A stretch of 64,000 nucleotides of DNA from Candidatus Pelagibacter sp. IMCC9063 (lineage in GTDB: Bacteria > Pseudomonadota > Alphaproteobacteria > Pelagibacterales > Pelagibacteraceae), in NCBI RefSeq assembly GCF_000195085.1, contig NC_015380.1, positions 1,040,001 through 1,104,000 of the forward strand. The letters run 5' to 3'. Position numbers and translations under genes: made by a program. Position 1 is the stretch's first letter; every line of letters starts with the position of its first letter. This document shows positions 1 to 64,000 of the stretch, piece after piece. The notes under the pieces are model-generated. The model was not told the DNA's origin, did not search any database, and saw only the letters and a list, made by a program, of their open reading frames with translations.

Positions 1-418
1 TAGTTTCCCTTTTATCGTGATTTTTTTTACCCTTAGCAAGAGCTATTTGTACTTTCGCTATTCCTTTTTTGTTAAAATAAATTTTAGTTGGAACTAAGCT
101 ATAACCATCTCTATTAATTTTTCCAATCAATTTACTTATTTCTCTTTTTTTTAATAAAAGTTTCCTATTCCTTTTGGGGTCGTGATTATTGTAACTAGAT
201 TGCAAATATTGAGGAATGTATGAATTGATTAAAAAAATCTCTCCTTCTTGATCGGTTGCATACGATTCTGAAATAGTGGCTTTGCCTGATCTTAGAGATT
301 TTACCTCGGGTCCAACCAGCTCAATTCCAGATTCAACAATTTCTTCAAAAAAAAAATTAAAACTAGCTTTTCTGTTTTGACAAACAATGTTGTCTACAGG
401 TTTTTTTTTTACACTCAT
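1..418 (-). CDS. smpB: SsrA-binding protein SmpB (3' end outside window)
   Basis: My translation of the minus strand from the ATG at 418-416 runs open to the window edge (139 codons). SmpB carries tmRNA to stalled ribosomes for trans-translation. Family landmarks are visible: [12 protein letters not shown] near residues 15-26, [17 protein letters not shown] near 31-47, and the basic region [13 protein letters not shown] near 82-94. The C-terminal tail lies outside the window. The ATG directly follows the dapA stop codon with no gap, so dapA and smpB are very likely cotranscribed. The start lies just before a run of ten A residues, which stays in frame here. Confidence 0.93.
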
Positions 419-1291
419 TTAAATAATAGACAAATCTGCCAAAACTTGCTTGATTTGCTGCTTCGAACCTTCAGTGCCCTTTACCAATGGTAGTCTGACA
501 TCATCAGTCATAAGCCCTAGTAGCATTAAAGAATATTTTGCTGGAACGGGATTACTTTCAACAAACATAACTTCATGCAAAGGTAACAATTGATCAAAAA
601 GTCTTTTGGCTCTTTCGTCTTCACCAGCAAGAGACAAGCGATGAAATTCTGAACAAATTTTTGGCGCTACATTGGATGAGACTGAAATGCACCCAGAACC
701 TCCTCTTTTGTTGAATTCAAAACTATTTTCGTCATTACCGCTGAGCATCAAAAAATCTTTGCCCATAAGATTTCTTTGCTCTGTAGCTCTATCAAGATTT
801 CCAGTTGCGTCCTTCACTCCAATAATGTTCTTTAATTCATATAGCCGTGCCATAGTTTCCACAGACATATCTACAACTGAGCGTCCTGGAATATTATAAA
901 TAACAATAGGAATACCTACGCTATCATTTATAGCTTTGTAGTGCTGATACAAACCTTCTTGAGTTGGTTTGTTATAATAAGGAGTAACAACCAATGCCGC
1001 ATCAGCATTTGCTAATTCTGCATATTTTGTAAGCTCAATGGCTTCTTTGGTCGAATTAGAACCCGTGCCAGCAATTACGGGAACTCTTCCTTTTGAAATT
1101 TTAACAGTTAAATCTATAATTTGCTTATGCTCATTGTGCTCTAAAGTTGGCGACTCACCTGTAGTTCCTCCTGGAACTAAGCCATTTGAACCGTTTAAAA
1201 TCTGAAACTCTACAAATTTTTCAAAACTTTCAATATCTAAATCACCATTTTTGAATGGTGTGACCATTGCTGTTATTGAACCTTTGAACAT
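419..1291 (-). CDS. dapA: 4-hydroxy-tetrahydrodipicolinate synthase
   Basis: DapA condenses pyruvate with aspartate semialdehyde, the first committed step of lysine and meso-diaminopimelate synthesis in the cytoplasm. The 290-residue length is typical. Visible signatures are GGTTGESPT at residues 41-49 (active-site Thr), the catalytic Tyr132 in IYNIPGR, and the Schiff-base Lys160 in GVKDATGN. It is divergent from slt with 62 bases between them and abuts smpB. The slt-dapA-smpB arrangement is common in alphaproteobacteria. N-acetylneuraminate lyase relatives are possible in principle, but the motifs and neighbours favour DapA. Confidence 0.96.
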   Translation of the reverse strand: MFKGSITAMVTPFKNGDLDIESFEKFVEFQILNGSNGLVPGGTTGESPTLEHNEHKQIIDLTVKISKGRVPVIAGTGSNSTKEAIELTKYAELANADAALVVTPYYNKPTQEGLYQHYKAINDSVGIPIVIYNIPGRSVVDMSVETMARLYELKNIIGVKDATGNLDRATEQRNLMGKDFLMLSGNDENSFEFNKRGGSGCISVSSNVAPKICSEFHRLSLAGEDERAKRLFDQLLPLHEVMFVESNPVPAKYSLMLLGLMTDDVRLPLVKGTEGSKQQIKQVLADLSII

Positions 1292-1353
1292 AGTTTGCCT
1301 ATAGTATAATTATTTTAAATATAACATAAAAGAGTTAATTATTAACCTTATTA

Positions 1354-3618
1354 ATGAAGCATCTTAATCTTACAGTACTAATTACAATCTTATTACATTT
1401 TCAGATTGAGTATTCTGAAGCGGGACTGATATCTCCAGTAGAGAAACCTTTATTTGAAACAAGTCAAAGCAATTCACAGATTAATAACAAAAAAATTAAA
1501 CCAGAACCAGTTTCTAATATAAAAGAAAAAACAAAATTAAAGCCTCCTAGTAAATTTAATAATAAAAATAATATTGTTAAAAAACCTACAATAAACAAAA
1601 AAAACTTAAAGGCAGCAAAGACAAATCTAAGCAATACAAGCGCTTCTTTAGCTGGTGGGTTCATACCACCTAGTAAGCCCTTGTTGTTAGGTTTTTCGGA
1701 AACGTCCTCTACTATATTAAAGGATAAAGATTTTAATTTAGCAAAAAAAACTTTTGCCTATGTGAAGCGAAAATCTTGGAATTCAGCATTTAAAACAGCT
1801 AATAAATCTTCTGACCGATTGTTATTAAAAATAGTCACCTGGATGTATTTAAAAGAAAGCAATAACAATTCTACATTTAGGGACTATAAAAAATTTATTG
1901 ATCAAAATCAAAATTGGCCAAGAATATCTCGTTTAAGGTATCTAGCTGAGCACAAAATTAACTACAAAGATTTATCTGCTATTGAAGTGATTGATTTTTT
2001 TAAAGATGAAAAGCCTTCCAGTGGTTATGGCTATATTAGACTGGGAGAAGCTTATATAATATCAGGTAACACAACTTTAGGGGCTCCCTTTATAAAAGAA
2101 GGATTGACTACTGCAAAGCTAAGCAAATCTGACCTTCGCTATTTATCGAAAAAATATAAGAATTTTCTAACCTCAGAAGATTTTATTAAAAGAGCGGACT
2201 ACATGGCGTGGGAATCTGACTACTGGGAATTAAATCGTACCGTAAGATATTTACCAAAAGGATATAAAGAATTATATCACGCTAGATTTGCACTAATGAC
2301 CCGATCATACGGTGTAGACAGCGCAATATCAAAAGTTCCTGCACGTTTTACAAATGATATTGGTTTGCAATTTAATAGGATGAAGTGGAGAAGAAAAAGA
2401 GGCAGATACGACTCTGCATTAGAAATTATAAATAAAAATCAGAATGATCCGGCTCTTTTAATAAAACCTGAGAGTTGGTTTGAGCAGAAATTTATTATTG
2501 CTAGAAAAAAAATTGATGAAAAGAAATACGCTGATGCTTACAAACTATTGGATAATCACGGCGTTTTAGAAGTTTCAAGTTTAGCAAAAGCTGAGTGGCA
2601 TTTAGGCTGGTTAGCATTGAGTTTTTTAGACAAGCCAGAAGTAGCAATTGAGCATTTTAAAAAAATGTATAATGCTGTTGGGTATCCTATAAGCAAATCT
2701 CGAGGGGCTTATTGGATAGGAAGAGGATATGAAAAAATTAACAATTTAAACGAAGCTAACAAATGGTTTAAAATTGCCAGTGAGTTTAACGCAACTTTTT
2801 ATGGTCAACTTTCGGCTAGCAAGATTGGTACGGGAAAAATAAAAATTAGCAATCAATACTCTCTAGATAAGCAGGAGTATAAAAAATTTTTAAAAACTGA
2901 GTTGGCAAGAGCTGCAATACTTTTATATGAGTTAAAACGTAGTTCAGACGCTAAAGATATAATCAAGCATTTTGGAGGGGAAGATTCAAAGCTAGAATCA
3001 AGAATTTTGGCCGGCGCCTTATCTCAGCAGATTGAACGATTCGATTATGCAATACAAATTTCTAAACAGGCCTCTTATGAAGGCATTAGTCTTTTAGAGT
3101 TAAACTACCCAACGATTGAAACTCCAAAGGTAGTAGCTGGTAAAGAAATTTTAGATTCACCTTATATCTTGGCTTTAATCAGGCAGGAAAGTGAGTTTGA
3201 TGCCTCTGCTAACAGCTGGGTGGGTGCAAGAGGATTAATGCAAATAATGCCAGCTACAGGAAAAATTTTAGGAAAAAGAACTAAACTTGGATACAGTATT
3301 CAAAAATTAACTACCAACGAATATTACAACGTCAAATTAGGTTCTTACTATATTACTCAGCTATATGAAAATTTTGGTAATAATATCTACTTAGCTTTAG
3401 CTGCATATAATGCTGGGCCCCATAGAGTTAGTAGATGGCTGAAAAAATATGGCGATCCTAGAAAAAATGAAATTGATACAATTGATTTTTTAGAACATAT
3501 AAGATTTGAGGAAACAAGAAATTATGTCCAAAGAGTAATTGAAAATATACATGTCTATAAATATATATTAGAAAACAAACCTATTAATAACCAAATTCAA
3601 AGCTTGTTATACAATTAA
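1354..3618 (+). CDS. slt: Soluble lytic murein transglycosylase (Slt70-like)
   Basis: This periplasmic enzyme cleaves the MurNAc-GlcNAc bond of peptidoglycan, forming 1,6-anhydro ends. The 754-residue protein starts with a hydrophobic export segment (residues 5-17). A Lys/Asn/Pro-rich low-complexity stretch follows (about 30-100), then a long helical superhelix (about 120-590) and a C-terminal SLT domain (about 598-720). The catalytic Glu is in RQESEFD, near residue 612. GLMQIMPATGK and LALAAYNAGPHRV are textbook SLT motifs. It is divergent from dapA. The low-complexity linker after the signal is unusually long and probably tethers the catalytic part. Confidence 0.93.
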   Translation: MKHLNLTVLITILLHFQIEYSEAGLISPVEKPLFETSQSNSQINNKKIKPEPVSNIKEKTKLKPPSKFNNKNNIVKKPTINKKNLKAAKTNLSNTSASLAGGFIPPSKPLLLGFSETSSTILKDKDFNLAKKTFAYVKRKSWNSAFKTANKSSDRLLLKIVTWMYLKESNNNSTFRDYKKFIDQNQNWPRISRLRYLAEHKINYKDLSAIEVIDFFKDEKPSSGYGYIRLGEAYIISGNTTLGAPFIKEGLTTAKLSKSDLRYLSKKYKNFLTSEDFIKRADYMAWESDYWELNRTVRYLPKGYKELYHARFALMTRSYGVDSAISKVPARFTNDIGLQFNRMKWRRKRGRYDSALEIINKNQNDPALLIKPESWFEQKFIIARKKIDEKKYADAYKLLDNHGVLEVSSLAKAEWHLGWLALSFLDKPEVAIEHFKKMYNAVGYPISKSRGAYWIGRGYEKINNLNEANKWFKIASEFNATFYGQLSASKIGTGKIKISNQYSLDKQEYKKFLKTELARAAILLYELKRSSDAKDIIKHFGGEDSKLESRILAGALSQQIERFDYAIQISKQASYEGISLLELNYPTIETPKVVAGKEILDSPYILALIRQESEFDASANSWVGARGLMQIMPATGKILGKRTKLGYSIQKLTTNEYYNVKLGSYYITQLYENFGNNIYLALAAYNAGPHRVSRWLKKYGDPRKNEIDTIDFLEHIRFEETRNYVQRVIENIHVYKYILENKPINNQIQSLLYN

Positions 3619-3622
3619 AGAA

Positions 3623-3922
3623 TTAATATTTTTCATTTAAATTAAATTTTTTAATACTTTTTCTCGAGTACTCAAATAATTTTCTATGTTTGATTGACTT
3701 TTCATTAACACGTTTTCTCCAAAGTTTGAAAGAGGATGGTCTGAGATTTGATCTCATTATCTTAATGACCTCCGACTCTACCTTGTTAGATTTTTCTTTT
3801 ATTTCTTCAAAAGTAATACGATCTGCCCACGCAGCCCAAATAATCCAATCAATAGAGGTCGTGTCTTTGGGTTCGGGGTTTGCCGATTTTGTTAAAGGTC
3901 TGTTCGTTTTTTTTTTAATCAT
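3623..3922 (-). CDS. TIGR03643 / DUF2805 family small protein
   Basis: A 99-residue basic protein matching the DUF2805 (TIGR03643) pattern: IIWAAWADRITFEEI near residues 27-41, EVIKIMRSNLRPSSFKLWRKRV near 51-72, then a Lys-rich end. The family is widespread in Proteobacteria and its function is not established. The arrangement resembles a helix-turn-helix, which is only an inference. Its ATG overlaps the end of the peroxiredoxin gene by 8 bases, so the two are probably translationally coupled. It converges on slt with 4 bases between them. Confidence 0.85.
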   Translation of the reverse strand: MIKKKTNRPLTKSANPEPKDTTSIDWIIWAAWADRITFEEIKEKSNKVESEVIKIMRSNLRPSSFKLWRKRVNEKSIKHRKLFEYSRKSIKKFNLNEKY

Positions 3923-4397
3923 TTAAAGATTTTAAAAAATTAATCATCGTACCTGCATCACTGACATCAAATTTACTATTTTCATCTTTAAAAATTTTTA
4001 TTATTTTTTTATTATCTACATACATTGAGTATCTAAAAGATCTCATTCCCATTCCAGTCTCAGATCTGTCAGTTAACATATTCATTTCTTTAGTGAAGTC
4101 TGCATTTCCATCAGGAATAAAATTAACTTTTTTAACGTTGGAGTTTTTTTTCCATACATTCTGAACGAAAGAATCATTTACACTTAAACAAAAAATATCG
4201 TCAACTCCATATTTTTGAATTTTATCATAATTATCCTCATATGAAGGTAGGTGATAGTCGGAACAAGTTGGTGTAAATGCACCAGGTAAAGCAAATACAA
4301 CTATTTTTTTATTTAAAAAAATGTCATTAGTAGTCTTCTTAATATTTTCTCCATCAATTCTATAAATAAAATTTACATTAGGAACTTGATCTTTCAT
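3915..4397 (-). CDS. Peroxiredoxin, Prx5-like
   Basis: A thiol peroxidase that reduces hydrogen peroxide or alkyl peroxides. The motif ALPGAFTPTCSDYHLPSY (residues 36-53) holds the peroxidatic Cys45 with the PTxxC Thr. The segment RSFRYSMYVDNKKI has the conserved Arg of the fold. Cys45 and Cys94 are the cysteines I see, and no classical second-position resolving Cys is obvious, so a glutaredoxin- or thioredoxin-dependent one-Cys mechanism is plausible. Its start shares one base with the trhO stop, as part of a leftward operon with trhO and the O-methyltransferase. Confidence 0.88.
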   Translation of the reverse strand: MKDQVPNVNFIYRIDGENIKKTTNDIFLNKKIVVFALPGAFTPTCSDYHLPSYEDNYDKIQKYGVDDIFCLSVNDSFVQNVWKKNSNVKKVNFIPDGNADFTKEMNMLTDRSETGMGMRSFRYSMYVDNKKIIKIFKDENSKFDVSDAGTMINFLKSLND

Positions 4398-5281
4398 TAT
4401 TTTCTCTCCTTATTTTTGTTAGATTCTCTCATGGCAAAACGTTTTTTTTGATCAGGTGTTACTTTGTTATAACAATGTGGGCAATTTACCCCCTGCTTGT
4501 AGTTTGTAGATTTTTTATCCTCATCATTAATTGGTATTCTGCATGCATAGCATATTGTATAAGAGCCTTGAATTGATTTGTGTTTAACAGAAACTCTTTT
4601 ATCAAAGACAAAACACTCTCCATTCCATAAGCTATTTTTTTCTTCTACAGAATTAATATAATTCAAAATTCCTCCTTTTAGCTGGTAAACTTCCTCAAAC
4701 CCTTTTTCTTTTAAATATTCTGATGCCTTTTCGCAACGAATTCCTCCCGTACAAAATATTGCAAGTTTTTTATTATTTTTTTTAATTAAGCTATCAAAAT
4801 AACCTTTAAATTCTCTAAAACTATTTACGTTTGGATTAATAGCGCCCTGAAAAGATCCAATGTGATGTTCAAATGGCTTTCTAATATCTATTAAAGCCAC
4901 ATCTTCATTTTTGATAAATTCATTCCAATCTTCTGGTCTTACATGGTTGCCTTTTCTTTTTAAAATATTTTTTTCAATTGGGACTACTTCTTTTTTTATT
5001 TTAACCCCAGGTCTGTCAAATGGAATATTGCTAGAGCTTGATAGGTTACTTGAGTCATAAGAGTCGAAAGAAAAATTTTTAAAAAGAAACTGATTAAATT
5101 CTTTTACAAAGCCCGCAACGCCTGACACTGTTCCGTTAAACCCCTCCGGTGATAAAATTAAAGTTCCCTTAAGGTCTTTATCGATTAGAAATTTTTTAAT
5201 AGCTAGTTGATGTTTTTCTAAGTCGTCTAAAATGATAAACTTATAGAAACTTATAATATCGAATTTTTTTTCTTTTTGCAT
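4397..5281 (-). CDS. trhO: tRNA uridine-34 hydroxylase (rhodanese-like)
   Basis: TrhO (YceA family) performs oxygen-dependent hydroxylation of uridine at the wobble position of certain tRNAs, a step toward 5-(carboxy)methoxyuridine. The 294-residue protein has an N-terminal acylphosphatase-like part (SPEGFNGTVSG at 44-54), a rhodanese domain with active-site Cys177 in IFCTGGIRCEKASEYL, and a C-terminal cysteine cluster (CYAC and CPHC) typical of the family. The start overlaps the end of the upstream methyltransferase by 31 bases, a long overlap even for this compact genome. A start further downstream would cut into conserved sequence. Confidence 0.9.
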   Translation of the reverse strand: MQKEKKFDIISFYKFIILDDLEKHQLAIKKFLIDKDLKGTLILSPEGFNGTVSGVAGFVKEFNQFLFKNFSFDSYDSSNLSSSSNIPFDRPGVKIKKEVVPIEKNILKRKGNHVRPEDWNEFIKNEDVALIDIRKPFEHHIGSFQGAINPNVNSFREFKGYFDSLIKKNNKKLAIFCTGGIRCEKASEYLKEKGFEEVYQLKGGILNYINSVEEKNSLWNGECFVFDKRVSVKHKSIQGSYTICYACRIPINDEDKKSTNYKQGVNCPHCYNKVTPDQKKRFAMRESNKNKERK

Positions 5282-5922
5282 AAAGTCATTCCATCGCCTA
5301 TGGAAATCATTGTTGTATCTACTCTATTATCATTTTTTATATATTTATTAAACTCTCTTATTGTTTCTGTCTTTTTATCATTTAGTGAAAGGTCTGCAAC
5401 TTTACCTTTCCATAAAACATTATCAAAAACAATTAGACCATTTTCAGAAATTAAATCTAAACAATTATCGAAATAAGTTTTATATCCAGATTTGTCAGCA
5501 TCTATAAATATAAAATCAAATAGTAATTTTTGTTTAATGAAATTTTGCAAAGCTGCTATTGCATCAGTATTAATCATTGTAATTTGATTTGTTACTTTCG
5601 CCTTATCCCAAAATTTTTTTGCATAGTTTGTTGTTTTCATGTCTTTATCAACTGTAAAAATTTTTCCTTCTTTATCTAAAGCTAAAGCCATAGCAAGAGT
5701 GCTATAACCCATAAAAGTTCCTAGCTCTAAAATTTGTTTGTAATTACCAATCTTAATTAAAAAATTTAAAAAAGAAGCTTGCTGGGCACTAATTTGCATA
5801 TTTGCAATATCTCCAAACTCTTTATAAGAAAATTCTCTCATCTCTTTTTGTACAGCCGTCTCTTCTATATTTTGATATAAGTAATTTTCTAAATCTTTGC
5901 TTGAATGAATATTTTTAAACAC
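5251..5922 (-). CDS. Class I SAM-dependent O-methyltransferase (Methyltransf_3)
   Basis: A 223-residue enzyme of the caffeoyl-CoA / catechol O-methyltransferase type. The SAM-binding motif I reads ILELGTFMGYSTLAMA. Acidic motifs follow at FTVDKDM and FDFIFIDADKSGY (metal and SAM ligands), then LIVFDNVLWKGKV. The substrate cannot be told from sequence; bacterial members include tRNA hydroxyuridine methyltransferase TrmR, which methylates the 5-hydroxyuridine that TrhO makes. Because the gene directly overlaps trhO, a shared tRNA wobble pathway is a reasonable inference. It lies 3 bases after gatB. Confidence 0.86.
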   Translation of the reverse strand: MFKNIHSSKDLENYLYQNIEETAVQKEMREFSYKEFGDIANMQISAQQASFLNFLIKIGNYKQILELGTFMGYSTLAMALALDKEGKIFTVDKDMKTTNYAKKFWDKAKVTNQITMINTDAIAALQNFIKQKLLFDFIFIDADKSGYKTYFDNCLDLISENGLIVFDNVLWKGKVADLSLNDKKTETIREFNKYIKNDNRVDTTMISIGDGMTLCKKKKNSIL

Positions 5923-5925
5923 AAA

Positions 5926-7389
5926 TTATTTAAGCTGTTCTTTCAGAATATCGTTAATTAATTTTGGGTTTCCTTTTCCCTGTGTATTCTTCATTGCCTC
6001 TCCAACAAAAAATCCAAACAACTTATCTTTCCCAGCTTTGTATTGTTCAACTTTGTCTTGGTTGTTTTTCAGGATAGTATCAATAATTTTTTTCAATTCC
6101 TCAGGATCGGATTGTTGCCTCATTCCCTTTTCATTAACAATTTTTTCGGGATCTTCGTTGTTTTTTACCATTTCCTCAAAAACTGTTTTTGCTATCTTTC
6201 CAGAAATTGTATTGTCTTTTATAAGGTTAATTAGTTTCGATAAATTTTTTGCTGAGACTGGAGAATCTTTGATTTCTTTGCCTTCCTTATTCAAGACACC
6301 GAACAACTCTACAATCATCCAGTTTGCTGCTAATTTATAATCAGAATCTTTTGCAACCTCTTCATAATATTGCGAAATATCCTGATCTGACACTACAATA
6401 CTTGCATCATAGCTTGAGAGATCAAAATCATTCATCAATCTTATTTTTTTTTCATCAGGCAGTTCTGGTAGTGAATTTTTTATTTTATCTACAAAGCTTT
6501 GCTCTAAAACTAAGGGTAACAAATCTGGATCTGGAAAATACCTATAATCATGAGCATCTTCTTTGCTTCTCATCGATCTTGTTTCAATTTTCTTGGTATC
6601 AAAAAGTCTTGTTTGTTGATTAATTGTCCCACCCTCTTCTATTATTTCTATTTGCCTTTTTGCCTCATATTCGATTGCCTGTTGCATAAACTTTATGGAG
6701 TTAACATTTTTAATCTCACATCTAGTACCTAAGTCACTGGAGCCTACTTTTCGGACTGAGACGTTCACATCTGCTCTTAGCGAACCCTCATCCATATTGC
6801 CGTCACACGTGTTTAAATATCTCATTATAGATCTTAATTTTTTAACGTATTGAGCAACTTCATCTGGGGATCGTAAATCGGGTTTACCCACTATCTCCAT
6901 TAAAGCTATTCCAGATCGATTTAAATCAACAAAGGAACTTGAGGGGTCTTGATCGTGAATACTTTTTCCAGCATCTTGTTCTAAGTGAAGACGTTCTATT
7001 CCAGCGATTTTTGTTCCATAGGGCATATCCAAAACTATTTCACCTTCTCCTACAATTGGAAATTTAAATTGTGAAATCTGGTAACCCTGAGGCAAGTCTG
7101 CATAAAAATAATTTTTTCTGTCGAATTTAGAAAAGTTGTTAATTGTAGCCTTTAAACCAAGTCCAGTTTTGACTGCTTGCTCAACACAATACTTATTAAT
7201 AACAGGTAGCATACCAGGCATTGCAGCATCGACAAAACTAACTTGTGAATTGGGATTGGATCCAAATTTTGTTGAAGAGCTCGAAAACAACTTTGCATTT
7301 GATGTGATCTGCGCATGAACTTCCAAGCCAATGACCACTTCCCATTTTCCAGTTTTTCCCTCTAAGAAATAATCAAATTTTTTATCCAT
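5926..7389 (-). CDS. gatB: Asp/Glu-tRNA(Asn/Gln) amidotransferase subunit B
   Basis: GatB is the tRNA-binding and kinase subunit of GatCAB, which converts misacylated Glu-tRNA(Gln) or Asp-tRNA(Asn) to the amide forms. The 487 residues show the family opening [13 protein letters not shown] (about 17-29), [22 protein letters not shown], and the YRYFPDPDL motif. A C-terminal YqeY-like tail domain ends in [14 protein letters not shown]. The order gatC-gatA-gatB on one strand with 2-3 base gaps makes a compact operon continuing into the methyltransferase gene. Confidence 0.97.
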
Positions 7390-7392
7390 TAT

Positions 7393-8856
7393 TTACATCC
7401 ACCAATCTATAACTTTAGACTTAAAGGAAATTTTTTCTTCCAAAGCATAAGCGCTATTTAAAATAGTTTGTTCATCAAAAGACTTTCCAATTAGCTGCAA
7501 ACCTAGGGGCAATCCAAATTCGTCAAATCCTGCTGGTATTGAAATTGCAGGTAATCCAGCCAAATTAACAGGTACTGTAAACACATCGTTTAAATACATG
7601 GATATAGGATCATTAGTTTTGTCCCCAATTTTAAAAGCAGACGAGGGAGCTGTTGGTGTCAGAATAGTATCCACTTCTTTAAAAGCTAAATCAAAATCAT
7701 TTTTGATTAATCTTCTAACTTGCTGGGCTTTTAAATAGTAAGCATCATAATAACCAGAAGACAAAACATAAGTACCAATCATAATTCTTCGTTTGACTTC
7801 ATTTCCAAATCCTTCTGCTCTAGTATTTTCATACATTTCTATCAAATCTTTACCTGGAGCTCTAAACCCGTATTTGACACCGTCATATCTAGCTAAATTA
7901 GAAGAAGCTTCAGCAGGAGCTACAATATAGTAAGTAGGCAGCGCATACTTAGTGTTTGGTAATGAAATATTTTTGATAATAGCACCAGATTCTTTCATCC
8001 ATTCAATGCCCTTGTCCCAAAGAGTTTGTATTTCTTTTGGCATATTATCTACAATATATTCTTTAGGTATTCCTACTTTTAGGCCTTTGATATTTTTATT
8101 TAAGCTACTTAAAAAATCACCTTTCTCAATGTTTGCGGAAGTTGAATCTTTTTCATCGTAACCAGAAATAACATCCAACATTAAAGCGCTGTCAGACACG
8201 TCTTTGGTCATCGGTCCGGCCTGGTCTAGTGAGGATGCAAATGCAACGATCCCCCAGCGAGAACATCTTCCATAAGTTGGTTTTAAACCTACAATTCCTG
8301 TAAAGGAGGCTGGCTGTCTAATAGAACCACCCGTGTCAGTTCCTACTGTCGAAGATGTCAAGTTAGCTGAAACAGCTGAAGAACATCCACCAGAAGATCC
8401 TCCAGGAACTAAATGTTCACCATTTTTTTGATAAGGATTTATAACATTACCATAAGCGCTAGTTTCATTAGAGGAGCCCATGGCAAACTCATCGCAATTC
8501 AATTTTCCCAAAAGGATAGCACCGCTATCCCATAGTTTCGAAGTAACTGTAGACTCATAAGGAGGAATAAAGTTTTTTAAAATTTTACTAGATGCTGTGG
8601 TTTGGACATTTTTTGTACAAAACAGATCTTTCACGGCAATTGGGGCTCCTGCTAAAACTCCACTTTTAAGATTTTTGTCATCAATATTTTTAGCAGATGC
8701 TATGGCTTGGTCTAAAGTTTCTGTAACAAAAGTATTTAATTTTTTTGATTTTTTTATTCTGCTGACATAAGCATTTGCTGTCTCTAATGCAGAAAGTTCC
8801 TTAGATTTAATTTTTTTAGTTAACTCGACTAAAGTTAACTTTGTAATCTCACTCAT
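7393..8856 (-). CDS. gatA: Asp/Glu-tRNA(Asn/Gln) amidotransferase subunit A
   Basis: GatA is the glutaminase subunit of GatCAB, releasing ammonia from glutamine for transfer to the tRNA-bound amino acid. The 487-residue protein has the amidase signature [12 protein letters not shown] (151-162) and [12 protein letters not shown]. The Ser-cisSer-Lys triad sits near Lys76 (APIAVKD), Ser154 and Ser178. Length and domain layout are standard. It follows gatC by 2 bases and precedes gatB by 3. Confidence 0.97.
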
Positions 8857-8858
8857 AC

Positions 8859-9146
8859 TTATTCGATTACCTTCGGTACAACAAAATAGTTTTTGTTTTT
8901 ATGTGGAGAATTTTTTAGAATCTCTTCTTTTTCATTCATTTTCTTTACCACATCTTCTCTTTGAAAAAGTTTTTGCTCTACAACAGAAGAAAGTGGCTCT
9001 ATATCTTTTGTATCTACTTCGTTTAGCTGATCAACAAATTTTAAAATAGTATTAAGATCCTTAATCATAGATGTCTCAAATTCATCATTTGATGCTATCC
9101 TTGATAGTTTGGAAATTTTCTTAACTGCTTCTTTATTAATTGTCAT
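8859..9146 (-). CDS. gatC: Asp/Glu-tRNA(Asn/Gln) amidotransferase subunit C
   Basis: GatC is a small (95-residue) subunit that wraps around and stabilises the GatA-GatB interface. Family features are [10 protein letters not shown] near the start, a central helix [22 protein letters not shown], and the terminal region [11 protein letters not shown]. It is the first gene of the leftward gatCAB operon and is divergent from ruvX across 37 bases, which must hold both promoters. Confidence 0.94.
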
Positions 9147-9183
9147 TAGACTTAGTGAAAAATTAATCTAAAATAACACTTTA

Positions 9184-9654
9184 ATGAAAACTTACAACCT
9201 TTTAGAGAATTCCGATTTTGCAAAACTTATTACAGAAGGTTCTCGCTTGCTTGGCATTGATCCGGGAAAAAGAAATGTGGGTATAGCCATTTGTGATCCT
9301 TCTCATTTAATTGCAACGCCTTACGAAACTATTCAAGCTAAGAAATTAAAAAATCTCCTCGAGGAGCTTGATAAAATTATCATAGAAAATAACATTAAGG
9401 GAATAGTCGTTGGACACCCGATTAATATGGATGGTACTGAAGGTCCTAGATCTCAATCTACCAAAGATTTTGTAAAAAATATTATCAAGCATACACACCT
9501 ACCTGTTACCCTTTGGGACGAAAGACTCTCCAGTGTTGGTGCGTTCAAAAGCATGCAAGATTTGGGAATAAACAGCTCTTCAAAGAAGGATAAGTTAGAT
9601 GAAAATTCTGCAGCTTTTATATTGCAGGGTTTTATAGACTATTTAAAAAAATAA
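9184..9654 (+). CDS. ruvX: Putative pre-16S rRNA nuclease / RuvX (YqgF)
   Basis: An RNase H-fold nuclease of 156 residues, implicated in pre-16S rRNA 5' processing and also described as a Holliday-junction resolvase homologue. Signature pieces are [15 protein letters not shown] (catalytic Asp in GIDPGKR), [22 protein letters not shown] and [16 protein letters not shown]. It begins the rightward ruvX-pyrB-pyrC-plsY run, and its stop precedes the coding region of pyrB by about 40 bases. Confidence 0.93.
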
Positions 9655-9694
9655 CTTGCTTAGTCATGAAAATCAGCCTATAGACCTGATTTTA

Positions 9695-10645
9695 ATGGCA
9701 ACAAACAAACTTCAAGCTATTAAATTTAATCACACACATCTTTTAGGTATCCAATATTTATCCATTCCCGAAGTTAATCTTATATTAGATGAATCTTTGG
9801 CTTTTGTTGATCTCAACAGACAAGAAAACAAAAAATTAAAGATTTTAAATGGAAAGACTCAAATCAACTTATTCTTTGAAAATTCCACTAGAACATTAAG
9901 CTCATTTGAATTAGCTGGAAAAAGACTTGGTGCTGATGTTATGAATATGAATGTTGCACAGTCAGCGATTAAAAAGGGAGAAACTTTAATCGACACAGCT
10001 ATGACTTTGAATGCGATGCATCCTGATATTTTGGTTATTAGACATCAAGACTCAGGTGCTGCAAACCTTCTTTCTCAAAAAGTAAATTGCTCTGTAATAA
10101 ATGCTGGAGACGGTCGTAGAGAACACCCCACCCAAGCTTTATTGGATGCAATGACAATTAGAATGAAAAAAGGAAAAATAGAAGGACTCCGTGTAGCTAT
10201 TTGTGGAGATATTTTGCACTCTAGAGTAGCTAGATCTAATATTTATTTATTAAATATGCTTGGTGCTGAGGTTAGAGTTATTGGCCCCTCAACTTTAATG
10301 CCAAAATATATTGAGGGATTTGGTGTCAAATCTTTTACTAATATGGAGGAGGGTCTGGAGGGTTGTGACATAATTATGATGTTAAGAATGCAGACCGAAA
10401 GAATGGATGGGTCTTACATGCCCTCTACGAGAGAATATTATGAATTTTTTGCACTTGATTATAAAAAAATTAAAAATGCAAAATCAGATGCTTTGATTAT
10501 GCATCCAGGCCCTATGAACAGAGGAATAGAAATTGATACTAATCTAGCAGATGACATCAATAGAAGCATCATAGTACAGCAAGTTGAGATGGGAGTTGCC
10601 GTACGAATGGCTGTTCTTAAAATTTTAATGGAAGCTAAGCAATGA
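9695..10645 (+). CDS. pyrB: Aspartate carbamoyltransferase catalytic subunit
   Basis: PyrB joins carbamoyl phosphate and aspartate in pyrimidine synthesis. The carbamoyl-phosphate motif [15 protein letters not shown], the HPTQALLDA motif and [12 protein letters not shown] are all present. I chose the ATG at 9695 (316 residues), which begins [11 protein letters not shown] just before the conserved HLLGI. An in-frame TTG at 9656 would add 13 residues with no family support; neither start has a strong Shine-Dalgarno sequence. It overlaps the pyrC-like gene by 4 bases. No pyrI is nearby, so regulation probably differs from E. coli. Confidence 0.94.
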
Positions 10646-11928
10646 AAAAAAAAGCTATAATCAATACAAGAATTTTAGATCCAAGAAATAATATAGATGA
10701 GATTGGTGGAATTTTGATTAATGATAGTGGAAAAATAGAAGCGATTGGAAAAAAGGTTACAAAAGAAAATGTTTCGAATGCTGAGATTTATGATTGCAAA
10801 AACAAAGTGTCGATACCGGGAATAATAGATATGAGGGTCTTTGTCGGTGAACCAGGTTTTGAATACAAGGAAAATTTTAGGACTCTAAGTCAAGCTGCAG
10901 TTTCTGGAGGCGTAACAGGAGTCGCTACCATGCCCAATACCTTGCCGTTAATAGATAACGTTTCAACATTAGATTTTGTTAAAAGAAGATCCAGAGACAA
11001 ATCAATCATCAAAATATTTCCAATGGCTACCTTAACTAAGGGGGCTAAAGGATTGGACATGACAGAATTTGGCCTTTTAAAACTTAGAGGTGCATGGGGA
11101 TTTACAGATGGTACCCAATCCATTCAAAGCAATAAAGTTATGGATCAGATATTTAACTACGGAAAAAACACTGACATACTTATAATTCAATTTGCTCAAG
11201 ATAATGAATTATCAGAAAATGGAATGATTAATGATAGTTTACAGGCGACCAAGCTTGGTCTTAAAAGTATTCCAGAATCTGCAGAGCAGTTAATAATCGA
11301 GAGAGATCTAAGACTTTTAGAAAATTACAATACCAAATATCATATAGCTTTAATATCTTCAAAAAAATCATTAGAAATTATTAAAAATGCAAAAGATCGT
11401 GGGTTAAAATTTACAGTAGGTGTTTCTATAAATAATTTGTCTCTTAATGAAAATGATATTGGAGATTTTAAAACTTTTTTAAAACTTTCTCCCCCATTAA
11501 GATCTGAGGAAGATCGACTTGCACTTATAGATGGTGTTAAGCAAGGATTGATAAATGTTATTGTTTCTGATCACAAGCCAGAAGATGAAGAATCGAAAAG
11601 ATTAACATTTCAACAAGCGACTACTGGAGCATCTGGAATTGAAAGTTTGTTATCATTAGGTCTTGAGTTGGTTCATAATGGAAGTTGCGATCTAAATACA
11701 CTGATTAAGAATTTAACATCTAATCCAGCAAAAATTTTAGGAATTAGGAACGGCACTTTGTCTGTTGGTAGCGAAGCTGACATTGCTGTATTTGACCTTA
11801 ATAAACCCTGGGTCTTTAAAAAAGAAAATATAAAATCTAAATCAAAAAATACTGCAATAGAAGATAGAAAGCTGCAAGGCAAAGTTGAAAAGACTTTCAT
11901 AAATGGTGATTTAGCTTTTTCTGAATAA
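10642..11928 (+). CDS. Dihydroorotase-like protein, probably non-catalytic (PyrC'/PyrX type)
   Basis: The 428-residue amidohydrolase-fold protein aligns along its length with class I dihydroorotases. The region that should read D-x-H-x-H (metal ligands) is instead [11 protein letters not shown] near residues 61-71, so both histidines are gone. SDHKPED near residue 312 retains Asp-His. Non-catalytic PyrC homologues encoded beside pyrB are known in Pseudomonas and many alphaproteobacteria, where they hold the aspartate transcarbamoylase dodecamer together. Overlap with pyrB (4 bases) and plsY (1 base) supports a structural partnership with PyrB. A catalytic pyrC would have to lie elsewhere in the genome. 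Confidence 0.88.
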
Positions 11929-12494
11929 TGGAATCTTTAATTATAGTTACAATCTATTCTTATATTCTTGGCAGTATTCCATTTGGTTTAATTTTTTCAA
12001 AAATTTTAGGTTTTGGAGACATTAGAAAAATAGGATCTGGAAATATTGGTGCGACAAACGCCCTTAGGACGGGAAGTAAAAAACTTGCATTTTTAACTTT
12101 GCTGTTTGATGTTGGAAAAGGCTCTCTTGCTGTCTTTTTAACTCTTAAATATTTTAACGAACACTCTTATACGTCGGCAATATTTGTTTATCTTGGGCAC
12201 ATTTTTCCTTTGTGGCTGAAATTTAAAGGAGGAAAAGGTGTCGCTACATACGTGGGCGTAATTTTGCTTATTAATCCAATTTTATTCTTGGTCTTTATTT
12301 TTAGCTGGTTACTTACTGCAAAAATTTTAAAGGTCTCTTCCGTGTCAGCATTGGTGGCTTATTTTATCGTAACGACTGCATCTTTTTTTATTTATGATCA
12401 AAATATTTTTTTATTAAATTTTTTCTTTCTAATTTTTTCTATTTACACCCATAGAGAAAATATTAAGCGTCTCATGCAAAAAATAGAAAAATAA
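11928..12494 (+). CDS. plsY: Acyl-phosphate:glycerol-3-phosphate acyltransferase
   Basis: PlsY is an inner-membrane enzyme making 1-acyl-glycerol-3-phosphate from acyl phosphate. The 188-residue protein has about five hydrophobic segments plus the three family motifs: GSIPFGLIFSK near 16-26, GSGNIGATNALRTG (phosphate loop) near 36-49, and KFKGGKGVATYVGV near 97-111. It overlaps the upstream gene by one base (TAATG). In many alphaproteobacteria dprA follows plsY; here topA follows after 126 bases. Confidence 0.94.
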   Translation: MESLIIVTIYSYILGSIPFGLIFSKILGFGDIRKIGSGNIGATNALRTGSKKLAFLTLLFDVGKGSLAVFLTLKYFNEHSYTSAIFVYLGHIFPLWLKFKGGKGVATYVGVILLINPILFLVFIFSWLLTAKILKVSSVSALVAYFIVTTASFFIYDQNIFLLNFFFLIFSIYTHRENIKRLMQKIEK

Positions 12495-12620
12495 AGATCC
12501 CTACAGTCTCTAAAATTTTTATAATTAATAGATAAAATATAGGAAAAGAGCCTTCTTTAAATAATTGAAATTAACAAATATTTGACAATAAGCATTTTTT
12601 TTGACAGTGGTTCAAATATT

Positions 12621-15212
12621 ATGAATCTCGTAATAGTAGAAAGCCCAGCAAAAGCTAAAACAATTAATAAATATCTTGGGTCTAATTACATAGTATTAGC
12701 TAGCTTTGGTCATGTGAGAGACCTTCCATCAAAAAACGGATCCGTTGATACAGAGAATAATTTTAATATGGTCTGGGAAATAGATACTGCTTCTAAGAAA
12801 CATATCAAAGAAATAGCAGATGCTGCTGAAGATTGTGAAAAAATAATTCTAGCTACTGACCCAGACAGAGAAGGAGAAGCCATAGCTTGGCATGTAAGAC
12901 ACATACTGGAAGATAAAAATCTTTTAAAAGGTAAAAAAGTAGAAAGAGTTGTTTTTAATGAAATTACCAAAAAAGCAGTCGTGTATGGAGTTGAAAATCC
13001 AAGAGATTTAAACATAGAGTTAGTAAATGCGTATTTAGCTAGAAGGGCCTTGGATTACTTAGTTGGCTTTAACATATCACCAATTTTATGGACTAAATTG
13101 CCGGGTTCAAAGTCAGCAGGCAGAGTTCAATCCGTAGCATTAAAAATTATTGTAGAAAGAGAGTATGAAATAGAACTTTTTAAGCCTGAGGAATTTTGGA
13201 CTTTAAATGCAGTTTTTAAAAATAGCCAAAATAAAGAAATTAATTCAAAACTAAATATATACGATTCAAAAAAAGTTGAAAAATTTTCATTCAAGAACAA
13301 AAAAGCTGCGGAAAATGCAGTTGCTGAAATAAATAAAAATGAATTCAAGGTTAAAAGTATTGAAAGCAAGCCATTTAAAAGAAATCCCTACGCTCCTTTC
13401 AGGACTTCCACAATGCAACAAGATGCGTCAAGAAAATTGGGCTTTGGAGCTTCAAGAACCATGCAGGTAGCTCAAAGATTATATCAAGGCATAGATATAG
13501 AAGGCGAAACAGTAGGTCTAATTACATACATGAGAACAGATGGTACTGATATTTCCTTGGATGCAGTAGCGGATTGCAGAACATTCATAAAAAATGAAAT
13601 TGGTGAAAAATACTTACCTTCAGAAGCAAGAAATTATTCTGGGAAAAAAGCCAAAAATGCTCAAGAAGCGCATGAAGCTATTAGACCAACAGATATAACA
13701 AGAACTCCCAATTCCTTAAAGTCAAAATTAGATAAGGATCAGATGAGACTTTATGAATTAATATGGAATAGAACTGTATCTTCTCAGATGGAGAGTGCAG
13801 AGTTTGAAAGAACTGCCATTGACTTTACAAACCAGTCTAGCAGTATGATATTTAGAGCCAATGGCTCTATTCAGAAATTTGATGGATTCTTAAAGCTTTA
13901 TCAAGAGGTTAAGGATGAGGATGATAAAGAAAAAGAGGATTCTGATGAAGATAATATTTTACCAGAAGTGGTAAAAGATGAAATTTTAAAAATTGACAAA
14001 GTCCTTAATGAACAGCATTTTACCCAACCACCTCCAAGATACTCAGAAGCTAGTTTAGTTAAGAAGCTAGAAGAGCTAGGGATTGGAAGACCCTCTACTT
14101 ACGCAAGTATTATTTCTGTTTTATCAACTAGAAACTATGTTGAAGTACTCAATAAAAAATTTACTCCCACAGACAGAGGAAAGTTAATTACTTCTTTTTT
14201 AAACCAATTATTTACTAGATACGTTGATTATAATTTTACTGCAGGCTTAGAAGAAAGTCTTGATGATATAACAACAGGTAAGGCTGACTGGATTGAGGTC
14301 TTGGCTAAATTTTGGAAAGAATTTAACCAGAATGTTCTCGAAGTCAAAGAATTAAGAACTAGGGCTATCCTAGACATGATGAATGAAAGCTTGGGAGAAA
14401 TTATTTTTGACAAAGATAATGAAGGCAAAATAAAAAGGTCTTGTGAATGTGGTGGTGAATTAAGTTTAAAAACCGGAAGATTTGGTGCTTTCATTGGTTG
14501 TTCAAAATATCCTGATTGCAAATTTACACGTCCCATGTCACGTATTAAAGCAGCTGAACAAGACTACCTTGCCGAACCAAAAGAAATTGGAAAAACAGAA
14601 GACGATAAAAATATAGTTTTAAAAAAAGGTAGATTTGGACCCTACTTGCAAGTTGGAAATGATGAGAAGGAAATGAAGAATGTATCTATTCCTAAGGGCA
14701 TATCTTTAGATGATATAGACCTTGATAAAGCCAGGTTCTTAGCTTCATTGCCGAAAGTATTGGGACAGTATCCTGAAAACAGTATGGATATCACTCTTAA
14801 CAATGGAAGATATGGCCCATATGTTAAATGTGATAAAAAATCAGCTACTTTAGAAGCTCCTGAGGACATTTTTTCAATAGGTTTAAATAAAGCTATCACT
14901 ATGATTGCAGATGCCAAACCAGGAAGAAGGTCTTCTAATGAAATTAAACTTATTGGAGAACATCCAGAAGATAAAAAACCAGTAAAAGTTATGAAAGGTT
15001 CTTACGGACCTTATATCAAATACAAAACAATTAATGCTACGATACCTGATGATAAAGACCCTGAAAGCGTAACTATGGAAGAGGCTCTTGATTTAATTGA
15101 AAAAAGATTAGAGTATGACTCAACCAAAAAAGGTAAAAAAATAAAAAAGAAAACAGCTAAGAAAAGAAAACCTAAAAAAAAAGCTGATAAAAATAAAGAT
15201 GAAGAAAAATAA
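12621..15212 (+). CDS. topA: DNA topoisomerase I
   Basis: This type IA topoisomerase relaxes negative supercoils. I start at the ATG at 12621 (863 residues, MNLVIVESPAKAKTI); a TTG 39 bases upstream is open but adds non-family sequence. Domains in order: TOPRIM (about 1-120, DPDREGEAIAWH), central cleavage core with catalytic Tyr303 in ITYMRTDGTD, one four-Cys zinc ribbon (CECGG...GCSKYPDC, about residues 608-635), then several zinc-less repeats ending GPYLQV, GPYVKC and GPYIKY. A roughly 30-residue Lys-rich tail closes the protein, as in other genes of this window. Its neighbours plsY and the RidA gene are on the same strand. Confidence 0.96.
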   Translation: MNLVIVESPAKAKTINKYLGSNYIVLASFGHVRDLPSKNGSVDTENNFNMVWEIDTASKKHIKEIADAAEDCEKIILATDPDREGEAIAWHVRHILEDKNLLKGKKVERVVFNEITKKAVVYGVENPRDLNIELVNAYLARRALDYLVGFNISPILWTKLPGSKSAGRVQSVALKIIVEREYEIELFKPEEFWTLNAVFKNSQNKEINSKLNIYDSKKVEKFSFKNKKAAENAVAEINKNEFKVKSIESKPFKRNPYAPFRTSTMQQDASRKLGFGASRTMQVAQRLYQGIDIEGETVGLITYMRTDGTDISLDAVADCRTFIKNEIGEKYLPSEARNYSGKKAKNAQEAHEAIRPTDITRTPNSLKSKLDKDQMRLYELIWNRTVSSQMESAEFERTAIDFTNQSSSMIFRANGSIQKFDGFLKLYQEVKDEDDKEKEDSDEDNILPEVVKDEILKIDKVLNEQHFTQPPPRYSEASLVKKLEELGIGRPSTYASIISVLSTRNYVEVLNKKFTPTDRGKLITSFLNQLFTRYVDYNFTAGLEESLDDITTGKADWIEVLAKFWKEFNQNVLEVKELRTRAILDMMNESLGEIIFDKDNEGKIKRSCECGGELSLKTGRFGAFIGCSKYPDCKFTRPMSRIKAAEQDYLAEPKEIGKTEDDKNIVLKKGRFGPYLQVGNDEKEMKNVSIPKGISLDDIDLDKARFLASLPKVLGQYPENSMDITLNNGRYGPYVKCDKKSATLEAPEDIFSIGLNKAITMIADAKPGRRSSNEIKLIGEHPEDKKPVKVMKGSYGPYIKYKTINATIPDDKDPESVTMEEALDLIEKRLEYDSTKKGKKIKKKTAKKRKPKKKADKNKDEEK

Positions 15213-15219
15213 GATTTAA

Positions 15220-15684
15220 ATGTCTGCAATTGAGAAAAAGTTAAAAGAATTAAATATCGAAATACCAATACCACCGTCGCCTGTTGGAAATTACTTGGCA
15301 TACAAAATTAGTGGTAACAAAATATATATATCTGGACAGTTACCGATTAATAAAGATGGAAACATGATTAAGGGGAAAATTGGAAATGAACTAACAGAAG
15401 AAGATGGCAAAAAAGCTGCTCTACTATGCATATTGAATAGCATAGGACATTTAAAAAATGCAGTTGAAAATTTAGATAAGGTAAAAAGTTGTATTAAAAT
15501 TAATGGCTATATCAATTCAGTAAATAACTTTGAAAATCATCCTACTCTATTAAACTCAGCTTCCGATCTACTGGTTAAAATATTTGGTGAAAAAGGTAAA
15601 CATGCAAGAGCTGTTGTGGGAGTGTCTAGCCTCCCATTAAATGCTGCTGTGGAAATTGAAACTATTTTCGAAATAGAAATTTAA
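15220..15684 (+). CDS. RidA / YjgF-YER057c-UK114 family protein
   Basis: A 154-residue member of the Rid superfamily, whose best-known members hydrolyse reactive enamine/imine intermediates. Family features are SPVGNYLAYKISGNKIYISGQLP near residues 19-41 and the C-terminal HARAVVGVSSLPLNAAVEIE near 127-146, with the ligand-binding Arg. The length matches the longer subgroup rather than the roughly 128-residue archetypal RidA, so the exact substrate is open. It starts 7 bases after topA, implying cotranscription, and its 3' end overlaps clpA (opposite strand) by 4 bases. Confidence 0.87.
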   Translation: MSAIEKKLKELNIEIPIPPSPVGNYLAYKISGNKIYISGQLPINKDGNMIKGKIGNELTEEDGKKAALLCILNSIGHLKNAVENLDKVKSCIKINGYINSVNNFENHPTLLNSASDLLVKIFGEKGKHARAVVGVSSLPLNAAVEIETIFEIEI

Positions 15685-17951
15685 TTTTTTAAAGAAACTT
15701 TTTCAAGTTTAGTAATTTTAAAATTAAATTTAGTGTCTTTACAGTCAATAAATACAAAACCTCCATCAATTAATTTTCCATGGATAATTTCATTGGCCAA
15801 GGGTTTTCTTATTTTTTCATCGATCGTTCTAGATATGGGTCTGGCTCCCATTGTTTGACTATAACCAATGCTACAAATTAAATCGCAAGCCTCATCAGAT
15901 AATTCAATAGTAATATCTCTAGCATTCAACTGAATTTCTAGCTCAATAATAAACTTACTTACTACCTGTCTTATAATTTCTTTATTTAAATTATTAAATC
16001 TAATTACCGAATCTAAACGATTTCTAAATTCTGGAGTAAATATTTTTTTTATAGTTTCAAAATCATTATTATTATAGGTTTCTTTTACAAAACCAATTTG
16101 ATTTTTTTCCAAATCTGTAGCCCCTGCATTCGTAGTTAAAATCAAAATAATATTTCTAAAATCAATTTTTTTACCATTTTGGTCAGTTAAATTTCCATAG
16201 TCCATTATTTGTAGTAAAATATTATAAATATCAGGATGTGCTTTTTCTATTTCATCAATTAACAAAACAGCATGAGGATTTTTTTCAACCAATTCCGAAA
16301 GTTGCCCACCTTGATCAAAACCTACATATCCTGGAGGCGCACCTATAAGCTTAGAAATTGTATGCCGTTCAGAATATTCTGACATGTCAAAACGAATAAG
16401 CTCAACTCCCAATGTTTTTGCCAGTTGTTTGGCTAGTTCTGTTTTTCCCACTCCTGTAGGACCGCTAAATAAATAATTACCAATAGTTTTATTAGAATCT
16501 CTTAAGCCTGACCGAGAGAGCTTAATGGAGCTGGCCAATGCTTCTATGGCATGATCTTGCCCATAAATTATTCTTTTTAAGTTTTTTTCTATATCCTTTA
16601 AGTAGTTTCTATCATTCAAGGTAATATTTTTTTCTGGAATTTTTGTTATTTTAGAAACTATTTTTTCTATATCTGACTCATCTAACACATCTTTTTTTTG
16701 ATCATTTTTTTTTAATGACTCGTACGATCCTAGTTCATCTATAATATCAATTGACTTGTCTGGCAGTCTTTTGTTTCCTATGTATTTGTAAGAAAGATCA
16801 ACCGAAGCTCTTATCGCATCATCAGAGTATTTAACTTTATGAAAATCTTCATACTTAGCTTTTAGTCCAAACATTATTTTATATGCATCTTCAACACTAG
16901 GTTCAGAAACATCAATTTTTTGAAATCTTCTTTGTAAGGCCCTATCCTTTTCAAAAAACTGTCTATATTCAGAAAAAGTTGTTGAACCAACGCACCTAAT
17001 CTGACCAGATTGTAAAGCAGGTTTGAGCATATTGGCAGCATCCATAGAATTTCCAGAAGTAGATCCAGTTCCAACAAGCGAGTGTATTTCATCAATAAAT
17101 AAAATGTATTTTGGATTTTTTTCTATTTCATTAATAATAGCCTTTAATCTTTCTTCAAAATCTCCTCTATACCTAGTTCCTGCTATTAAAAGTCCCATAT
17201 CCAATGAATAAATTACATTGTCTTTAAGAATGTCAGGCACTTCGTTTCTAAAAATTTTATTGGCCAGACCTTCAACTATTGCAGTTTTGCCAACACCTGG
17301 ATCCCCGACTAATAGAGGGTTGTTTTTTGTCCGCCTACACAAAATTTGAGTTATTCGGTCAACCTCGTCATTTCTTCCTACAAGAGTATCAATTTTATTT
17401 TTTTCTGCCCTCTTTATTAAATTAACACAATAGGTATCAAGTGGTGAGTTTGGACTAGATTCTCTTGTTTTGCTCTTTTCATTAGCACTATCCACATAGG
17501 TGAAATTGTCAATTTTTGTAATACCGTGAGAAATAAAATTTACAACATCATATCTGGTAACTTCCTGCTCTTGCAAAAAGTAAGTTGCATGACTTTCCCT
17601 CTCTGCGAATAGAGAAACTAAAATATTTGCACCTGTTACTTCGCTTTTACCAGAAGACTGAACATGAACAATAGATCTCTGAATTACTCTTTGAAATCCA
17701 GATGTTGGCTGAGGGTCGTTGTTTTTTTCAGAATTAACAATATTGTCTAATTCGTTATCAATGTAATACTCAAGATTTTCTTTTAATAAATCTGTGTCTA
17801 CACTACAAGCCTTCATAACATTTAAAGCATCCTCTTCATCTGTCAGCGAAAGCAACAAGTGTTCCAAAGTTACATATTGGTGATTTTTTTCTGTAGCAAC
17901 TTGAAAAGCTTTAGAAATAGATTTCTCTAATGATTTGGTAAAAGTTGCCAT
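15681..17951 (-). CDS. clpA: ATP-dependent Clp protease ATP-binding subunit ClpA
   Basis: ClpA is a hexameric AAA+ unfoldase that feeds substrates to ClpP. The 756-residue protein has an N-domain (about 1-150), D1 AAA module with [15 protein letters not shown] and [11 protein letters not shown], and D2 module with [16 protein letters not shown] and [12 protein letters not shown]. The absence of the long ClpB middle coiled coil and the adjacent clpS identify it as ClpA. It begins directly after the clpS stop. ClpP is encoded about 43 kb away in the same window. Confidence 0.96.
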
Positions 17952-18257
17952 TTATTTAACCTCCATTATACACTTTAAGGGAAACAAATTTTGTTTAGCA
18001 TAATTGTTAACTAGTGATGTTAAGGTTTTTGCAATATCTTTTGTATATGTGCCGCAAATAGCAGAACCATCTTCGTGAATTTTTAGCATAACATTTTTAG
18101 CTTTATTGTTTGTCATTTTAAAAAATATTATCAAAACTTGTATAACAAATTCCATAGTTGTGAAATCATCATTTAATAGAATGACATTATAATAAGGTGG
18201 TTTGGTAGTTTTTGTGGATAGTTTTCTTTTTCTTATAGCAGTTAAAGTTTTACTCAT
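17952..18257 (-). CDS. clpS: ClpA adaptor protein ClpS (N-end rule)
   Basis: ClpS binds N-degrons and delivers them to ClpAP. The 101-residue protein shows the core motif PPYYNVILLNDDFTTMEFV (about 20-38), the KAKNVMLKIHEDGSAICG region (ligand-pocket residues), and YTKDIAKTL. The flexible N-terminal extension is basic. It is directly followed by clpA and overlaps the end of ugd by 8 bases, so galU-ugd-clpS-clpA is likely one transcript. Confidence 0.94.
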   Translation of the reverse strand: MSKTLTAIRKRKLSTKTTKPPYYNVILLNDDFTTMEFVIQVLIIFFKMTNNKAKNVMLKIHEDGSAICGTYTKDIAKTLTSLVNNYAKQNLFPLKCIMEVK

Positions 18258-19560
18258 GAAAAGGACGGCCTATAGAATAATATTTTATTTTTTTATTTTT
18301 AAATTCATCAGGATGATACAAATTCCTTAAATCACAAATAGATAGTTTTTTGTTTTTACTCACTTTGTTAAAATCAATATTTTTAAATTCGTCCCAATCA
18401 CTATGAATAATAACAAAATCACAGTTTGTGATTAATTCTTTTTGATTAATGCAGTATTTAATTTTTTTGTACTTAGACAGAATGCTCTTGCTGCCCGTTG
18501 GTTCGTAATAGCTAATTTTTAAATTATTCTTTAAAAGCTTAGGAATAATAAACAGGCTTGACGAATCTCTCATATCATCTGTATTAGCTTTAAAAGTTAC
18601 ACCTAAAAAACCGATCTTTTTAAGATTGTTTTGTTTGGCAATTTTTAAAATTTTTTGAGTGATTAAATTGTTACGATTTCCATTGGATCGTATTACGTTT
18701 TTAACTAAACTCAGGTTTACTTTAAAGTCATCAGAAGTCTTTGCTAGCGCTTTTGTATCTTTTGGAAAGCAAGAGCCACCATATGCGGGACCAGCCCTTA
18801 AGAAACGAGAGCCAATTCTTTGATCGGTTCCTATACCCTCAGCAATATCATCAACATTGATTCCTGTTTTTTCACAAAGATTAGCAATCTCGTTAATAAA
18901 AGTAATTTTAGTAGCTAAAAAAGCATTGGCTGCATACTTTATCAATTCAGCAGCTTTACGTGAGACAACAATAAACTTAGCACCTTTTTTTATAATTGGA
19001 TCGTATAGCTTTTTAAGAATAGGTGAAATTTTTTTTGAATTATTAGTTCCAATTACTACTCTGTCGGGGTATCTAAAGTCTCTGAGAGCCTCCCCTTCTC
19101 TTAAAAATTCTGGATTTGAAACTACATCAAACTTATTGCTAGGGTTATGTTTACTTAAAATTTTTTCTATCCTATCTCCTGTTCCAAGAGGCACTGTAGA
19201 CTTTGTGATTATAGTCTTGTGTTTATTGAGATTTTTTGAAATAGTTTTTGCAACTTTAAATACATTGGATAGATCAGCTGATTGACCATTTTTTCCTGAC
19301 GGAGTACCTACAGCAATAAAGATGATGTCTGAGTTTTGAATGGCTTTATCGATATCAGTTGTAAAAATAAGTCTTTTTGCATTAAAATTTTTATTAACAA
19401 TTTCATCTAGCCCCGGTTCGTAAATTGGAAGTATATTGTTTTCTAAGTCTTTTATTTTTTTTTTATTATTATCTACGCAATAAACTGTATTCCCGAAATC
19501 AGAGAACAAAACTCCGGACACTAAACCTACATAACCTGTTCCAATAAAACAAATTTTCAT
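18250..19560 (-). CDS. ugd: UDP-glucose 6-dehydrogenase
   Basis: This enzyme oxidises UDP-glucose to UDP-glucuronate with two NAD+ for envelope polysaccharides. The 436-residue protein has the NAD-binding motif MKICFIGTGYVGLVSG, VGTPSGKNG, NPEFLREGEALRDF, and catalytic Cys264 in AYGGSCFPKDTKAL. It is placed directly after galU (2-base gap), giving consecutive steps glucose-1-phosphate to UDP-glucose to UDP-glucuronate. Confidence 0.95.
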   Translation of the reverse strand: MKICFIGTGYVGLVSGVLFSDFGNTVYCVDNNKKKIKDLENNILPIYEPGLDEIVNKNFNAKRLIFTTDIDKAIQNSDIIFIAVGTPSGKNGQSADLSNVFKVAKTISKNLNKHKTIITKSTVPLGTGDRIEKILSKHNPSNKFDVVSNPEFLREGEALRDFRYPDRVVIGTNNSKKISPILKKLYDPIIKKGAKFIVVSRKAAELIKYAANAFLATKITFINEIANLCEKTGINVDDIAEGIGTDQRIGSRFLRAGPAYGGSCFPKDTKALAKTSDDFKVNLSLVKNVIRSNGNRNNLITQKILKIAKQNNLKKIGFLGVTFKANTDDMRDSSSLFIIPKLLKNNLKISYYEPTGSKSILSKYKKIKYCINQKELITNCDFVIIHSDWDEFKNIDFNKVSKNKKLSICDLRNLYHPDEFKNKKIKYYSIGRPFHE

Positions 19561-19562
19561 GG

Positions 19563-20369
19563 TTAATAATTGCCTATTTTATTGAATGATTCAATATAAC
19601 CATCCATAGTTCCACAGTCCAAATACGATCCTTTAAAAATAGATCCATTAAATTTTTCACCACTAATCAAGAGCTTATTCATTGCATCGGTAATTTGAAC
19701 TTCTCCATGCTTACCTTTTTTGCTTTTATTTAGAAACTTAAATATTTTTTTACTTAAAATATACCTGCCAATAATAGCGTATTTTGAAGGTGCTAGAGAA
19801 ATTTTAGGTTTTTCAACAAATTTATTAATATCGAGTATACTCTTATTTTTTTTAGAAAATCCTAAAATTCCATACCTATCAACGTCTTTTTTCTGAACAA
19901 TCTTGGTCGCAACAACTGATGACTTGTAAGCTTTGTGTATACTAACTAATTCACGGCTACAATTCTTCTTAATTATTATGTCATCGGGCAAAATTAGTAA
20001 AAAATGATCTGATATTATTTTTTTACGACACGCATTTACCGCATCACCTAATCCTTTTGCAGAATTTTGATAAACAAATTTTATCTTTTTTTGATACTTT
20101 TTAAGAATATTTATTTTTTTAATTGCTTTTTTATTATTTAAGATTCTTTTTTCTAGTTCGCGATCTTTATCAAAGTATTTTTTTATAATACTTTTTCGTT
20201 TTGAAATCACTAAAAACACTTCTTTAATGCCTGCTTCATCACATTCTTTTAAAACTCTTTCTAAAATAGATGTTTTTCCTAAAGGCCAAAGCTCTTTGGG
20301 GAAAGCTTTCGTTAAAGGTAACATCCTTGTTCCAAGACCTGCTAGTGGTATAATTGCTTGAGTGATCAT
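19563..20369 (-). CDS. galU: UTP--glucose-1-phosphate uridylyltransferase
   Basis: GalU makes UDP-glucose from glucose-1-phosphate and UTP. The 268-residue nucleotidyltransferase has the signature GLGTRMLPLTKAFPKELWPL near residues 11-30, LILPDDIII, VEKPKISLAPS and the C-terminal YLDCGTMDGYIES. It is the first gene of the leftward galU-ugd-clpS-clpA run and is divergent from panC across 27 bases. RfbA-type thymidylyltransferases are the nearest alternative, but the ugd pairing favours GalU. Confidence 0.93.
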   Translation of the reverse strand: MITQAIIPLAGLGTRMLPLTKAFPKELWPLGKTSILERVLKECDEAGIKEVFLVISKRKSIIKKYFDKDRELEKRILNNKKAIKKINILKKYQKKIKFVYQNSAKGLGDAVNACRKKIISDHFLLILPDDIIIKKNCSRELVSIHKAYKSSVVATKIVQKKDVDRYGILGFSKKNKSILDINKFVEKPKISLAPSKYAIIGRYILSKKIFKFLNKSKKGKHGEVQITDAMNKLLISGEKFNGSIFKGSYLDCGTMDGYIESFNKIGNY

Positions 20370-20396
20370 AAATAAAAAATTATAAAAAAGTAATAA

Positions 20397-21191
20397 ATGA
20401 AAATTATAAAAAAATCCAATTTAATCCACAATATATCGATTAAACACAAAGATATAGGCTTTGTACCGACGATGGGTGCGTTGCACGAAGGTCACATATC
20501 CCTCATTAAAAAAAGCAAAGAGAAATCAAAAAAAACTATTGTGAGTATTTTTGTCAATCCAAAGCAATTTAATAAGAAAAAAGATTTTGCAACATATCCA
20601 AATAATCTCAGAAATGATCTGTCCATTTGTAAAAAACTAAAAGTAGATTACGTATTTATTCCCAATGCCCACGAGATTTATCGTTGGAATGATAAAAAAA
20701 TTCTTACACCTAAAATTGATAATATTATGGAGGAAAAATTTAGAAAAGGTCACTTAAATGGAGTTCTTGCAGTTATGTCCAAGTTTCTCTCTATTATAAA
20801 ATGTTCTAAAATTTATATGGGGAAAAAAGACTATCAACAATTAAATCTTATAAAAAATTTAATAAAATTAAATAAGATTAAATGCTCTATTGTTGAGTGC
20901 AAAACAATTAGAATGAAAAATGGTGGTGCACTTTCCTCTAGAAATCTCTTATTAAGCAATGATGCATTGTTAGTTGTCGGCAAAGTTTACCGTTTTTTAA
21001 AGCTATATAAAAAACATGGTGGTGGGCTTTTATTTGTCAGGTCTAAACTTGAAAAAATAGGAGTTAAAAAAATTGACTATATTAAACTAATTAATCTTTT
21101 AAATTTTAAAGAGGTAAAAAAAATTAGCTCTAATACAAATATATTTATAGCTTATTATTTAAATGGTGTTCGTTTAATAGATAATCTTTAA
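20397..21191 (+). CDS. panC: Pantoate--beta-alanine ligase
   Basis: PanC makes pantothenate from pantoate, beta-alanine and ATP, a step to coenzyme A. The 264-residue protein has VPTMGALHEGHISLI (23-37; HIGH-like nucleotide motif), SIFVNPKQFN, the KGHLNGVLAVMSKFLSI segment, YMGKKDYQQL and RMKNGGALSSRNLLL. It is slightly shorter than E. coli PanC because of a compact C-terminal domain. No panB is adjacent. Its 3' end overlaps mgtE on the opposite strand by 4 bases. Confidence 0.93.
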   Translation: MKIIKKSNLIHNISIKHKDIGFVPTMGALHEGHISLIKKSKEKSKKTIVSIFVNPKQFNKKKDFATYPNNLRNDLSICKKLKVDYVFIPNAHEIYRWNDKKILTPKIDNIMEEKFRKGHLNGVLAVMSKFLSIIKCSKIYMGKKDYQQLNLIKNLIKLNKIKCSIVECKTIRMKNGGALSSRNLLLSNDALLVVGKVYRFLKLYKKHGGGLLFVRSKLEKIGVKKIDYIKLINLLNFKEVKKISSNTNIFIAYYLNGVRLIDNL

Positions 21192-22570
21192 AATTGAAGA
21201 AAATAACTTGCCAATCCTAAAAAAGACAAGAAACCAAATACATCTGTTACTGTCGTAACAAATACACTGGATGAAATAGCTGGGTCTATTTTAAATTTAT
21301 TTAATGTAATAGGAACAACTATGCCAAAGAAACCAGCGGCAGTCATATTTATAGTCATAGCTACTGCAATTAATAATGAAAGATGAACGTCACGAAACCA
21401 TATGTATATTGCTATGCCAGCAATCACGGCAAAAATTAAGCCGTTGAACAGTCCTACTAGAAATTCTTTGGAAATAATTTTAGAAACATTCGAAGCTATA
21501 AGTTCCTTGGTTGCGATCAAACGAACTGTAACCGTTAAAGTTTGTGTTCCAGCATTGCCACCCATAGATGCAACAATCGGCATTAATATTGCCAATGCTA
21601 CAACTTTTTCTATACTGGCATTGAAAAGACTTATGACAGTAGATGCAAGTATTGCTGTTAATAAATTAATTGCAAGCCATACAAATCTTTTTTTGGTGAT
21701 GCTAAATGCTGTATCTGATATTTCTTCATCACTTACACCAGCTAATCTTAAAGTATCTTCTTCTGCTTCTTCTTTTATAATAGTTACAATATCGTCTCCT
21801 GTTATCATACCTATGAGTTTGTGATTACTATCTACAACGCCAGCAGAAAAAAGGTTGTATTGCTCAAAGTTGTAAGCAACTTGTTCCTGATCCATTTCTG
21901 CAGGAATTAAAAACTTATTGCTATTCATAATAGAGTTCATCTTAACTTCCCTTGAAGTTCTTAGCACTCTTGATGAGGGGACTGAGCCGACAGGAATATT
22001 CAATTCATTAATAATAAATATTTCCAAAAATTCTTTTGGTAGCTCATTAGTTTCTCTCAAATAATCAATGGTCTGTCCTACAGACCAATCTTGTGGCACT
22101 GCTGCAAATTCTCTTTGCATAATTCTAGCTGCAGAATTTTCTGGGTAAGTACTGAGAGTTTCTTCAAATAAGTTTTTGTCTTCAAGGGGTATTTTGGTAA
22201 GGACTCTATCTTTTTTTTCAACTGTTAAGTTTTCAATAATTTGTAAAGCGTTATCAGATTCTAGACTATTTACTATTTTGACTATTTTATCAGATGATAT
22301 TTTTTCTAAAATATCTTTTTGAAGCTCATCTGTAAGTTCAACTATAACATGAGGATTAATTTTAAAGTTTTCTAAAGCAATTAGTTCAAATCTTTTTTTT
22401 TCAGGGAGATTGGATATCACTTCTGCAATATCCGAAGGGTGTAATTTAGCTAAAAGACTATCAACTGCAAATAAATCTTTTTTATCGATTTTATCAATAA
22501 GGTCATCTAAGTAAGAAGTGGAGATATTGAATTCTATTTTTTTAGATTTGATTTCGTTATTGTTTTCCAT
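21188..22570 (-). CDS. mgtE: Magnesium transporter MgtE
   Basis: MgtE is a magnesium-gated Mg2+ channel of the inner membrane. I start at the ATG at 22570 (460 residues, MENNNEIKSKKIEF); the frame stays open a further 50 codons into lipB on the other strand, but that extension is hydrophobic and lacks family sequence. Order: N-domain of MgtE repeats (about 20-150), two CBS domains (about 160-275), then five membrane segments (about 310-460) with PIVASMGGNAGTQTLTV, the signature of the pore. It is divergent from lipB, leaving only 24 bases. Confidence 0.94.
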   Translation of the reverse strand: MENNNEIKSKKIEFNISTSYLDDLIDKIDKKDLFAVDSLLAKLHPSDIAEVISNLPEKKRFELIALENFKINPHVIVELTDELQKDILEKISSDKIVKIVNSLESDNALQIIENLTVEKKDRVLTKIPLEDKNLFEETLSTYPENSAARIMQREFAAVPQDWSVGQTIDYLRETNELPKEFLEIFIINELNIPVGSVPSSRVLRTSREVKMNSIMNSNKFLIPAEMDQEQVAYNFEQYNLFSAGVVDSNHKLIGMITGDDIVTIIKEEAEEDTLRLAGVSDEEISDTAFSITKKRFVWLAINLLTAILASTVISLFNASIEKVVALAILMPIVASMGGNAGTQTLTVTVRLIATKELIASNVSKIISKEFLVGLFNGLIFAVIAGIAIYIWFRDVHLSLLIAVAMTINMTAAGFFGIVVPITLNKFKIDPAISSSVFVTTVTDVFGFLSFLGLASYFLQF

Positions 22571-22594
22571 AATAATAAAGTACTTTCGTTTATA

Positions 22595-23218
22595 ATGAAT
22601 ATTGAAATAAAAATCAGTAAAAAACCAGTTGATTATCAAAAGGCAATTGAAGAACTTGAACAAAGAACCTTGCAGGTTCATCGTAAAGAAAAAAGTGAAT
22701 TGATATGGATACTTGAACATAAAGACATCTACACCTGTGGAACAAGCGGCAAAGACAATGAGCTGTTGGATAAAAAAAAATTCCCTATTTTAAAAACTAA
22801 CAGAGGGGGTAAATGGACATATCATGGATCTGGTCAGAAAATTGTTTATTTTGTTTTGGATATGAACCACAGAGGAAAGGAGATCAGAAAACTTGTTAGG
22901 ACAATTGAAGAGTGGATAATTTTAATACTAAATAAACACAATATCAAAGCTCATGCCGATTCAAAAAATATTGGGATATGGATTGATAAAGACAACAAGG
23001 AATACAAAATTGCTGCTATAGGTTTGAAGGTTAAAAAATGGATTGCATACCATGGATTTGCTCTAAACTTGGATGTTAATAAAAACAATTATGACGGAAT
23101 AATACCATGTGGTATTTCCGATAGAGGAATAATAAATTGGTTGGAAATAAAAAAAATACCAAAATCACTAGATGAAACTATTATTTCCTCTTTTAAAGAA
23201 ATATTTTTTACAGATTAG
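22595..23218 (+). CDS. lipB: Octanoyl-[acyl carrier protein]:protein octanoyltransferase
   Basis: LipB moves octanoyl groups from ACP to lipoyl domains of 2-oxoacid dehydrogenases and the glycine cleavage H protein. The 207-residue protein has RGGKWTYHGSGQKIVYFVLD near 70-89, Lys138 in KIAAIGLKVKKW, and nucleophile Cys172 in IIPCGISDRG, the expected Lys/Cys dyad. Its 3' end overlaps the convergent pseudouridine synthase gene by 11 bases. The partner lipA is not in the window. Confidence 0.95.
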   Translation: MNIEIKISKKPVDYQKAIEELEQRTLQVHRKEKSELIWILEHKDIYTCGTSGKDNELLDKKKFPILKTNRGGKWTYHGSGQKIVYFVLDMNHRGKEIRKLVRTIEEWIILILNKHNIKAHADSKNIGIWIDKDNKEYKIAAIGLKVKKWIAYHGFALNLDVNKNNYDGIIPCGISDRGIINWLEIKKIPKSLDETIISSFKEIFFTD

Positions 23219-24101
23219 ATTTTTTTAAAAAATTCTTAAACTCTTTGGGAGGTTCGACCTTGAATGTTTTTTCCTTGCCTTTGTCGTAAAAGGTAATTTT
23301 ATAACTATGTAACATTAAAAACTTATCTTTATTTACATAATGAGGAATTTCATATTTTCCATCGCCCACTATTGGATGGTTAACTTTAAAAAATTGCTGC
23401 CTAATTTGATGTTTTCTACCGGTGATGGGTGTTGCCTCAACATAAGAAAAATCTTTATTTTTAGAGAGTACAGAAAAATCTGTTTCTGCTTTAAAGGTTT
23501 TCATTTGATTCTTTACTTTAAAAACCAAATCATGATCTAGAGTTCCTTCATTGCGAGGAATGGATCCGTACAAAATAGCCAAATAACTTTTTTTTACTTC
23601 TTTATTTCTAAATTGCTCAGACAAAGTCTGTGCAAATAATCTATTGCATGCAAATACAATAATACCAGAGGTTTCTTTGTCAATTCTGTGGACTAAATAA
23701 AATTTTTTATCTTCACTAAATTTATTCAATATATCAATTAAATTTTTTGGAGACTTGGTTCCAGACTGGACTGAAATACCAGATGGTTTATTTAAAATTA
23801 AATAATCATGATTCTCAAAGATTATATTGTTTCTAATTTCTTTGTATTCTTTAATATTAGCACTATAAGAAAATTTTTCATTTTCTTTTTTTTCTTCATA
23901 GCTAAATTGAAGAAAAATTTCATCTTCCAATTGAAGCTTATAAGAACTTTTAACCTTTTTGTTATTTACTTTAATTTTTCCTGAGCGTAACAATTTTTCA
24001 ACAAAGGATTGGGGAAATTTTTGGGTGTTTAATTTTAACCACTTATCTATTCTAGTGTTTGCGTAATTTTCATCTATGGTGAATTTTTCATTAAATTTCA
24101 T
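23208..24101 (-). CDS. RluC/RluD-family 23S rRNA pseudouridine synthase
   Basis: A 297-residue RNA pseudouridine synthase with an N-terminal S4 RNA-binding domain (about 15-70) and a catalytic domain with Asp141 in HRIDKETSGIIVFA. ITGRKHQIRQQF and HPIVGDGKY are further family motifs. RluC (positions 955/2504/2580) fits best because of the single S4 plus RluA-type catalytic layout, but RluD cannot be excluded from sequence alone. It follows fluC with one shared base and ends the leftward ribosomal array, a sensible place for an rRNA-modifying enzyme. Confidence 0.88.
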   Translation of the reverse strand: MKFNEKFTIDENYANTRIDKWLKLNTQKFPQSFVEKLLRSGKIKVNNKKVKSSYKLQLEDEIFLQFSYEEKKENEKFSYSANIKEYKEIRNNIIFENHDYLILNKPSGISVQSGTKSPKNLIDILNKFSEDKKFYLVHRIDKETSGIIVFACNRLFAQTLSEQFRNKEVKKSYLAILYGSIPRNEGTLDHDLVFKVKNQMKTFKAETDFSVLSKNKDFSYVEATPITGRKHQIRQQFFKVNHPIVGDGKYEIPHYVNKDKFLMLHSYKITFYDKGKEKTFKVEPPKEFKNFLKKSNL

Positions 24102-24472
24102 TAAAAAATACTAACAATTTTGTATCCAGCAAAAAACAAAAGCACACCACCAAAAACTGAAAGGACCAAGTAACTAATCATTTCTATATAAAGTGATTTG
24201 CTTAATAAATTAAATAAATCCATAGAAAATGTAGAAAAAGTTGTAAACCCCCCTAACAAACCTATTGCAATATAGATTCTAATATTTTCAGTAATAATAT
24301 TTTTGTCAAACAATGAAATGCAAATGCCTATAAAAAAAGAACCTAACAAGTTCACTATGACCGTACTGACAGGAAAGTTTAGGTAGAAAAATCTGGGGGT
24401 AATTAGATAGAGAGAATATCTCAATACACTTCCAGCTGCTCCAAATAAAGCAACTAGCAGATAGAGTTTCAT
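24101..24472 (-). CDS. crcB: Fluoride ion channel FluC/CrcB
   Basis: A 123-residue, four-membrane-segment protein of the Fluc family that exports fluoride as an antiparallel dimer. The motif GLLGGFTTFSTFSMD near residues 73-87 (Phe-box and polar track) and NLLGSFFIGICIS near 41-53 are diagnostic. It is the only copy here, consistent with homodimeric dual topology. It starts at the rplQ stop with one base shared. I saw no fluoride riboswitch before it, so it appears to ride on the ribosomal transcript. Confidence 0.93.
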   Translation of the reverse strand: MKLYLLVALFGAAGSVLRYSLYLITPRFFYLNFPVSTVIVNLLGSFFIGICISLFDKNIITENIRIYIAIGLLGGFTTFSTFSMDLFNLLSKSLYIEMISYLVLSVFGGVLLFFAGYKIVSIF

Positions 24473-24945
24473 TATTTTTTAGTTAGTTTGGTGTCTTTGC
24501 TTTCTACTACTGGATTTTTAGACTCTTGTTCATTTTTATTATCAGCTTTTTTTTGAACAGGGCCAGAATCTTGTCCCTTGGCATTAAAATCTTTATCAAC
24601 CAATTCTATATAAGCGGTTGGAGCATTGTCTCCAAAACGAAAACCAGATTTTACAACTCTCGAATAACCACCATTCCTCTTTTCATATCTTTTGGACAAA
24701 ATAGTTGTTAATTTAGTTACAGAGCTTTTGTCTTGTAACTTAGAAAATAAAATTTTCTTTGAGGCTAGAGTGTTTTTTTTACCAATAGTAATAACTTTAT
24801 CAATAATGGGCTTTAACTCTTTAGCTTTTGGAACGGTTGTTTTGATTTGCTCATGTTTAATTAATGAGTTTATCATATTTTGAAACATAGCTTTTCTATG
24901 CTCAGAAGTTCTATTTAGCTTTCTATGTCCGTGACCGTGTCTCAT
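24472..24945 (-). CDS. rplQ: 50S ribosomal protein L17
   Basis: The opening [20 protein letters not shown] is the L17 hallmark, followed by VRNMI-like [13 protein letters not shown] and the [20 protein letters not shown] region. At 157 residues it is longer than E. coli L17 (127) because of a Lys/Gln/Asp-rich tail from about residue 125. It sits 3 bases after rpoA and overlaps fluC by one base. Confidence 0.97.
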
Positions 24946-24948
24946 AAT

Positions 24949-25965
24949 TTATTTGTACTCATCCTCTAGTTTTTTAGAGAGTTCTGAAATATTTTCTGGA
25001 GGCCAATTTGGAATTTCAATACCTAAATATAAAGACATTCCAGAAATTACCTCTTTAATTTCATTAAGTGATTTTCTACCAAAATTGGGTGTTCTTAGCA
25101 TTTCACCTTCTGTTTTTTGAACCAAGTCACCAATATAAATAATGTTATCATTTTTTAAGCAATTCATAGATCGAACTGAAAGTTCTAGCTCATCGACTCT
25201 TCTTAAAAGATTTTTGTTAAATTCAGGCTCACTTTGCGTTGGCTGAACTACAACTTCTTTTGGTTCATCAAAATTAACAAATAATGACAATTGATCTTGA
25301 AGAATTCTAGCAGCAAATGCTAAGCAATCATCTGAAGCAACAGAGCCATTCGTTTCTATTTCCATAGTAAGTTTATCATAATCAATAGACAAACCTTCTC
25401 TTGTATTAGATACATTGTAAGAAACTCTTTTTACTGGGCTATAAACTGAATCGATAGGAATTAAACCTAACGGAGAATCTTTTTCTCTATTTTTATCAGC
25501 AGATACATATCCTTTTCCAGTATTCACAACAAATTCCATGTAAACTTTTGAATTTTCATCTAAGTTACAAATAACCTGATCGGGATTTAAAATCTCAATA
25601 TCAGGGTTTGGATTAATCATTTTTGCAGTAATTTCTCCTGGTCCTTTTGCATCAAGAATAAGTTTTTTTGGACCATTTGTATTTAATTTTAAAGACAAGG
25701 ATTTAATATTTAAAACTATGTCTGTAACATCTTCTCTAACGCCATTAATTGATGAAAACTCATGCAACACGCCGTCAATTTGTATCGCGGTAACTGCTGT
25801 TCCTTGAATAGAAGAAAGAAGAACTCTTCTTAATGCATTACCTAAAGTTAAAGCAAAACCACGCTCTAAAGGCTCAACAACTATTTTTGCAAATTTTTTA
25901 TCTTCGCTGGCTTGAATATCAATCTTAGAAGGTTTGATTAATTCTTTCCAATTTTTATCTATCAA
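24949..25965 (-). CDS. rpoA: DNA-directed RNA polymerase subunit alpha
   Basis: The 338-residue alpha subunit has an N-terminal dimerisation domain (about 1-235; [19 protein letters not shown]) and a C-terminal helix-hairpin-helix domain (about 260-325; [32 protein letters not shown]). The start appears to be TTG at 25965, preceded by AGGAG six bases away, a stronger ribosome-binding site than most genes here. No conserved in-frame ATG lies nearby. It lies between rpsK and rplQ as in the classic alpha operon. Confidence 0.97.
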
Positions 25966-25990
25966 TGTTAGCTCCTGTTTCTATTTATTG

Positions 25991-26461
25991 TTAAACTCTT
26001 CTTTTTTTAGGTGGTCTACAACCGTTGTGAGCAATTGGACTTGTGTCTTTGATGGACAAAATTTTAAAACCCCTTGCTTGCAATGCTCTTAACGCTGTTT
26101 CCCTTCCCGAACCTGGTCCTTTTACTTCAACATCTATATTTTTAAGTCCATACTCAGCTGCTTTTAATGCAGCATCATCCGCAGCTACTTGGGCTGCGTA
26201 AGGAGTGGATTTTCTTGAACCCTTAAATCCCTTTGATCCAGCAGAAGACCATGACAATACGTTTCCATCTTTGTCTGTAATGGAAATAATAGTATTATTA
26301 AAAGTTGCATTTACAAATGCCTTTCCATTAATCACTACTTTTTTTTCTTTCTTCTTTGCTTTGAACTTACTTTTCTTTTTTGAATCGGCTTTTTTAGAAT
26401 CAGCTTTCTTTGGTTCTTTCTTGCCGGAATCTGATTTTTTTTTAATTTCTTCTGTGCTCAT
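25991..26461 (-). CDS. rpsK: 30S ribosomal protein S11
   Basis: S11 lies on the platform of the 30S subunit. The core [21 protein letters not shown], the [19 protein letters not shown] segment and the terminal [17 protein letters not shown]-type end are standard. The protein is 156 residues against 129 in E. coli, because of an N-terminal extension of about 40 residues that is almost pure Lys/Ser/Asp/Glu. An internal start that removes it is not evident. Confidence 0.97.
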
Positions 26462-26464
26462 TTA

Positions 26465-26848
26465 TTATTTTTTCATCACTGTTAATTTTTTACCTGCAAT
26501 TGCAATCGCTTTTCCTTTTCTTGTTCTTGCATTGGAGTGTGTTCTTTGTCCTCTTACTGGTAATTTTTTTCTGTGTCTTGTTCCTCTATAAGTACCCAAA
26601 TCTCTCAGGCGCTTAATATTTAATGAAATATCCCTTCTAAGATCTCCCTCCACAGAATAGTTTTTGTCAATCAGTTCCCTAACTTTCAAAACTTCATCTT
26701 CGGTTAAATTATTTACTCTTTTAGATCTATCAATATTTAACTCTTTGCAAATTTTTTCAGCGTAATGATCACCTATTCCGTAGATATACTGTAGTGCAAT
26801 ATATACTTGTTTGTTTAATGGAAGATTTATTCCTGATATACGAGCCAT
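26465..26848 (-). CDS. rpsM: 30S ribosomal protein S13
   Basis: A 127-residue S13, which contacts the 50S subunit at intersubunit bridges and the P-site tRNA. Family landmarks are [36 protein letters not shown] (helix-hairpin-helix) and [24 protein letters not shown] near the C-terminus. It follows adk by 62 bases, a relatively wide gap for this array, and precedes rpsK by 3 bases. rpmJ, which often lies near this point in other bacteria, is not seen. Confidence 0.97.
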
Positions 26849-26910
26849 ACTAAGTGATTGTAATTTTTAGTTTATAAAACTGTTGGAATATACAAATCCT
26901 TCTTTCAAAG

Positions 26911-27564
26911 TCAACTTTTTAAGTCTTTGATAATATTGGATATTTGATCTGAAACCATAGCAATTTGACCCATAGCATCAACATCTGAAACTATGTTTTT
27001 TGCTGAGTAATAATCAAGGATTGGTAGAGTAGACTCGTCGTAAGTTTTTAATCTTTTGCTTACCGTATCCTCATTATCGTCAGATCGCTTAACTAAAGTT
27101 CTAGACTTGCAGTTGGGATCTTCACAGGTTGTTGGGGGGTCAAAAAACTCATTAAAAGTCTTTTTGCAAACTGAGCATGATAGTCTTCCAGATATTCTTT
27201 TGGTTAAAATTGAATAGTCTACTTTCAGATTAAGAACTAACGATATTGACTGGGAGTGTTTTTCTAACAAGTTGTCTAAAGTTTTGGCTTGGTCAATATT
27301 TCTAGGAAATCCATCAAAAATAATTCTATTTTCTATACTTTTGTCTTCTAATTTTTTTTCAATAAGATTATTTATAATGTCGTCTGAAACAAGCTTTCCT
27401 GAATTCATTAATACTTCTATTTCTGAAGCTAGTTTAGAACCGCTCTTTAATTCATTTCTCAGCAAATCGCCTGTAGAGAGTTGAAAAAAATTGAAATTAT
27501 TAATTAAGAAAGAAGACTGGGTACCTTTGCCTGCCCCAGGTGGTCCAAAAATAATTATATTCAT
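26911..27564 (-). CDS. adk: Adenylate kinase
   Basis: Adk equilibrates ATP, ADP and AMP. The 217-residue long-lid form has the P-loop GPPGAGKGTQS near 7-17, AMP-site LSTGDLLRNEL, IFDGFPRN, and a lid with Cys pairs (CSVC and CEDPNC) that suggest a zinc-stabilised lid rather than the Cys-free lid of E. coli Adk. It abuts secY as in many bacteria, so nucleotide charge is coupled to ribosomal gene transcription. Confidence 0.96.
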   Translation of the reverse strand: MNIIIFGPPGAGKGTQSSFLINNFNFFQLSTGDLLRNELKSGSKLASEIEVLMNSGKLVSDDIINNLIEKKLEDKSIENRIIFDGFPRNIDQAKTLDNLLEKHSQSISLVLNLKVDYSILTKRISGRLSCSVCKKTFNEFFDPPTTCEDPNCKSRTLVKRSDDNEDTVSKRLKTYDESTLPILDYYSAKNIVSDVDAMGQIAMVSDQISNIIKDLKS

Positions 27565-28874
27565 TACCTTGAGAATTTAGTTTTTTTAATTAACGAAGCG
27601 TATTGAGCACTCATTAACCTTGTTTGAACTTGTGTTATTGTATCCATCGCAACAACTGCAACAATAAGCAAAGACGTTCCTCCCAAATAAAAAGGAATGG
27701 GATATTTTGAAATAAGAACTTCTGGCAACAAGCAAATTATTACTAAATAACTTGATCCTATTACTGTCAATTTTGTCAAAAGATTTTGAATAAATTCTGA
27801 AGTTTTGTCACCTGGTCTAATTCCTGGAACAAATCCCCCATTCTTTTTTAAATTATCGGAGGTTTCTACTGGATTGAAAATAATAGAAGTGTAAAAAAAA
27901 GAAAAGAACACAATACCAGATGCATAAAAGATCATATAGAGAGGCTTTCCTTGTCCTAACATAGAGGTAATAGATAAAATAATTGAATTTGAACTGGTAG
28001 AAAAGTTAGACAATGTGACTGGCAGCAAAAGTAATGCTGATGCAAAGATCGCTGGTATGACACCTGCAGTATTAACTTTTAAGGGTAGGTAAGAAGATTC
28101 TCCACCGTACATTTTATTACCCATTTGTCTTTTGGGGTATTGAATTAATATTCTTCGCTGCGCTCTTTCCACATAAACAATAAAATATATAGCAGCCAAC
28201 AAAAGAACTAGGATAGACAAAATAGCAACGCTAGAAATTGCACCCGTTCTACCCAATTCAAATGTCGAGGCAAGCGCTCTTGGAATTTCAGCAACAATTC
28301 CAGAAAAAATAATTAATGAAATACCATTACCAACACCCCTGGCAGTTATCTGCTCTCCTAGCCACATGATCAAAATAGTACCTGTTACCAATGTAACTGT
28401 AGTAACAAACCTAAAATACATTCCAGGATCCAGAACAATTCCTTGTGAATTTTCTAGACTAACAGAAACTCCATATCCCTGGACCAAAGCAAGCAATACT
28501 GTTCCGTACCTTGTATATTGAGTAATTTTTTTTCTTCCGTATTCACCCTGACTTTTTAAATTCTTAAAATACTCTGTAACACCAGTTAATAACTGAATAA
28601 TAATGGAAGCCGAAATGTAGGGCATTATACCCAAAGTAAGAATTGCCATACGTTGGACAGCTCCACCCGCGAATACGTTAAACATACCAAGAAGACTTCT
28701 TTCGTTTCCTGAAATTAGATTTTTAAGGGAATCTGGGTCTATGCCGGGTATGGGAACGTAAGTACAAAATCTATAAATAACTAAAATGAATAAAGTGTAG
28801 AAAATCCTTTTACTTAAATCGTTTCCCTGAAAAAAACTGGATCCACTATTTGATGTATCGGAAAAGTTAGACAT
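27564..28874 (-). CDS. secY: Preprotein translocase subunit SecY
   Basis: SecY is the ten-helix channel of the Sec translocon in the inner membrane. The 436-residue protein shows ILVIYRFCTYVPIPGID in TM1, the plug region after it, IMPYISASIIIQLL, and the cytoplasmic loop VERAQRRILIQYPKR with conserved arginines. A serine-rich N-terminal stretch of about 20 residues precedes TM1. Its place after rplO in the spc cluster is standard. The partner secE is in the same window; secG is not. Confidence 0.97.
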   Translation of the reverse strand: MSNFSDTSNSGSSFFQGNDLSKRIFYTLFILVIYRFCTYVPIPGIDPDSLKNLISGNERSLLGMFNVFAGGAVQRMAILTLGIMPYISASIIIQLLTGVTEYFKNLKSQGEYGRKKITQYTRYGTVLLALVQGYGVSVSLENSQGIVLDPGMYFRFVTTVTLVTGTILIMWLGEQITARGVGNGISLIIFSGIVAEIPRALASTFELGRTGAISSVAILSILVLLLAAIYFIVYVERAQRRILIQYPKRQMGNKMYGGESSYLPLKVNTAGVIPAIFASALLLLPVTLSNFSTSSNSIILSITSMLGQGKPLYMIFYASGIVFFSFFYTSIIFNPVETSDNLKKNGGFVPGIRPGDKTSEFIQNLLTKLTVIGSSYLVIICLLPEVLISKYPIPFYLGGTSLLIVAVVAMDTITQVQTRLMSAQYASLIKKTKFSR

Positions 28875-28877
28875 TAT

Positions 28878-29336
28878 CTATTTAACTATTTCTATTGATC
28901 CGCCCGAACTTTCAATTTTGCTTTTCGCACTTTTGCTTGCAGAATGAGCTAAAATATTAATTTTATGTTTAATTTCGCCTGTGCCTAAAATTTTTACTTT
29001 AACGTATTTGTAATTTTTTTTATCTTTTGAAAACAAAAGAGATGCCAAATCTAACTTCTCAGCAATACTAATTTTATTTTTATCAATTAGTTTTGACAGG
29101 TCGTTTAAGTTTATAACTAAATTATTAGCTCTTTTTGAAATTGCATTAAAACCTCTTTTAGGCAACCTTCTAAACAAAGGCATTTGACCACCTTCGTATC
29201 CTTTTATAGAAACGCCTGAACGAGATTTTTGACCCTTAACTCCTCTTCCAGCTGTTTTTCCTTTTCCAGACCCAATGCCTCTTCCAACTCTTTTTGAGGT
29301 TTTGTGTAGTTTTACTCCAATTTCATTTAAGTTCAT
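28878..29336 (-). CDS. rplO: 50S ribosomal protein L15
   Basis: A 152-residue L15 whose start MNLNEIGVKLHKTSKRVGRG and glycine/lysine-rich KGKTAGRGVKGQKSRSG segment are typical; it binds 23S rRNA during 50S assembly. Its ATG lies only 2 bases after the rpsE stop. rpmD (L30), which normally separates rpsE and rplO, is therefore absent from this locus. It precedes secY by 3 bases. Confidence 0.97.
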   Translation of the reverse strand: MNLNEIGVKLHKTSKRVGRGIGSGKGKTAGRGVKGQKSRSGVSIKGYEGGQMPLFRRLPKRGFNAISKRANNLVINLNDLSKLIDKNKISIAEKLDLASLLFSKDKKNYKYVKVKILGTGEIKHKINILAHSASKSAKSKIESSGGSIEIVK

Positions 29337-29338
29337 TA

Positions 29339-29836
29339 TTATCTCCTTGCAACAATATCTTTAATTTTTTTTCCTCTAATTAAGGAAATGTCTTTTGGTG
29401 TTTGTTGACTACCTAGTGCAACAAAAACAGCTCGGATCAAATTATAAGGATTTGCAGATCCAATAGATTTTCCTACCACATCTTGAATACCCGACATTTC
29501 ACATATAGCTCGAACTGCTCCACCGGCAATAATTCCTGTACCAGCAGGGGCGCTTCTTAAAACTACCTTACCGGCTCCGCTCTTTCCCTTTACATCATGG
29601 TGCAAAGTTCTTCCGTCTCTTAAAGGTATTTTAATTAATGATTTTTTTGCAGCTTCTGAAGCCTTTTTAATAGCATCTGGAACTTGTTTGGCTTTACCCT
29701 GTCCATAACCTACTTGACCTTTTTGATTTCCAGCCACAACTAATGCTGCAAACCCAAATCTTCTTCCACCTTTTACTACTTTTGTAATTCTGTTGATGGC
29801 TACTAATTTTTCTTTAATCTCTGATACCTTGCTCAT
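29339..29836 (-). CDS. rpsE: 30S ribosomal protein S5
   Basis: S5 helps decoding accuracy and 30S assembly. The 165-residue protein has the double-stranded RNA-binding-like [20 protein letters not shown] near 11-30, [14 protein letters not shown], and [19 protein letters not shown]. Length is standard. It is followed directly by rplO without rpmD. Confidence 0.97.
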
Positions 29837-29838
29837 AT

Positions 29839-30180
29839 TTAAAACTTCAAACCTCCAGTTCTTGCTGCTTCAGCAAGTGATTTAACTCTTCCGTGATACC
29901 TATACGAACCCCTATCAAAAAATACTTCTTTGATACCTTTTTCTATGGACCGTTCAGCAATAAGCTTTCCTACAATTTTAGAAACCTCTGTTTTACTTTT
30001 TTTCTCTATATTTTTTTCTTTTGAAGATGCGCTAGCTATAGTTGAACCTTTTTTATCATCTATTAATTGAGCATAGATATTATTGAGGGACCTAAACACT
30101 GAAAGTCTTGGTTTACCGTTGTTTACTTTTTTTAACTTAGATCTGATTCTGCTTTTTCTAGTCAGGGTTTTATTTCTCAT
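29839..30180 (-). CDS. rplR: 50S ribosomal protein L18
   Basis: A 113-residue L18, a 5S rRNA-binding protein of the central protuberance. It has an Arg/Lys-rich N-terminus, then [20 protein letters not shown] near 23-42 and [26 protein letters not shown] at the C-terminus. It lies one codon-scale gap from both rplF and rpsE in the spc cluster. Confidence 0.97.
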
Positions 30181-30717
30181 TTATTTTTTCTTCCCTTCTT
30201 TTTTCAGAATAAACTGGCCGTCAGCAGTTATTCCTTTTTGTTTATATGGCTCAACTGGTTTTAAAAATTTAATATCAGATGCAACTTTACCAATCAGCTG
30301 CTTGTCATTTCCATTTAAAGTAATTTTGGTTTGCTTATCAATTTTTACCGTAATGCCCTCTGGTACATCAAATAAAATATCGTGGCTAAAACCCAATTGA
30401 AATTTAATTTTTTTACCTTCTAAGCTAGCTCTGAATCCAACTCCATTTAAATTTAAAACAATTTCATATCCTGCAGAAATTCCTATTAAAGCATTGTTAA
30501 TCAAACTTCTTTGCAATCCCCAAAAGACTTTATTTTTAGTTTCTGTTTTTTTAGAAGTTACTGATAAAATGTTATTTTCTATTTTTGTATCAAGCAATTC
30601 TGTGTTTAAAATAATTTCTTTTTTCCCCTTAGGTCCTTCCATGGAAAGAATATTTCTGTTAATGGAAACTTTGACTTGATCAGGTATTGTAATGCTTTTT
30701 TTTCCAATTTTTGACAT
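30181..30717 (-). CDS. rplF: 50S ribosomal protein L6
   Basis: A 178-residue L6 near the factor-binding site of the 50S subunit. Family features are MSKIGKKSITIPDQVKVSI at the start, NGVGFRASLEGKKIKFQLGFSH centrally, and the C-terminal signature VEPYKQKGITADGQFILKKEGKKK (position-restricted here to residues about 153-178). Its stop abuts the rplR start. Confidence 0.97.
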   Translation of the reverse strand: MSKIGKKSITIPDQVKVSINRNILSMEGPKGKKEIILNTELLDTKIENNILSVTSKKTETKNKVFWGLQRSLINNALIGISAGYEIVLNLNGVGFRASLEGKKIKFQLGFSHDILFDVPEGITVKIDKQTKITLNGNDKQLIGKVASDIKFLKPVEPYKQKGITADGQFILKKEGKKK

Positions 30718-30722
30718 AGATA

Positions 30723-31124
30723 TTAAGAAATATTACAGATTATTTCTCCTCCAAGTTTTTGATCTCTAGCTTCATTGTCAGAAAGTATACCTTTTGAGGT
30801 TGAGATAATAGCGATTCCTAGTCCGTTCAATACTCTTGGTAGGCTTTCAAATCGTGTGTAAATTCTTCTGCCAGGTTTTGAAATTCTTTTAATTTCTCTG
30901 ATAACTGGCGTTCCATGCACATATTTTAAATTTACTTTCAATGCCTCAAAAGAAGAATCTTTTTCTGTAACCACATCGTAGCTAGAAATAAAACCCTCAC
31001 GCTGCATTACATCTAAAACAAATTTTTTAAACTTTGAGCTTGGTATTAACACAGTAGGATGCAACTTCATTTGTGCGTTTCTAATTCTAGTTAACATATC
31101 TCCTATTGGATCTGATATTGTCAT
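30723..31124 (-). CDS. rpsH: 30S ribosomal protein S8
   Basis: A 133-residue S8, a primary binder of central-domain 16S rRNA and, in E. coli, the repressor of spc operon translation. MTISDPIGDMLTRIRNAQM and the C-terminal GLGIAIISTSKGILSDNEAR are diagnostic. It follows rpsN by 23 bases. Whether it still autoregulates the fused array is not visible in the sequence. Confidence 0.97.
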   Translation of the reverse strand: MTISDPIGDMLTRIRNAQMKLHPTVLIPSSKFKKFVLDVMQREGFISSYDVVTEKDSSFEALKVNLKYVHGTPVIREIKRISKPGRRIYTRFESLPRVLNGLGIAIISTSKGILSDNEARDQKLGGEIICNIS

Positions 31125-31147
31125 ATAATTTTTCCTTTCCTATTCCC

Positions 31148-31453
31148 TTACCAACTCGATTTAGTCATGCCTGGTATTTTGCCCATAGAAGCTAATTTTC
31201 TAAGTGCAATACGAGACATTTTAAGTTTTCTGTAATAACCGTGAGGTCTTCCAGTAATTTCACATCTATTTACAATTCTATTTTTTGCTGAATTTTGTGG
31301 AATTTTAGCAAGCTTCAAACTAGCTTCAAATCTTTCATTTAGATTAGTTTTTTTATCCATAATAATAGCTTTTAATTTTTTTCTTTTACTTTCAAAACGC
31401 TTAACCATTTTCACTCTTTTTAAATTTCTGTGTATCGCGGATATTTTTGCCAT
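31148..31453 (-). CDS. rpsN: 30S ribosomal protein S14 (zinc-free type)
   Basis: A 101-residue S14 of the long C-minus type: it lacks the CxxC pairs of the short zinc form and carries [21 protein letters not shown] near residues 61-81 and the terminal [10 protein letters not shown]. It lies in the usual place between rplE and rpsH and shares one base with the rplE stop. Confidence 0.97.
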
Positions 31454-32007
31454 TAATTAGACCCTTTCTTATAAAATGGAAAATCAAAGCTATCTAGCAA
31501 AGCTTTTGATGCTTCCTTATTGTTTGTAGACGTCACAACTGTGATATCCAACCCTCTTAATTTTTCAATTTTGTCAAAACTAACTTCTGGAAAAATAACG
31601 TGCTCTTTAATTCCAAAACTATAATTTGCTTCTGAGTCAAAGCTATCTGGATTTAAACCACGAAAGTCTTTAATTCTTGGTAGTGCCATGTTGATTAATC
31701 TATCTAAAAAATAATACATATTGTTTTTTCTTAAAGTAACTTTAAGTCCAAGTGGAATATCTTTTCTAGTTTTGAAATTTGCCACTGCTTTTTTAGACTT
31801 GGTAACAATAGGAAGTTGTCCTGTTAAGTTTGCTAAATCTTCTTTTATAATCTTTAAAATCTTACTATCAGAAGCATCCAAGCCTAGGCCCATATTCAAT
31901 ACAATTTTTTCAATTTTAGGAGCTTGCATTGTGTTTTTAATAGATAGATTTTTTACTATGTTAGGTAAAATTTCTTCTAGATATATTTTCTTTAATCTTG
32001 GTATCAT
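31453..32007 (-). CDS. rplE: 50S ribosomal protein L5
   Basis: A 184-residue L5, which binds 5S rRNA and the P-site tRNA elbow. Landmarks are [12 protein letters not shown] near 31-42, [21 protein letters not shown], and [12 protein letters not shown] with the C-terminal [18 protein letters not shown]. It lies between rplX and rpsN in standard spc order. Confidence 0.97.
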
Positions 32008-32012
32008 TGTTC

Positions 32013-32432
32013 TTATTTACCTTTTTTTTTAGTTGTCTTGGAAGTTTTCTTCGTATCTTTTTTCTCAGAGTTTTTTTTTGTTGGCTTGATATTTTTTTTA
32101 ATGTCTTTCTTTTTAGAATCTTTTTTTACTTTTTTAACGGAAGATTTCTCTTTTGCTTTCGGCTTAACTGATGCTTTGGTTTCTTCCTTTTTACCTAGCT
32201 TTTTTTTATCAGCAGCTTCAACTAAAAGGTTGGATAAATGAATTGATTGCTCCACGCTAATTATTCCACCTTTTTTTTCCTTTGTAGGTTTGGTGTGTTT
32301 TTTTACCATATTAAGTCCTTTGACAGTTGCTCTGTATCTGTCTTTAAATATTTCTATGATCTCTCCACTTTTACCTCTGTCATCACCAGAAATCACTTTA
32401 ACTGTATTTCCTTTTTTAAATTTTAATTTCAT
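32013..32432 (-). CDS. rplX: 50S ribosomal protein L24 with long Lys-rich tail
   Basis: L24 initiates 50S assembly and sits by the exit tunnel. The KOW region KFKKGNTVKVISGDDRGKSG near residues 3-22 and GLNMVKKHTKPTKEKKGGI near 39-57 are standard. The protein is 139 residues against about 104 in E. coli: from about residue 80 a tail of nearly 60 residues, mostly Lys with Ser/Thr/Asp, has no family counterpart. The reading frame is uninterrupted and the tail looks real. Confidence 0.96.
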   Translation of the reverse strand: MKLKFKKGNTVKVISGDDRGKSGEIIEIFKDRYRATVKGLNMVKKHTKPTKEKKGGIISVEQSIHLSNLLVEAADKKKLGKKEETKASVKPKAKEKSSVKKVKKDSKKKDIKKNIKPTKKNSEKKDTKKTSKTTKKKGK

Positions 32433-32800
32433 TACAGCACCTCTGGAGCTAATGAAATAATTTTCATATGTTTTTTTACTCTCAACTCTCTTGTAACTGG
32501 ACCAAAAATACGAGTACCAATTGGCTCGTTATTAGCTGCAATTAACACAGCTGCATTGGTATCAAATTTAATTGCAGAACCATCTTTTCTAAAAATTTGT
32601 TTTCTCGTCCTAACAACCACGGCTTTATGAACGTCTCCTTTTTTAACTTTTCCTTTAGGAGCACAATCTTTAATACTTACAACAATCACATCTCCAATAG
32701 ATGCATATCTTCTTTTTGATCCTCCAAGAACTTTAATACATTCAATTCTTTTTGCTCCTGTATTATCAGCCACTTCTAATTCTGTTTGAATTTGAATCAT
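32432..32800 (-). CDS. rplN: 50S ribosomal protein L14
   Basis: A 122-residue L14 at the subunit interface. It has the family opening [27 protein letters not shown] (residues 1-27) and the end [23 protein letters not shown]. It overlaps rpsQ by 4 bases and shares one base with rplX. Length and order are standard. Confidence 0.97.
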
Positions 32801-33033
32801 GCTTTATCTCCAATAACTCTCCATTTTTTTAACTTGGATATGGGTGCGGATTCAATGATTTTAACAGTATCCCCAACAGCATAGTTGCCCTCCTCATAGT
32901 GAGCGTGATATTTTTTAGATCTTTTGATTACTTTGGATAAGACAGGGTGCCTAAACTTTCTTTCCACATTTACCACTAATGTTTTTGAATTTTTAGTACT
33001 TACTATTTTACCTTGTAAAGTTCTTTTGCTCAT
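32797..33033 (-). CDS. rpsQ: 30S ribosomal protein S17
   Basis: A 78-residue S17, a primary 16S rRNA binder with an OB fold. Family features are [21 protein letters not shown] near 5-25, [18 protein letters not shown], and [22 protein letters not shown]. It shares one base with rpmC and overlaps rplN by 4. Confidence 0.97.
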
Positions 33034-33224
33034 TATGCTTTCTTCTTCTGATTAATAAAAGTTAGTATTTTAGCTATCGTTCTTCTAACAGTCGTAATTC
33101 GAGCACTATTAGTAATTTGAGAGTTCATCTTTTGAATTCTTAAATTAAACTGCTCTTTTTTAAAATTGCCTAGCTCTTTTTCAAGCTGAGTAACTGATAA
33201 ATTTTTTATATCTTTTGTTTTCAT
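33033..33224 (-). CDS. rpmC: 50S ribosomal protein L29
   Basis: A 63-residue two-helix L29 at the tunnel exit, part of the docking site for trigger factor and SRP. KTKDIKNLSVTQLEKELGNFKKEQFNLRIQ with ARITTVRRTIAKILTFINQKKK (given by region: residues 2-31 and 42-63) is the expected pattern. It is located between rplP and rpsQ. Confidence 0.96.
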   Translation of the reverse strand: MKTKDIKNLSVTQLEKELGNFKKEQFNLRIQKMNSQITNSARITTVRRTIAKILTFINQKKKA

Positions 33225-33225
33225 A

Positions 33226-33642
33226 TTAAATATTTATATTTCTTTTAATTACTTTTGTTTTTATCGGTAGCTTAGAAGAAGCCCTATCAAAAGCTTCTTT
33301 AGCTACAAGATCCGAAACGCCATCGATTTCAAAAATAATTCTTCCAGGCTTAACTCTGAACACATAATATTCCACATTTCCTTTACCTTTACCCATACGA
33401 ACTTCAATAGGCTTTTTAGAAACTGGAATGTTTGGAAAAATTCTCAACCATACTCGTCCAGCTCTTTTCATATGTCTTGTTAGAGCAACTCTGGCAGCTT
33501 CAATTTGTCGTGATGTAATTCTTTCTGGCTCAAGAGCCAACAACCCATGAGATCCAAAATTCATGGTTGCACCACGTTCAGCAGTACCATTGATTCTACC
33601 TTTGTGAGCTTTTCTAAATTTTGTTCTAGCTGGCTGTAACAT
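33226..33642 (-). CDS. rplP: 50S ribosomal protein L16
   Basis: A 138-residue L16, which contacts A-site tRNA. The start [40 protein letters not shown], and [27 protein letters not shown] (residues about 57-83) are diagnostic. One base is shared with rpsC. Confidence 0.97.
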
Positions 33643-34322
33643 TATTTTGTTTTCTCTTCCTCTTTTTCACTTGCAATTTTTTTCTGCAAGTCTTTTTGAA
33701 ACACTACACCTTTGTAGATGTAGACTTTAATTCCTATAATTCCGTAAGTAGTAAGCGCCTCACACTCCGCGTAATCAATTTCTGCTCTTAAAGTGTGCAA
33801 TGGAACACTACCCTCTCGCAACCACTCTGTTCTTGCTATTTCGTTTCCAGCCAATCTACCACTGATCATCACTTTGATACCTTTGGCACCAATTCTCATG
33901 GTTGATTGCATTGCTCTTTTCATCGCTTTTCTGTAGGCGATCCTTTTTTCAATTTGCTGCGCAATGTTTTCAGCTACTAAATAAGCATCTAGCTCTGGTT
34001 TTCTAATTTCTTTTATATTGACCGAAACCTCATCTGTAACAATTTTTCCAATGTTGCTCTTAATTTTTTCAATATCAGAACCCTTTTTCCCAATCACAAA
34101 ACCAGGTCTAGAGGTAAAAATTGTAACATTACATTTTTTAGAAGGACGCTCGATTAAAATTCTTGAAATTCCAGAATTTTTTATATTGGCATTAATGTAT
34201 TTTCTAATTTTAAAATCTTGTATTAAATAGGTTCCGTAAGCTTCTTTCTTAGCAAACCAAATAGAATCCCAGTTTCTATTAATTTTAAGTCTAATTCCAA
34301 TTGGATTAATCTTCTGTCCCAT
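33642..34322 (-). CDS. rpsC: 30S ribosomal protein S3
   Basis: A 226-residue S3 at the mRNA entry tunnel. [20 protein letters not shown] opens the protein; the KH domain [20 protein letters not shown] lies near 72-91, and [23 protein letters not shown] and [12 protein letters not shown] follow. It ends in a short Lys/Glu tail. Standard S10-cluster order. Confidence 0.97.
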
Positions 34323-34325
34323 TGT

Positions 34326-34712
34326 CTAAGCTCCCTGTGGTACTTGCGCTGCTTCTTTTTTTTCTGAAACAACAATTGTTAAATTACTAAAATGCTTTTT
34401 GATACTAGCTGCCCTACCTTTTGCTCTTGGTCTAAATCTTTTTAATGTAATGCCCTTGCCAACATAAGCCTCTTTTATAATTAGTGTATCTATGTCTAAT
34501 TGATTATTATTTTCAGCGTTAGCTACAGCAGATTTGATTGTTTTAATTATTTCTTTAGAAACACGTTTATTATTAAATTGAAGATCCCTTAAAACAAGAT
34601 CTACTTTTCTACCTCTAATAGATTGCAATATTTCGTTAATTTTTCTTGTTCCAGATTTTAAATTGTTAAAAACTGCTTTAACGGTTGATAAATCTTTTTT
34701 AATTTTTGCCAT
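34326..34712 (-). CDS. rplV: 50S ribosomal protein L22
   Basis: A 128-residue L22 that lines the nascent-peptide tunnel. The core includes VKAVFNNLKSGTRKINEILQSIRGRKVD and the RFRPRAKGRAASIKKHFSNLTIVV hairpin region (residues about 12-39 and 93-116), the latter being the beta-hairpin where macrolide-related changes occur in other bacteria. It is somewhat longer than E. coli L22 (110) at both ends. Confidence 0.96.
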   Translation of the reverse strand: MAKIKKDLSTVKAVFNNLKSGTRKINEILQSIRGRKVDLVLRDLQFNNKRVSKEIIKTIKSAVANAENNNQLDIDTLIIKEAYVGKGITLKRFRPRAKGRAASIKKHFSNLTIVVSEKKEAAQVPQGA

Positions 34713-34714
34713 AA

Positions 34715-35011
34715 TTATTTTTTAACAGCTTTTGCTGGAGCTGCTTTTGAAGTTGATGCTGTGTGACCAGGAAACTGTCTAGTGGGTGAAAATTCACCTA
34801 ACTTATGACCAATCATTTCCTCCGATATTGTTATTGGAATAAATTTTTTACCGTTATGAATTTCAAATTTTTGTCCAATAAATTCTGGAATAATAGTTGA
34901 GTTTCTAGACCAGGTTTTGATAGGTCTTTTCGAGTCTGTTTGTTTTTGTTTTTCCACTTTCTTAATTAAGCTTGGGTGTACAAAAGGGCCTTTCCAAATA
35001 GAGCGTGCCAT
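34715..35011 (-). CDS. rpsS: 30S ribosomal protein S19
   Basis: A 98-residue S19 in the 30S head. [41 protein letters not shown] and [18 protein letters not shown] are all standard. A short Ala/Lys-rich tail ends the protein. Confidence 0.97.
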
Positions 35012-35014
35012 AAA

Positions 35015-35842
35015 TTATCTTTTTTTCTTTCTAGAAATAATAAACTGATCTGTTTTTTTATTATTTCTTGTTTTTAAACCTTTAGTACCTTGACCCCAAG
35101 GAGTGACAGGATCTCTACCACCTGAAGTCTTACCCTCACCACCACCGTGCGGGTGATCAACAGGGTTCATCACAACACCTCTAGATTGAGGTCTAATACC
35201 TAACCATCTGTTTCTACCAGCTTTACCAATTTTTACGTTTTTATTATCTACGTTAGAAAGTTGTCCTATTGTAGCTCTACATTCTGCTCTTACTTTTCTA
35301 ACCTCACCCGAAGATAATTTCACTGTTGTGTAATCACCATCTGTTCCCATAATAGTAGCAGATGTTCCAGCAGATCTTGCCATAACTCCACCTTTTCCAG
35401 GTGTTAACTCTATATTATGAACACTTGTTCCCCCTGGCATATCTTTAATTTTCATGCAATTTCCTGGAAGAATTTCTAATTTTTCACCTGAATAAATTTT
35501 TTCACCGATCTTAACCCCTTCTGGAGCTAGCATATAAGCTATAGTTTTATCTTCATATTCAACTAGCATGATATTAGCACTTCTAAATGGATCATGTTCA
35601 AATCTTTTTATTTCAGCAGCCATTTCAAATTTATTTCTCTTAAAATCAATAATTCTATATTTTTTTTTGTGCCCAGCACTTCTATGTCTTGAAGTAATCC
35701 TACCTTGGTTATTTCTACCCACCGCTCTGTGCATTTTTTTAGTTAAGGTTTTTTCTGACTTGCCTTTCCATAGGTGAGAACGATCAACTAAGATAGTACC
35801 TCTTGTAGACTTTGTGTATGGTTTAAAAGTTTTAAGTGCCAT
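35015..35842 (-). CDS. rplB: 50S ribosomal protein L2
   Basis: A 275-residue L2, a primary binder near the peptidyl-transferase centre. ALKTFKPYTKSTRGTI opens the protein. NRWLGIRPQSRGVVMNPVDHPHGGGEGKTSGGR (about residues 216-248) contains the conserved His of the catalytic-centre loop. The order rplW-rplB-rpsS is standard. Confidence 0.98.
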   Translation of the reverse strand: MALKTFKPYTKSTRGTILVDRSHLWKGKSEKTLTKKMHRAVGRNNQGRITSRHRSAGHKKKYRIIDFKRNKFEMAAEIKRFEHDPFRSANIMLVEYEDKTIAYMLAPEGVKIGEKIYSGEKLEILPGNCMKIKDMPGGTSVHNIELTPGKGGVMARSAGTSATIMGTDGDYTTVKLSSGEVRKVRAECRATIGQLSNVDNKNVKIGKAGRNRWLGIRPQSRGVVMNPVDHPHGGGEGKTSGGRDPVTPWGQGTKGLKTRNNKKTDQFIISRKKKR

Positions 35843-35844
35843 AA

Positions 35845-36141
35845 TTAAATTCCTGCAGCAATATCAATGCTTTGCCCTTCTTTTAAAGTAATAATTGCTT
35901 TTTTGTATCCTGATTTTTTCGCAATTTTTCCTCTTACTGTTTTAAATCTATCTTTTGACAGCAAGGTATTTACCTTGATGACATTAACTTTGTACAATTT
36001 TTCAATACTTTTTTTAATCAAAGTTTTGGATGCTGTTTTAGAAACCTTAAATGTAATTTTATTTAGACCACTTAAATTAGTGCTTTTCTCAGTAATTACA
36101 GGAGATAAAATTATATCATATGCAAAAGTTTGATTTTTCAT
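35845..36141 (-). CDS. rplW: 50S ribosomal protein L23
   Basis: A 98-residue L23 at the tunnel exit, the main docking site of trigger factor, which is also encoded in this window. YDIILSPVITEKSTNLSGLNK near 8-28, FKVSKTASKTLIKKSIEKLY and GRYKTVRG-like DRFKTVRGKIAKKSGYKKAI fit the family. It overlaps rplD by 4 bases. Confidence 0.96.
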   Translation of the reverse strand: MKNQTFAYDIILSPVITEKSTNLSGLNKITFKVSKTASKTLIKKSIEKLYKVNVIKVNTLLSKDRFKTVRGKIAKKSGYKKAIITLKEGQSIDIAAGI

Positions 36142-36767
36142 TTAGTTAATCGCTCCTCAAGAGTTTTTATTGCCTCTTTAGTAAAAAGAATTTTTTCAAA
36201 TTTAATTAAGTCATATACGTTTGTACCCACTACTTTAATTCTTTTTGTATTAGGTATATTTTTCATGCTTTTAATGAATTTTTCTGAAGCCCCGTCATGA
36301 TGAATAATCAAAGCAGACTTACTTTCTAATTTCGATAAAAAATTATTAAAAGATTTTGTTTTAAAAGTATCTAGCTTTGGTTCATCAAAAATATTTATGT
36401 TTTTAGTTAATACTTTTGAAGAAAGAGCGCTGATTAGACCAAGATTTTTTACTTTTTTATTTAGTTTTGTAAGTCTAGTCTGCCCTCTGTGTCTCGGACC
36501 ATGTGCTATACCACCACCAACAAAAATAGGTGCTGTGATATTACCATGTCTTGCTCCACCTGAACCTTTTTGTTGAACAATTTTTCTTCTTGAACCTTTA
36601 ACTTCACCTCGCGACTTAGTATGACCTTTTTTCTTCCTTTGGTTATTTAATTGCCAGTTAATAACCAGTTGAATTAAATCTTTTCTAGGTTTTAAAGAAA
36701 AAACTTGATCTGACACTTCGTGAGTACCTATTTTTTTACCTTCTATGTTAATTTCTTCTAATTTCAT
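36138..36767 (-). CDS. rplD: 50S ribosomal protein L4
   Basis: A 209-residue L4 lining the tunnel; in E. coli it also represses its own operon. The long loop KSRGEVKGSRRKIVQQKGSG, ARHGNITAPIFVGGGIAHGP and DVYDLIKFEKILFTKEAI-type end are present. Whether attenuation by L4 occurs is not seen: the S10 cluster here has no separate leader and follows fusA directly. Confidence 0.97.
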   Translation of the reverse strand: MKLEEINIEGKKIGTHEVSDQVFSLKPRKDLIQLVINWQLNNQRKKKGHTKSRGEVKGSRRKIVQQKGSGGARHGNITAPIFVGGGIAHGPRHRGQTRLTKLNKKVKNLGLISALSSKVLTKNINIFDEPKLDTFKTKSFNNFLSKLESKSALIIHHDGASEKFIKSMKNIPNTKRIKVVGTNVYDLIKFEKILFTKEAIKTLEERLTK

Positions 36768-36769
36768 TT

Positions 36770-37588
36770 TTAATCTTTCTTAACCTCTTCTGTTGAAGGA
36801 ACTGCTTCAGCTGGTTTTTCTTTTGCAGCTAGTTTTTCAGCTTTTTCCAAAGCTTTAGCTTCTTTTGCAATATTCTTTTTGTCTTTTTTGTCTGTTTTAG
36901 ATGTTTCAAGGTCAGCAAAATAACTTACTAGTCTTTCTTGAACACTAGATTTATTTTTTTTCTTAACTGCCTCTGTAATTTCTACGTATGCATTTTTACT
37001 ACCAGGAACTGAACCTCTTAAATATAAAAGATTATTAACTAGATCAGCTTCAACTATCTCTAAACCTTGCATAGTTCTAAATTTATCACCCATGTGACCT
37101 GCCATTTTTTTTCCTTTGAAAACTTTACCTGGGTCTTGTCTTTGACCAGTAGATCCGTGTGATCTGTGAGATACAGAAACACCATGTGTTGCTCTCAATC
37201 CACCAAAATTCCAACGCTTCATAACTCCAGCAAAACCTTTACCAATGGTTTTTGATCTAATATCTACGTATTTTTTATCTTTTAAAATATCTAAAGTAAC
37301 ATCTGATCCGGCTTTGAATTCTTCTGTGTTCTCTACTCTATATTCTTTCAGAAATTTTTTAGCTTCTAATGATTTTTTTGCATAAAAACCCTTCATGGAT
37401 TTGGTAAGTTTTGAACTTTTAATATGACCATAACCAACTAACAAAGCAGAATAACCACGCTTATCCTTTTCAATAACTTCGACTATTTTACCAGGCTCGA
37501 CCTGCAAGACTGTCACAGGAACGGCCTCACCACTCTCGTAGAATTTTTGTGTCATACCAATTTTTTTACCAACCAAGCCTAATCTCAT
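36770..37588 (-). CDS. rplC: 50S ribosomal protein L3 with extended tail
   Basis: L3 starts large-subunit assembly. MRLGLVGKKIGMTQKFYESG opens the protein and KRWNFGGLRATHGVSVSHRSHGSTG (residues about 139-163) is the signature loop, including the Gln after it (GQRQDPG) that is methylated in some bacteria. It has 272 residues against 209 in E. coli: the last 60 or so form a Lys/Ala/Glu-rich, probably helical or disordered tail. Confidence 0.96.
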   Translation of the reverse strand: MRLGLVGKKIGMTQKFYESGEAVPVTVLQVEPGKIVEVIEKDKRGYSALLVGYGHIKSSKLTKSMKGFYAKKSLEAKKFLKEYRVENTEEFKAGSDVTLDILKDKKYVDIRSKTIGKGFAGVMKRWNFGGLRATHGVSVSHRSHGSTGQRQDPGKVFKGKKMAGHMGDKFRTMQGLEIVEADLVNNLLYLRGSVPGSKNAYVEITEAVKKKNKSSVQERLVSYFADLETSKTDKKDKKNIAKEAKALEKAEKLAAKEKPAEAVPSTEEVKKD

Positions 37589-37590
37589 AA

Positions 37591-37899
37591 CTAAATTTTA
37601 ATCTCCACATCTACACCAGCCGCAAGATCTAACTTCATTAAAGCTTCGATCGTTTGGGGTGTTGGTTCTAAAATATCAATAAGTCTCTTATGAGTTCTTG
37701 TTTCAAATTGCTCTCTACTTTTTTTGTCAATGTGAGGAGATCTCAAAACGGTAAAAATTTCTTTCGTAGTCGGCAAAGGAATAGGTCCTTTGATTTGAGC
37801 ACCAGTTCTTTTTGCAGTATTCACAATTTCAATAGTAGACTGGTCCAATATTTTATGATCGTACGCTTGTAATCTAATTCTTATTTGCTGCTTATCCAT
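37591..37899 (-). CDS. rpsJ: 30S ribosomal protein S10
   Basis: A 102-residue S10 (NusE), which also partners NusB in antitermination. Signature [20 protein letters not shown] near 4-23 and [20 protein letters not shown] (NusB-contact region) near 53-72 are present. It follows fusA by only 3 bases: tuf, which often lies here, is in another position, beside secE. Confidence 0.97.
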
Positions 37900-37902
37900 A
37901 AT

Positions 37903-39978
37903 TTATGCTAATTTTTTAGTTACTTCGTCTTGAACATTTTGAGGAACTTTCTCATAATGATCAAAAGTCATTGTATACTGTGCTCTACCTTGAGACATAG
38001 ATCTTAGGTTGTTTACATAACCAAACATGTTTGCAAGTGGGACCATTGCATTTATCACTGTTGCATTACCTCTTTTATCTGTTGAACCAATTTGTCCTCT
38101 TCTTGAATTTAAATCTCCAATTACATCTCCCATATGATCTTCTGGGGTAACTACTTCTACTTTCATAATTGGTTCAAGTAATTTTAGCCCAGCTTTAGTA
38201 CAGGCCTCTTTAAACCCCATTCTTCCAGCAATTTCAAAAGCCAGAACACTAGAATCTACATCGTGATGCAAACCATCAATGATAGTTACCTTATAATCCA
38301 ACATAGGAAATCCTGCCAAAATCCCTGAATCTGCAACTCCTTCAATCCCTTTTTCAACACCAGGAATAAATTCTTTAGGTATTGATCCACCTTTAACAAT
38401 ATTTTCAATTTCTCTACCCTTACCAGGCTCTAATGGCTCAACACTTAATTTAACTTTTGCAAATTGTCCTGCTCCACCAGATTGTTTTTTATGTGTGTAG
38501 TCAACCGTGGCTGTACCTTGAATAGTTTCTCTGTAAGCAACTTGAGGAGCTCCAATATTAGCCTCTACTTTGAACTCTCTTTTCATTCTATCAACAATAA
38601 TATCCAAATGTAATTCACCCATTCCTTTGATAATTGTTTGGCCAGATTCATTGTCTGAAGAAACTCTAAAGGAAGGATCTTCTTTTGCTAATCTAGCTAA
38701 AGCTTCCCCCATTTTTTCTTGGTCAGCTTTAGTCTTAGGCTCAACTGCAATTTCAATAACGGGATCTGGAAAATCCATAGGTTCTAAAAGAATTGGATTA
38801 GATGGATCAGATAAAGTATGTCCGGTAATTGTATGTTTTAAACCAGCAAGAGCCACAATGTCTCCTGTTGATGCTGTTTTAATATCTTCCCTATCGTTTG
38901 CATGCATAAGAAGCATTCTTCCAACTCTTTCTTCTTTATCTTTGCTGGTATTCATAACTCCAGTTGCAGCATTTAATGTTCCAGAATAAATTCTAATAAA
39001 AGTTAAAGACCCCACAAACGGGTCGTTAGCAACTTTAAAAGCCAAGGCAGAAAATGGTTCAGAGTTTCCAAACTTTCTAATAATCTCATCTTCGGTACCA
39101 GGCTTAGTTCCTGTAATTTCTCCAATATCTAGAGGGCTTGGCAAGTAATCTACGACAGCATCAAGCAAAGGCTGAACGCCTTTATTTTTAAAAGCTGATC
39201 CACAAACAATTGGAACAAAAGAAAAATCTAAGGTACCTTTTCGAATGCATTTTTTTAAATCATCTTCTGAAATATCTTTACCATCAAGATAAGCTGCCAT
39301 TAAATCTTCATCCTGCTCTACTGCAGTTTCAACTAATTCTTTTCTATATTTTTCAGCTTCTTCTTTTAAATTTTCAGGAATTTCAACTTCTTCAAACTTG
39401 GCTCCAAGACTTTCATCATTCCAAATAACACCCTTCATTTTTACCAAGTCAACGATACCTTTTAAATCAGCTTCCAATCCTATAGGAAGTTGAAGAAGCA
39501 AGGGTTTTGCGCCTAAACGTTCCCTAATCATGTCAACACACATAAAAAAATTTGCTCCAGTTCTATCTAGTTTATTAACAAAACACATTCTAGGAACTTT
39601 ATATTTGTCAGCCTGTCTCCAAACAGTCTCTGACTGAGGTTCAACTCCTGCTACTCCATCAAATACAGCAACAGCACCATCTAAGACTTTTAATGATCTT
39701 TCAACCTCAATCGTAAAATCAACGTGGCCTGGAGTGTCAATGATGTTAATTCTATGATCTTTCCAAAAACAGGTTGTAGCGGCAGAAGTAATGGTAATTC
39801 CTCTTTCCTGCTCTTGTTCCATCCAGTCCATAGTGGCAGCGCCATCATGAACTTCTCCAATTTTATGTTCTTTACCCGTGTAATACAAAACACGCTCTGT
39901 TGTTGTGGTCTTTCCAGCATCAATATGAGCCATGATCCCAATGTTTCTGTATTTATCTTTTGTAATTTCTGCAGTCAT
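37903..39978 (-). CDS. fusA: Elongation factor G
   Basis: EF-G drives translocation. I choose the ATG at 39978 (691 residues, [15 protein letters not shown]), which follows AGGTGG at a good spacing; a GTG nine bases upstream would overlap the rpsG stop. G motifs are visible: [15 protein letters not shown] (G1), DTPGHVDFT (G3) and NKLDRTGA (G4). Domains II-V follow, with the domain IV tip region near [12 protein letters not shown]-type sequence. Standard length. Confidence 0.97.
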
Positions 39979-39980
39979 AA

Positions 39981-40825
<845 letters not shown>

Positions 40826-40927
40826 AATTTTTCAAATAATTATTTTTAAGGAAAGCTTACGTAGAACTGTAAAAGGGTAGTAGTTTAAAGACAAAAAAGC
40901 TTTACGTGCTACCTTAAAAATTTCGCT

Positions 40928-40956
40928 ATTAATACTGATTTCTGCCAGAAGGTCAA
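40928..40956 (-). promoter_or_regulatory. Candidate promoter for rpsL-rpsG-fusA and downstream clusters
   Basis: In the 173-base gap between rpoC and rpsL, the minus strand has TTGACC (40956-40951), 16 bases, then TATTAAT (40934-40928). This is one mismatch from the -35 consensus with an acceptable -10, about 100 bases before the rpsL ATG. It would give the str/S10/spc genes a second entry for transcription inside the long array. Inferred from sequence only. Confidence 0.5.
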
Positions 40957-40998
40957 TAACAAGTTGGGTCTGAAATGCTTAAAATTAAGGGCTTTTAA

Positions 40999-43900
40999 TT
41001 ACTGAATTGCTTCTTCAACTGGCTCTGATTTTTGATTTTTAATCTTCTCTTGAAGTTCAATATCTTTTTTCTGAGCTTCGTTATTTAGTCGTATACGACT
41101 CATTCCACTACCTGCAGGTATCAATCTACCAACGATAACGTTCTCTTTTAGTCCGTACAAGTCATCAGATTTTCCTTTAATGGCAGCGTCGGTCAATACT
41201 CGAGTAGTTTCTTGGAAAGAAGCTGCTGAAATAAACGATTTAGTTTGTAGTGAAGCCTTTGTAATACCTAGCAACACAGGGTCAGCAACAATTTGCTTTT
41301 TACCTTCTTTTTTCAACTCAGCGTTAATATTAAGAACATCAATTTTGTCTATAACTTCTCCCAACAAGTAATTACTATCTCCAGGATTTTTAATATCTAC
41401 TTTTCTCAACATTTGTCTCAAAATTACTTCAATATGCTTATCGTTAATAACCACACCTTGTAAACGGTAAACATCCTGAACCTCATTAACAAAATACTCT
41501 GTTAGATATTCAACACCTAAGATTTTTAAAATATCATGTGTAGCTGGACTTCCGTCTAAAAGATATTCTCCTTTAGAAATACCTTCGCCAGGATTGAAAT
41601 TGATTTGTTTTCCTTTTGGAATTAAATAATTCGATTCAACTCCATCTTCTCCTTGGATGGTAATTTTTTGTTTTCCTCTAACCTCTTTACCGAAGATTAT
41701 TTTTCCATCATTTTCTGCAATGATAGCTCCTTCTTTTGGTTTTCTTGCTTCAAACAATTCAGCTACCCTTGGCAGACCACCTGTAATATCTTTTGTTTTA
41801 GATGTTGCTTTTGGCAATCTTGCTAACACGTCTCCAGCATTTACTGTAGAGCCATCAGCTACTGATAAAATTGTTTCTGGTGATAAATAATATCTAGCCT
41901 CATTACCGTCCGCTTTTTTGACTACGTCATCTTTTTTATCTCTAAGCGTAATTCTTGGTTTTAGGTCTAAGCTTTTTGATTGAGATCTCCAATCCAAAAC
42001 TATTTTAGATGATATACCTGTGTTTTCATCTGTCTTGTCTGAAATCGACGACCCATCAACTAAATCAACGTAATTTACAATTCCAGCTGTCTCAGCAATA
42101 ACTGGCAATGTGTAAGGATCCCATTCACAAATTTTTTGATTTTTCTTTACAGGCTGATCTGGTCTTACAAATAACTTAGTTCCATAGGGAACTTTATAAG
42201 AAGCTTTCACATATCCATCTTTTTCAATAGTGATTTCAATATTTCTTCCCATGATAATTAAATTTTTAGAGGAATCTTCCACAAGATTTTTACTTAGTAA
42301 TTTCAATACACCATCTGATGGTGCCATAACTGATGACTCTTCTTTAAATGAGGCTGTACCTCCCACGTGAAAGGTTCTCATGGTTAACTGAGTACCAGGC
42401 TCACCAATAGATTGCGCAGCTATCATTCCAACACACTCACCTACTGAAACTGGTTTTCCTCTTGCTAAATCTCGACCATAACATTTTTGACAAACACCTT
42501 TTTGACTAGAGCAGGTAATAACTGAATAAACTTTAGCTGTTTTTACTCCAGCAGCTTCAATTAATTCACATCTTTCTTCGTCAATCATTTGCTTTTTCTT
42601 AACAATAACTTCCCCTGTTAAAGAGTTTTTAATATCTTCAGCTGCATATCTACCTAGTGACCTGTCAGCCAAACTCACCATAATATTTCCACCTTCGATA
42701 ATCTCACCGATCGTAATAGGCTTATCGTTACCACAATCTAAAGATGAAATGATAACATCCTGAGAAACATCACAAAGTCTTCTAGTAAGGTAACCAGAGT
42801 TTGCTGTTTTTAAGGCTGTATCTGCAAGGCCTTTTCTTGCTCCGTGAGTTGAAGTGAAATATTCTAAAATAGTCAAACCTTCTTTAAAGTTTGAAATAAT
42901 TGGAGTTTCGATAATTTCACCAGATGGTTTTGCCATCAATCCACGCATACCCGCTAATTGCTTCATCTGGGCTGCTGATCCCCTAGCTCCAGAGTCTGCC
43001 ATCATAAATACAGAATTAATTTGTATTTTTCCTTCTTTGTCTTTTTTAGGAGTGGAAATATTGTCCATCATCTCTGATGCAATTTTATCAGTACATTTAG
43101 ACCACTGATCGATCACTTTATTATATTTTTCGCCTTTAGTAATCAAACCTTCAGCATACTGGTCTTCATATTCTTCTACTAATTTTTTTGCGTCTTTGAT
43201 TATATCCTTTTTACTTTCTGGAATAATAAGGTCGTCTTTACCAAAAGAAATACCAGCTTTAAATGCATTTTTAAAACCCAAGCTCATTAAACGATCGCAA
43301 AAAATAACTGTTTCTTTTTGTCCGCAAAATCTAAATACCTTGTCAATAACTTCTGAAATATTTTTCTTAGCTAAAGTTTGGTTAATTAAATCAAATTTAA
43401 TATCTTTGTTCTTAGGTAAAATATTAGAAATAATAAATCTGCCTGCTGTACTTTCAAATTTTTTAAAAATTAAATTACCCTTGTCATCTTTTGTTTCAAA
43501 CCTTGAGATAATTTTAGAGTGAATATGTATATTTCCTCCCTCAATGGCTTGTTCGATTTCATTAATATTTAAAAAATAACCCTGAGGCTTTTCATCTTTA
43601 TTTTCTAATGGTTCTTGAGATAAATAATAAATACCTAGTACCATGTCTTGACTAGGTACAATAATTGGCTTTCCGTTAGCTGGGTGAAGAATGTTGTTTG
43701 TGGACATCATCAAAACTCTAGCTTCCAACTGCGCTTCAATACTTAAAGGAACGTGAACTGCCATTTGGTCACCATCAAAGTCAGCGTTAAATGCTGCTGT
43801 TACCAAAGGATGTAATTGAATAGCTTTCATCTCGGTCAATACTGGTTCGAAAGCTTGAACGCCCAATCTATGCAAAGTAGGGGCCCTATTTAGAAGAACC

Positions 43901-45165
43901 GGGTGCTGCCTGATAACTTCATCTAAAATATCCCACACTTCCTGTTTTTCTTTTTCAACTATTTTTTTTGCTTGCTTAATAGTTGTTGCATAACCAAGCT
44001 TGTCTAATCTTGCATAAACAAAAGGTTTAAATAGCTCTAATGCCATTTTTTTAGGCAGACCACATTGGTGTAACTTTAGTTCTGGTCCAGAAACAATTAC
44101 GGATCTTCCTGAATAATCAACTCGCTTACCTAATAAGTTTTGTCTAAACCTTCCTTGTTTTCCTTTAAGCATTTCTGCTAAAGATTTTAAAGGTCGTTTT
44201 CCTGTTCCTGTTATAACTCTACCTCTTCTACCATTGTCAAAAAGAGCATCAACAGATTCTTGAAGCATTCTTTTTTCATTTCTAACGATGATATCAGGAG
44301 CTCTTAAATCCATTAATCTTCTTAAACGATTATTTCTATTAATCACTCTTCTGTAAAGATCGTTCAAATCCGAAGTTGCAAATCTTCCACCATCTAGAGG
44401 AACTAGAGGTCTAAGTTCAGGCGGAATTACTGGCAAAGTAGTTAGGACCATCCATTCAGCTTTATTTCCTGAAGCAATGAATGATTCAATTAATTTTAAT
44501 CTTTTGATAGTTCTTTCTTCATTCACTTTCGATGTAATATTAGGAAGTTCTTCTCTAAGCCTATCTCTATCAGCTTCCATATCTAAGTTGGCAAGGCAAT
44601 CTCTAATAGCAGAAGCGCCAATACCACCCGTAAAAGAATCTTCTCCAAATTCTTCTTGGGCTTTTAAAAATTCTTCTTCTGAAACAATTTGATTTCTGTG
44701 GAAAGGAGTTAATCCAGGCTCTATAATGATAAAGTGTTCGTAATATAAAACTTTTTCTAGATCTTTTAATTTTAAATCCAAAGCAAGTGCAATTCTGCTT
44801 GGTAGTGATTTTAAAAACCAAATGTGAGAAACGGGTGTAGCCAAATCAATGTGGCCCATTCTATCTCTTCTAACATTAGATTTAGTAATTTCAGTTCCAC
44901 ATTTTTCGCAAATAATACCCCTGAACTTCATACCTTTGTATTTTCCACATAGACATTCGTAATCTTTGACAGGACCAAAAATTCTTGCACAAAATAAGCC
45001 ATCTTTTTCAGGCTTGAAAGTTCTATAATTAATAGTCTCTGGTTTTTTTATTTCTCCAAAAGACCAAGATTTAATTTTTTCAGGACTAGCAAGAGATATT
45101 TTTATTTTAGAAAAAACGTCTTTGCTAATTTTTTTAGAAAATAAATTTGATAGTTCTCTACTCAT
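40999..45165 (-). CDS. rpoC: DNA-directed RNA polymerase subunit beta'
   Basis: The 1388-residue beta' subunit. The N-terminal zinc site [20 protein letters not shown] lies near 70-90. The catalytic [11 protein letters not shown] has Asp462, Asp464 and Asp466 holding the active-site Mg2+. A second zinc site (Cys near DCGN and [11 protein letters not shown]) and the trigger-loop/bridge-helix region with [16 protein letters not shown] are intact. It starts 2 bases after the rpoB stop. No internal frame break was seen. Confidence 0.98.
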
Positions 45166-45167
45166 AA

Positions 45168-48100
45168 TTAATTAAGCTCCAAGTTTAATGCTAATGATCT
45201 AATTTCTTTAACTAATACGTTAAACGATTCTGGGATACCCGATTCAAAATCGTCATCTCCTTTAACAATGGTTTCGTATACTTTAGTTCTTCCTGCAACA
45301 TCGTCAGATTTCACAGTTAAAATTTCTTGTAGTGTATAAGCGGCACCATAAGCTTCTAGCGCCCAAACTTCCATCTCACCAAATCTTTGTCCACCAAATT
45401 GAGCTTTTCCACCTAAAGGTTGCTGTGTAACTAAACTATAAGGACCAGTTGATCTTGCGTGTATTTTGTCATCCACCATATGATACAATTTAAGCATATA
45501 GATTATCCCAACAGTCACTTCTCTATCAAACTTCTCGCCTGTTCTTCCATCGTATAAAGTAGTTTGTCCACTCTCTGGCAGCCCAGAAAATTTCAACATG
45601 TCAGTAACATCTTCCACACTTGCACCGTCAAATACTGGAGTGGCAATAGGAACGCCTGAAGAAAGATTCTGCAAAACATCTTTTAATTCATTGTTGGTAA
45701 AATTTTGAATTTCTTTTTCAATTTCTTTATCATTGTAAATAGAGGATAATGCATCTTTAGTATGAGCTGCATTTTTAGTGGTCTTTTGATATTCGTCTAG
45801 GATTTTTTTAATTTTCTCACCCAATTCTGAACAAGCCCAGCCTAAATGAGTTTCTAAAATTTGTCCTACATTCATACGACTTGGCACACCAAGAGGATTT
45901 AGAACAATATCAACTTGCTTACCATTGGCCATGTAAGGCATATCTTCAACAGGAACTATTCGACTAATAACACCTTTGTTACCGTGCCTACCTGCCATTT
46001 TATCACCAGGCTGCAATTTTCTTTTCATCGCAACAAAAACTTTTACCATTTTCATAACACCAGGTAACAATTCATCACCTCGTTCTATTTTGTCAATCTT
46101 GTCATCAAACCTTAATTCAATATCTTTTTTTGCTTTAGAGTACTGTTCTTTCAAAATTGCTAGATCAGATAATGACTTTTCAGAATCTGTTGATAATTTC
46201 AAGGTTTCACCCAATGTCAGTTCTGATAAAATTTCTTTTGTTAGTTTGGTTCCTTTGGTAATTTTTTTATAATCATCACCCAAGCTAGAACCTTCTAAAA
46301 TTTCGATTGCTCTACTTTTAATGTTAAGTTCAAGGATTGCTTCTTCAGCATACTTGTCTTCTAAAACAGATTCGATCTCAGCTTTTTCAATAGAAAGGGC
46401 TCTTTCATCTTTTTCAATACCATGACGATTAAAAACTCTAACTTCGACAACTGTACCACCGGTGCCAGAAGGCATTTTTAAAGAAGTGTCTCTTACATCA
46501 ATTGCTTTTTCACCAAAAATGGCTCTCAATAATTTTTCTTCTGACGTAACTTTTGTATCTCCTTTGGGAGTTAATTTTCCAACTAAAATATCACCAGGTT
46601 TCACTTCTGCACCAACATAAACAATTCCTGATTCATCTAGATTCCGTAAAGCTTCTTCACTAGTATTTGGAATGTCTCTTGTAATTTCTTCAGGTCCTAA
46701 TTTGGTATCTCTTGCCATCACGTCATATTCTTCAATATGGATAGAGGTAAATACATCTTCAGAAACACATCTTTCAGAAATTAAGATAGAATCTTCAAAA
46801 TTGTAACCAAGCCATGGCATAAATGCCACCATTACATTTTTTCCTAATGCTAATTCTCCAAATTGAGTTGAAGGTCCATCTGCAATGACATCCCCTTGCT
46901 TAACTACATCTCCGACTTTAACTAAAGGTCGTTGATTAGTACAGGTGTTCTGGTTTGATCTTTGAAATTTTTGTAAATTATAAATGTCAACGCTGGAAAT
47001 AGTAAGATCTTTTTCAGAAGTTGCTTTTACAACAATTCTTTTTCCGTCAATTTTCTCAACCACACCTTCTCTTTTTGCAACAATGGTAGCTCCGGAATCT
47101 AAAGCCACATCTTTTTCCATTCCGGTTCCAACTAAAGGAGACTCATTTTTAATCAAAGGAACAGCTTGTCTCATCATGTTAGATCCCATCAATGCTCTGT
47201 TAGCATCATCATTTTCTAAAAAAGGAATTAGTGCAGCGGCGACTGAAACCACCTGTTTAGGTGATACGTCCATGTAATCAATATTGTCTGGTTTTGCCAA
47301 TTCAAATCCAAGGCTTTTTCTGCAAGAAACTAGCTCGTCTTTAAATGAACTGTCATCCTTCAAGCTAGAATTTGCTTGGGCTATAGTAAACTTACCCTCT
47401 TCCATTGCTGAAAGATGATGAATTTCTTTAGTAACTTTGGAATTTTTTACTACTCTGTAAGGACTTTCAATAAATCCATATCTATTTACTTTTGAATAAG
47501 TAGCTAAACTATTAATCAAACCAATGTTCGGTCCCTCTGGAGTTTCGATTGGACAAATTCTTCCGTAATGCGTCGGGTGCACATCCCTTACCTCAAAGCC
47601 AGCTCTTTCTCTTGTTAATCCACCAGGCCCTAAAGCAGAAACTCTTCGTTTGTGTGTAATTTCAGCTAATGGATTAGTTTGGTCCATAAATTGAGATAGT
47701 TGAGAGGTACCAAAAAATTCTTTTAATGATGCGGCTATAGGTTTTGAGTTAATGAGATCTTGTGGCATGACAGTATCAATTTCTACAGAAGACATTTTCT
47801 CTTTAATGGCTCTTTCCATTCGAACTAACCCAACTCTAAATTGGTTTTCCACTAGTTCACCTACAGATCTAACTCTTCTGTTTCCTAAGTGATCAATATC
47901 GTCGGTATCTTCCTTGCCATCTTTAAGACGAAGCATTTTTTCAACAATTCTAAGTATATCTTCTTTGGTTAAAACTGTATTTTTTACATCTACATCTAAG
48001 TCTAATTTGCTATTTAGCTTTACTCTACCCACGTCGGATAAATCGTAACGAGTGTTATTGAAAAACAAGTTATTAAATAAATTTCTAGAAGTTTCCGGTG

Positions 48101-49246
48101 TTGGAGGCTCACCTGGTCTTAAAACACGGTAAATATCCATACAAGCTTCATCTGAATTGTTGTTTTTGTCTACTACCAACGTATTTCTTAAGTAAGAACC
48201 AATATTCATTCCATCGATATCCGCAAGATAGAAAGTTTTGATATTTAAATGATTTAGCTTTTCTAATGTTTCTACAGTAATCTCATCGCCAGATTCAAAG
48301 TAAACTTCACCTGTTTTTTCATTAATAATATCACTAGAAAAGTATCTTCCATGAAGCTCTTCAAAATTAATTAAAATGTTTTTTAAACCTTCTTTTTCAA
48401 ACTTCATTGCCAAAGGTAGAGGAATTTTAGTTCCTTCTTTTACAACTTTTTTATTAGTATCTGCATTAATTAAATCAAATCTTATTTTGGAGTTTTTATA
48501 ACCAGATGCAATAAACTTTGTTTTGCATGTATTTTCATTAGTAAAATCAAATCTAATAGATTTGTGAAATAAGTTTAACAACTCATCTTTAGCATGACCT
48601 AATGCCATTAACAGAGTGGTAACTGGAATTTTTCTTTTTCTATCTATTCTAAAATATAAAATATCTTTAATATCGTACTCAAGGTCTAACCAAGAACCTC
48701 TGTATGGAATTACTCTACAATTAAATAAAAGCTTTCCGCTGGAGTGACCTTTTCCTTTATCGTGATCCAAGAACAATCCTGGACTTCTGTGCATTTGATT
48801 AACTACTACACGGTCCGTTCCGTTCACAACAAAAGTTCCTTTTTCAGTCATCAAAGGAACATCACTCATGTAAACTTCCTGTTCTTTTGCAGAAAGAATT
48901 TGTTTGGTTTGAGCTTCTTCGTTAATATCATAAGCAACTAATCGCAAAGTCACTTTCAATGGTGCAGAATAAGTTAAGCCTCTTTGCTTACATTCACCAA
49001 CATCATACTTTTCCTTTTCAAATCTATACGAGATATATTCAATAGTTGCATGACCTGCAAAATCTTCAATAGGAAAAACTTCTTTGAATACTTTATCTAA
49101 ACCAGAAACGGCTTTTTCTTCAGCGGATTTTAAAAAACTATTGTACGAAGACCTTTGGACCTCAATTAGGTCAGGTATTTTTAAAATGTTTTCTAACTTA
49201 CCAAAACTTTTTCTTATTTTTTTTTATCCGTAAAAGATAAATGCAT
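45168..49246 (-). CDS. rpoB: DNA-directed RNA polymerase subunit beta (frame broken by one base near the 5' end)
   Basis: The main open frame covers residues from [10 protein letters not shown] onward (1263 codons), but RpoB homology continues upstream to codons reading [19 protein letters not shown]. There the frame meets TAA inside a run of nine A residues (49217-49225). One A more would join it to an ATG at 49246 reading [10 protein letters not shown], giving 1359 residues, the normal alphaproteobacterial size. The rest is intact, with rifampicin-region motifs ([32 protein letters not shown] spans about two lines of the fork domain), [14 protein letters not shown] and GRTGE. Because the gene is essential, this is probably a sequencing or assembly indel, or less likely a slippage site. 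A stem-loop lies just before the start. Confidence 0.93.
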
Positions 49247-49259
49247 AAATATTTCTATG

Positions 49260-49277
49260 ATCCAGTGTTACCTGGAT
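49260..49277 (-). promoter_or_regulatory. Stem-loop in the rplL-rpoB gap
   Basis: ATCCAG and CTGGAT form a perfect six-pair stem with a six-base loop, 13 bases before the proposed rpoB ATG. There is no T-run after it, so it is not a classic terminator. In E. coli the rplL-rpoB gap holds an attenuator and an RNase III site; an equivalent balance point between ribosomal and polymerase genes is a possible role, by analogy only. Confidence 0.4.
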
Positions 49278-49298
49278 TTAAATTTTTGTAAGTTAAAC

Positions 49299-49670
49299 TT
49301 ATTTTAATTCTACTTTGGCACCAATAGCTGCAAATTTTTTCTGCAACTCTTCAGCATCTTTTTTAGCAACACCTTGCTTTAATTCTTTAGGTGCAGCTTC
49401 AACTAGATCTTTAGCTTCTTTTAAACCAAGTCCAGTAAATGCTCTCACTTCTTTAATAGCACCAATTTTATTATCCCCTGCAGCTGTTAGTACTACGGTA
49501 AAATCAGTTTTTTCTTCGGCAGCTTCTCCGCCAGCAGCGCCAGCAGCAGCAACCGCTACAGGAGCAGCAGCAGTAACGCCCCACTTTTCTTCTAAAGTTT
49601 TTGAAAGCTCTGCAGCCTCAACCACTGTTAATTTTGATAAGTCTTCTACAATTTTATTTAAGTCTGTCAT
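49299..49670 (-). CDS. rplL: 50S ribosomal protein L7/L12
   Basis: A 123-residue stalk protein that recruits GTPase factors. The N-terminal dimer domain (about 1-33), Ala/Gly-rich hinge ([18 protein letters not shown] near 36-53) and C-terminal domain with [20 protein letters not shown] near 69-88 are all normal. It is separated from rplJ by 23 bases. A long antisense open frame opposite this gene is a composition shadow. Confidence 0.97.
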
Positions 49671-49693
49671 TTGGTATCCCTTGAATTGTGTGG

Positions 49694-50206
49694 TTAATCT
49701 TTTTTTAAACTTTTTGCGTGCGCCAAATTAGCAATTTTTGCGCCAGGTGCAAGCAAAATACTTATTAATTGTTGAGCTGGTGTTTGCAATATAGCTGCGA
49801 TTTTAGCCCTTGCTTCATCTAGTGTCGGTAATGTCGCAATCTTAGCTACATCTTCTGGGGCTAAAACTTTACTATCCATTACTCCGCCCACGATTTTTAA
49901 CATGTCATTCTTCTTTTGGAAGTTAACTAATGTTTTCGCTAAAGTAATTGGATCTTTTGATAGAGCTACTCCAGTTTGTCCTGAAAAAAGAGAAATAGCT
50001 TCTTCATGCTGGGTATCCTTTAAAGCAATCTTTGTAATTCTATTTTTTGTAACTTTTAATAAAGCTCCAGCTTCACGCATCTGGTTTCTCAAATCATCAA
50101 GCTGATTAACATTTAAACCATGGTAATGATAAATCATCATAGCTTCATTATTATTTAAGCTTTCCTTTAAGGAAGAAACGTAGCTAGATTTTTGTTCTCG
50201 GTTCAT
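49694..50206 (-). CDS. rplJ: 50S ribosomal protein L10
   Basis: A 170-residue L10 stalk base that holds L7/L12 dimers through its C-terminal helix ([20 protein letters not shown] near 141-160). [20 protein letters not shown] and [14 protein letters not shown] are conserved. Only 4 bases separate it from rplA, so the long L10 leader that mediates autoregulation in E. coli cannot be present in the usual form. Confidence 0.96.
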
Positions 50207-50210
50207 ATGA

Positions 50211-50903
50211 TTAATTTGCTAAATTTAATTTTACAGACGGTCCCATAGAATTAGTTACAAAAATATTTTTAATGTAATTACCTTTTAGGCCTACTGGTTT
50301 TTCTTTTTCAATAACGTCATATACCGATTTAAAATTTTCAATTATTTTAGAATCGTCAAAGTTCACTCTTCCTATAGATAAATTTAGGTTTCCATCTTTA
50401 TCGCAACGAATTTCAACTTTTCCATTTTTAATATCAGTCACAGCTTTTGCGACATTCGGCGAAACTGTTCCAAATTTTGGATTTGGCATAATGCCTTTCG
50501 GTCCAAGAACTTTTCCTAATTTTCCCACTTTGGACATCATGTCTGGTGCTGCAATCAAAACATCAAAATCAATTTTTCCTGAATTGATAGTTTCAATTAA
50601 ATCATCTGAACCAGCAATTTCAGCTCCAGCAGATTTAGCCTCTTCGACCTTGTCATTAGAACAAATAACTGCAATTTTAATTTTTTTCCCGTTACCGTTT
50701 GGTAAGTCAACCGTAGTTCTTAAAACACTATCTGGTTTAGTTTTGTCTACTGCTAGAGAAAAACAAACATCAAACGATTCTACAAATTTAGCTTTTGATT
50801 TTTCTTTAATAACTTTAACAGCTTCTTCAATTTTCAAAGAATTATTTTTATCAAAATCTTTTACTAAAGATCGATATCTTTTTGATTTCTTTTTTTCAGC
50901 CAT
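50211..50903 (-). CDS. rplA: 50S ribosomal protein L1
   Basis: A 230-residue L1 of the E-site stalk. Family features are TVDLPNGNGKKIKIAVIC near 64-81, GKLGKVLGPKGIMPNPKFGTV near 127-147, and GNYIKNIFVTNSMGPSVKLN at the end. In many bacteria it represses its own operon; no L1-binding leader was recognised here. It shares one base with rplK. Confidence 0.97.
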   Translation of the reverse strand: MAEKKKSKRYRSLVKDFDKNNSLKIEEAVKVIKEKSKAKFVESFDVCFSLAVDKTKPDSVLRTTVDLPNGNGKKIKIAVICSNDKVEEAKSAGAEIAGSDDLIETINSGKIDFDVLIAAPDMMSKVGKLGKVLGPKGIMPNPKFGTVSPNVAKAVTDIKNGKVEIRCDKDGNLNLSIGRVNFDDSKIIENFKSVYDVIEKEKPVGLKGNYIKNIFVTNSMGPSVKLNLAN

Positions 50904-51328
50904 TAGTCTTTTACCTGTATTCCCATTGATCTTGCAGAACCTGCGATTATTTTAATTGCTTCTTCAATGTCAAAGGCACTTAAATCTTTCATTTTTGCTT
51001 CAGCAATTTTTTTTAATTGTTCTTTGGTAATAATTCCAGCTGACAACCTTCCTGGTTCTTTAGATCCAGATTTTAGTTTCATTGCTTCTTTAATTAAGTG
51101 AGAAGCTGGAGGTGTCTTGATAATAAAATCAAATTTTTTGTCTTTATAAATAGTAATGACAACTGGAACTGGCTGTCCCATAAATTCTTTTGTCTTATCA
51201 TTAAAAGCCTTGCAAAATTCCATAATATTGATTCCACGCTGTCCTAGAGCAGGTCCAACAGGAGGAGCTGGATTTGCCTGCCCACCTTTAATTTGCAATT
51301 TTAAATAACCTGAAATTTCTTTTGCCAT
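50903..51328 (-). CDS. rplK: 50S ribosomal protein L11
   Basis: A 141-residue L11 of the GTPase-associated centre. [32 protein letters not shown] (about residues 12-43) is the diagnostic N-terminal domain and [12 protein letters not shown] the C-terminal end. It is followed directly by rplA and preceded by nusG with a 4-base gap. Confidence 0.97.
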
Positions 51329-51332
51329 AATT

Positions 51333-51860
51333 CTATAATTTTTCTACCTGTGCATAATCTAAATCTACAGGTGTCGGCCTACCAAATATAGAAACTGAAA
51401 CCTTAAGTCTAGATTTATCTTCATCTATTTCTTCAACTAAACCATTAAATGAAGCAAAAGGCCCATCTGAGACCTTAACTTGTTCACCAATAGTAAAGAT
51501 AACTGAGCTAGTAGGGTTGGAAATGCTTTCTTCCATATTTCCAAGAATTTTTTGAACCTCATCCTCATGAATAGGTGAAGGCTTTCCTTGAGGGCCTAAA
51601 AAACCACTTACTTTTTTCAAGTCTTTAATTAAGTGATAAATTTGATCCGTCATAATCATTTTTGCAAGAACGTAGCCCGGAAAATACTTCTTTTTGACAA
51701 TGGTTTTTTTTCCTTTTTTAATTTCAGTTACATCTTGTGTGGGAACTAAAACCTGATCAAAATGATCAGATAGATCAGCTTTATCCAGCTCTTCTTGAAT
51801 TTGTTCTGAGACTTTCTTTTCAAATCCAGAGTAAGATTGAACAATGTACCATTTCATCAT
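51333..51860 (-). CDS. nusG: Transcription termination/antitermination protein NusG
   Basis: NusG binds RNA polymerase and links it to Rho or the ribosome. I start at the first of two tandem ATGs at 51860 (175 residues, [17 protein letters not shown]); a TTG 18 bases upstream would overlap the secE stop. The NGN domain is residues about 3-110, with GYVLAKMIM and the [12 protein letters not shown] segment. The KOW domain [20 protein letters not shown] follows near 125-144. Placement between secE and rplK is universal. Confidence 0.96.
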
Positions 51861-51867
51861 GTTGTGT

Positions 51868-52053
51868 TTAAGCTCCAATTAAGTAGTTAAGACCCACTTT
51901 AAAAAATTGATCTAAAAGTAAAAAAAACAAAGAAGCAACTACTGCCATAGCAATTACCATAACTGTTCCCATCAAAGCTTCCTTGCTTGTAGGCCAAGTG
52001 ATTTTAAAAATCTCTTGTTTAACACTTCTTAAAAAATTAAGTGGGTTTTGCAT
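51868..52053 (-). CDS. secE: Preprotein translocase subunit SecE
   Basis: A 61-residue single-membrane-segment SecE that clamps SecY. An amphipathic helix with FLRSVKQEIFKITWPTSKEAL near 8-28 (conserved WP) is followed by the transmembrane segment MVIAMAVVASLFFLLLDQFF. Short single-TM forms are normal outside enterobacteria. It lies between tRNA-Trp and nusG. Confidence 0.95.
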   Translation of the reverse strand: MQNPLNFLRSVKQEIFKITWPTSKEALMGTVMVIAMAVVASLFFLLLDQFFKVGLNYLIGA

Positions 52054-52073
52054 AGTTATCTATATCTCAAATC

Positions 52074-52149
52074 TGGCAGGAGTGGAGGGACTTGAACCCA
52101 CAGCCTCCGGTTTTGGAGACCGGCGCTCTACCAGTTGAGCTACACTCCT
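52074..52149 (-). tRNA. tRNA-Trp (CCA)
   Basis: Full cloverleaf of 76 bases including an encoded CCA end. The acceptor AGGAGTG pairs with the 3' strand. The anticodon loop is CTCCAAA with anticodon CCA, and the T-arm GGTTCAAGTC is normal. It lies between tuf and secE and is probably cut from the long transcript, a classic arrangement (tuf-trpT-secE-nusG). Confidence 0.96.
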
Positions 52150-52159
52150 TTGTAGAGTT

Positions 52160-53353
52160 TTACTCTATAACTTTAGTTACTACTCCCGCACCAACAGTTC
52201 TTCCACCTTCTCTAATTGCAAATTTAAGATTTTCATCCATCGCAATGGGGTTGATTAAAGTTACTGTCATTTTAGCATCATCGCCAGGCATGATCATTTC
52301 TGTTCCTTCTGGCAATGTTACTTCACCTGTAACGTCCGTAGTTCTAAAATAAAACTGAGGTCTATATTTAGTAAAGAAAGGAGTATGTCTTCCACCCTCT
52401 TCTTTTTTCAAAATATAAGCTTGAGCTTCAAATTTTGTATGGGGTTTGATAGAACCAGGTTTTGCAAGAACTTGTCCACGCTCCACTTGATCCCTTTCAA
52501 TTCCTCTAAGAAGAATTCCCACGTTGTCTCCAGCTTCACCTGAGTCTAAGAGTTTTCTAAACATTTCCACTCCAGTACAAACTGATTTTTGTGTTTCTTT
52601 AATTCCGATGATTTCAATTTCTTCACCAGTCTTAACTTGTCCAAGTTCAATTCTACCCGTCACTACTGTTCCACGTCCTGAAATTGAAAAGACATCTTCA
52701 ATAGGCATTAGGAATGGTTTTTCAATAGGTCTTGCAGGCTGAGGAATAGTTTCGTCTACTGCTTTCATTAATTCAAGAATTGGTTTAATTCCCATTTCAG
52801 CATCACCTTCTAAAGCTTTTAAAGCTGACCCTTTAATAATTGGAATAGTGTCTCCTGGATATTTGTAAGAAGTAAGAAGTTCTCTAATTTCCATTTCAAC
52901 TAATTCCAAAAGTTCTTTGTCATCTACCGTGTCACATTTATTTAAAAATACTACCAAAGAAGGGACTCCAACTTGTCTTGCAAGTAGAATGTGTTCTCTC
53001 GTTTGTGGCATTGGTCCATCTGCTGCATTCACAACCAAGATAGCTCCATCCATTTGTGCTGCACCAGTGATCATATTTTTTACATAGTCAGCATGACCTG
53101 GACAATCTACGTGTGCATAGTGTCTTGCTGGAGTTTCGTATTCAACATGAGCAGTTGAAATTGTAATTCCTCTTTCTTTTTCTTCAGGAGATTTGTCAAT
53201 CTGATCGTATGCTGAAAAAGTTGCACTAGATCCTTCTGCTGTAGATAAAACTTTTGTAATTGCTGCAGTTAAAGTTGTTTTACCGTGGTCGACGTGGCCG
53301 ATTGTTCCAATGTTACAATGCGGTTTGCTCCTGTTAAATTTCTCTTTTGACAT
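52160..53353 (-). CDS. tuf: Elongation factor Tu
   Basis: EF-Tu delivers aminoacyl-tRNA to the ribosome. The 397-residue protein has [15 protein letters not shown] (G1, about 19-33), [12 protein letters not shown] (G3), NKCDTVDD (G4), and domains II-III including [11 protein letters not shown] and the C-terminal [15 protein letters not shown]. It is the only tuf in the window. There is none after fusA, suggesting a single-copy gene at this site, flanked by tRNA-Gly and tRNA-Trp. Confidence 0.98.
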
Positions 53354-53392
53354 TTTTATTTTTAATCCTTCTTATTTTTTTTGTTTAATTTT

Positions 53393-53466
53393 TGGAGCGG
53401 GTGAAGAGAATCGAACTCTCACAACCAGCTTGGAAGGCTGGAGTTCTACCATTGAACTACACCCGC
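53393..53466 (-). tRNA. tRNA-Gly (TCC)
   Basis: A 74-base cloverleaf with encoded CCA. Acceptor GCGGGTG pairs with CACCCGC, the anticodon loop CTTCCAA gives anticodon TCC, and the T-arm is GAGTTCGATTC. It lies 39 bases upstream of tuf on the same strand, so it is processed from the tuf transcript. Confidence 0.96.
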
Positions 53467-53500
53467 AGTACCAAACTGTTTTACCCACAACAGCCATGTG

Positions 53501-53528
53501 CTTATAACATTAAAGTCTAAATAATCAA
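53501..53528 (-). promoter_or_regulatory. Promoter of tRNA-Gly - tuf - rpl/rpo array
   Basis: The minus strand reads TTGATT (53528-53523), 16 bases, TATAAG (53506-53501), about 35 bases before the tRNA-Gly 5' end. The same -35/-10 form with a 16-base spacer recurs before tRNA-Leu and tRNA-Val, which raises confidence. This would be the main entry to the 29 kb leftward array. Confidence 0.6.
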
Positions 53529-53544
53529 CTATTAGAGAGGTCAA

Positions 53545-53570
53545 AAAAAGCCAGTTAAAAGAAGCTTTTT
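53545..53570 (-). terminator. Weak terminator candidate after tRNA-Tyr
   Basis: On the minus strand AAAAAGC and GCTTTTT can pair around a 12-base loop, followed by two more T residues, directly after the tRNA-Tyr 3' end. The stem is AT-rich and weak, so it may end the tRNA-Tyr transcript only partly and let the rest read on. Confidence 0.3.
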
Positions 53571-53571
53571 A

Positions 53572-53657
53572 TGGTGGAGGGAGAAGGATTCGCACCTTCG
53601 AAGGCCGGAGCCAGCGGGTTTACAGCCCGCCCCATTTGACTGCTTTGGTATCCCTCC
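53572..53657 (-). tRNA. tRNA-Tyr (GTA)
   Basis: An 86-base class II tRNA with long variable arm and encoded CCA. Acceptor GGAGGGA pairs with the 3' strand with CCTCC, anticodon loop CTGTAAA (anticodon GTA), T-arm GGTGCGAATCC. It is first in the tRNA-Tyr, tRNA-Gly, tuf, tRNA-Trp series known from many bacteria, and divergent from the rlmB-type gene. Confidence 0.96.
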
Positions 53658-53718
53658 AGAAAACAAAAAGTATAGAAAGATATATATAAAAAATAATGAT
53701 AATCTATAAAAAAATACA

Positions 53719-54429
53719 ATGATGCAAAAAGATAATTTTTTTTGGGTGGGTGGAAAAAATACTATTCATGAAATCTCAAAGTGGAAAAGGAGAACCATCA
53801 AGCAAGTCCTTTCAACTAAAAAAATTAATACTTCAGAAAATCTTCAAGAGACACTAGTAGACCAAAAAAAGATCAATAAAATTTTTAACGATCCTAATTT
53901 TGTTCACCAGGGCTTGGCCGCCCTAATAGAGAAAACTAAGTTTTTAAAAGACAAAGATATTAAAAATATTCCTGACCATTCAAACATTGTTCTTTTGGAT
54001 AACGTTAATGATATTCGAAACATAGGCTCCATCATTAGAAACTGCGCTGCTTTTGAAATTTCTCACCTAATTATAGAAAAAAAAATCAATATAGACTCAC
54101 ATTATTTATTTAAATCTGCATCTGGTGCAACCGAACACATTCAATTCATTAAAGTCTCTAACTTAAACACTGCAATTCAAGAGCTAAAAAGAAATGGTTT
54201 TTTTGTATTTAGTGCAGCTCTTGATGCTAAACAAACAATGAAAGAAATAAGTTTTGGAAGTAAAAATTGTATTGTACTAGGATCCGAAGGAGAAGGAGTA
54301 AGAAATTTAATATCAAAAAATAGTGATGAGCATTTTAAAATTGAACACTCTTCTAATATAGATAGTTTAAATGTGTCTAATACTTCGGCTATTATATTTA
54401 ACCACCTCTACCAAAATACTTGTAAATAA
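53719..54429 (+). CDS. rlmB: TrmH/SpoU-family RNA 2'-O-methyltransferase, RlmB-like
   Basis: A SPOUT-fold enzyme of 236 residues that 2'-O-methylates RNA; RlmB modifies G2251 of 23S rRNA. There is a short N-terminal substrate-binding domain (about 1-75). The catalytic domain has LDNVNDIRNIGSIIRNC (motif 1 with its Asn-x-x-x-Arg/Asn-x-Gly pattern), IVLGSEGEGVRNL (motif 2) and SLNVSNTSAIIFNHL (motif 3) with the trefoil knot. A tRNA Gm18-type role is possible; family placement next to tRNA-Tyr and tuf is common for rlmB in alphaproteobacteria. Two tandem ATGs make the start uncertain by one codon. Confidence 0.88.
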   Translation: MMQKDNFFWVGGKNTIHEISKWKRRTIKQVLSTKKINTSENLQETLVDQKKINKIFNDPNFVHQGLAALIEKTKFLKDKDIKNIPDHSNIVLLDNVNDIRNIGSIIRNCAAFEISHLIIEKKINIDSHYLFKSASGATEHIQFIKVSNLNTAIQELKRNGFFVFSAALDAKQTMKEISFGSKNCIVLGSEGEGVRNLISKNSDEHFKIEHSSNIDSLNVSNTSAIIFNHLYQNTCK

Positions 54430-54430
54430 A

Positions 54431-54462
54431 AAAAAGGCCCACCGAAGTGGGCCCTCTTTTTT
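54431..54462. terminator. Bidirectional intrinsic terminator between rlmB and porin
   Basis: A seven-pair GC-rich stem, GGCCCAC and GTGGGCC, encloses CGAA. It is followed by CTCTTTTTT on the plus strand and, read on the minus strand, by TTTTTTTT. On the minus transcript the loop is UUCG closed by C-G, an extra-stable tetraloop. It lies just past the rlmB stop and 24 bases past the porin stop, so it serves both convergent genes. It is the clearest terminator in the window. Confidence 0.92.
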
Positions 54463-54485
54463 CAATTTAAATTATAATTAAATAA

Positions 54486-55472
54486 TTAAAATGATTGTTT
54501 GTAAGTGATTGAGTATGCATCACCATCTTTACCAACTGTTCCACCGTCGTTTTCGGTTTGTTGGTAAGAAAATGCTACAGTAGCTCCACCTAAATTGTAA
54601 GCTGCTTCAAACTGAGTAGTTTCCTCATCAGAAGTTATTGCTGCTGCTTCATACTCAAGTTCTGCATAACTAACACCTAGAGTAAGTGCATCAGATGCTG
54701 CAAATGTTACACCGTAAAGAGTATGCGTAAGGTCATTATCTACACCAGATACATCTTCACTGTTTTGAGTAGCACCAACTGCAAATTGACCGAAGTTATA
54801 AGCAACACCAACCATAGTTGACTCATCTTCATCAGTGGCTGCTGTTTCTTTTGTTGTTTCAGCTCTTGAAAGTGCAACACTTAGACCGTCAATACCAAAG
54901 TTTCCAGAGAAACCGTATTCCATTCCAGAACCACCACCAGAACCTGTAGCTTTATCGCCAGCAGTATTTGAAGCAGTTGTGTCAGGAGCGTATCTCAATT
55001 CAACTTTTCCAATTCCATCGATGTTTTGTTGAACACCAAAGTTTTGTACTCCATGAATTGTTCCTGCAGATGGATCAACACTAGCTGAACCAGCGTTATC
55101 GGCAGGACTTGAATTGTAAGCACCAGGTACTACGTTGTTATCGTGAATTGAACCACCATCTTTAGAGATAAAAAACTTCGTATCTCCATTAGCGATAGTA
55201 ATTTCAGTATCAGCAACTGTACCAGCGATTTCCATTACTTCCATGTCAAGTTTTGAAGTCCATCCACCAACTAAATCTTTAGTGTGGTTGAATTCAAACT
55301 TAGTTTCTTGACCGATTGCATTTCCGTCGTAGCTTGTTGGAGTTCCAGAAACTGCAGGCGCTTCTTTAGAGCCGTAAGTAGTTTCAATTGAACCCTTTAT
55401 TTTTAGTTCTGCATTTGCAGAAACAGCTAACATAGACACAAGTGCCGTAGTTAGGATCATTGTTTTTTTCAT
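54486..55472 (-). CDS. Outer-membrane porin
   Basis: A beta-barrel porin of the general Gram-negative type. I start at ATG 55472 (328 residues), preceded by AAAGGAAA; an ATG 15 bases upstream is open but would precede this Shine-Dalgarno sequence. The signal peptide MKKTMILTTALVSMLAVSANA is followed by ELKIKGSIETTYGS, alternating short strands and acidic loops. The C-terminus SITYKQSF ends in Phe, the outer-membrane assembly signal. Its composition is acidic and Gly/Thr/Ala-rich with GC-richer codons than its neighbours, as expected of a highly expressed protein. Solute range is unknown. Confidence 0.87.
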   Translation of the reverse strand: MKKTMILTTALVSMLAVSANAELKIKGSIETTYGSKEAPAVSGTPTSYDGNAIGQETKFEFNHTKDLVGGWTSKLDMEVMEIAGTVADTEITIANGDTKFFISKDGGSIHDNNVVPGAYNSSPADNAGSASVDPSAGTIHGVQNFGVQQNIDGIGKVELRYAPDTTASNTAGDKATGSGGGSGMEYGFSGNFGIDGLSVALSRAETTKETAATDEDESTMVGVAYNFGQFAVGATQNSEDVSGVDNDLTHTLYGVTFAASDALTLGVSYAELEYEAAAITSDEETTQFEAAYNLGGATVAFSYQQTENDGGTVGKDGDAYSITYKQSF

Positions 55473-55501
55473 AGTATTTCCTTTCATTATGAAATGTTAG
55501 T

Positions 55502-55515
55502 TTTAGTTAACTAAA
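55502..55515. promoter_or_regulatory. 14-base perfect palindrome upstream of porin
   Basis: TTTAGTTAACTAAA reads the same on both strands and lies 30 bases before the porin ATG, in its presumed 5' leader. Flanking AGT/ACT bases extend the symmetry with one bulge. It could be an operator or an mRNA stem near the ribosome-binding site. A TATAAA, a possible porin -10, lies just upstream on the minus strand near 55525-55531. Confidence 0.4.
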
Positions 55516-55587
55516 CTAAGTCAGTTTATATATGTCTTTAAAAATAAATTTAGAGGAAACTGTTATTTTTGCTAAAAAAAACAAAAT

Positions 55588-55624
55588 TGTTGTATTTGTG
55601 CAACACAGTTTTTTTTGCTATAAA
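55588..55624 (+). promoter_or_regulatory. Candidate promoter and inverted repeat before the DUF3576 gene
   Basis: On the plus strand TTGTGC (55596-55601) is followed after 17 bases by TATAAA (55619-55624), about 65 bases before the lipoprotein ATG. An inverted repeat TGTTG (55588-55592) and CAACA (55601-55605) brackets the -35, a layout fit for a repressor or activator. The -35 match is only three of six. Inference from sequence only. Confidence 0.35.
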
Positions 55625-55689
55625 AGCTTTGTAAAATAACAAAAAATAGTCATAAAAATAGCTTAAAAAAATTAATATAATAATAATTT

Positions 55690-56223
55690 ATGAAAAAAAT
55701 TATCAGCATATCCTTAATCATATTTTTTACCATTTTTGCAACAGCTTGCACAAAAAACAAAGAATCAGCAGACGGTACAGTAATAAAGAAGAAAAAAAGA
55801 AGTCATAACATGAAAAAAAGAGCAGAGGAATATGAGGGCGGAATCCTGACTGGTAAGAATGGAATATTAAGCGGGGGGAAAAGAACTGCTGCACAATTTG
55901 CTGCTGATAACATGTTATGGCGAGCTTCGCTGGAGACTTTAAATTTTATACCTCTTAGTTCAGCAAACTATTCTGGAGGAGTAATAATAACGGACTGGTA
56001 TTCTCGAGAGAATTCTAAAGATTCTATAAAAATTCAAGTGGTTTTTAAATCAGATGAATTGAGTACAAATTCTATAGAAATTGTTTCCCATAAAAAAATA
56101 TGTAACACCAATGGCTGCCGAACTACTGCCATGCGGCAAAGTTTTAATTCTGAAATTAAAAATAAGATTCTTGAAAGAGCAAGAATTCTTAATGTTGCAA
56201 AAGTTAATAAAGAGAAAAAATAA
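55690..56223 (+). CDS. DUF3576 family lipoprotein
   Basis: A 177-residue protein with an N-terminal export signal (MKKIISISLIIFFTIF) ending in ATAC, a relaxed lipobox with Cys20 as the probable lipidated residue. A Lys-rich stretch (about 32-48) comes next. The core GILSGGKRTAAQFAADNMLWRASLETLNF (about 59-87) and YSGGVIITDWYSRE match DUF3576, an alphaproteobacterial envelope family of unknown function. It is divergent from the porin gene across 217 bases. Confidence 0.86.
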   Translation: MKKIISISLIIFFTIFATACTKNKESADGTVIKKKKRSHNMKKRAEEYEGGILTGKNGILSGGKRTAAQFAADNMLWRASLETLNFIPLSSANYSGGVIITDWYSRENSKDSIKIQVVFKSDELSTNSIEIVSHKKICNTNGCRTTAMRQSFNSEIKNKILERARILNVAKVNKEKK

Positions 56224-56234
56224 TTATTATTGTT

Positions 56235-56311
56235 TGGCGGGAGTGACGAGACTCGAACTCGCGACCTCTAGCGTGACAGGCCAGCGCTCTAACCAACTGA
56301 GCTACACCCCC
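56235..56311 (-). tRNA. tRNA-Asp (GTC)
   Basis: A 77-base cloverleaf with encoded CCA. Acceptor GGGGGTG pairs with CACTCCC with one G-T wobble. The anticodon loop is CTGTCAC (anticodon GTC), and the T-arm GAGTTCGAGTC is normal. It lies 6 bases after tRNA-Val in the direction of transcription, so the pair is cotranscribed. Confidence 0.96.
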
Positions 56312-56317
56312 GAATGT

Positions 56318-56393
56318 TGGTGGGCGATGAGAGACTCGAACTCCCGACCCTCTCGGTGTAAACGAGATGCTCTACCAACTGAGCTAATCGCCC
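56318..56393 (-). tRNA. tRNA-Val (TAC)
   Basis: A 76-base cloverleaf with encoded CCA. Acceptor GGGCGAT pairs with ATCGCCC, the anticodon loop is TTTACAC (anticodon TAC), and the T-arm is GAGTTCGAGTC. It is first of the Val-Asp pair and has its own promoter candidate immediately upstream. Confidence 0.96.
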
Positions 56394-56412
56394 TTTTTAA
56401 ATTCAGAAAATT

Positions 56413-56440
56413 CTTATAGCAGGAAATCTAATAGTCACAA
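56413..56440 (-). promoter_or_regulatory. Promoter of tRNA-Val - tRNA-Asp
   Basis: Minus strand TTGTGA (56440-56435), 16 bases, TATAAG (56418-56413), 20 bases before the tRNA-Val 5' end. It has the same spacing and -10 as the tuf promoter. The -35 touches the base of a stem-loop that spans the lon stop codon. Confidence 0.55.
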
Positions 56441-56459
56441 AGCATTATAATTAATGCTT
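56440..56459. other. Stem-loop spanning the lon stop codon
   Basis: AAGCATTA and TAATGCTT form eight perfect pairs around the loop TAAT, covering the last codons and stop of lon. There is no T-run on the lon side, so it is not an ordinary terminator. It may protect the lon mRNA 3' end or be chance in AT-rich sequence. Confidence 0.35.
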
Positions 56460-58850
56460 ACTCTCCTGTGAAGTTCCCTTGTTATTATTTGAAGGAATTT
56501 GCTCAATTTCTACCCACTCGACTGGCTTGAGACTTTTAGTTAGCGCAATTTTCAAAACTTCCTCGACATGTTTAACTGGGATTATTTTCAAACCTTGTTT
56601 TACATTGTCAGGAATCTCTTTTAAATCTTTTTCATTTTCTGCAGGGATAATAGCTGTTTTAATTCCGCCACGAAGCGCTGCTAATAATTTTTCTTTTAAG
56701 CCACCGATGGGCAATACTCTTCCGCTCAATGTAACCTCACCCGTCATAGCAACGTCTTTTTTAACTGGTGTATTGGTCAGCGCAGAAACAATAGCTGTCA
56801 CCATTCCAATTCCAGCAGAAGGACCATCTTTAGGAGTAGCACCTTCAGGAACGTGAATGTGAATATCTTTTTTTTCAAACACTGGAGGTATAATTCCAAA
56901 TTCTAAACATCTCGATCTCACAAAAGATTTCGCAGCATGCATAGATTCTTTCATTACATCTCCCAGTTTTCCTGTCAGCTCTAATTTTCCTTTTCCAGGC
57001 ATCACTAATGTTTCTATAGATAAAATTTCTCCACCGACTTCTGTCCAAGCAAGTCCAGTAACAGTACCTACCTTGTCATCTAGTTCAATCTCGCCATATT
57101 TAAACTTTTTTACACCAAGATAATTTTCTACCTGATCCTCTTTCAGATCAATTGTGGTAGATTTGCTAGTGACAATTTCTTTAACTGCCTTTCTAGTCAA
57201 TTTAGATATTTCTCTTTCCAAACCTCTGACACCAGACTCTCTCGTGTAATGTCGAATGATGCTTTTGATAGATTCATCGTCAATTTTCCACTCCCCTTCT
57301 TTCAAGCCACTATCTTTAATTTGCTTAGGGATTAAATATTTTTTAGCAATTTCTGATTTTTCATCTTCCGTGTAACCAGATATTCTAATAATTTCCATTC
57401 TATCTAATAATGGCCCAGGTATATTAAGGGTATTTGCAGTAGTAACAAACATAACGTTAGATAGATCGTAATCCACTTCTAAATAATGATCGTTAAAAGT
57501 ATTGTTTTGCTCAGGATCTAAAGCTTCTAATAAAGCGGATGAAGGATCTCCTCTATAATCATTTCCTACCTTGTCAATTTCATCTAATAAAAAAAGAGGA
57601 TTTTTGGTTCCTGTTTTTTTCATCATCTGAATAATTTTTCCTGGAAGACTTCCTATATAAGTTCTTCTGTGACCTCTAATTTCTGCTTCATCACGAACGC
57701 CACCTAATGACATTCTGACAAATTCTCTACCAGTCGCTTTTGCAATAGATTTTCCTAAAGATGTTTTTCCTACTCCTGGAGGTCCTACCAAGCAAAGAAT
57801 AGGCCCTTTAATTTTTTGTATTCTAGACTGAACTGCAAGAAATTCTAAAATTCTATCTTTTACTTTTTTAAGACCATAATGATCTTTGTCTAGAACTTTT
57901 TGAGCCACATTAATATCTGTGTTCACTTTAGAAGACTTGTACCATGGTAAAGCAACCATCCACTCTAAATAATTTCTTACTACTGTAGATTCTGCAGACA
58001 TGGGACTCATCATTCGTAATTTTTTCAATTCTGCAAAACATTTTTCTTCTGCCTCTTTAGGCATTTTTGCTTTTTTAATAGAATCTTCTAGAACTTTGGT
58101 TTCATCTTTTCCTTCTTCAATTTCACCAAGCTCTTTTTGGATCGCCTTCAATTGCTCGTTAAGATAGTACTCCCTCTGAGTCTTCTCCATTTGATTTTTA
58201 ACCCTACCTCTAATTCTTTTTTCTACAGATAAGACATCAATTTCATTATCTAAATAACCTAGAATTAATTCTAATTTTTTCTGAATGTCGACACTTTCTA
58301 AAATCTTTTGTTTTTCAAAAAGATCGATACTTAAATTTGAGGCAATCTTATTGGATATAACTACTGGGTCTGTTTCATTTTTAAAATTGATGTTATTTTC
58401 ATCATTAAATTTTTTTGAAATTTTCGAAAGCTTTTCGTATTTTCCAATAATAGCTTTAGACAAGGAAATTGCCTCAGGCTTTTTAGGATCGAGTTTAACT
58501 TCCTCACAATCTGCTAATAAGAAATCTTCATTCTTTTTAAATTCTTTGATTTTAACTATAGACTTTCCTTCAACTAGAATTTTTACAGTGCCGTCGGGTA
58601 ATTTAAGCAATTGGAGTATTTCTCCTAAAGTTCCGTAAGCATAAATATCTTTATCCTTAGGATCGTCTGTTTCCGCATCTTTTTGGGCTACTAAAATAAT
58701 TTTTTTATACTTAGAGGCCACAGCTTCTAAAGCCTTAATGGATTTTTCTCTTCCAACAAATAGAGGGATAGCTGCATTCGGAAATACCACAATATCCCTA
58801 AGTGGTAGGATTGGGTATTCATTCAAATTTATTTTTGTAGTGTCTGACAT
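56451..58850 (-). CDS. lon: ATP-dependent protease Lon
   Basis: A 799-residue LonA: N-terminal substrate domain (about 1-200), coiled helical part (about 200-310) with YYLNEQLKAIQKELGE, AAA+ module with GPPGVGKTSLGKSIA (Walker A) and LFLLDEIDKVG (Walker B), and C-terminal protease domain with catalytic Ser in GPSAGIGMVT and Lys in GGLKEKLLAA. Lon degrades misfolded and short-lived regulators. The order tig-clpP-clpX-lon is shared by many Proteobacteria. Confidence 0.97.
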   Translation of the reverse strand: MSDTTKINLNEYPILPLRDIVVFPNAAIPLFVGREKSIKALEAVASKYKKIILVAQKDAETDDPKDKDIYAYGTLGEILQLLKLPDGTVKILVEGKSIVKIKEFKKNEDFLLADCEEVKLDPKKPEAISLSKAIIGKYEKLSKISKKFNDENNINFKNETDPVVISNKIASNLSIDLFEKQKILESVDIQKKLELILGYLDNEIDVLSVEKRIRGRVKNQMEKTQREYYLNEQLKAIQKELGEIEEGKDETKVLEDSIKKAKMPKEAEEKCFAELKKLRMMSPMSAESTVVRNYLEWMVALPWYKSSKVNTDINVAQKVLDKDHYGLKKVKDRILEFLAVQSRIQKIKGPILCLVGPPGVGKTSLGKSIAKATGREFVRMSLGGVRDEAEIRGHRRTYIGSLPGKIIQMMKKTGTKNPLFLLDEIDKVGNDYRGDPSSALLEALDPEQNNTFNDHYLEVDYDLSNVMFVTTANTLNIPGPLLDRMEIIRISGYTEDEKSEIAKKYLIPKQIKDSGLKEGEWKIDDESIKSIIRHYTRESGVRGLEREISKLTRKAVKEIVTSKSTTIDLKEDQVENYLGVKKFKYGEIELDDKVGTVTGLAWTEVGGEILSIETLVMPGKGKLELTGKLGDVMKESMHAAKSFVRSRCLEFGIIPPVFEKKDIHIHVPEGATPKDGPSAGIGMVTAIVSALTNTPVKKDVAMTGEVTLSGRVLPIGGLKEKLLAALRGGIKTAIIPAENEKDLKEIPDNVKQGLKIIPVKHVEEVLKIALTKSLKPVEWVEIEQIPSNNNKGTSQESKH

Positions 58851-58916
58851 AATTACTTTATTAAATAGGTATTAATTTAATGAATACAAGTATGATTTGT
58901 GAGGGCTGTTAATAAA

Positions 58917-60179
58917 CTAATTAGCTATTTTTTCTTCTTTGACAGATTTTTTAGAATAAATAAGAAGTGGCTTAGATTTTCCTAGGATTACTTCCTTATT
59001 AACCACTACTTCTTCTACGTTCTCTATAGAAGGAAGGTCAAACATGGTTTCCAACAACACTTCTTCAATAATAGATCTTAATCCTCTAGCTCCCGTTTTC
59101 CTCAGAATAGCTTTTCCAGCAATAGCCTTGAGTGCATCTTTTGAAAAATTTAATTTAACACCTTCAATTTCAAAAAGTTTAGCATATTGCTTAGTTAACG
59201 AATTTTTAGGCTCTTCCAAAATCTTAACCAAAGAATCTTCATCTAAATCTTCCAATGTGGAAATGATAGGAAGTCTTCCAATAAACTCTGGGATCAAACC
59301 AAATTTTAACAAATCTTCAGGTTCAATGCTTTTTAACAATTCACCGACTTTTTTTTCTGCCTTAGTGTTTAGTTTAGAACCAAATCCAATGGAAGATCCT
59401 TTGTCTCTTGATGAGATAATTTTATCAATGCCTGCAAAAGCACCGCCACAAATAAAAAGTATGTTAGTAGTGTCTACTTGTAGAAATTCTTGTTGAGGAT
59501 GCTTTCTTCCACCTTGGGGAGGAACACTGGCAACTGTACCTTCCATAATTTTTAATAAAGCTTGCTGAACTCCTTCACCAGATACATCTCTAGTAATAGA
59601 TGGATTTTCTGTTTTTCTACTAATCTTATCCACTTCATCAATATAAACTATTCCTCTTTGTGCTTTTTCAACATTGTAGTCTGCAGCTTGAAGAAGTTTT
59701 AAAATAATATTTTCCACGTCCTCACCAACATAACCAGCTTCAGTTAAAGTGGTAGCATCAGCCATAGTGAATGGAACATCTAAAATTCTTGCTAAAGTTT
59801 GGGCTAATAAGGTTTTTCCACAACCAGTTGGTCCCATTAGTAAAATATTTGACTTCGCAAGTTCTACATCACCTTTATTATTTTTTCCTTCATAGTTTAG
59901 TCTTTTGTAATGATTGTGAACTGCTACTGATAAAATTTGTTTTGCTGTTTTTTGACCGATGACATATTCATCCAGTGTGGAAAAAATTTCTTTCGGAGAA
60001 GGAACTCCCTCTTCATTTTTAGAAAAATTACTTTTACTTTCCTCTTTGATAATATCCATACAAAGCTCAACACACTCATCGCAGATAAAAACCGTCGGCC
60101 CTGCAATTAGTTTTCTGACTTCGTGTTGACTCTTTCCACAAAAAGAGCAGTACAATGTATTTTTAGTTTCTTTTGTCAT
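58917..60179 (-). CDS. clpX: ATP-dependent Clp protease ATP-binding subunit ClpX
   Basis: ClpX unfolds substrates, including ssrA-tagged ones, for ClpP. I start at ATG 60179 (420 residues, [18 protein letters not shown]); a longer reading 16 codons upstream is not family-like. The zinc-binding domain has CSFC and CDECVELC near 10-40. The AAA+ module has [15 protein letters not shown] (Walker A), [10 protein letters not shown] (Walker B), pore loop AGYVGEDVE and [16 protein letters not shown] (sensor 2). It lies 101 bases after clpP. Confidence 0.97.
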
Positions 60180-60280
60180 AATCGAATCAATGAACAGATA
60201 ATAATATGCTGGCCATACCAATATCAAGCATTAGTTGTATCTGTGGATGTAATTGTTAAGAATATTAAGGTTTTGAATGA

Positions 60281-60895
60281 TTAAGAAGGTCTTTTTTCAA
60301 CAACTTTATCTATTAAACCAAATGCCTTTGCTTCTTCAGCGCTCATAAACTTATCGCGTTCTAAAGCTTCTTTAATTTTTTCTACACTCTGACCGGTGTG
60401 TTTGGAATAAATTTCATTTAACTTTTTTTTAGTTTGCATAATTTCATTAGCATGGATTTCAATGTCTGTTGCTTGACCTTGAAAACCTGCAGAAGGTTGG
60501 TGTACCATAACTCTAGAATTGGGTAATGACATACGCTGACCTTTTTCACCAGCAGCTAAAAGAAAAGACCCCATAGAGCAAGCTTGTCCAATACAAAGGG
60601 TTGCAACAGCAGGCTTGATGTATTGCATTGTATCATAAATAGCTAAGCCATCAGTGACGATACCTCCGGGGCTATTAATGTACATAAAAATTTCTTTTGA
60701 ATTATTTTCAGATTCTAAAAAAAGAAGTTGTGCAGAAATTAAACTAGAAACCTGGGAGTTGATGGGACCAACTAAAAAAATAATTCTTTCCTTTAAAAGT
60801 CTAGAATAAATATCGTAGGCTCTTTCACCCCTGGGAGTTTGTTCAACAACCATAGGTACTAAGGTGTTCATGTAAATATCAATTGGATCTTTCAT
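60281..60895 (-). CDS. clpP: ATP-dependent Clp protease proteolytic subunit ClpP
   Basis: A 204-residue serine peptidase forming the tetradecameric chamber shared by ClpA and ClpX. Ser107 is in [14 protein letters not shown] and His132 in [14 protein letters not shown]; the triad Asp is expected near residue 181. The start is family-typical, with a short propeptide. It lies between tig (25-base gap) and clpX. Confidence 0.97.
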
Positions 60896-60920
60896 ACGAA
60901 TCGGAATTTACTCTGTTTGA

Positions 60921-62372
60921 CTATTTTTTACTAGTTTTTTTAGGAGTGGCTTTTTTTACATTTTTACTGGGTGCTACTTTTTCCTTAGTTTTACTAGCGG
61001 AAGTCTTTTTTTTCTCACTATCTTCACCAATATTATTAAATAGCTTCAATAGCTCTTCTTTGGACATAACCTTTGTCACTATTTTACCTTTGCTTTTAAT
61101 GAGCTCAACAACCTTGTCTTCAAAGACAGGTCCTTTTAGCTTGGTTAATTCAGCAGGATTTTTTTGGTAAAAGTCTCTAATGTTTTTTTCTTGTCCTGGA
61201 TAATTTCTTAGTTGCTTTTCTAATTCCATTTTTAATTCTTCTGGAGTAACTTTGATATTATTTTCCTCACCGGTTTTATTTAACAATAAAGCAAGTTTGA
61301 CTCTTCTTTTTGCAATCTTTAGAGCAGTTTGTTTATCGCTATCGGATAATTTAATTTTATCATGATCGTGCTCATGCTTAAATTTTTCTCCTTTAGCTTT
61401 TAATTCATTCATTTTTTCATGAACTAAAGAATGTTCCACATTTTGCACTTCATCGTCCAGTAATCCCTTGGGTAAATCAAAAGTAAATTTCTTATCCAAG
61501 TCGTCTAAAATTTCTTTTTTCAAAAGCTGATCTGTTACACTCTCGTATTCCTTGGAAATTTGATTACCAATCATGCTTTCTAAATCCTTGAGATCTTTGG
61601 CGCCGAAATTTTTAGCAAAAGCATCATCAATTTTCTGATCTTCTGGTTTTTTTACTTCTACAATTTTACATTTAAACTCCGCTGGTTTGCCTGCCAATTC
61701 TTTATTGGGATAGTTTTCTGGCAACTTAACTTTTGCAACTTTTTCATCTCCTTGCTTTGAACCAATCATCTGTTTATCAAAACCTGGAATAAAAAGATCT
61801 TTGCCCAAAACAATCTGAAGTTTTTCACCTTTATTGCCCTCAAATGGCTTTCCCTCAACTGTAGCTTCAAAGTTAAAGACTACCATATCGTCATTTGCTG
61901 CCTTGTCTTTTTTATCAACGTATTTCTTATTGCTTTCTGCAATACCTTTTAATCTTTGCTCAATTTCTTTCTTATCTGATTTTACCTCATATTTATTTAA
62001 CGTAATTTTTTCAAAATCTATTTTCTTTATTTCTGGTACCTGTTCTACGGTAACAGTGAATTCTAAGTTTTTATCCTCGCCCGATGTTTGGACATCAATT
62101 TTAGGCTGACTGGCTGGTGTAATGTTTTGTTCTTTGAGTGCTTGAAATGTAGATTCTTGAAGTAACTTTTCTGCCACTTCTCCATAAACTGAAGAGCCAA
62201 ATTGTTTTTTTAATAACTCCATGGGAGCTTTACCTGGTCGAAACCCTTTTAAATTAATTGTGTTTTTTAATTCAGATAGTCTCACTTCTATTTTGGCATC
62301 TATTTCTTTTTTCTCAACTACGATCTTTAAAGTTGATTGAAGTTTTTTGGACGATGTTACAGTAACTTTCAT
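60921..62372 (-). CDS. tig: Trigger factor
   Basis: A ribosome-bound chaperone and prolyl isomerase. The ribosome-binding loop GFRPGKAPMELLKKQFG lies near 42-58, the FKBP-type domain (about 160-245, DMVVFNFEATVEGKPF) in the middle, then the helical C-terminal arms. At 483 residues it exceeds the usual 430-450: the extra is a Lys/Ser-rich tail (about the last 35 residues). An unusual His/Asp-rich patch HEHDHDK lies near 331-337. Placement before clpP is standard. Confidence 0.95.
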   Translation of the reverse strand: MKVTVTSSKKLQSTLKIVVEKKEIDAKIEVRLSELKNTINLKGFRPGKAPMELLKKQFGSSVYGEVAEKLLQESTFQALKEQNITPASQPKIDVQTSGEDKNLEFTVTVEQVPEIKKIDFEKITLNKYEVKSDKKEIEQRLKGIAESNKKYVDKKDKAANDDMVVFNFEATVEGKPFEGNKGEKLQIVLGKDLFIPGFDKQMIGSKQGDEKVAKVKLPENYPNKELAGKPAEFKCKIVEVKKPEDQKIDDAFAKNFGAKDLKDLESMIGNQISKEYESVTDQLLKKEILDDLDKKFTFDLPKGLLDDEVQNVEHSLVHEKMNELKAKGEKFKHEHDHDKIKLSDSDKQTALKIAKRRVKLALLLNKTGEENNIKVTPEELKMELEKQLRNYPGQEKNIRDFYQKNPAELTKLKGPVFEDKVVELIKSKGKIVTKVMSKEELLKLFNNIGEDSEKKKTSASKTKEKVAPSKNVKKATPKKTSKK

Positions 62373-62383
62373 AATTCCTCATT

Positions 62384-62467
62384 TGGTGCGGAAGAAAGGA
62401 CTTGAACCTTCACGAGTTGCCTCACTGGTTTCTAAGACCAGCGCGTCTACCATTCCGCCACTTCCGC
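62384..62467 (-). tRNA. tRNA-Leu (TAG)
   Basis: An 84-base class II tRNA with encoded CCA. Acceptor GCGGAAG pairs with CTTCCGC, the anticodon loop is TCTTAGA (anticodon TAG), there is a long variable arm, and the T-arm is GGTTCAAGTCC. It ends 11 bases before the trigger factor ATG, so the tRNA must be processed from the tig transcript, or tig depends on read-through from it. Confidence 0.95.
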
Positions 62468-62483
62468 GATTAATTTCTGGCTA

Positions 62484-62511
62484 TTTATAGTGCTTTTTAA
62501 ATATTAATCAA
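62484..62511 (-). promoter_or_regulatory. Promoter of tRNA-Leu (and probably tig)
   Basis: Minus strand TTGATT (62511-62506), 16 bases, TATAAA (62489-62484), 17 bases before the tRNA 5' end. Nearly the same as the tuf and tRNA-Val promoter candidates. No other gap lies before tig, so the chaperone and the tRNA likely share it. Confidence 0.6.
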
Positions 62512-62548
62512 TTGAAGATAAATTTGAATTTAATACCTTTTTTTAAAA

Positions 62549-62644
62549 TCAGGAAAAAACAAATGCAACCAATAATACTGAAATAACGAATAAAATTACA
62601 AATTTTATTGGGTGTCTAACAATTAGTCTAATAAACTTTTTCAT
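62549..62644 (-). CDS. Small predicted membrane protein (31 residues)
   Basis: An ATG at 62644 opens 31 codons: a basic start (MKKFIRLIVRHPIKF) and a hydrophobic segment (VILFVISVLLVAFVFS) that could cross the membrane once with the N-terminus inside. It begins 16 bases after the stop of the 3-hydroxybutyrate dehydrogenase gene on the same strand. I do not recognise a family. Short hydrophobic frames arise easily in AT-rich DNA, so it may be spurious, but the positive-inside layout and tight spacing argue for a real gene. Confidence 0.4.
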   Translation of the reverse strand: MKKFIRLIVRHPIKFVILFVISVLLVAFVFS

Positions 62645-62660
62645 TTTATATGCTTTTTCT

Positions 62661-63427
62661 TCATTGTGCTGTCCATGCCCCGTCTAGCGAAATATTTGAT
62701 CCAGTAACTTGATCAGCTTCCTGAGAACATAAAAAAAATATCATTGATGCTATATCCTCTTTTCTAACGAATTTTAATGAAGGTTGCTTATCTCTTAACA
62801 TTTCTACCCTAGCATCAAGAAATGGAATATTTTTGTTTTTTGCAACTGCTTTAATTTGATCTTGGATTAGTTCCGTAAGGACAAAGCCTGGACATAAAGA
62901 GTTACATGTAATTGGATCTTTTGCAGTTTCTAGAGCTGTTACTTTTGTTAATCCAACCAACCCATGCTTAGAAGCTGTGTAAGCAGATTTATTTACCGAG
63001 CCAATTAAGCCGTGGGTAGAAGCTATGTTAACAATTCTGCCCCATTTATTTTTTCTCATAACGGGCAATAGCTCCTTTGTGAATAGAAAAGGAGTTGTAA
63101 GATTAATATCTATCATCTTTCTCCAAACCTTTTCTGGATACTTTTCAATAGGCATCACAAATTGAATTCCCGCACAATTAATCAGCACATCAATTTTTTT
63201 AAATTTTTTAAGAGAACTAGCTATTACTTTTTTAACGTTTTTAGAGCTTGTGAGCTCTGTATTGATAGTTAAAGATCTTTTTGAACTAAATTTTTTTTAA
63301 ATATTTTTGTATTATTGGCCTTAGCTATTCCAGCGGCAATAACGTTGAATCCCTTTTTGTAAAAAAGCTCAATGATAGAAAGCCCTATAACTCCTGTGCC
63401 GCCAGTAACCAGTATCGTTTTTTTCAT
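62661..63427 (-). CDS. bdhA: 3-hydroxybutyrate dehydrogenase, SDR family (frameshifted)
   Basis: A short-chain dehydrogenase that interconverts 3-hydroxybutyrate and acetoacetate. The intact part has NCAGIQF, IVNIAST (catalytic Ser region), YTASKHGLVGLTK (Tyr-x-x-x-Lys) and the family-typical end SLDGAWTAQ. The ATG at 63427 opens a second frame reading MKKTILVTGGTGVIGLSI, the Rossmann dinucleotide motif. This runs into a stop after an A8 tract (63291-63298); one more A would fuse the parts into 255 residues, the usual size. It is either a sequencing or assembly indel or a recent pseudogene. It is divergent from glnA. Confidence 0.8.
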
Positions 63428-63540
63428 TATGATTTGTTTATATGCTTTTATGCAGATATTTGCATTTCTTAAGTATATTCAATCAAAAGTTGCTTGCTGG
63501 CATGAACCTTAATTATCAACATTATGCATATCAGGCATGG

Positions 63541-63546
63541 TATAAA
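63541..63546 (+). promoter_or_regulatory. Candidate -10 element of glnA
   Basis: TATAAA lies 73 bases before the glnA ATG without a good -35 at the usual spacing, as in activator-dependent promoters. Two copies of GGCATG (63499-63504 and 63534-63539) precede it on the same face spacing, a possible activator site. No GG-N10-GC sigma-54 element was found. Confidence 0.3.
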
Positions 63547-63618
63547 AGCATTCAAAAATATTCTTAAATAGTATTAATTGTTCATTTGTAACTTAAGAAA
63601 TAACAGGAGCTAATAAAA

Positions 63619-64000
63619 ATGACTGCAGAGAATATTTTAAAAACAATTAAAGATAAAGAGATTGAATTTGTAGACTTGAGGTTTACGGACCCTAGAGGGA
63701 AACTTCAACACTTAACTCAAGATGTCAGCACCGTTGATGCTGAATTTTTAAACGATGGAACTTTTTTTGATGGCTCATCTATTGCTGGATGGAAAGCTAT
63801 TAACGATTCTGACATGATTTTAAAACCAGATTTAACAAGATCTTTTGTTGATCCGTTTACTTCTCATAATACCTTAGTTATTTTTTGCGATATTATGGAT
63901 CCTATTAAAAAAGATTACTATGAAAGAGATCCAAGATCGATTGCAAAAAAAGCAGAAGCTTATTTAAAAACGACAGGTATTGGTGATACTATTTATTTTG
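63619..64000 (+). CDS. glnA: Glutamine synthetase type I (3' end outside window)
   Basis: My translation from ATG 63619 runs open to the window end (127 codons). GlnA makes glutamine from glutamate, ammonia and ATP, the main ammonia-assimilation entry. The N-terminal beta-grasp reads EIEFVDLRFTDPRGKLQHLT near residues 14-33, then FDGSSIAGWKAINDSDM near 51-67, and DPIKKDYYERDPR near 94-106. These are type I (bacterial dodecamer) signatures. AGGAG lies 8 bases before the ATG. Adenylylation and active-site loops are beyond the window. Confidence 0.96.
   Translation, partial: MTAENILKTIKDKEIEFVDLRFTDPRGKLQHLTQDVSTVDAEFLNDGTFFDGSSIAGWKAINDSDMILKPDLTRSFVDPFTSHNTLVIFCDIMDPIKKDYYERDPRSIAKKAEAYLKTTGIGDTIYF

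Follow-up and report, generated by a model that had tools for sequence, protein, structure and literature searches.

The one-base frameshift that splits bdhA, the gene of a 3-hydroxybutyrate dehydrogenase of the SDR family, in Candidatus Pelagibacter sp. IMCC9063 is most likely an ordinary assembly artefact, that is, a consensus sequencing error, and we put the probability of this explanation at about 0.9. In the assembly an A9 tract would have been written as A8, and the frameshift would not be present in the DNA of the organism. The same length-dependent undercalling would also have produced a break in rpoB and further breaks elsewhere in the genome. The window analyzed here is a stretch of 64,000 nucleotides (positions 1040001-1104000) of a genome assembled as a single contig of 1,284,727 bases, with 67.8% AT over the surrounding 164 kb.

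The first frame of bdhA begins with the ATG at 63427 and reads MKKTILVTGGTGVIG...TKIFKKNLVQKDL, after which a stop codon follows. One frame over, translation runs uninterrupted from KKFSSKRSLTINTEL until it reaches the stop at 62661. The first-pass annotation had described the gene as split at an A8 tract by one missing A and had placed the event within 63285-63302. This interval encloses the tract, and the description holds, as A8 stands here against A9 and an intact frame in the ortholog of the metagenome-assembled genome (MAG) CP.1. The coordinates of bdhA, of its parts and of the companion site in rpoB are given in Table 1.

Table 1. Coordinates in the window of the split bdhA gene, its parts and the companion tract in rpoB.
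Feature	Position	Strand	Evidence
bdhA-like gene	62661..63427	-	aligns in two frames to the one frame of its CP.1 ortholog
frameshift site, A8 tract (plus strand: T8)	63291..63298	-	A9 in the CP.1 ortholog, one base longer
bdhA downstream of the tract, including YxxxK (shifted frame open)	62661..63290	-	NF009093, 259.4 bits (62661-63275 alone)
bdhA upstream of the tract, where the dinucleotide-binding fold begins	63299..63427	-	weak matches over 63293-63427
rpoB, A9 tract close to the 5' end that lacks one base for an open frame	49217..49225	-	rpoB of relatives in frame

The downstream part alone exceeds the cut-off of 258 bits of the 3-hydroxybutyrate dehydrogenase model NF009093. Its translation contains SAYTASKHG, with the YxxxK active-site motif of SDR enzymes. 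The upstream 45 residues were matched weakly by SDR models (best E 7e-5). The CP.1 ortholog matched NF009093 over its full length with 285 bits, and its best solved relative is the D-3-hydroxybutyrate dehydrogenase of PDB entry 2yz7. The cut-off of TIGR01963 (307.05) was missed by the CP.1 ortholog (281.3) and also by the downstream part of the window gene. The dinucleotide-binding motif of the window protein, encoded at 63383-63406 on the minus strand, is TGGTGVIG. Its V is common to all four genus copies seen, while more distant SAR11 BdhA proteins mostly have G at this position (TGSTSGIG, TGGTSGIG) and L012 has I. A second bdhA copy in the same genome was considered and rejected, as the search gave a single match at E 1e-40.

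For comparison of the reading frame, the 11 closest SAR11 copies besides that of the window were used (L007 to L018, where L010 denotes the same contig as L007). The closest relative, the CP.1 ortholog (L007), carries A9 at the site and an uninterrupted frame, and a full-length single frame was found in 10 of the 11 copies. The exception, L009 of the congeneric assembly G001, carries two frameshifts elsewhere in the gene. The break of the window gene is missing from all 11 relatives, none of which belongs to the same species. Relatives at 54% identity or more have titles like Pelagibacteraceae, Pelagibacterales and Fonsibacter; seven further loci with Pelagibacter-type titles at 28-34% identity (L038, L043, L051, L052, L058, L060 and L061) were left out of the frame check. 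Comparison of bdhA in related genomes had been proposed by the first-pass annotation, and its outcome, with A9 in CP.1 and an intact frame in nearly all copies, agrees with the loss of one A.

The same kind of event had been claimed for rpoB, and this was confirmed. At the site of the A9 tract, G001 has A10, while CP.1 and G002 have A8 followed by G, and all three are in frame. In the window, the shifted frame meets a stop directly before the conserved KKIRKSFG. The rpoB break is missing from 3/3 relatives with a match, none of the same species.

To see these two breaks in a wider context, the assembly was compared with the CP.1 genome (G004), the closest relative, which is a metagenome-assembled consensus. 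Sample 1 comprised 123 frames of at least 100 amino acids (116,655 coding bases) and sample 2 comprised 68 frames (61,416 bases), together 191 frames with 178,071 coding bases and 44% of the genome. Some pairs of sample 2 may be paralogs because only parts of both genomes were compared. We found 14 one-base frameshifts in 13 of the 191 frames, 13 of them deletions and one an insertion relative to CP.1 (p 0.002 against 1:1). Thus, about 7% of the compared frames are broken, with approximately one break for every 13 kb of the coding sequence compared. All 14 lie inside A or T homopolymer runs, the reported run being A7 in four cases, A8 in four, A9 in five and T6 in one. Reverse scans in both samples found no gene that is broken only in CP.1.

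The eight one-base deletions of sample 1 affect hemB (porphobilinogen synthase), pdxJ (pyridoxine 5'-phosphate synthase), rpoB, bdhA, a TrmJ-family methyltransferase gene, glmU, a phosphohexomutase gene and a histone-deacetylase-fold gene; the phosphohexomutase label comes from a scan of half of the gene with a score well under the model cut-offs. In sample 2, five deletions were found: an MBL-fold gene has two, and tsaD, hemE and ispZ/yciB, the gene of a septation protein, have one each. The two deletions of the MBL-fold metallohydrolase gene (L105) are separate A-tract events around G000:C1 163804 and 164007. The sole insertion is located in an A7 run around G000:C1 151212 (L104) in an aldehyde-dehydrogenase-like gene, a label taken from the sequence without a family search. 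A cell should not survive the loss of several of the genes rpoB, glmU, tsaD, hemB, hemE and pdxJ. The breaks are blind to essentiality, affecting rpoB, glmU, tsaD, hemB and hemE, and they are private to this assembly; since rpoB and other vital genes carry the same type of break as bdhA, dispensable genes are not singled out.

Several rows of the comparisons were excluded from these counts. In sample 1, we dropped a frame of 99 amino acids over the tRNA-Gly and tRNA-Tyr genes (93395-93659 in joined coordinates), which is no protein gene, frames at 96.3 kb and 129.1 kb that were seen only with G001, and a reverse G004 match at 29366-29908, which is an antisense frame of the hemB site. From the two G004 comparisons, 7 of 15 gaps were dropped (89255, 93363, 93380, 103439, 103448, 132817 and 132833), all of which lay within the initial 4% of stop-to-stop frames. 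In sample 2, 13 of 19 gaps (348145-348680 and 349202-349222) were dropped, which belong to two diverged genes and sum to a multiple of three; the reverse listing of this sample gave the same sites as the forward one plus end-of-frame gaps. One misaligned A7 row (7 against 0) was also removed. The comparison with G001 gave 137 gaps, which were not counted because this pair is too diverged for base-exact gaps, and the stretch of the window at about 47.45-48.7 kb falls between two G004 contigs and lies outside the G004 comparison.

The loss of bases depends on tract length. For A tracts in coding sequence with clean flanks in both genomes, a base was missing relative to G004 in 0/193 A7, 2/115 A8, 3/33 A9 and 2/7 A10 tracts (A9-10 versus A7-8, Fisher p 0.0003). 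Six of the kept breaks (rpoB, glmU, phosphohexomutase, deacetylase-fold, hemE and aldehyde dehydrogenase) are outside this table because the run of the relative is interrupted by G. T tracts (1/61 T7, 0/21 T8, 0/5 T9, 0/1 T10) were too few to show a rise. In an alignment of 183,847 bases at the DNA level, 8 of 323 clean A/T tracts of at least seven bases differed, and all eight were shorter in this assembly; this set overlaps with the coding events. A gross shortage of long runs was considered and rejected, as the run-length distribution of the assembly is like that of G004. The first-pass annotation had spoken of systematic homopolymer undercalling. Undercalling is borne out by the 14 breaks, spread over 13 of 191 frames: all but one are contractions, their frequency increases with tract length, and reverse scans gave no gene broken in the relative alone; "systematic" is too strong a word, since 193/193 A7, 113/115 A8, 30/33 A9 and 5/7 A10 tracts agree with the relative. 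As long runs show no overall deficit in the assembly, the pattern is better described as sporadic, length-dependent undercalling.

The first-pass annotation had also considered true decay of bdhA, regarding the gene as dispensable. This would make bdhA a genuine young pseudogene of this strain, formed by replication slippage in an A9 tract with no rescue. Dispensability has some basis: no match at E 1e-40 was obtained in two of six genus genomes (the window's own genome being one of the six, and one of the two being 79% complete), so bdhA may be dispensable. Selection and nonsense changes were analyzed in sample 1 only. The dN/dS of bdhA is 0.084, just above the upper quartile of the intact frames (median 0.045 and IQR 0.030-0.080 for 93 frames of 150 codons or more) and far below 1. 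Across the eight broken genes of sample 1 the values range from 0.036 to 0.162, which indicates that selection is still acting on them; three of the eight exceed the intact upper quartile (pdxJ 0.162, glmU 0.122 and bdhA), all far below 1. In sample 1, the shared frame holds no stop after codon 18 of the stop-to-stop frames. Judged by these sequence comparisons, the broken genes still appear to work or to have done so until very recently. For bdhA itself, no second lesion was found and no stop occurs across the 259 codons compared with CP.1, whereas other inactivating changes were what the first-pass annotation had associated with a real pseudogene. Together with the intact frame in 10 of 11 SAR11 copies and the like breaks in rpoB and other vital genes, this makes a young pseudogene most improbable, and the suggestion of true decay is not upheld. 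A true pseudogene was rejected on the lack of a second lesion and the continuing selection.

The two frameshifts in the G001 copy could be taken as a further sign of decay, and recurrent loss of bdhA in the genus was considered. In G001:C21 (L089-L096) and L009, bdhA and five other aligned genes are broken by indels of one or two bases, most of them not in long homopolymers, which is an error profile unlike that of the window's genome. As the five other genes carry such indels mostly outside long runs, the bdhA breaks of G001 look like assembly errors too, and recurrent decay was rejected.

A different possibility is that the base is truly missing but the cell copes with its loss: at the A tract, RNA polymerase would add an A, or the ribosome would slip back one position, and some full-length enzyme would be made. 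Such rescue has been proposed for Buchnera and Blochmannia, and in Blochmannia vafer eight genes, dnaX and dnaG among them, are described as having homopolymer frameshifts, which slippage may correct (PMC3017870). The AT-rich genome with its many long A tracts and the selection still acting on the broken genes would fit this idea. Also, MutS (PF00488) was found in none of the six genus genomes (one of them 79% complete), while the control search gave matches in 11 of 14 genomes. MutS thus seems to be absent from this SAR11 genus, which makes real tract instability plausible, be it tolerated or leading to a pseudogene.

However, CP.1 has the same kind of tracts and likewise no MutS match, and it has no private breaks; lineage-wide tolerated slippage was rejected because the scans revealed no gene broken in CP.1 alone. 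In some endosymbiont cases of the slippage type, related strains have the frameshift in common; here the break of bdhA occurs in 0/11 and that of rpoB in 0/3 relatives. Long uninterrupted tracts are indeed present at the breaks of bdhA (A8) and rpoB (A9), but for 5 of the 14 breaks, including that of tsaD, the reported run has only 6 or 7 bases, a length at which rescue by slippage should be rare, and the MBL-fold gene carries two breaks. A survey of transcription indels reports that no restored frame was detected (PMC5574713), and 13 of 191 frames far exceeds the share of the eight B. vafer genes as given beside 617 shared intact genes (PMC3017870). Rescue of bdhA by slippage is accordingly very unlikely, and the common tolerance of slippage offered by the first-pass annotation does not agree with an unbroken relative and breaks in short runs. 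The broader version, in which the breaks are real and a free-living SAR11 bacterium without detectable MutS lives by transcriptional or ribosomal slippage with dozens of A-tract contractions, rpoB included, deserves hardly any credence. If true, it would extend to free-living marine SAR11 a slippage-dependent life that has so far been proposed for insect endosymbionts.

With a sequencing error as the preferred explanation, we infer that the missing base is present in the bdhA gene of the cell; this gene should be unbroken, and its product an ordinary 3-hydroxybutyrate dehydrogenase. A homopolymer-prone platform probably stands behind the assembly; we take this genome to have been pyrosequenced (454). 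Some observations speak against an error. The 13:1 deletion bias exceeds what a symmetric miscall would give, the run-length distribution of the assembly looks normal, and the dN/dS values of bdhA, pdxJ and glmU are above the intact upper quartile. In addition, the metagenome consensus of CP.1 could hide strain-level breaks, which weakens this control somewhat.

IMCC9063 is described as one of two isolates that long represented SAR11 IIIa (PMC10030771). If about 7% of the compared frames are falsely split, false absences could arise for bdhA, hemB, hemE, pdxJ and glmU, and a falsely split rpoB could enter trees in truncated form. For AT-rich genomes sequenced in that period, this also cautions against taking frameshifts at A tracts as signs of slippage biology or gene loss.

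Compared with known BdhA proteins (NF009093, 2yz7), the CP.1 ortholog is alike over the full length and above the NF009093 cut-off; it differs in remaining under the TIGR01963 cut-off, and the window copy differs in lying in two frames. Homopolymer frameshifts in essential genes do occur in AT-rich endosymbionts, as described for Blochmannia (PMC3017870). The genome studied here resembles Buchnera and Blochmannia, with their poly(A) frameshifts, in its AT-richness, in single A-tract indels and in genes that are otherwise in frame. In contrast to these, about 7% of the frames are affected here, short runs are included, each break is absent from the relative compared, and the breaks are known from DNA alone. 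In 454 data, length-dependent under- and overcalls in homopolymer runs, mostly of one base, have been described (PMC3534400). The window's assembly, which presumably also comes from 454 sequencing, is like 454-era assemblies with homopolymer undercalling in that its errors lie in runs, rise with run length and mostly amount to one base.
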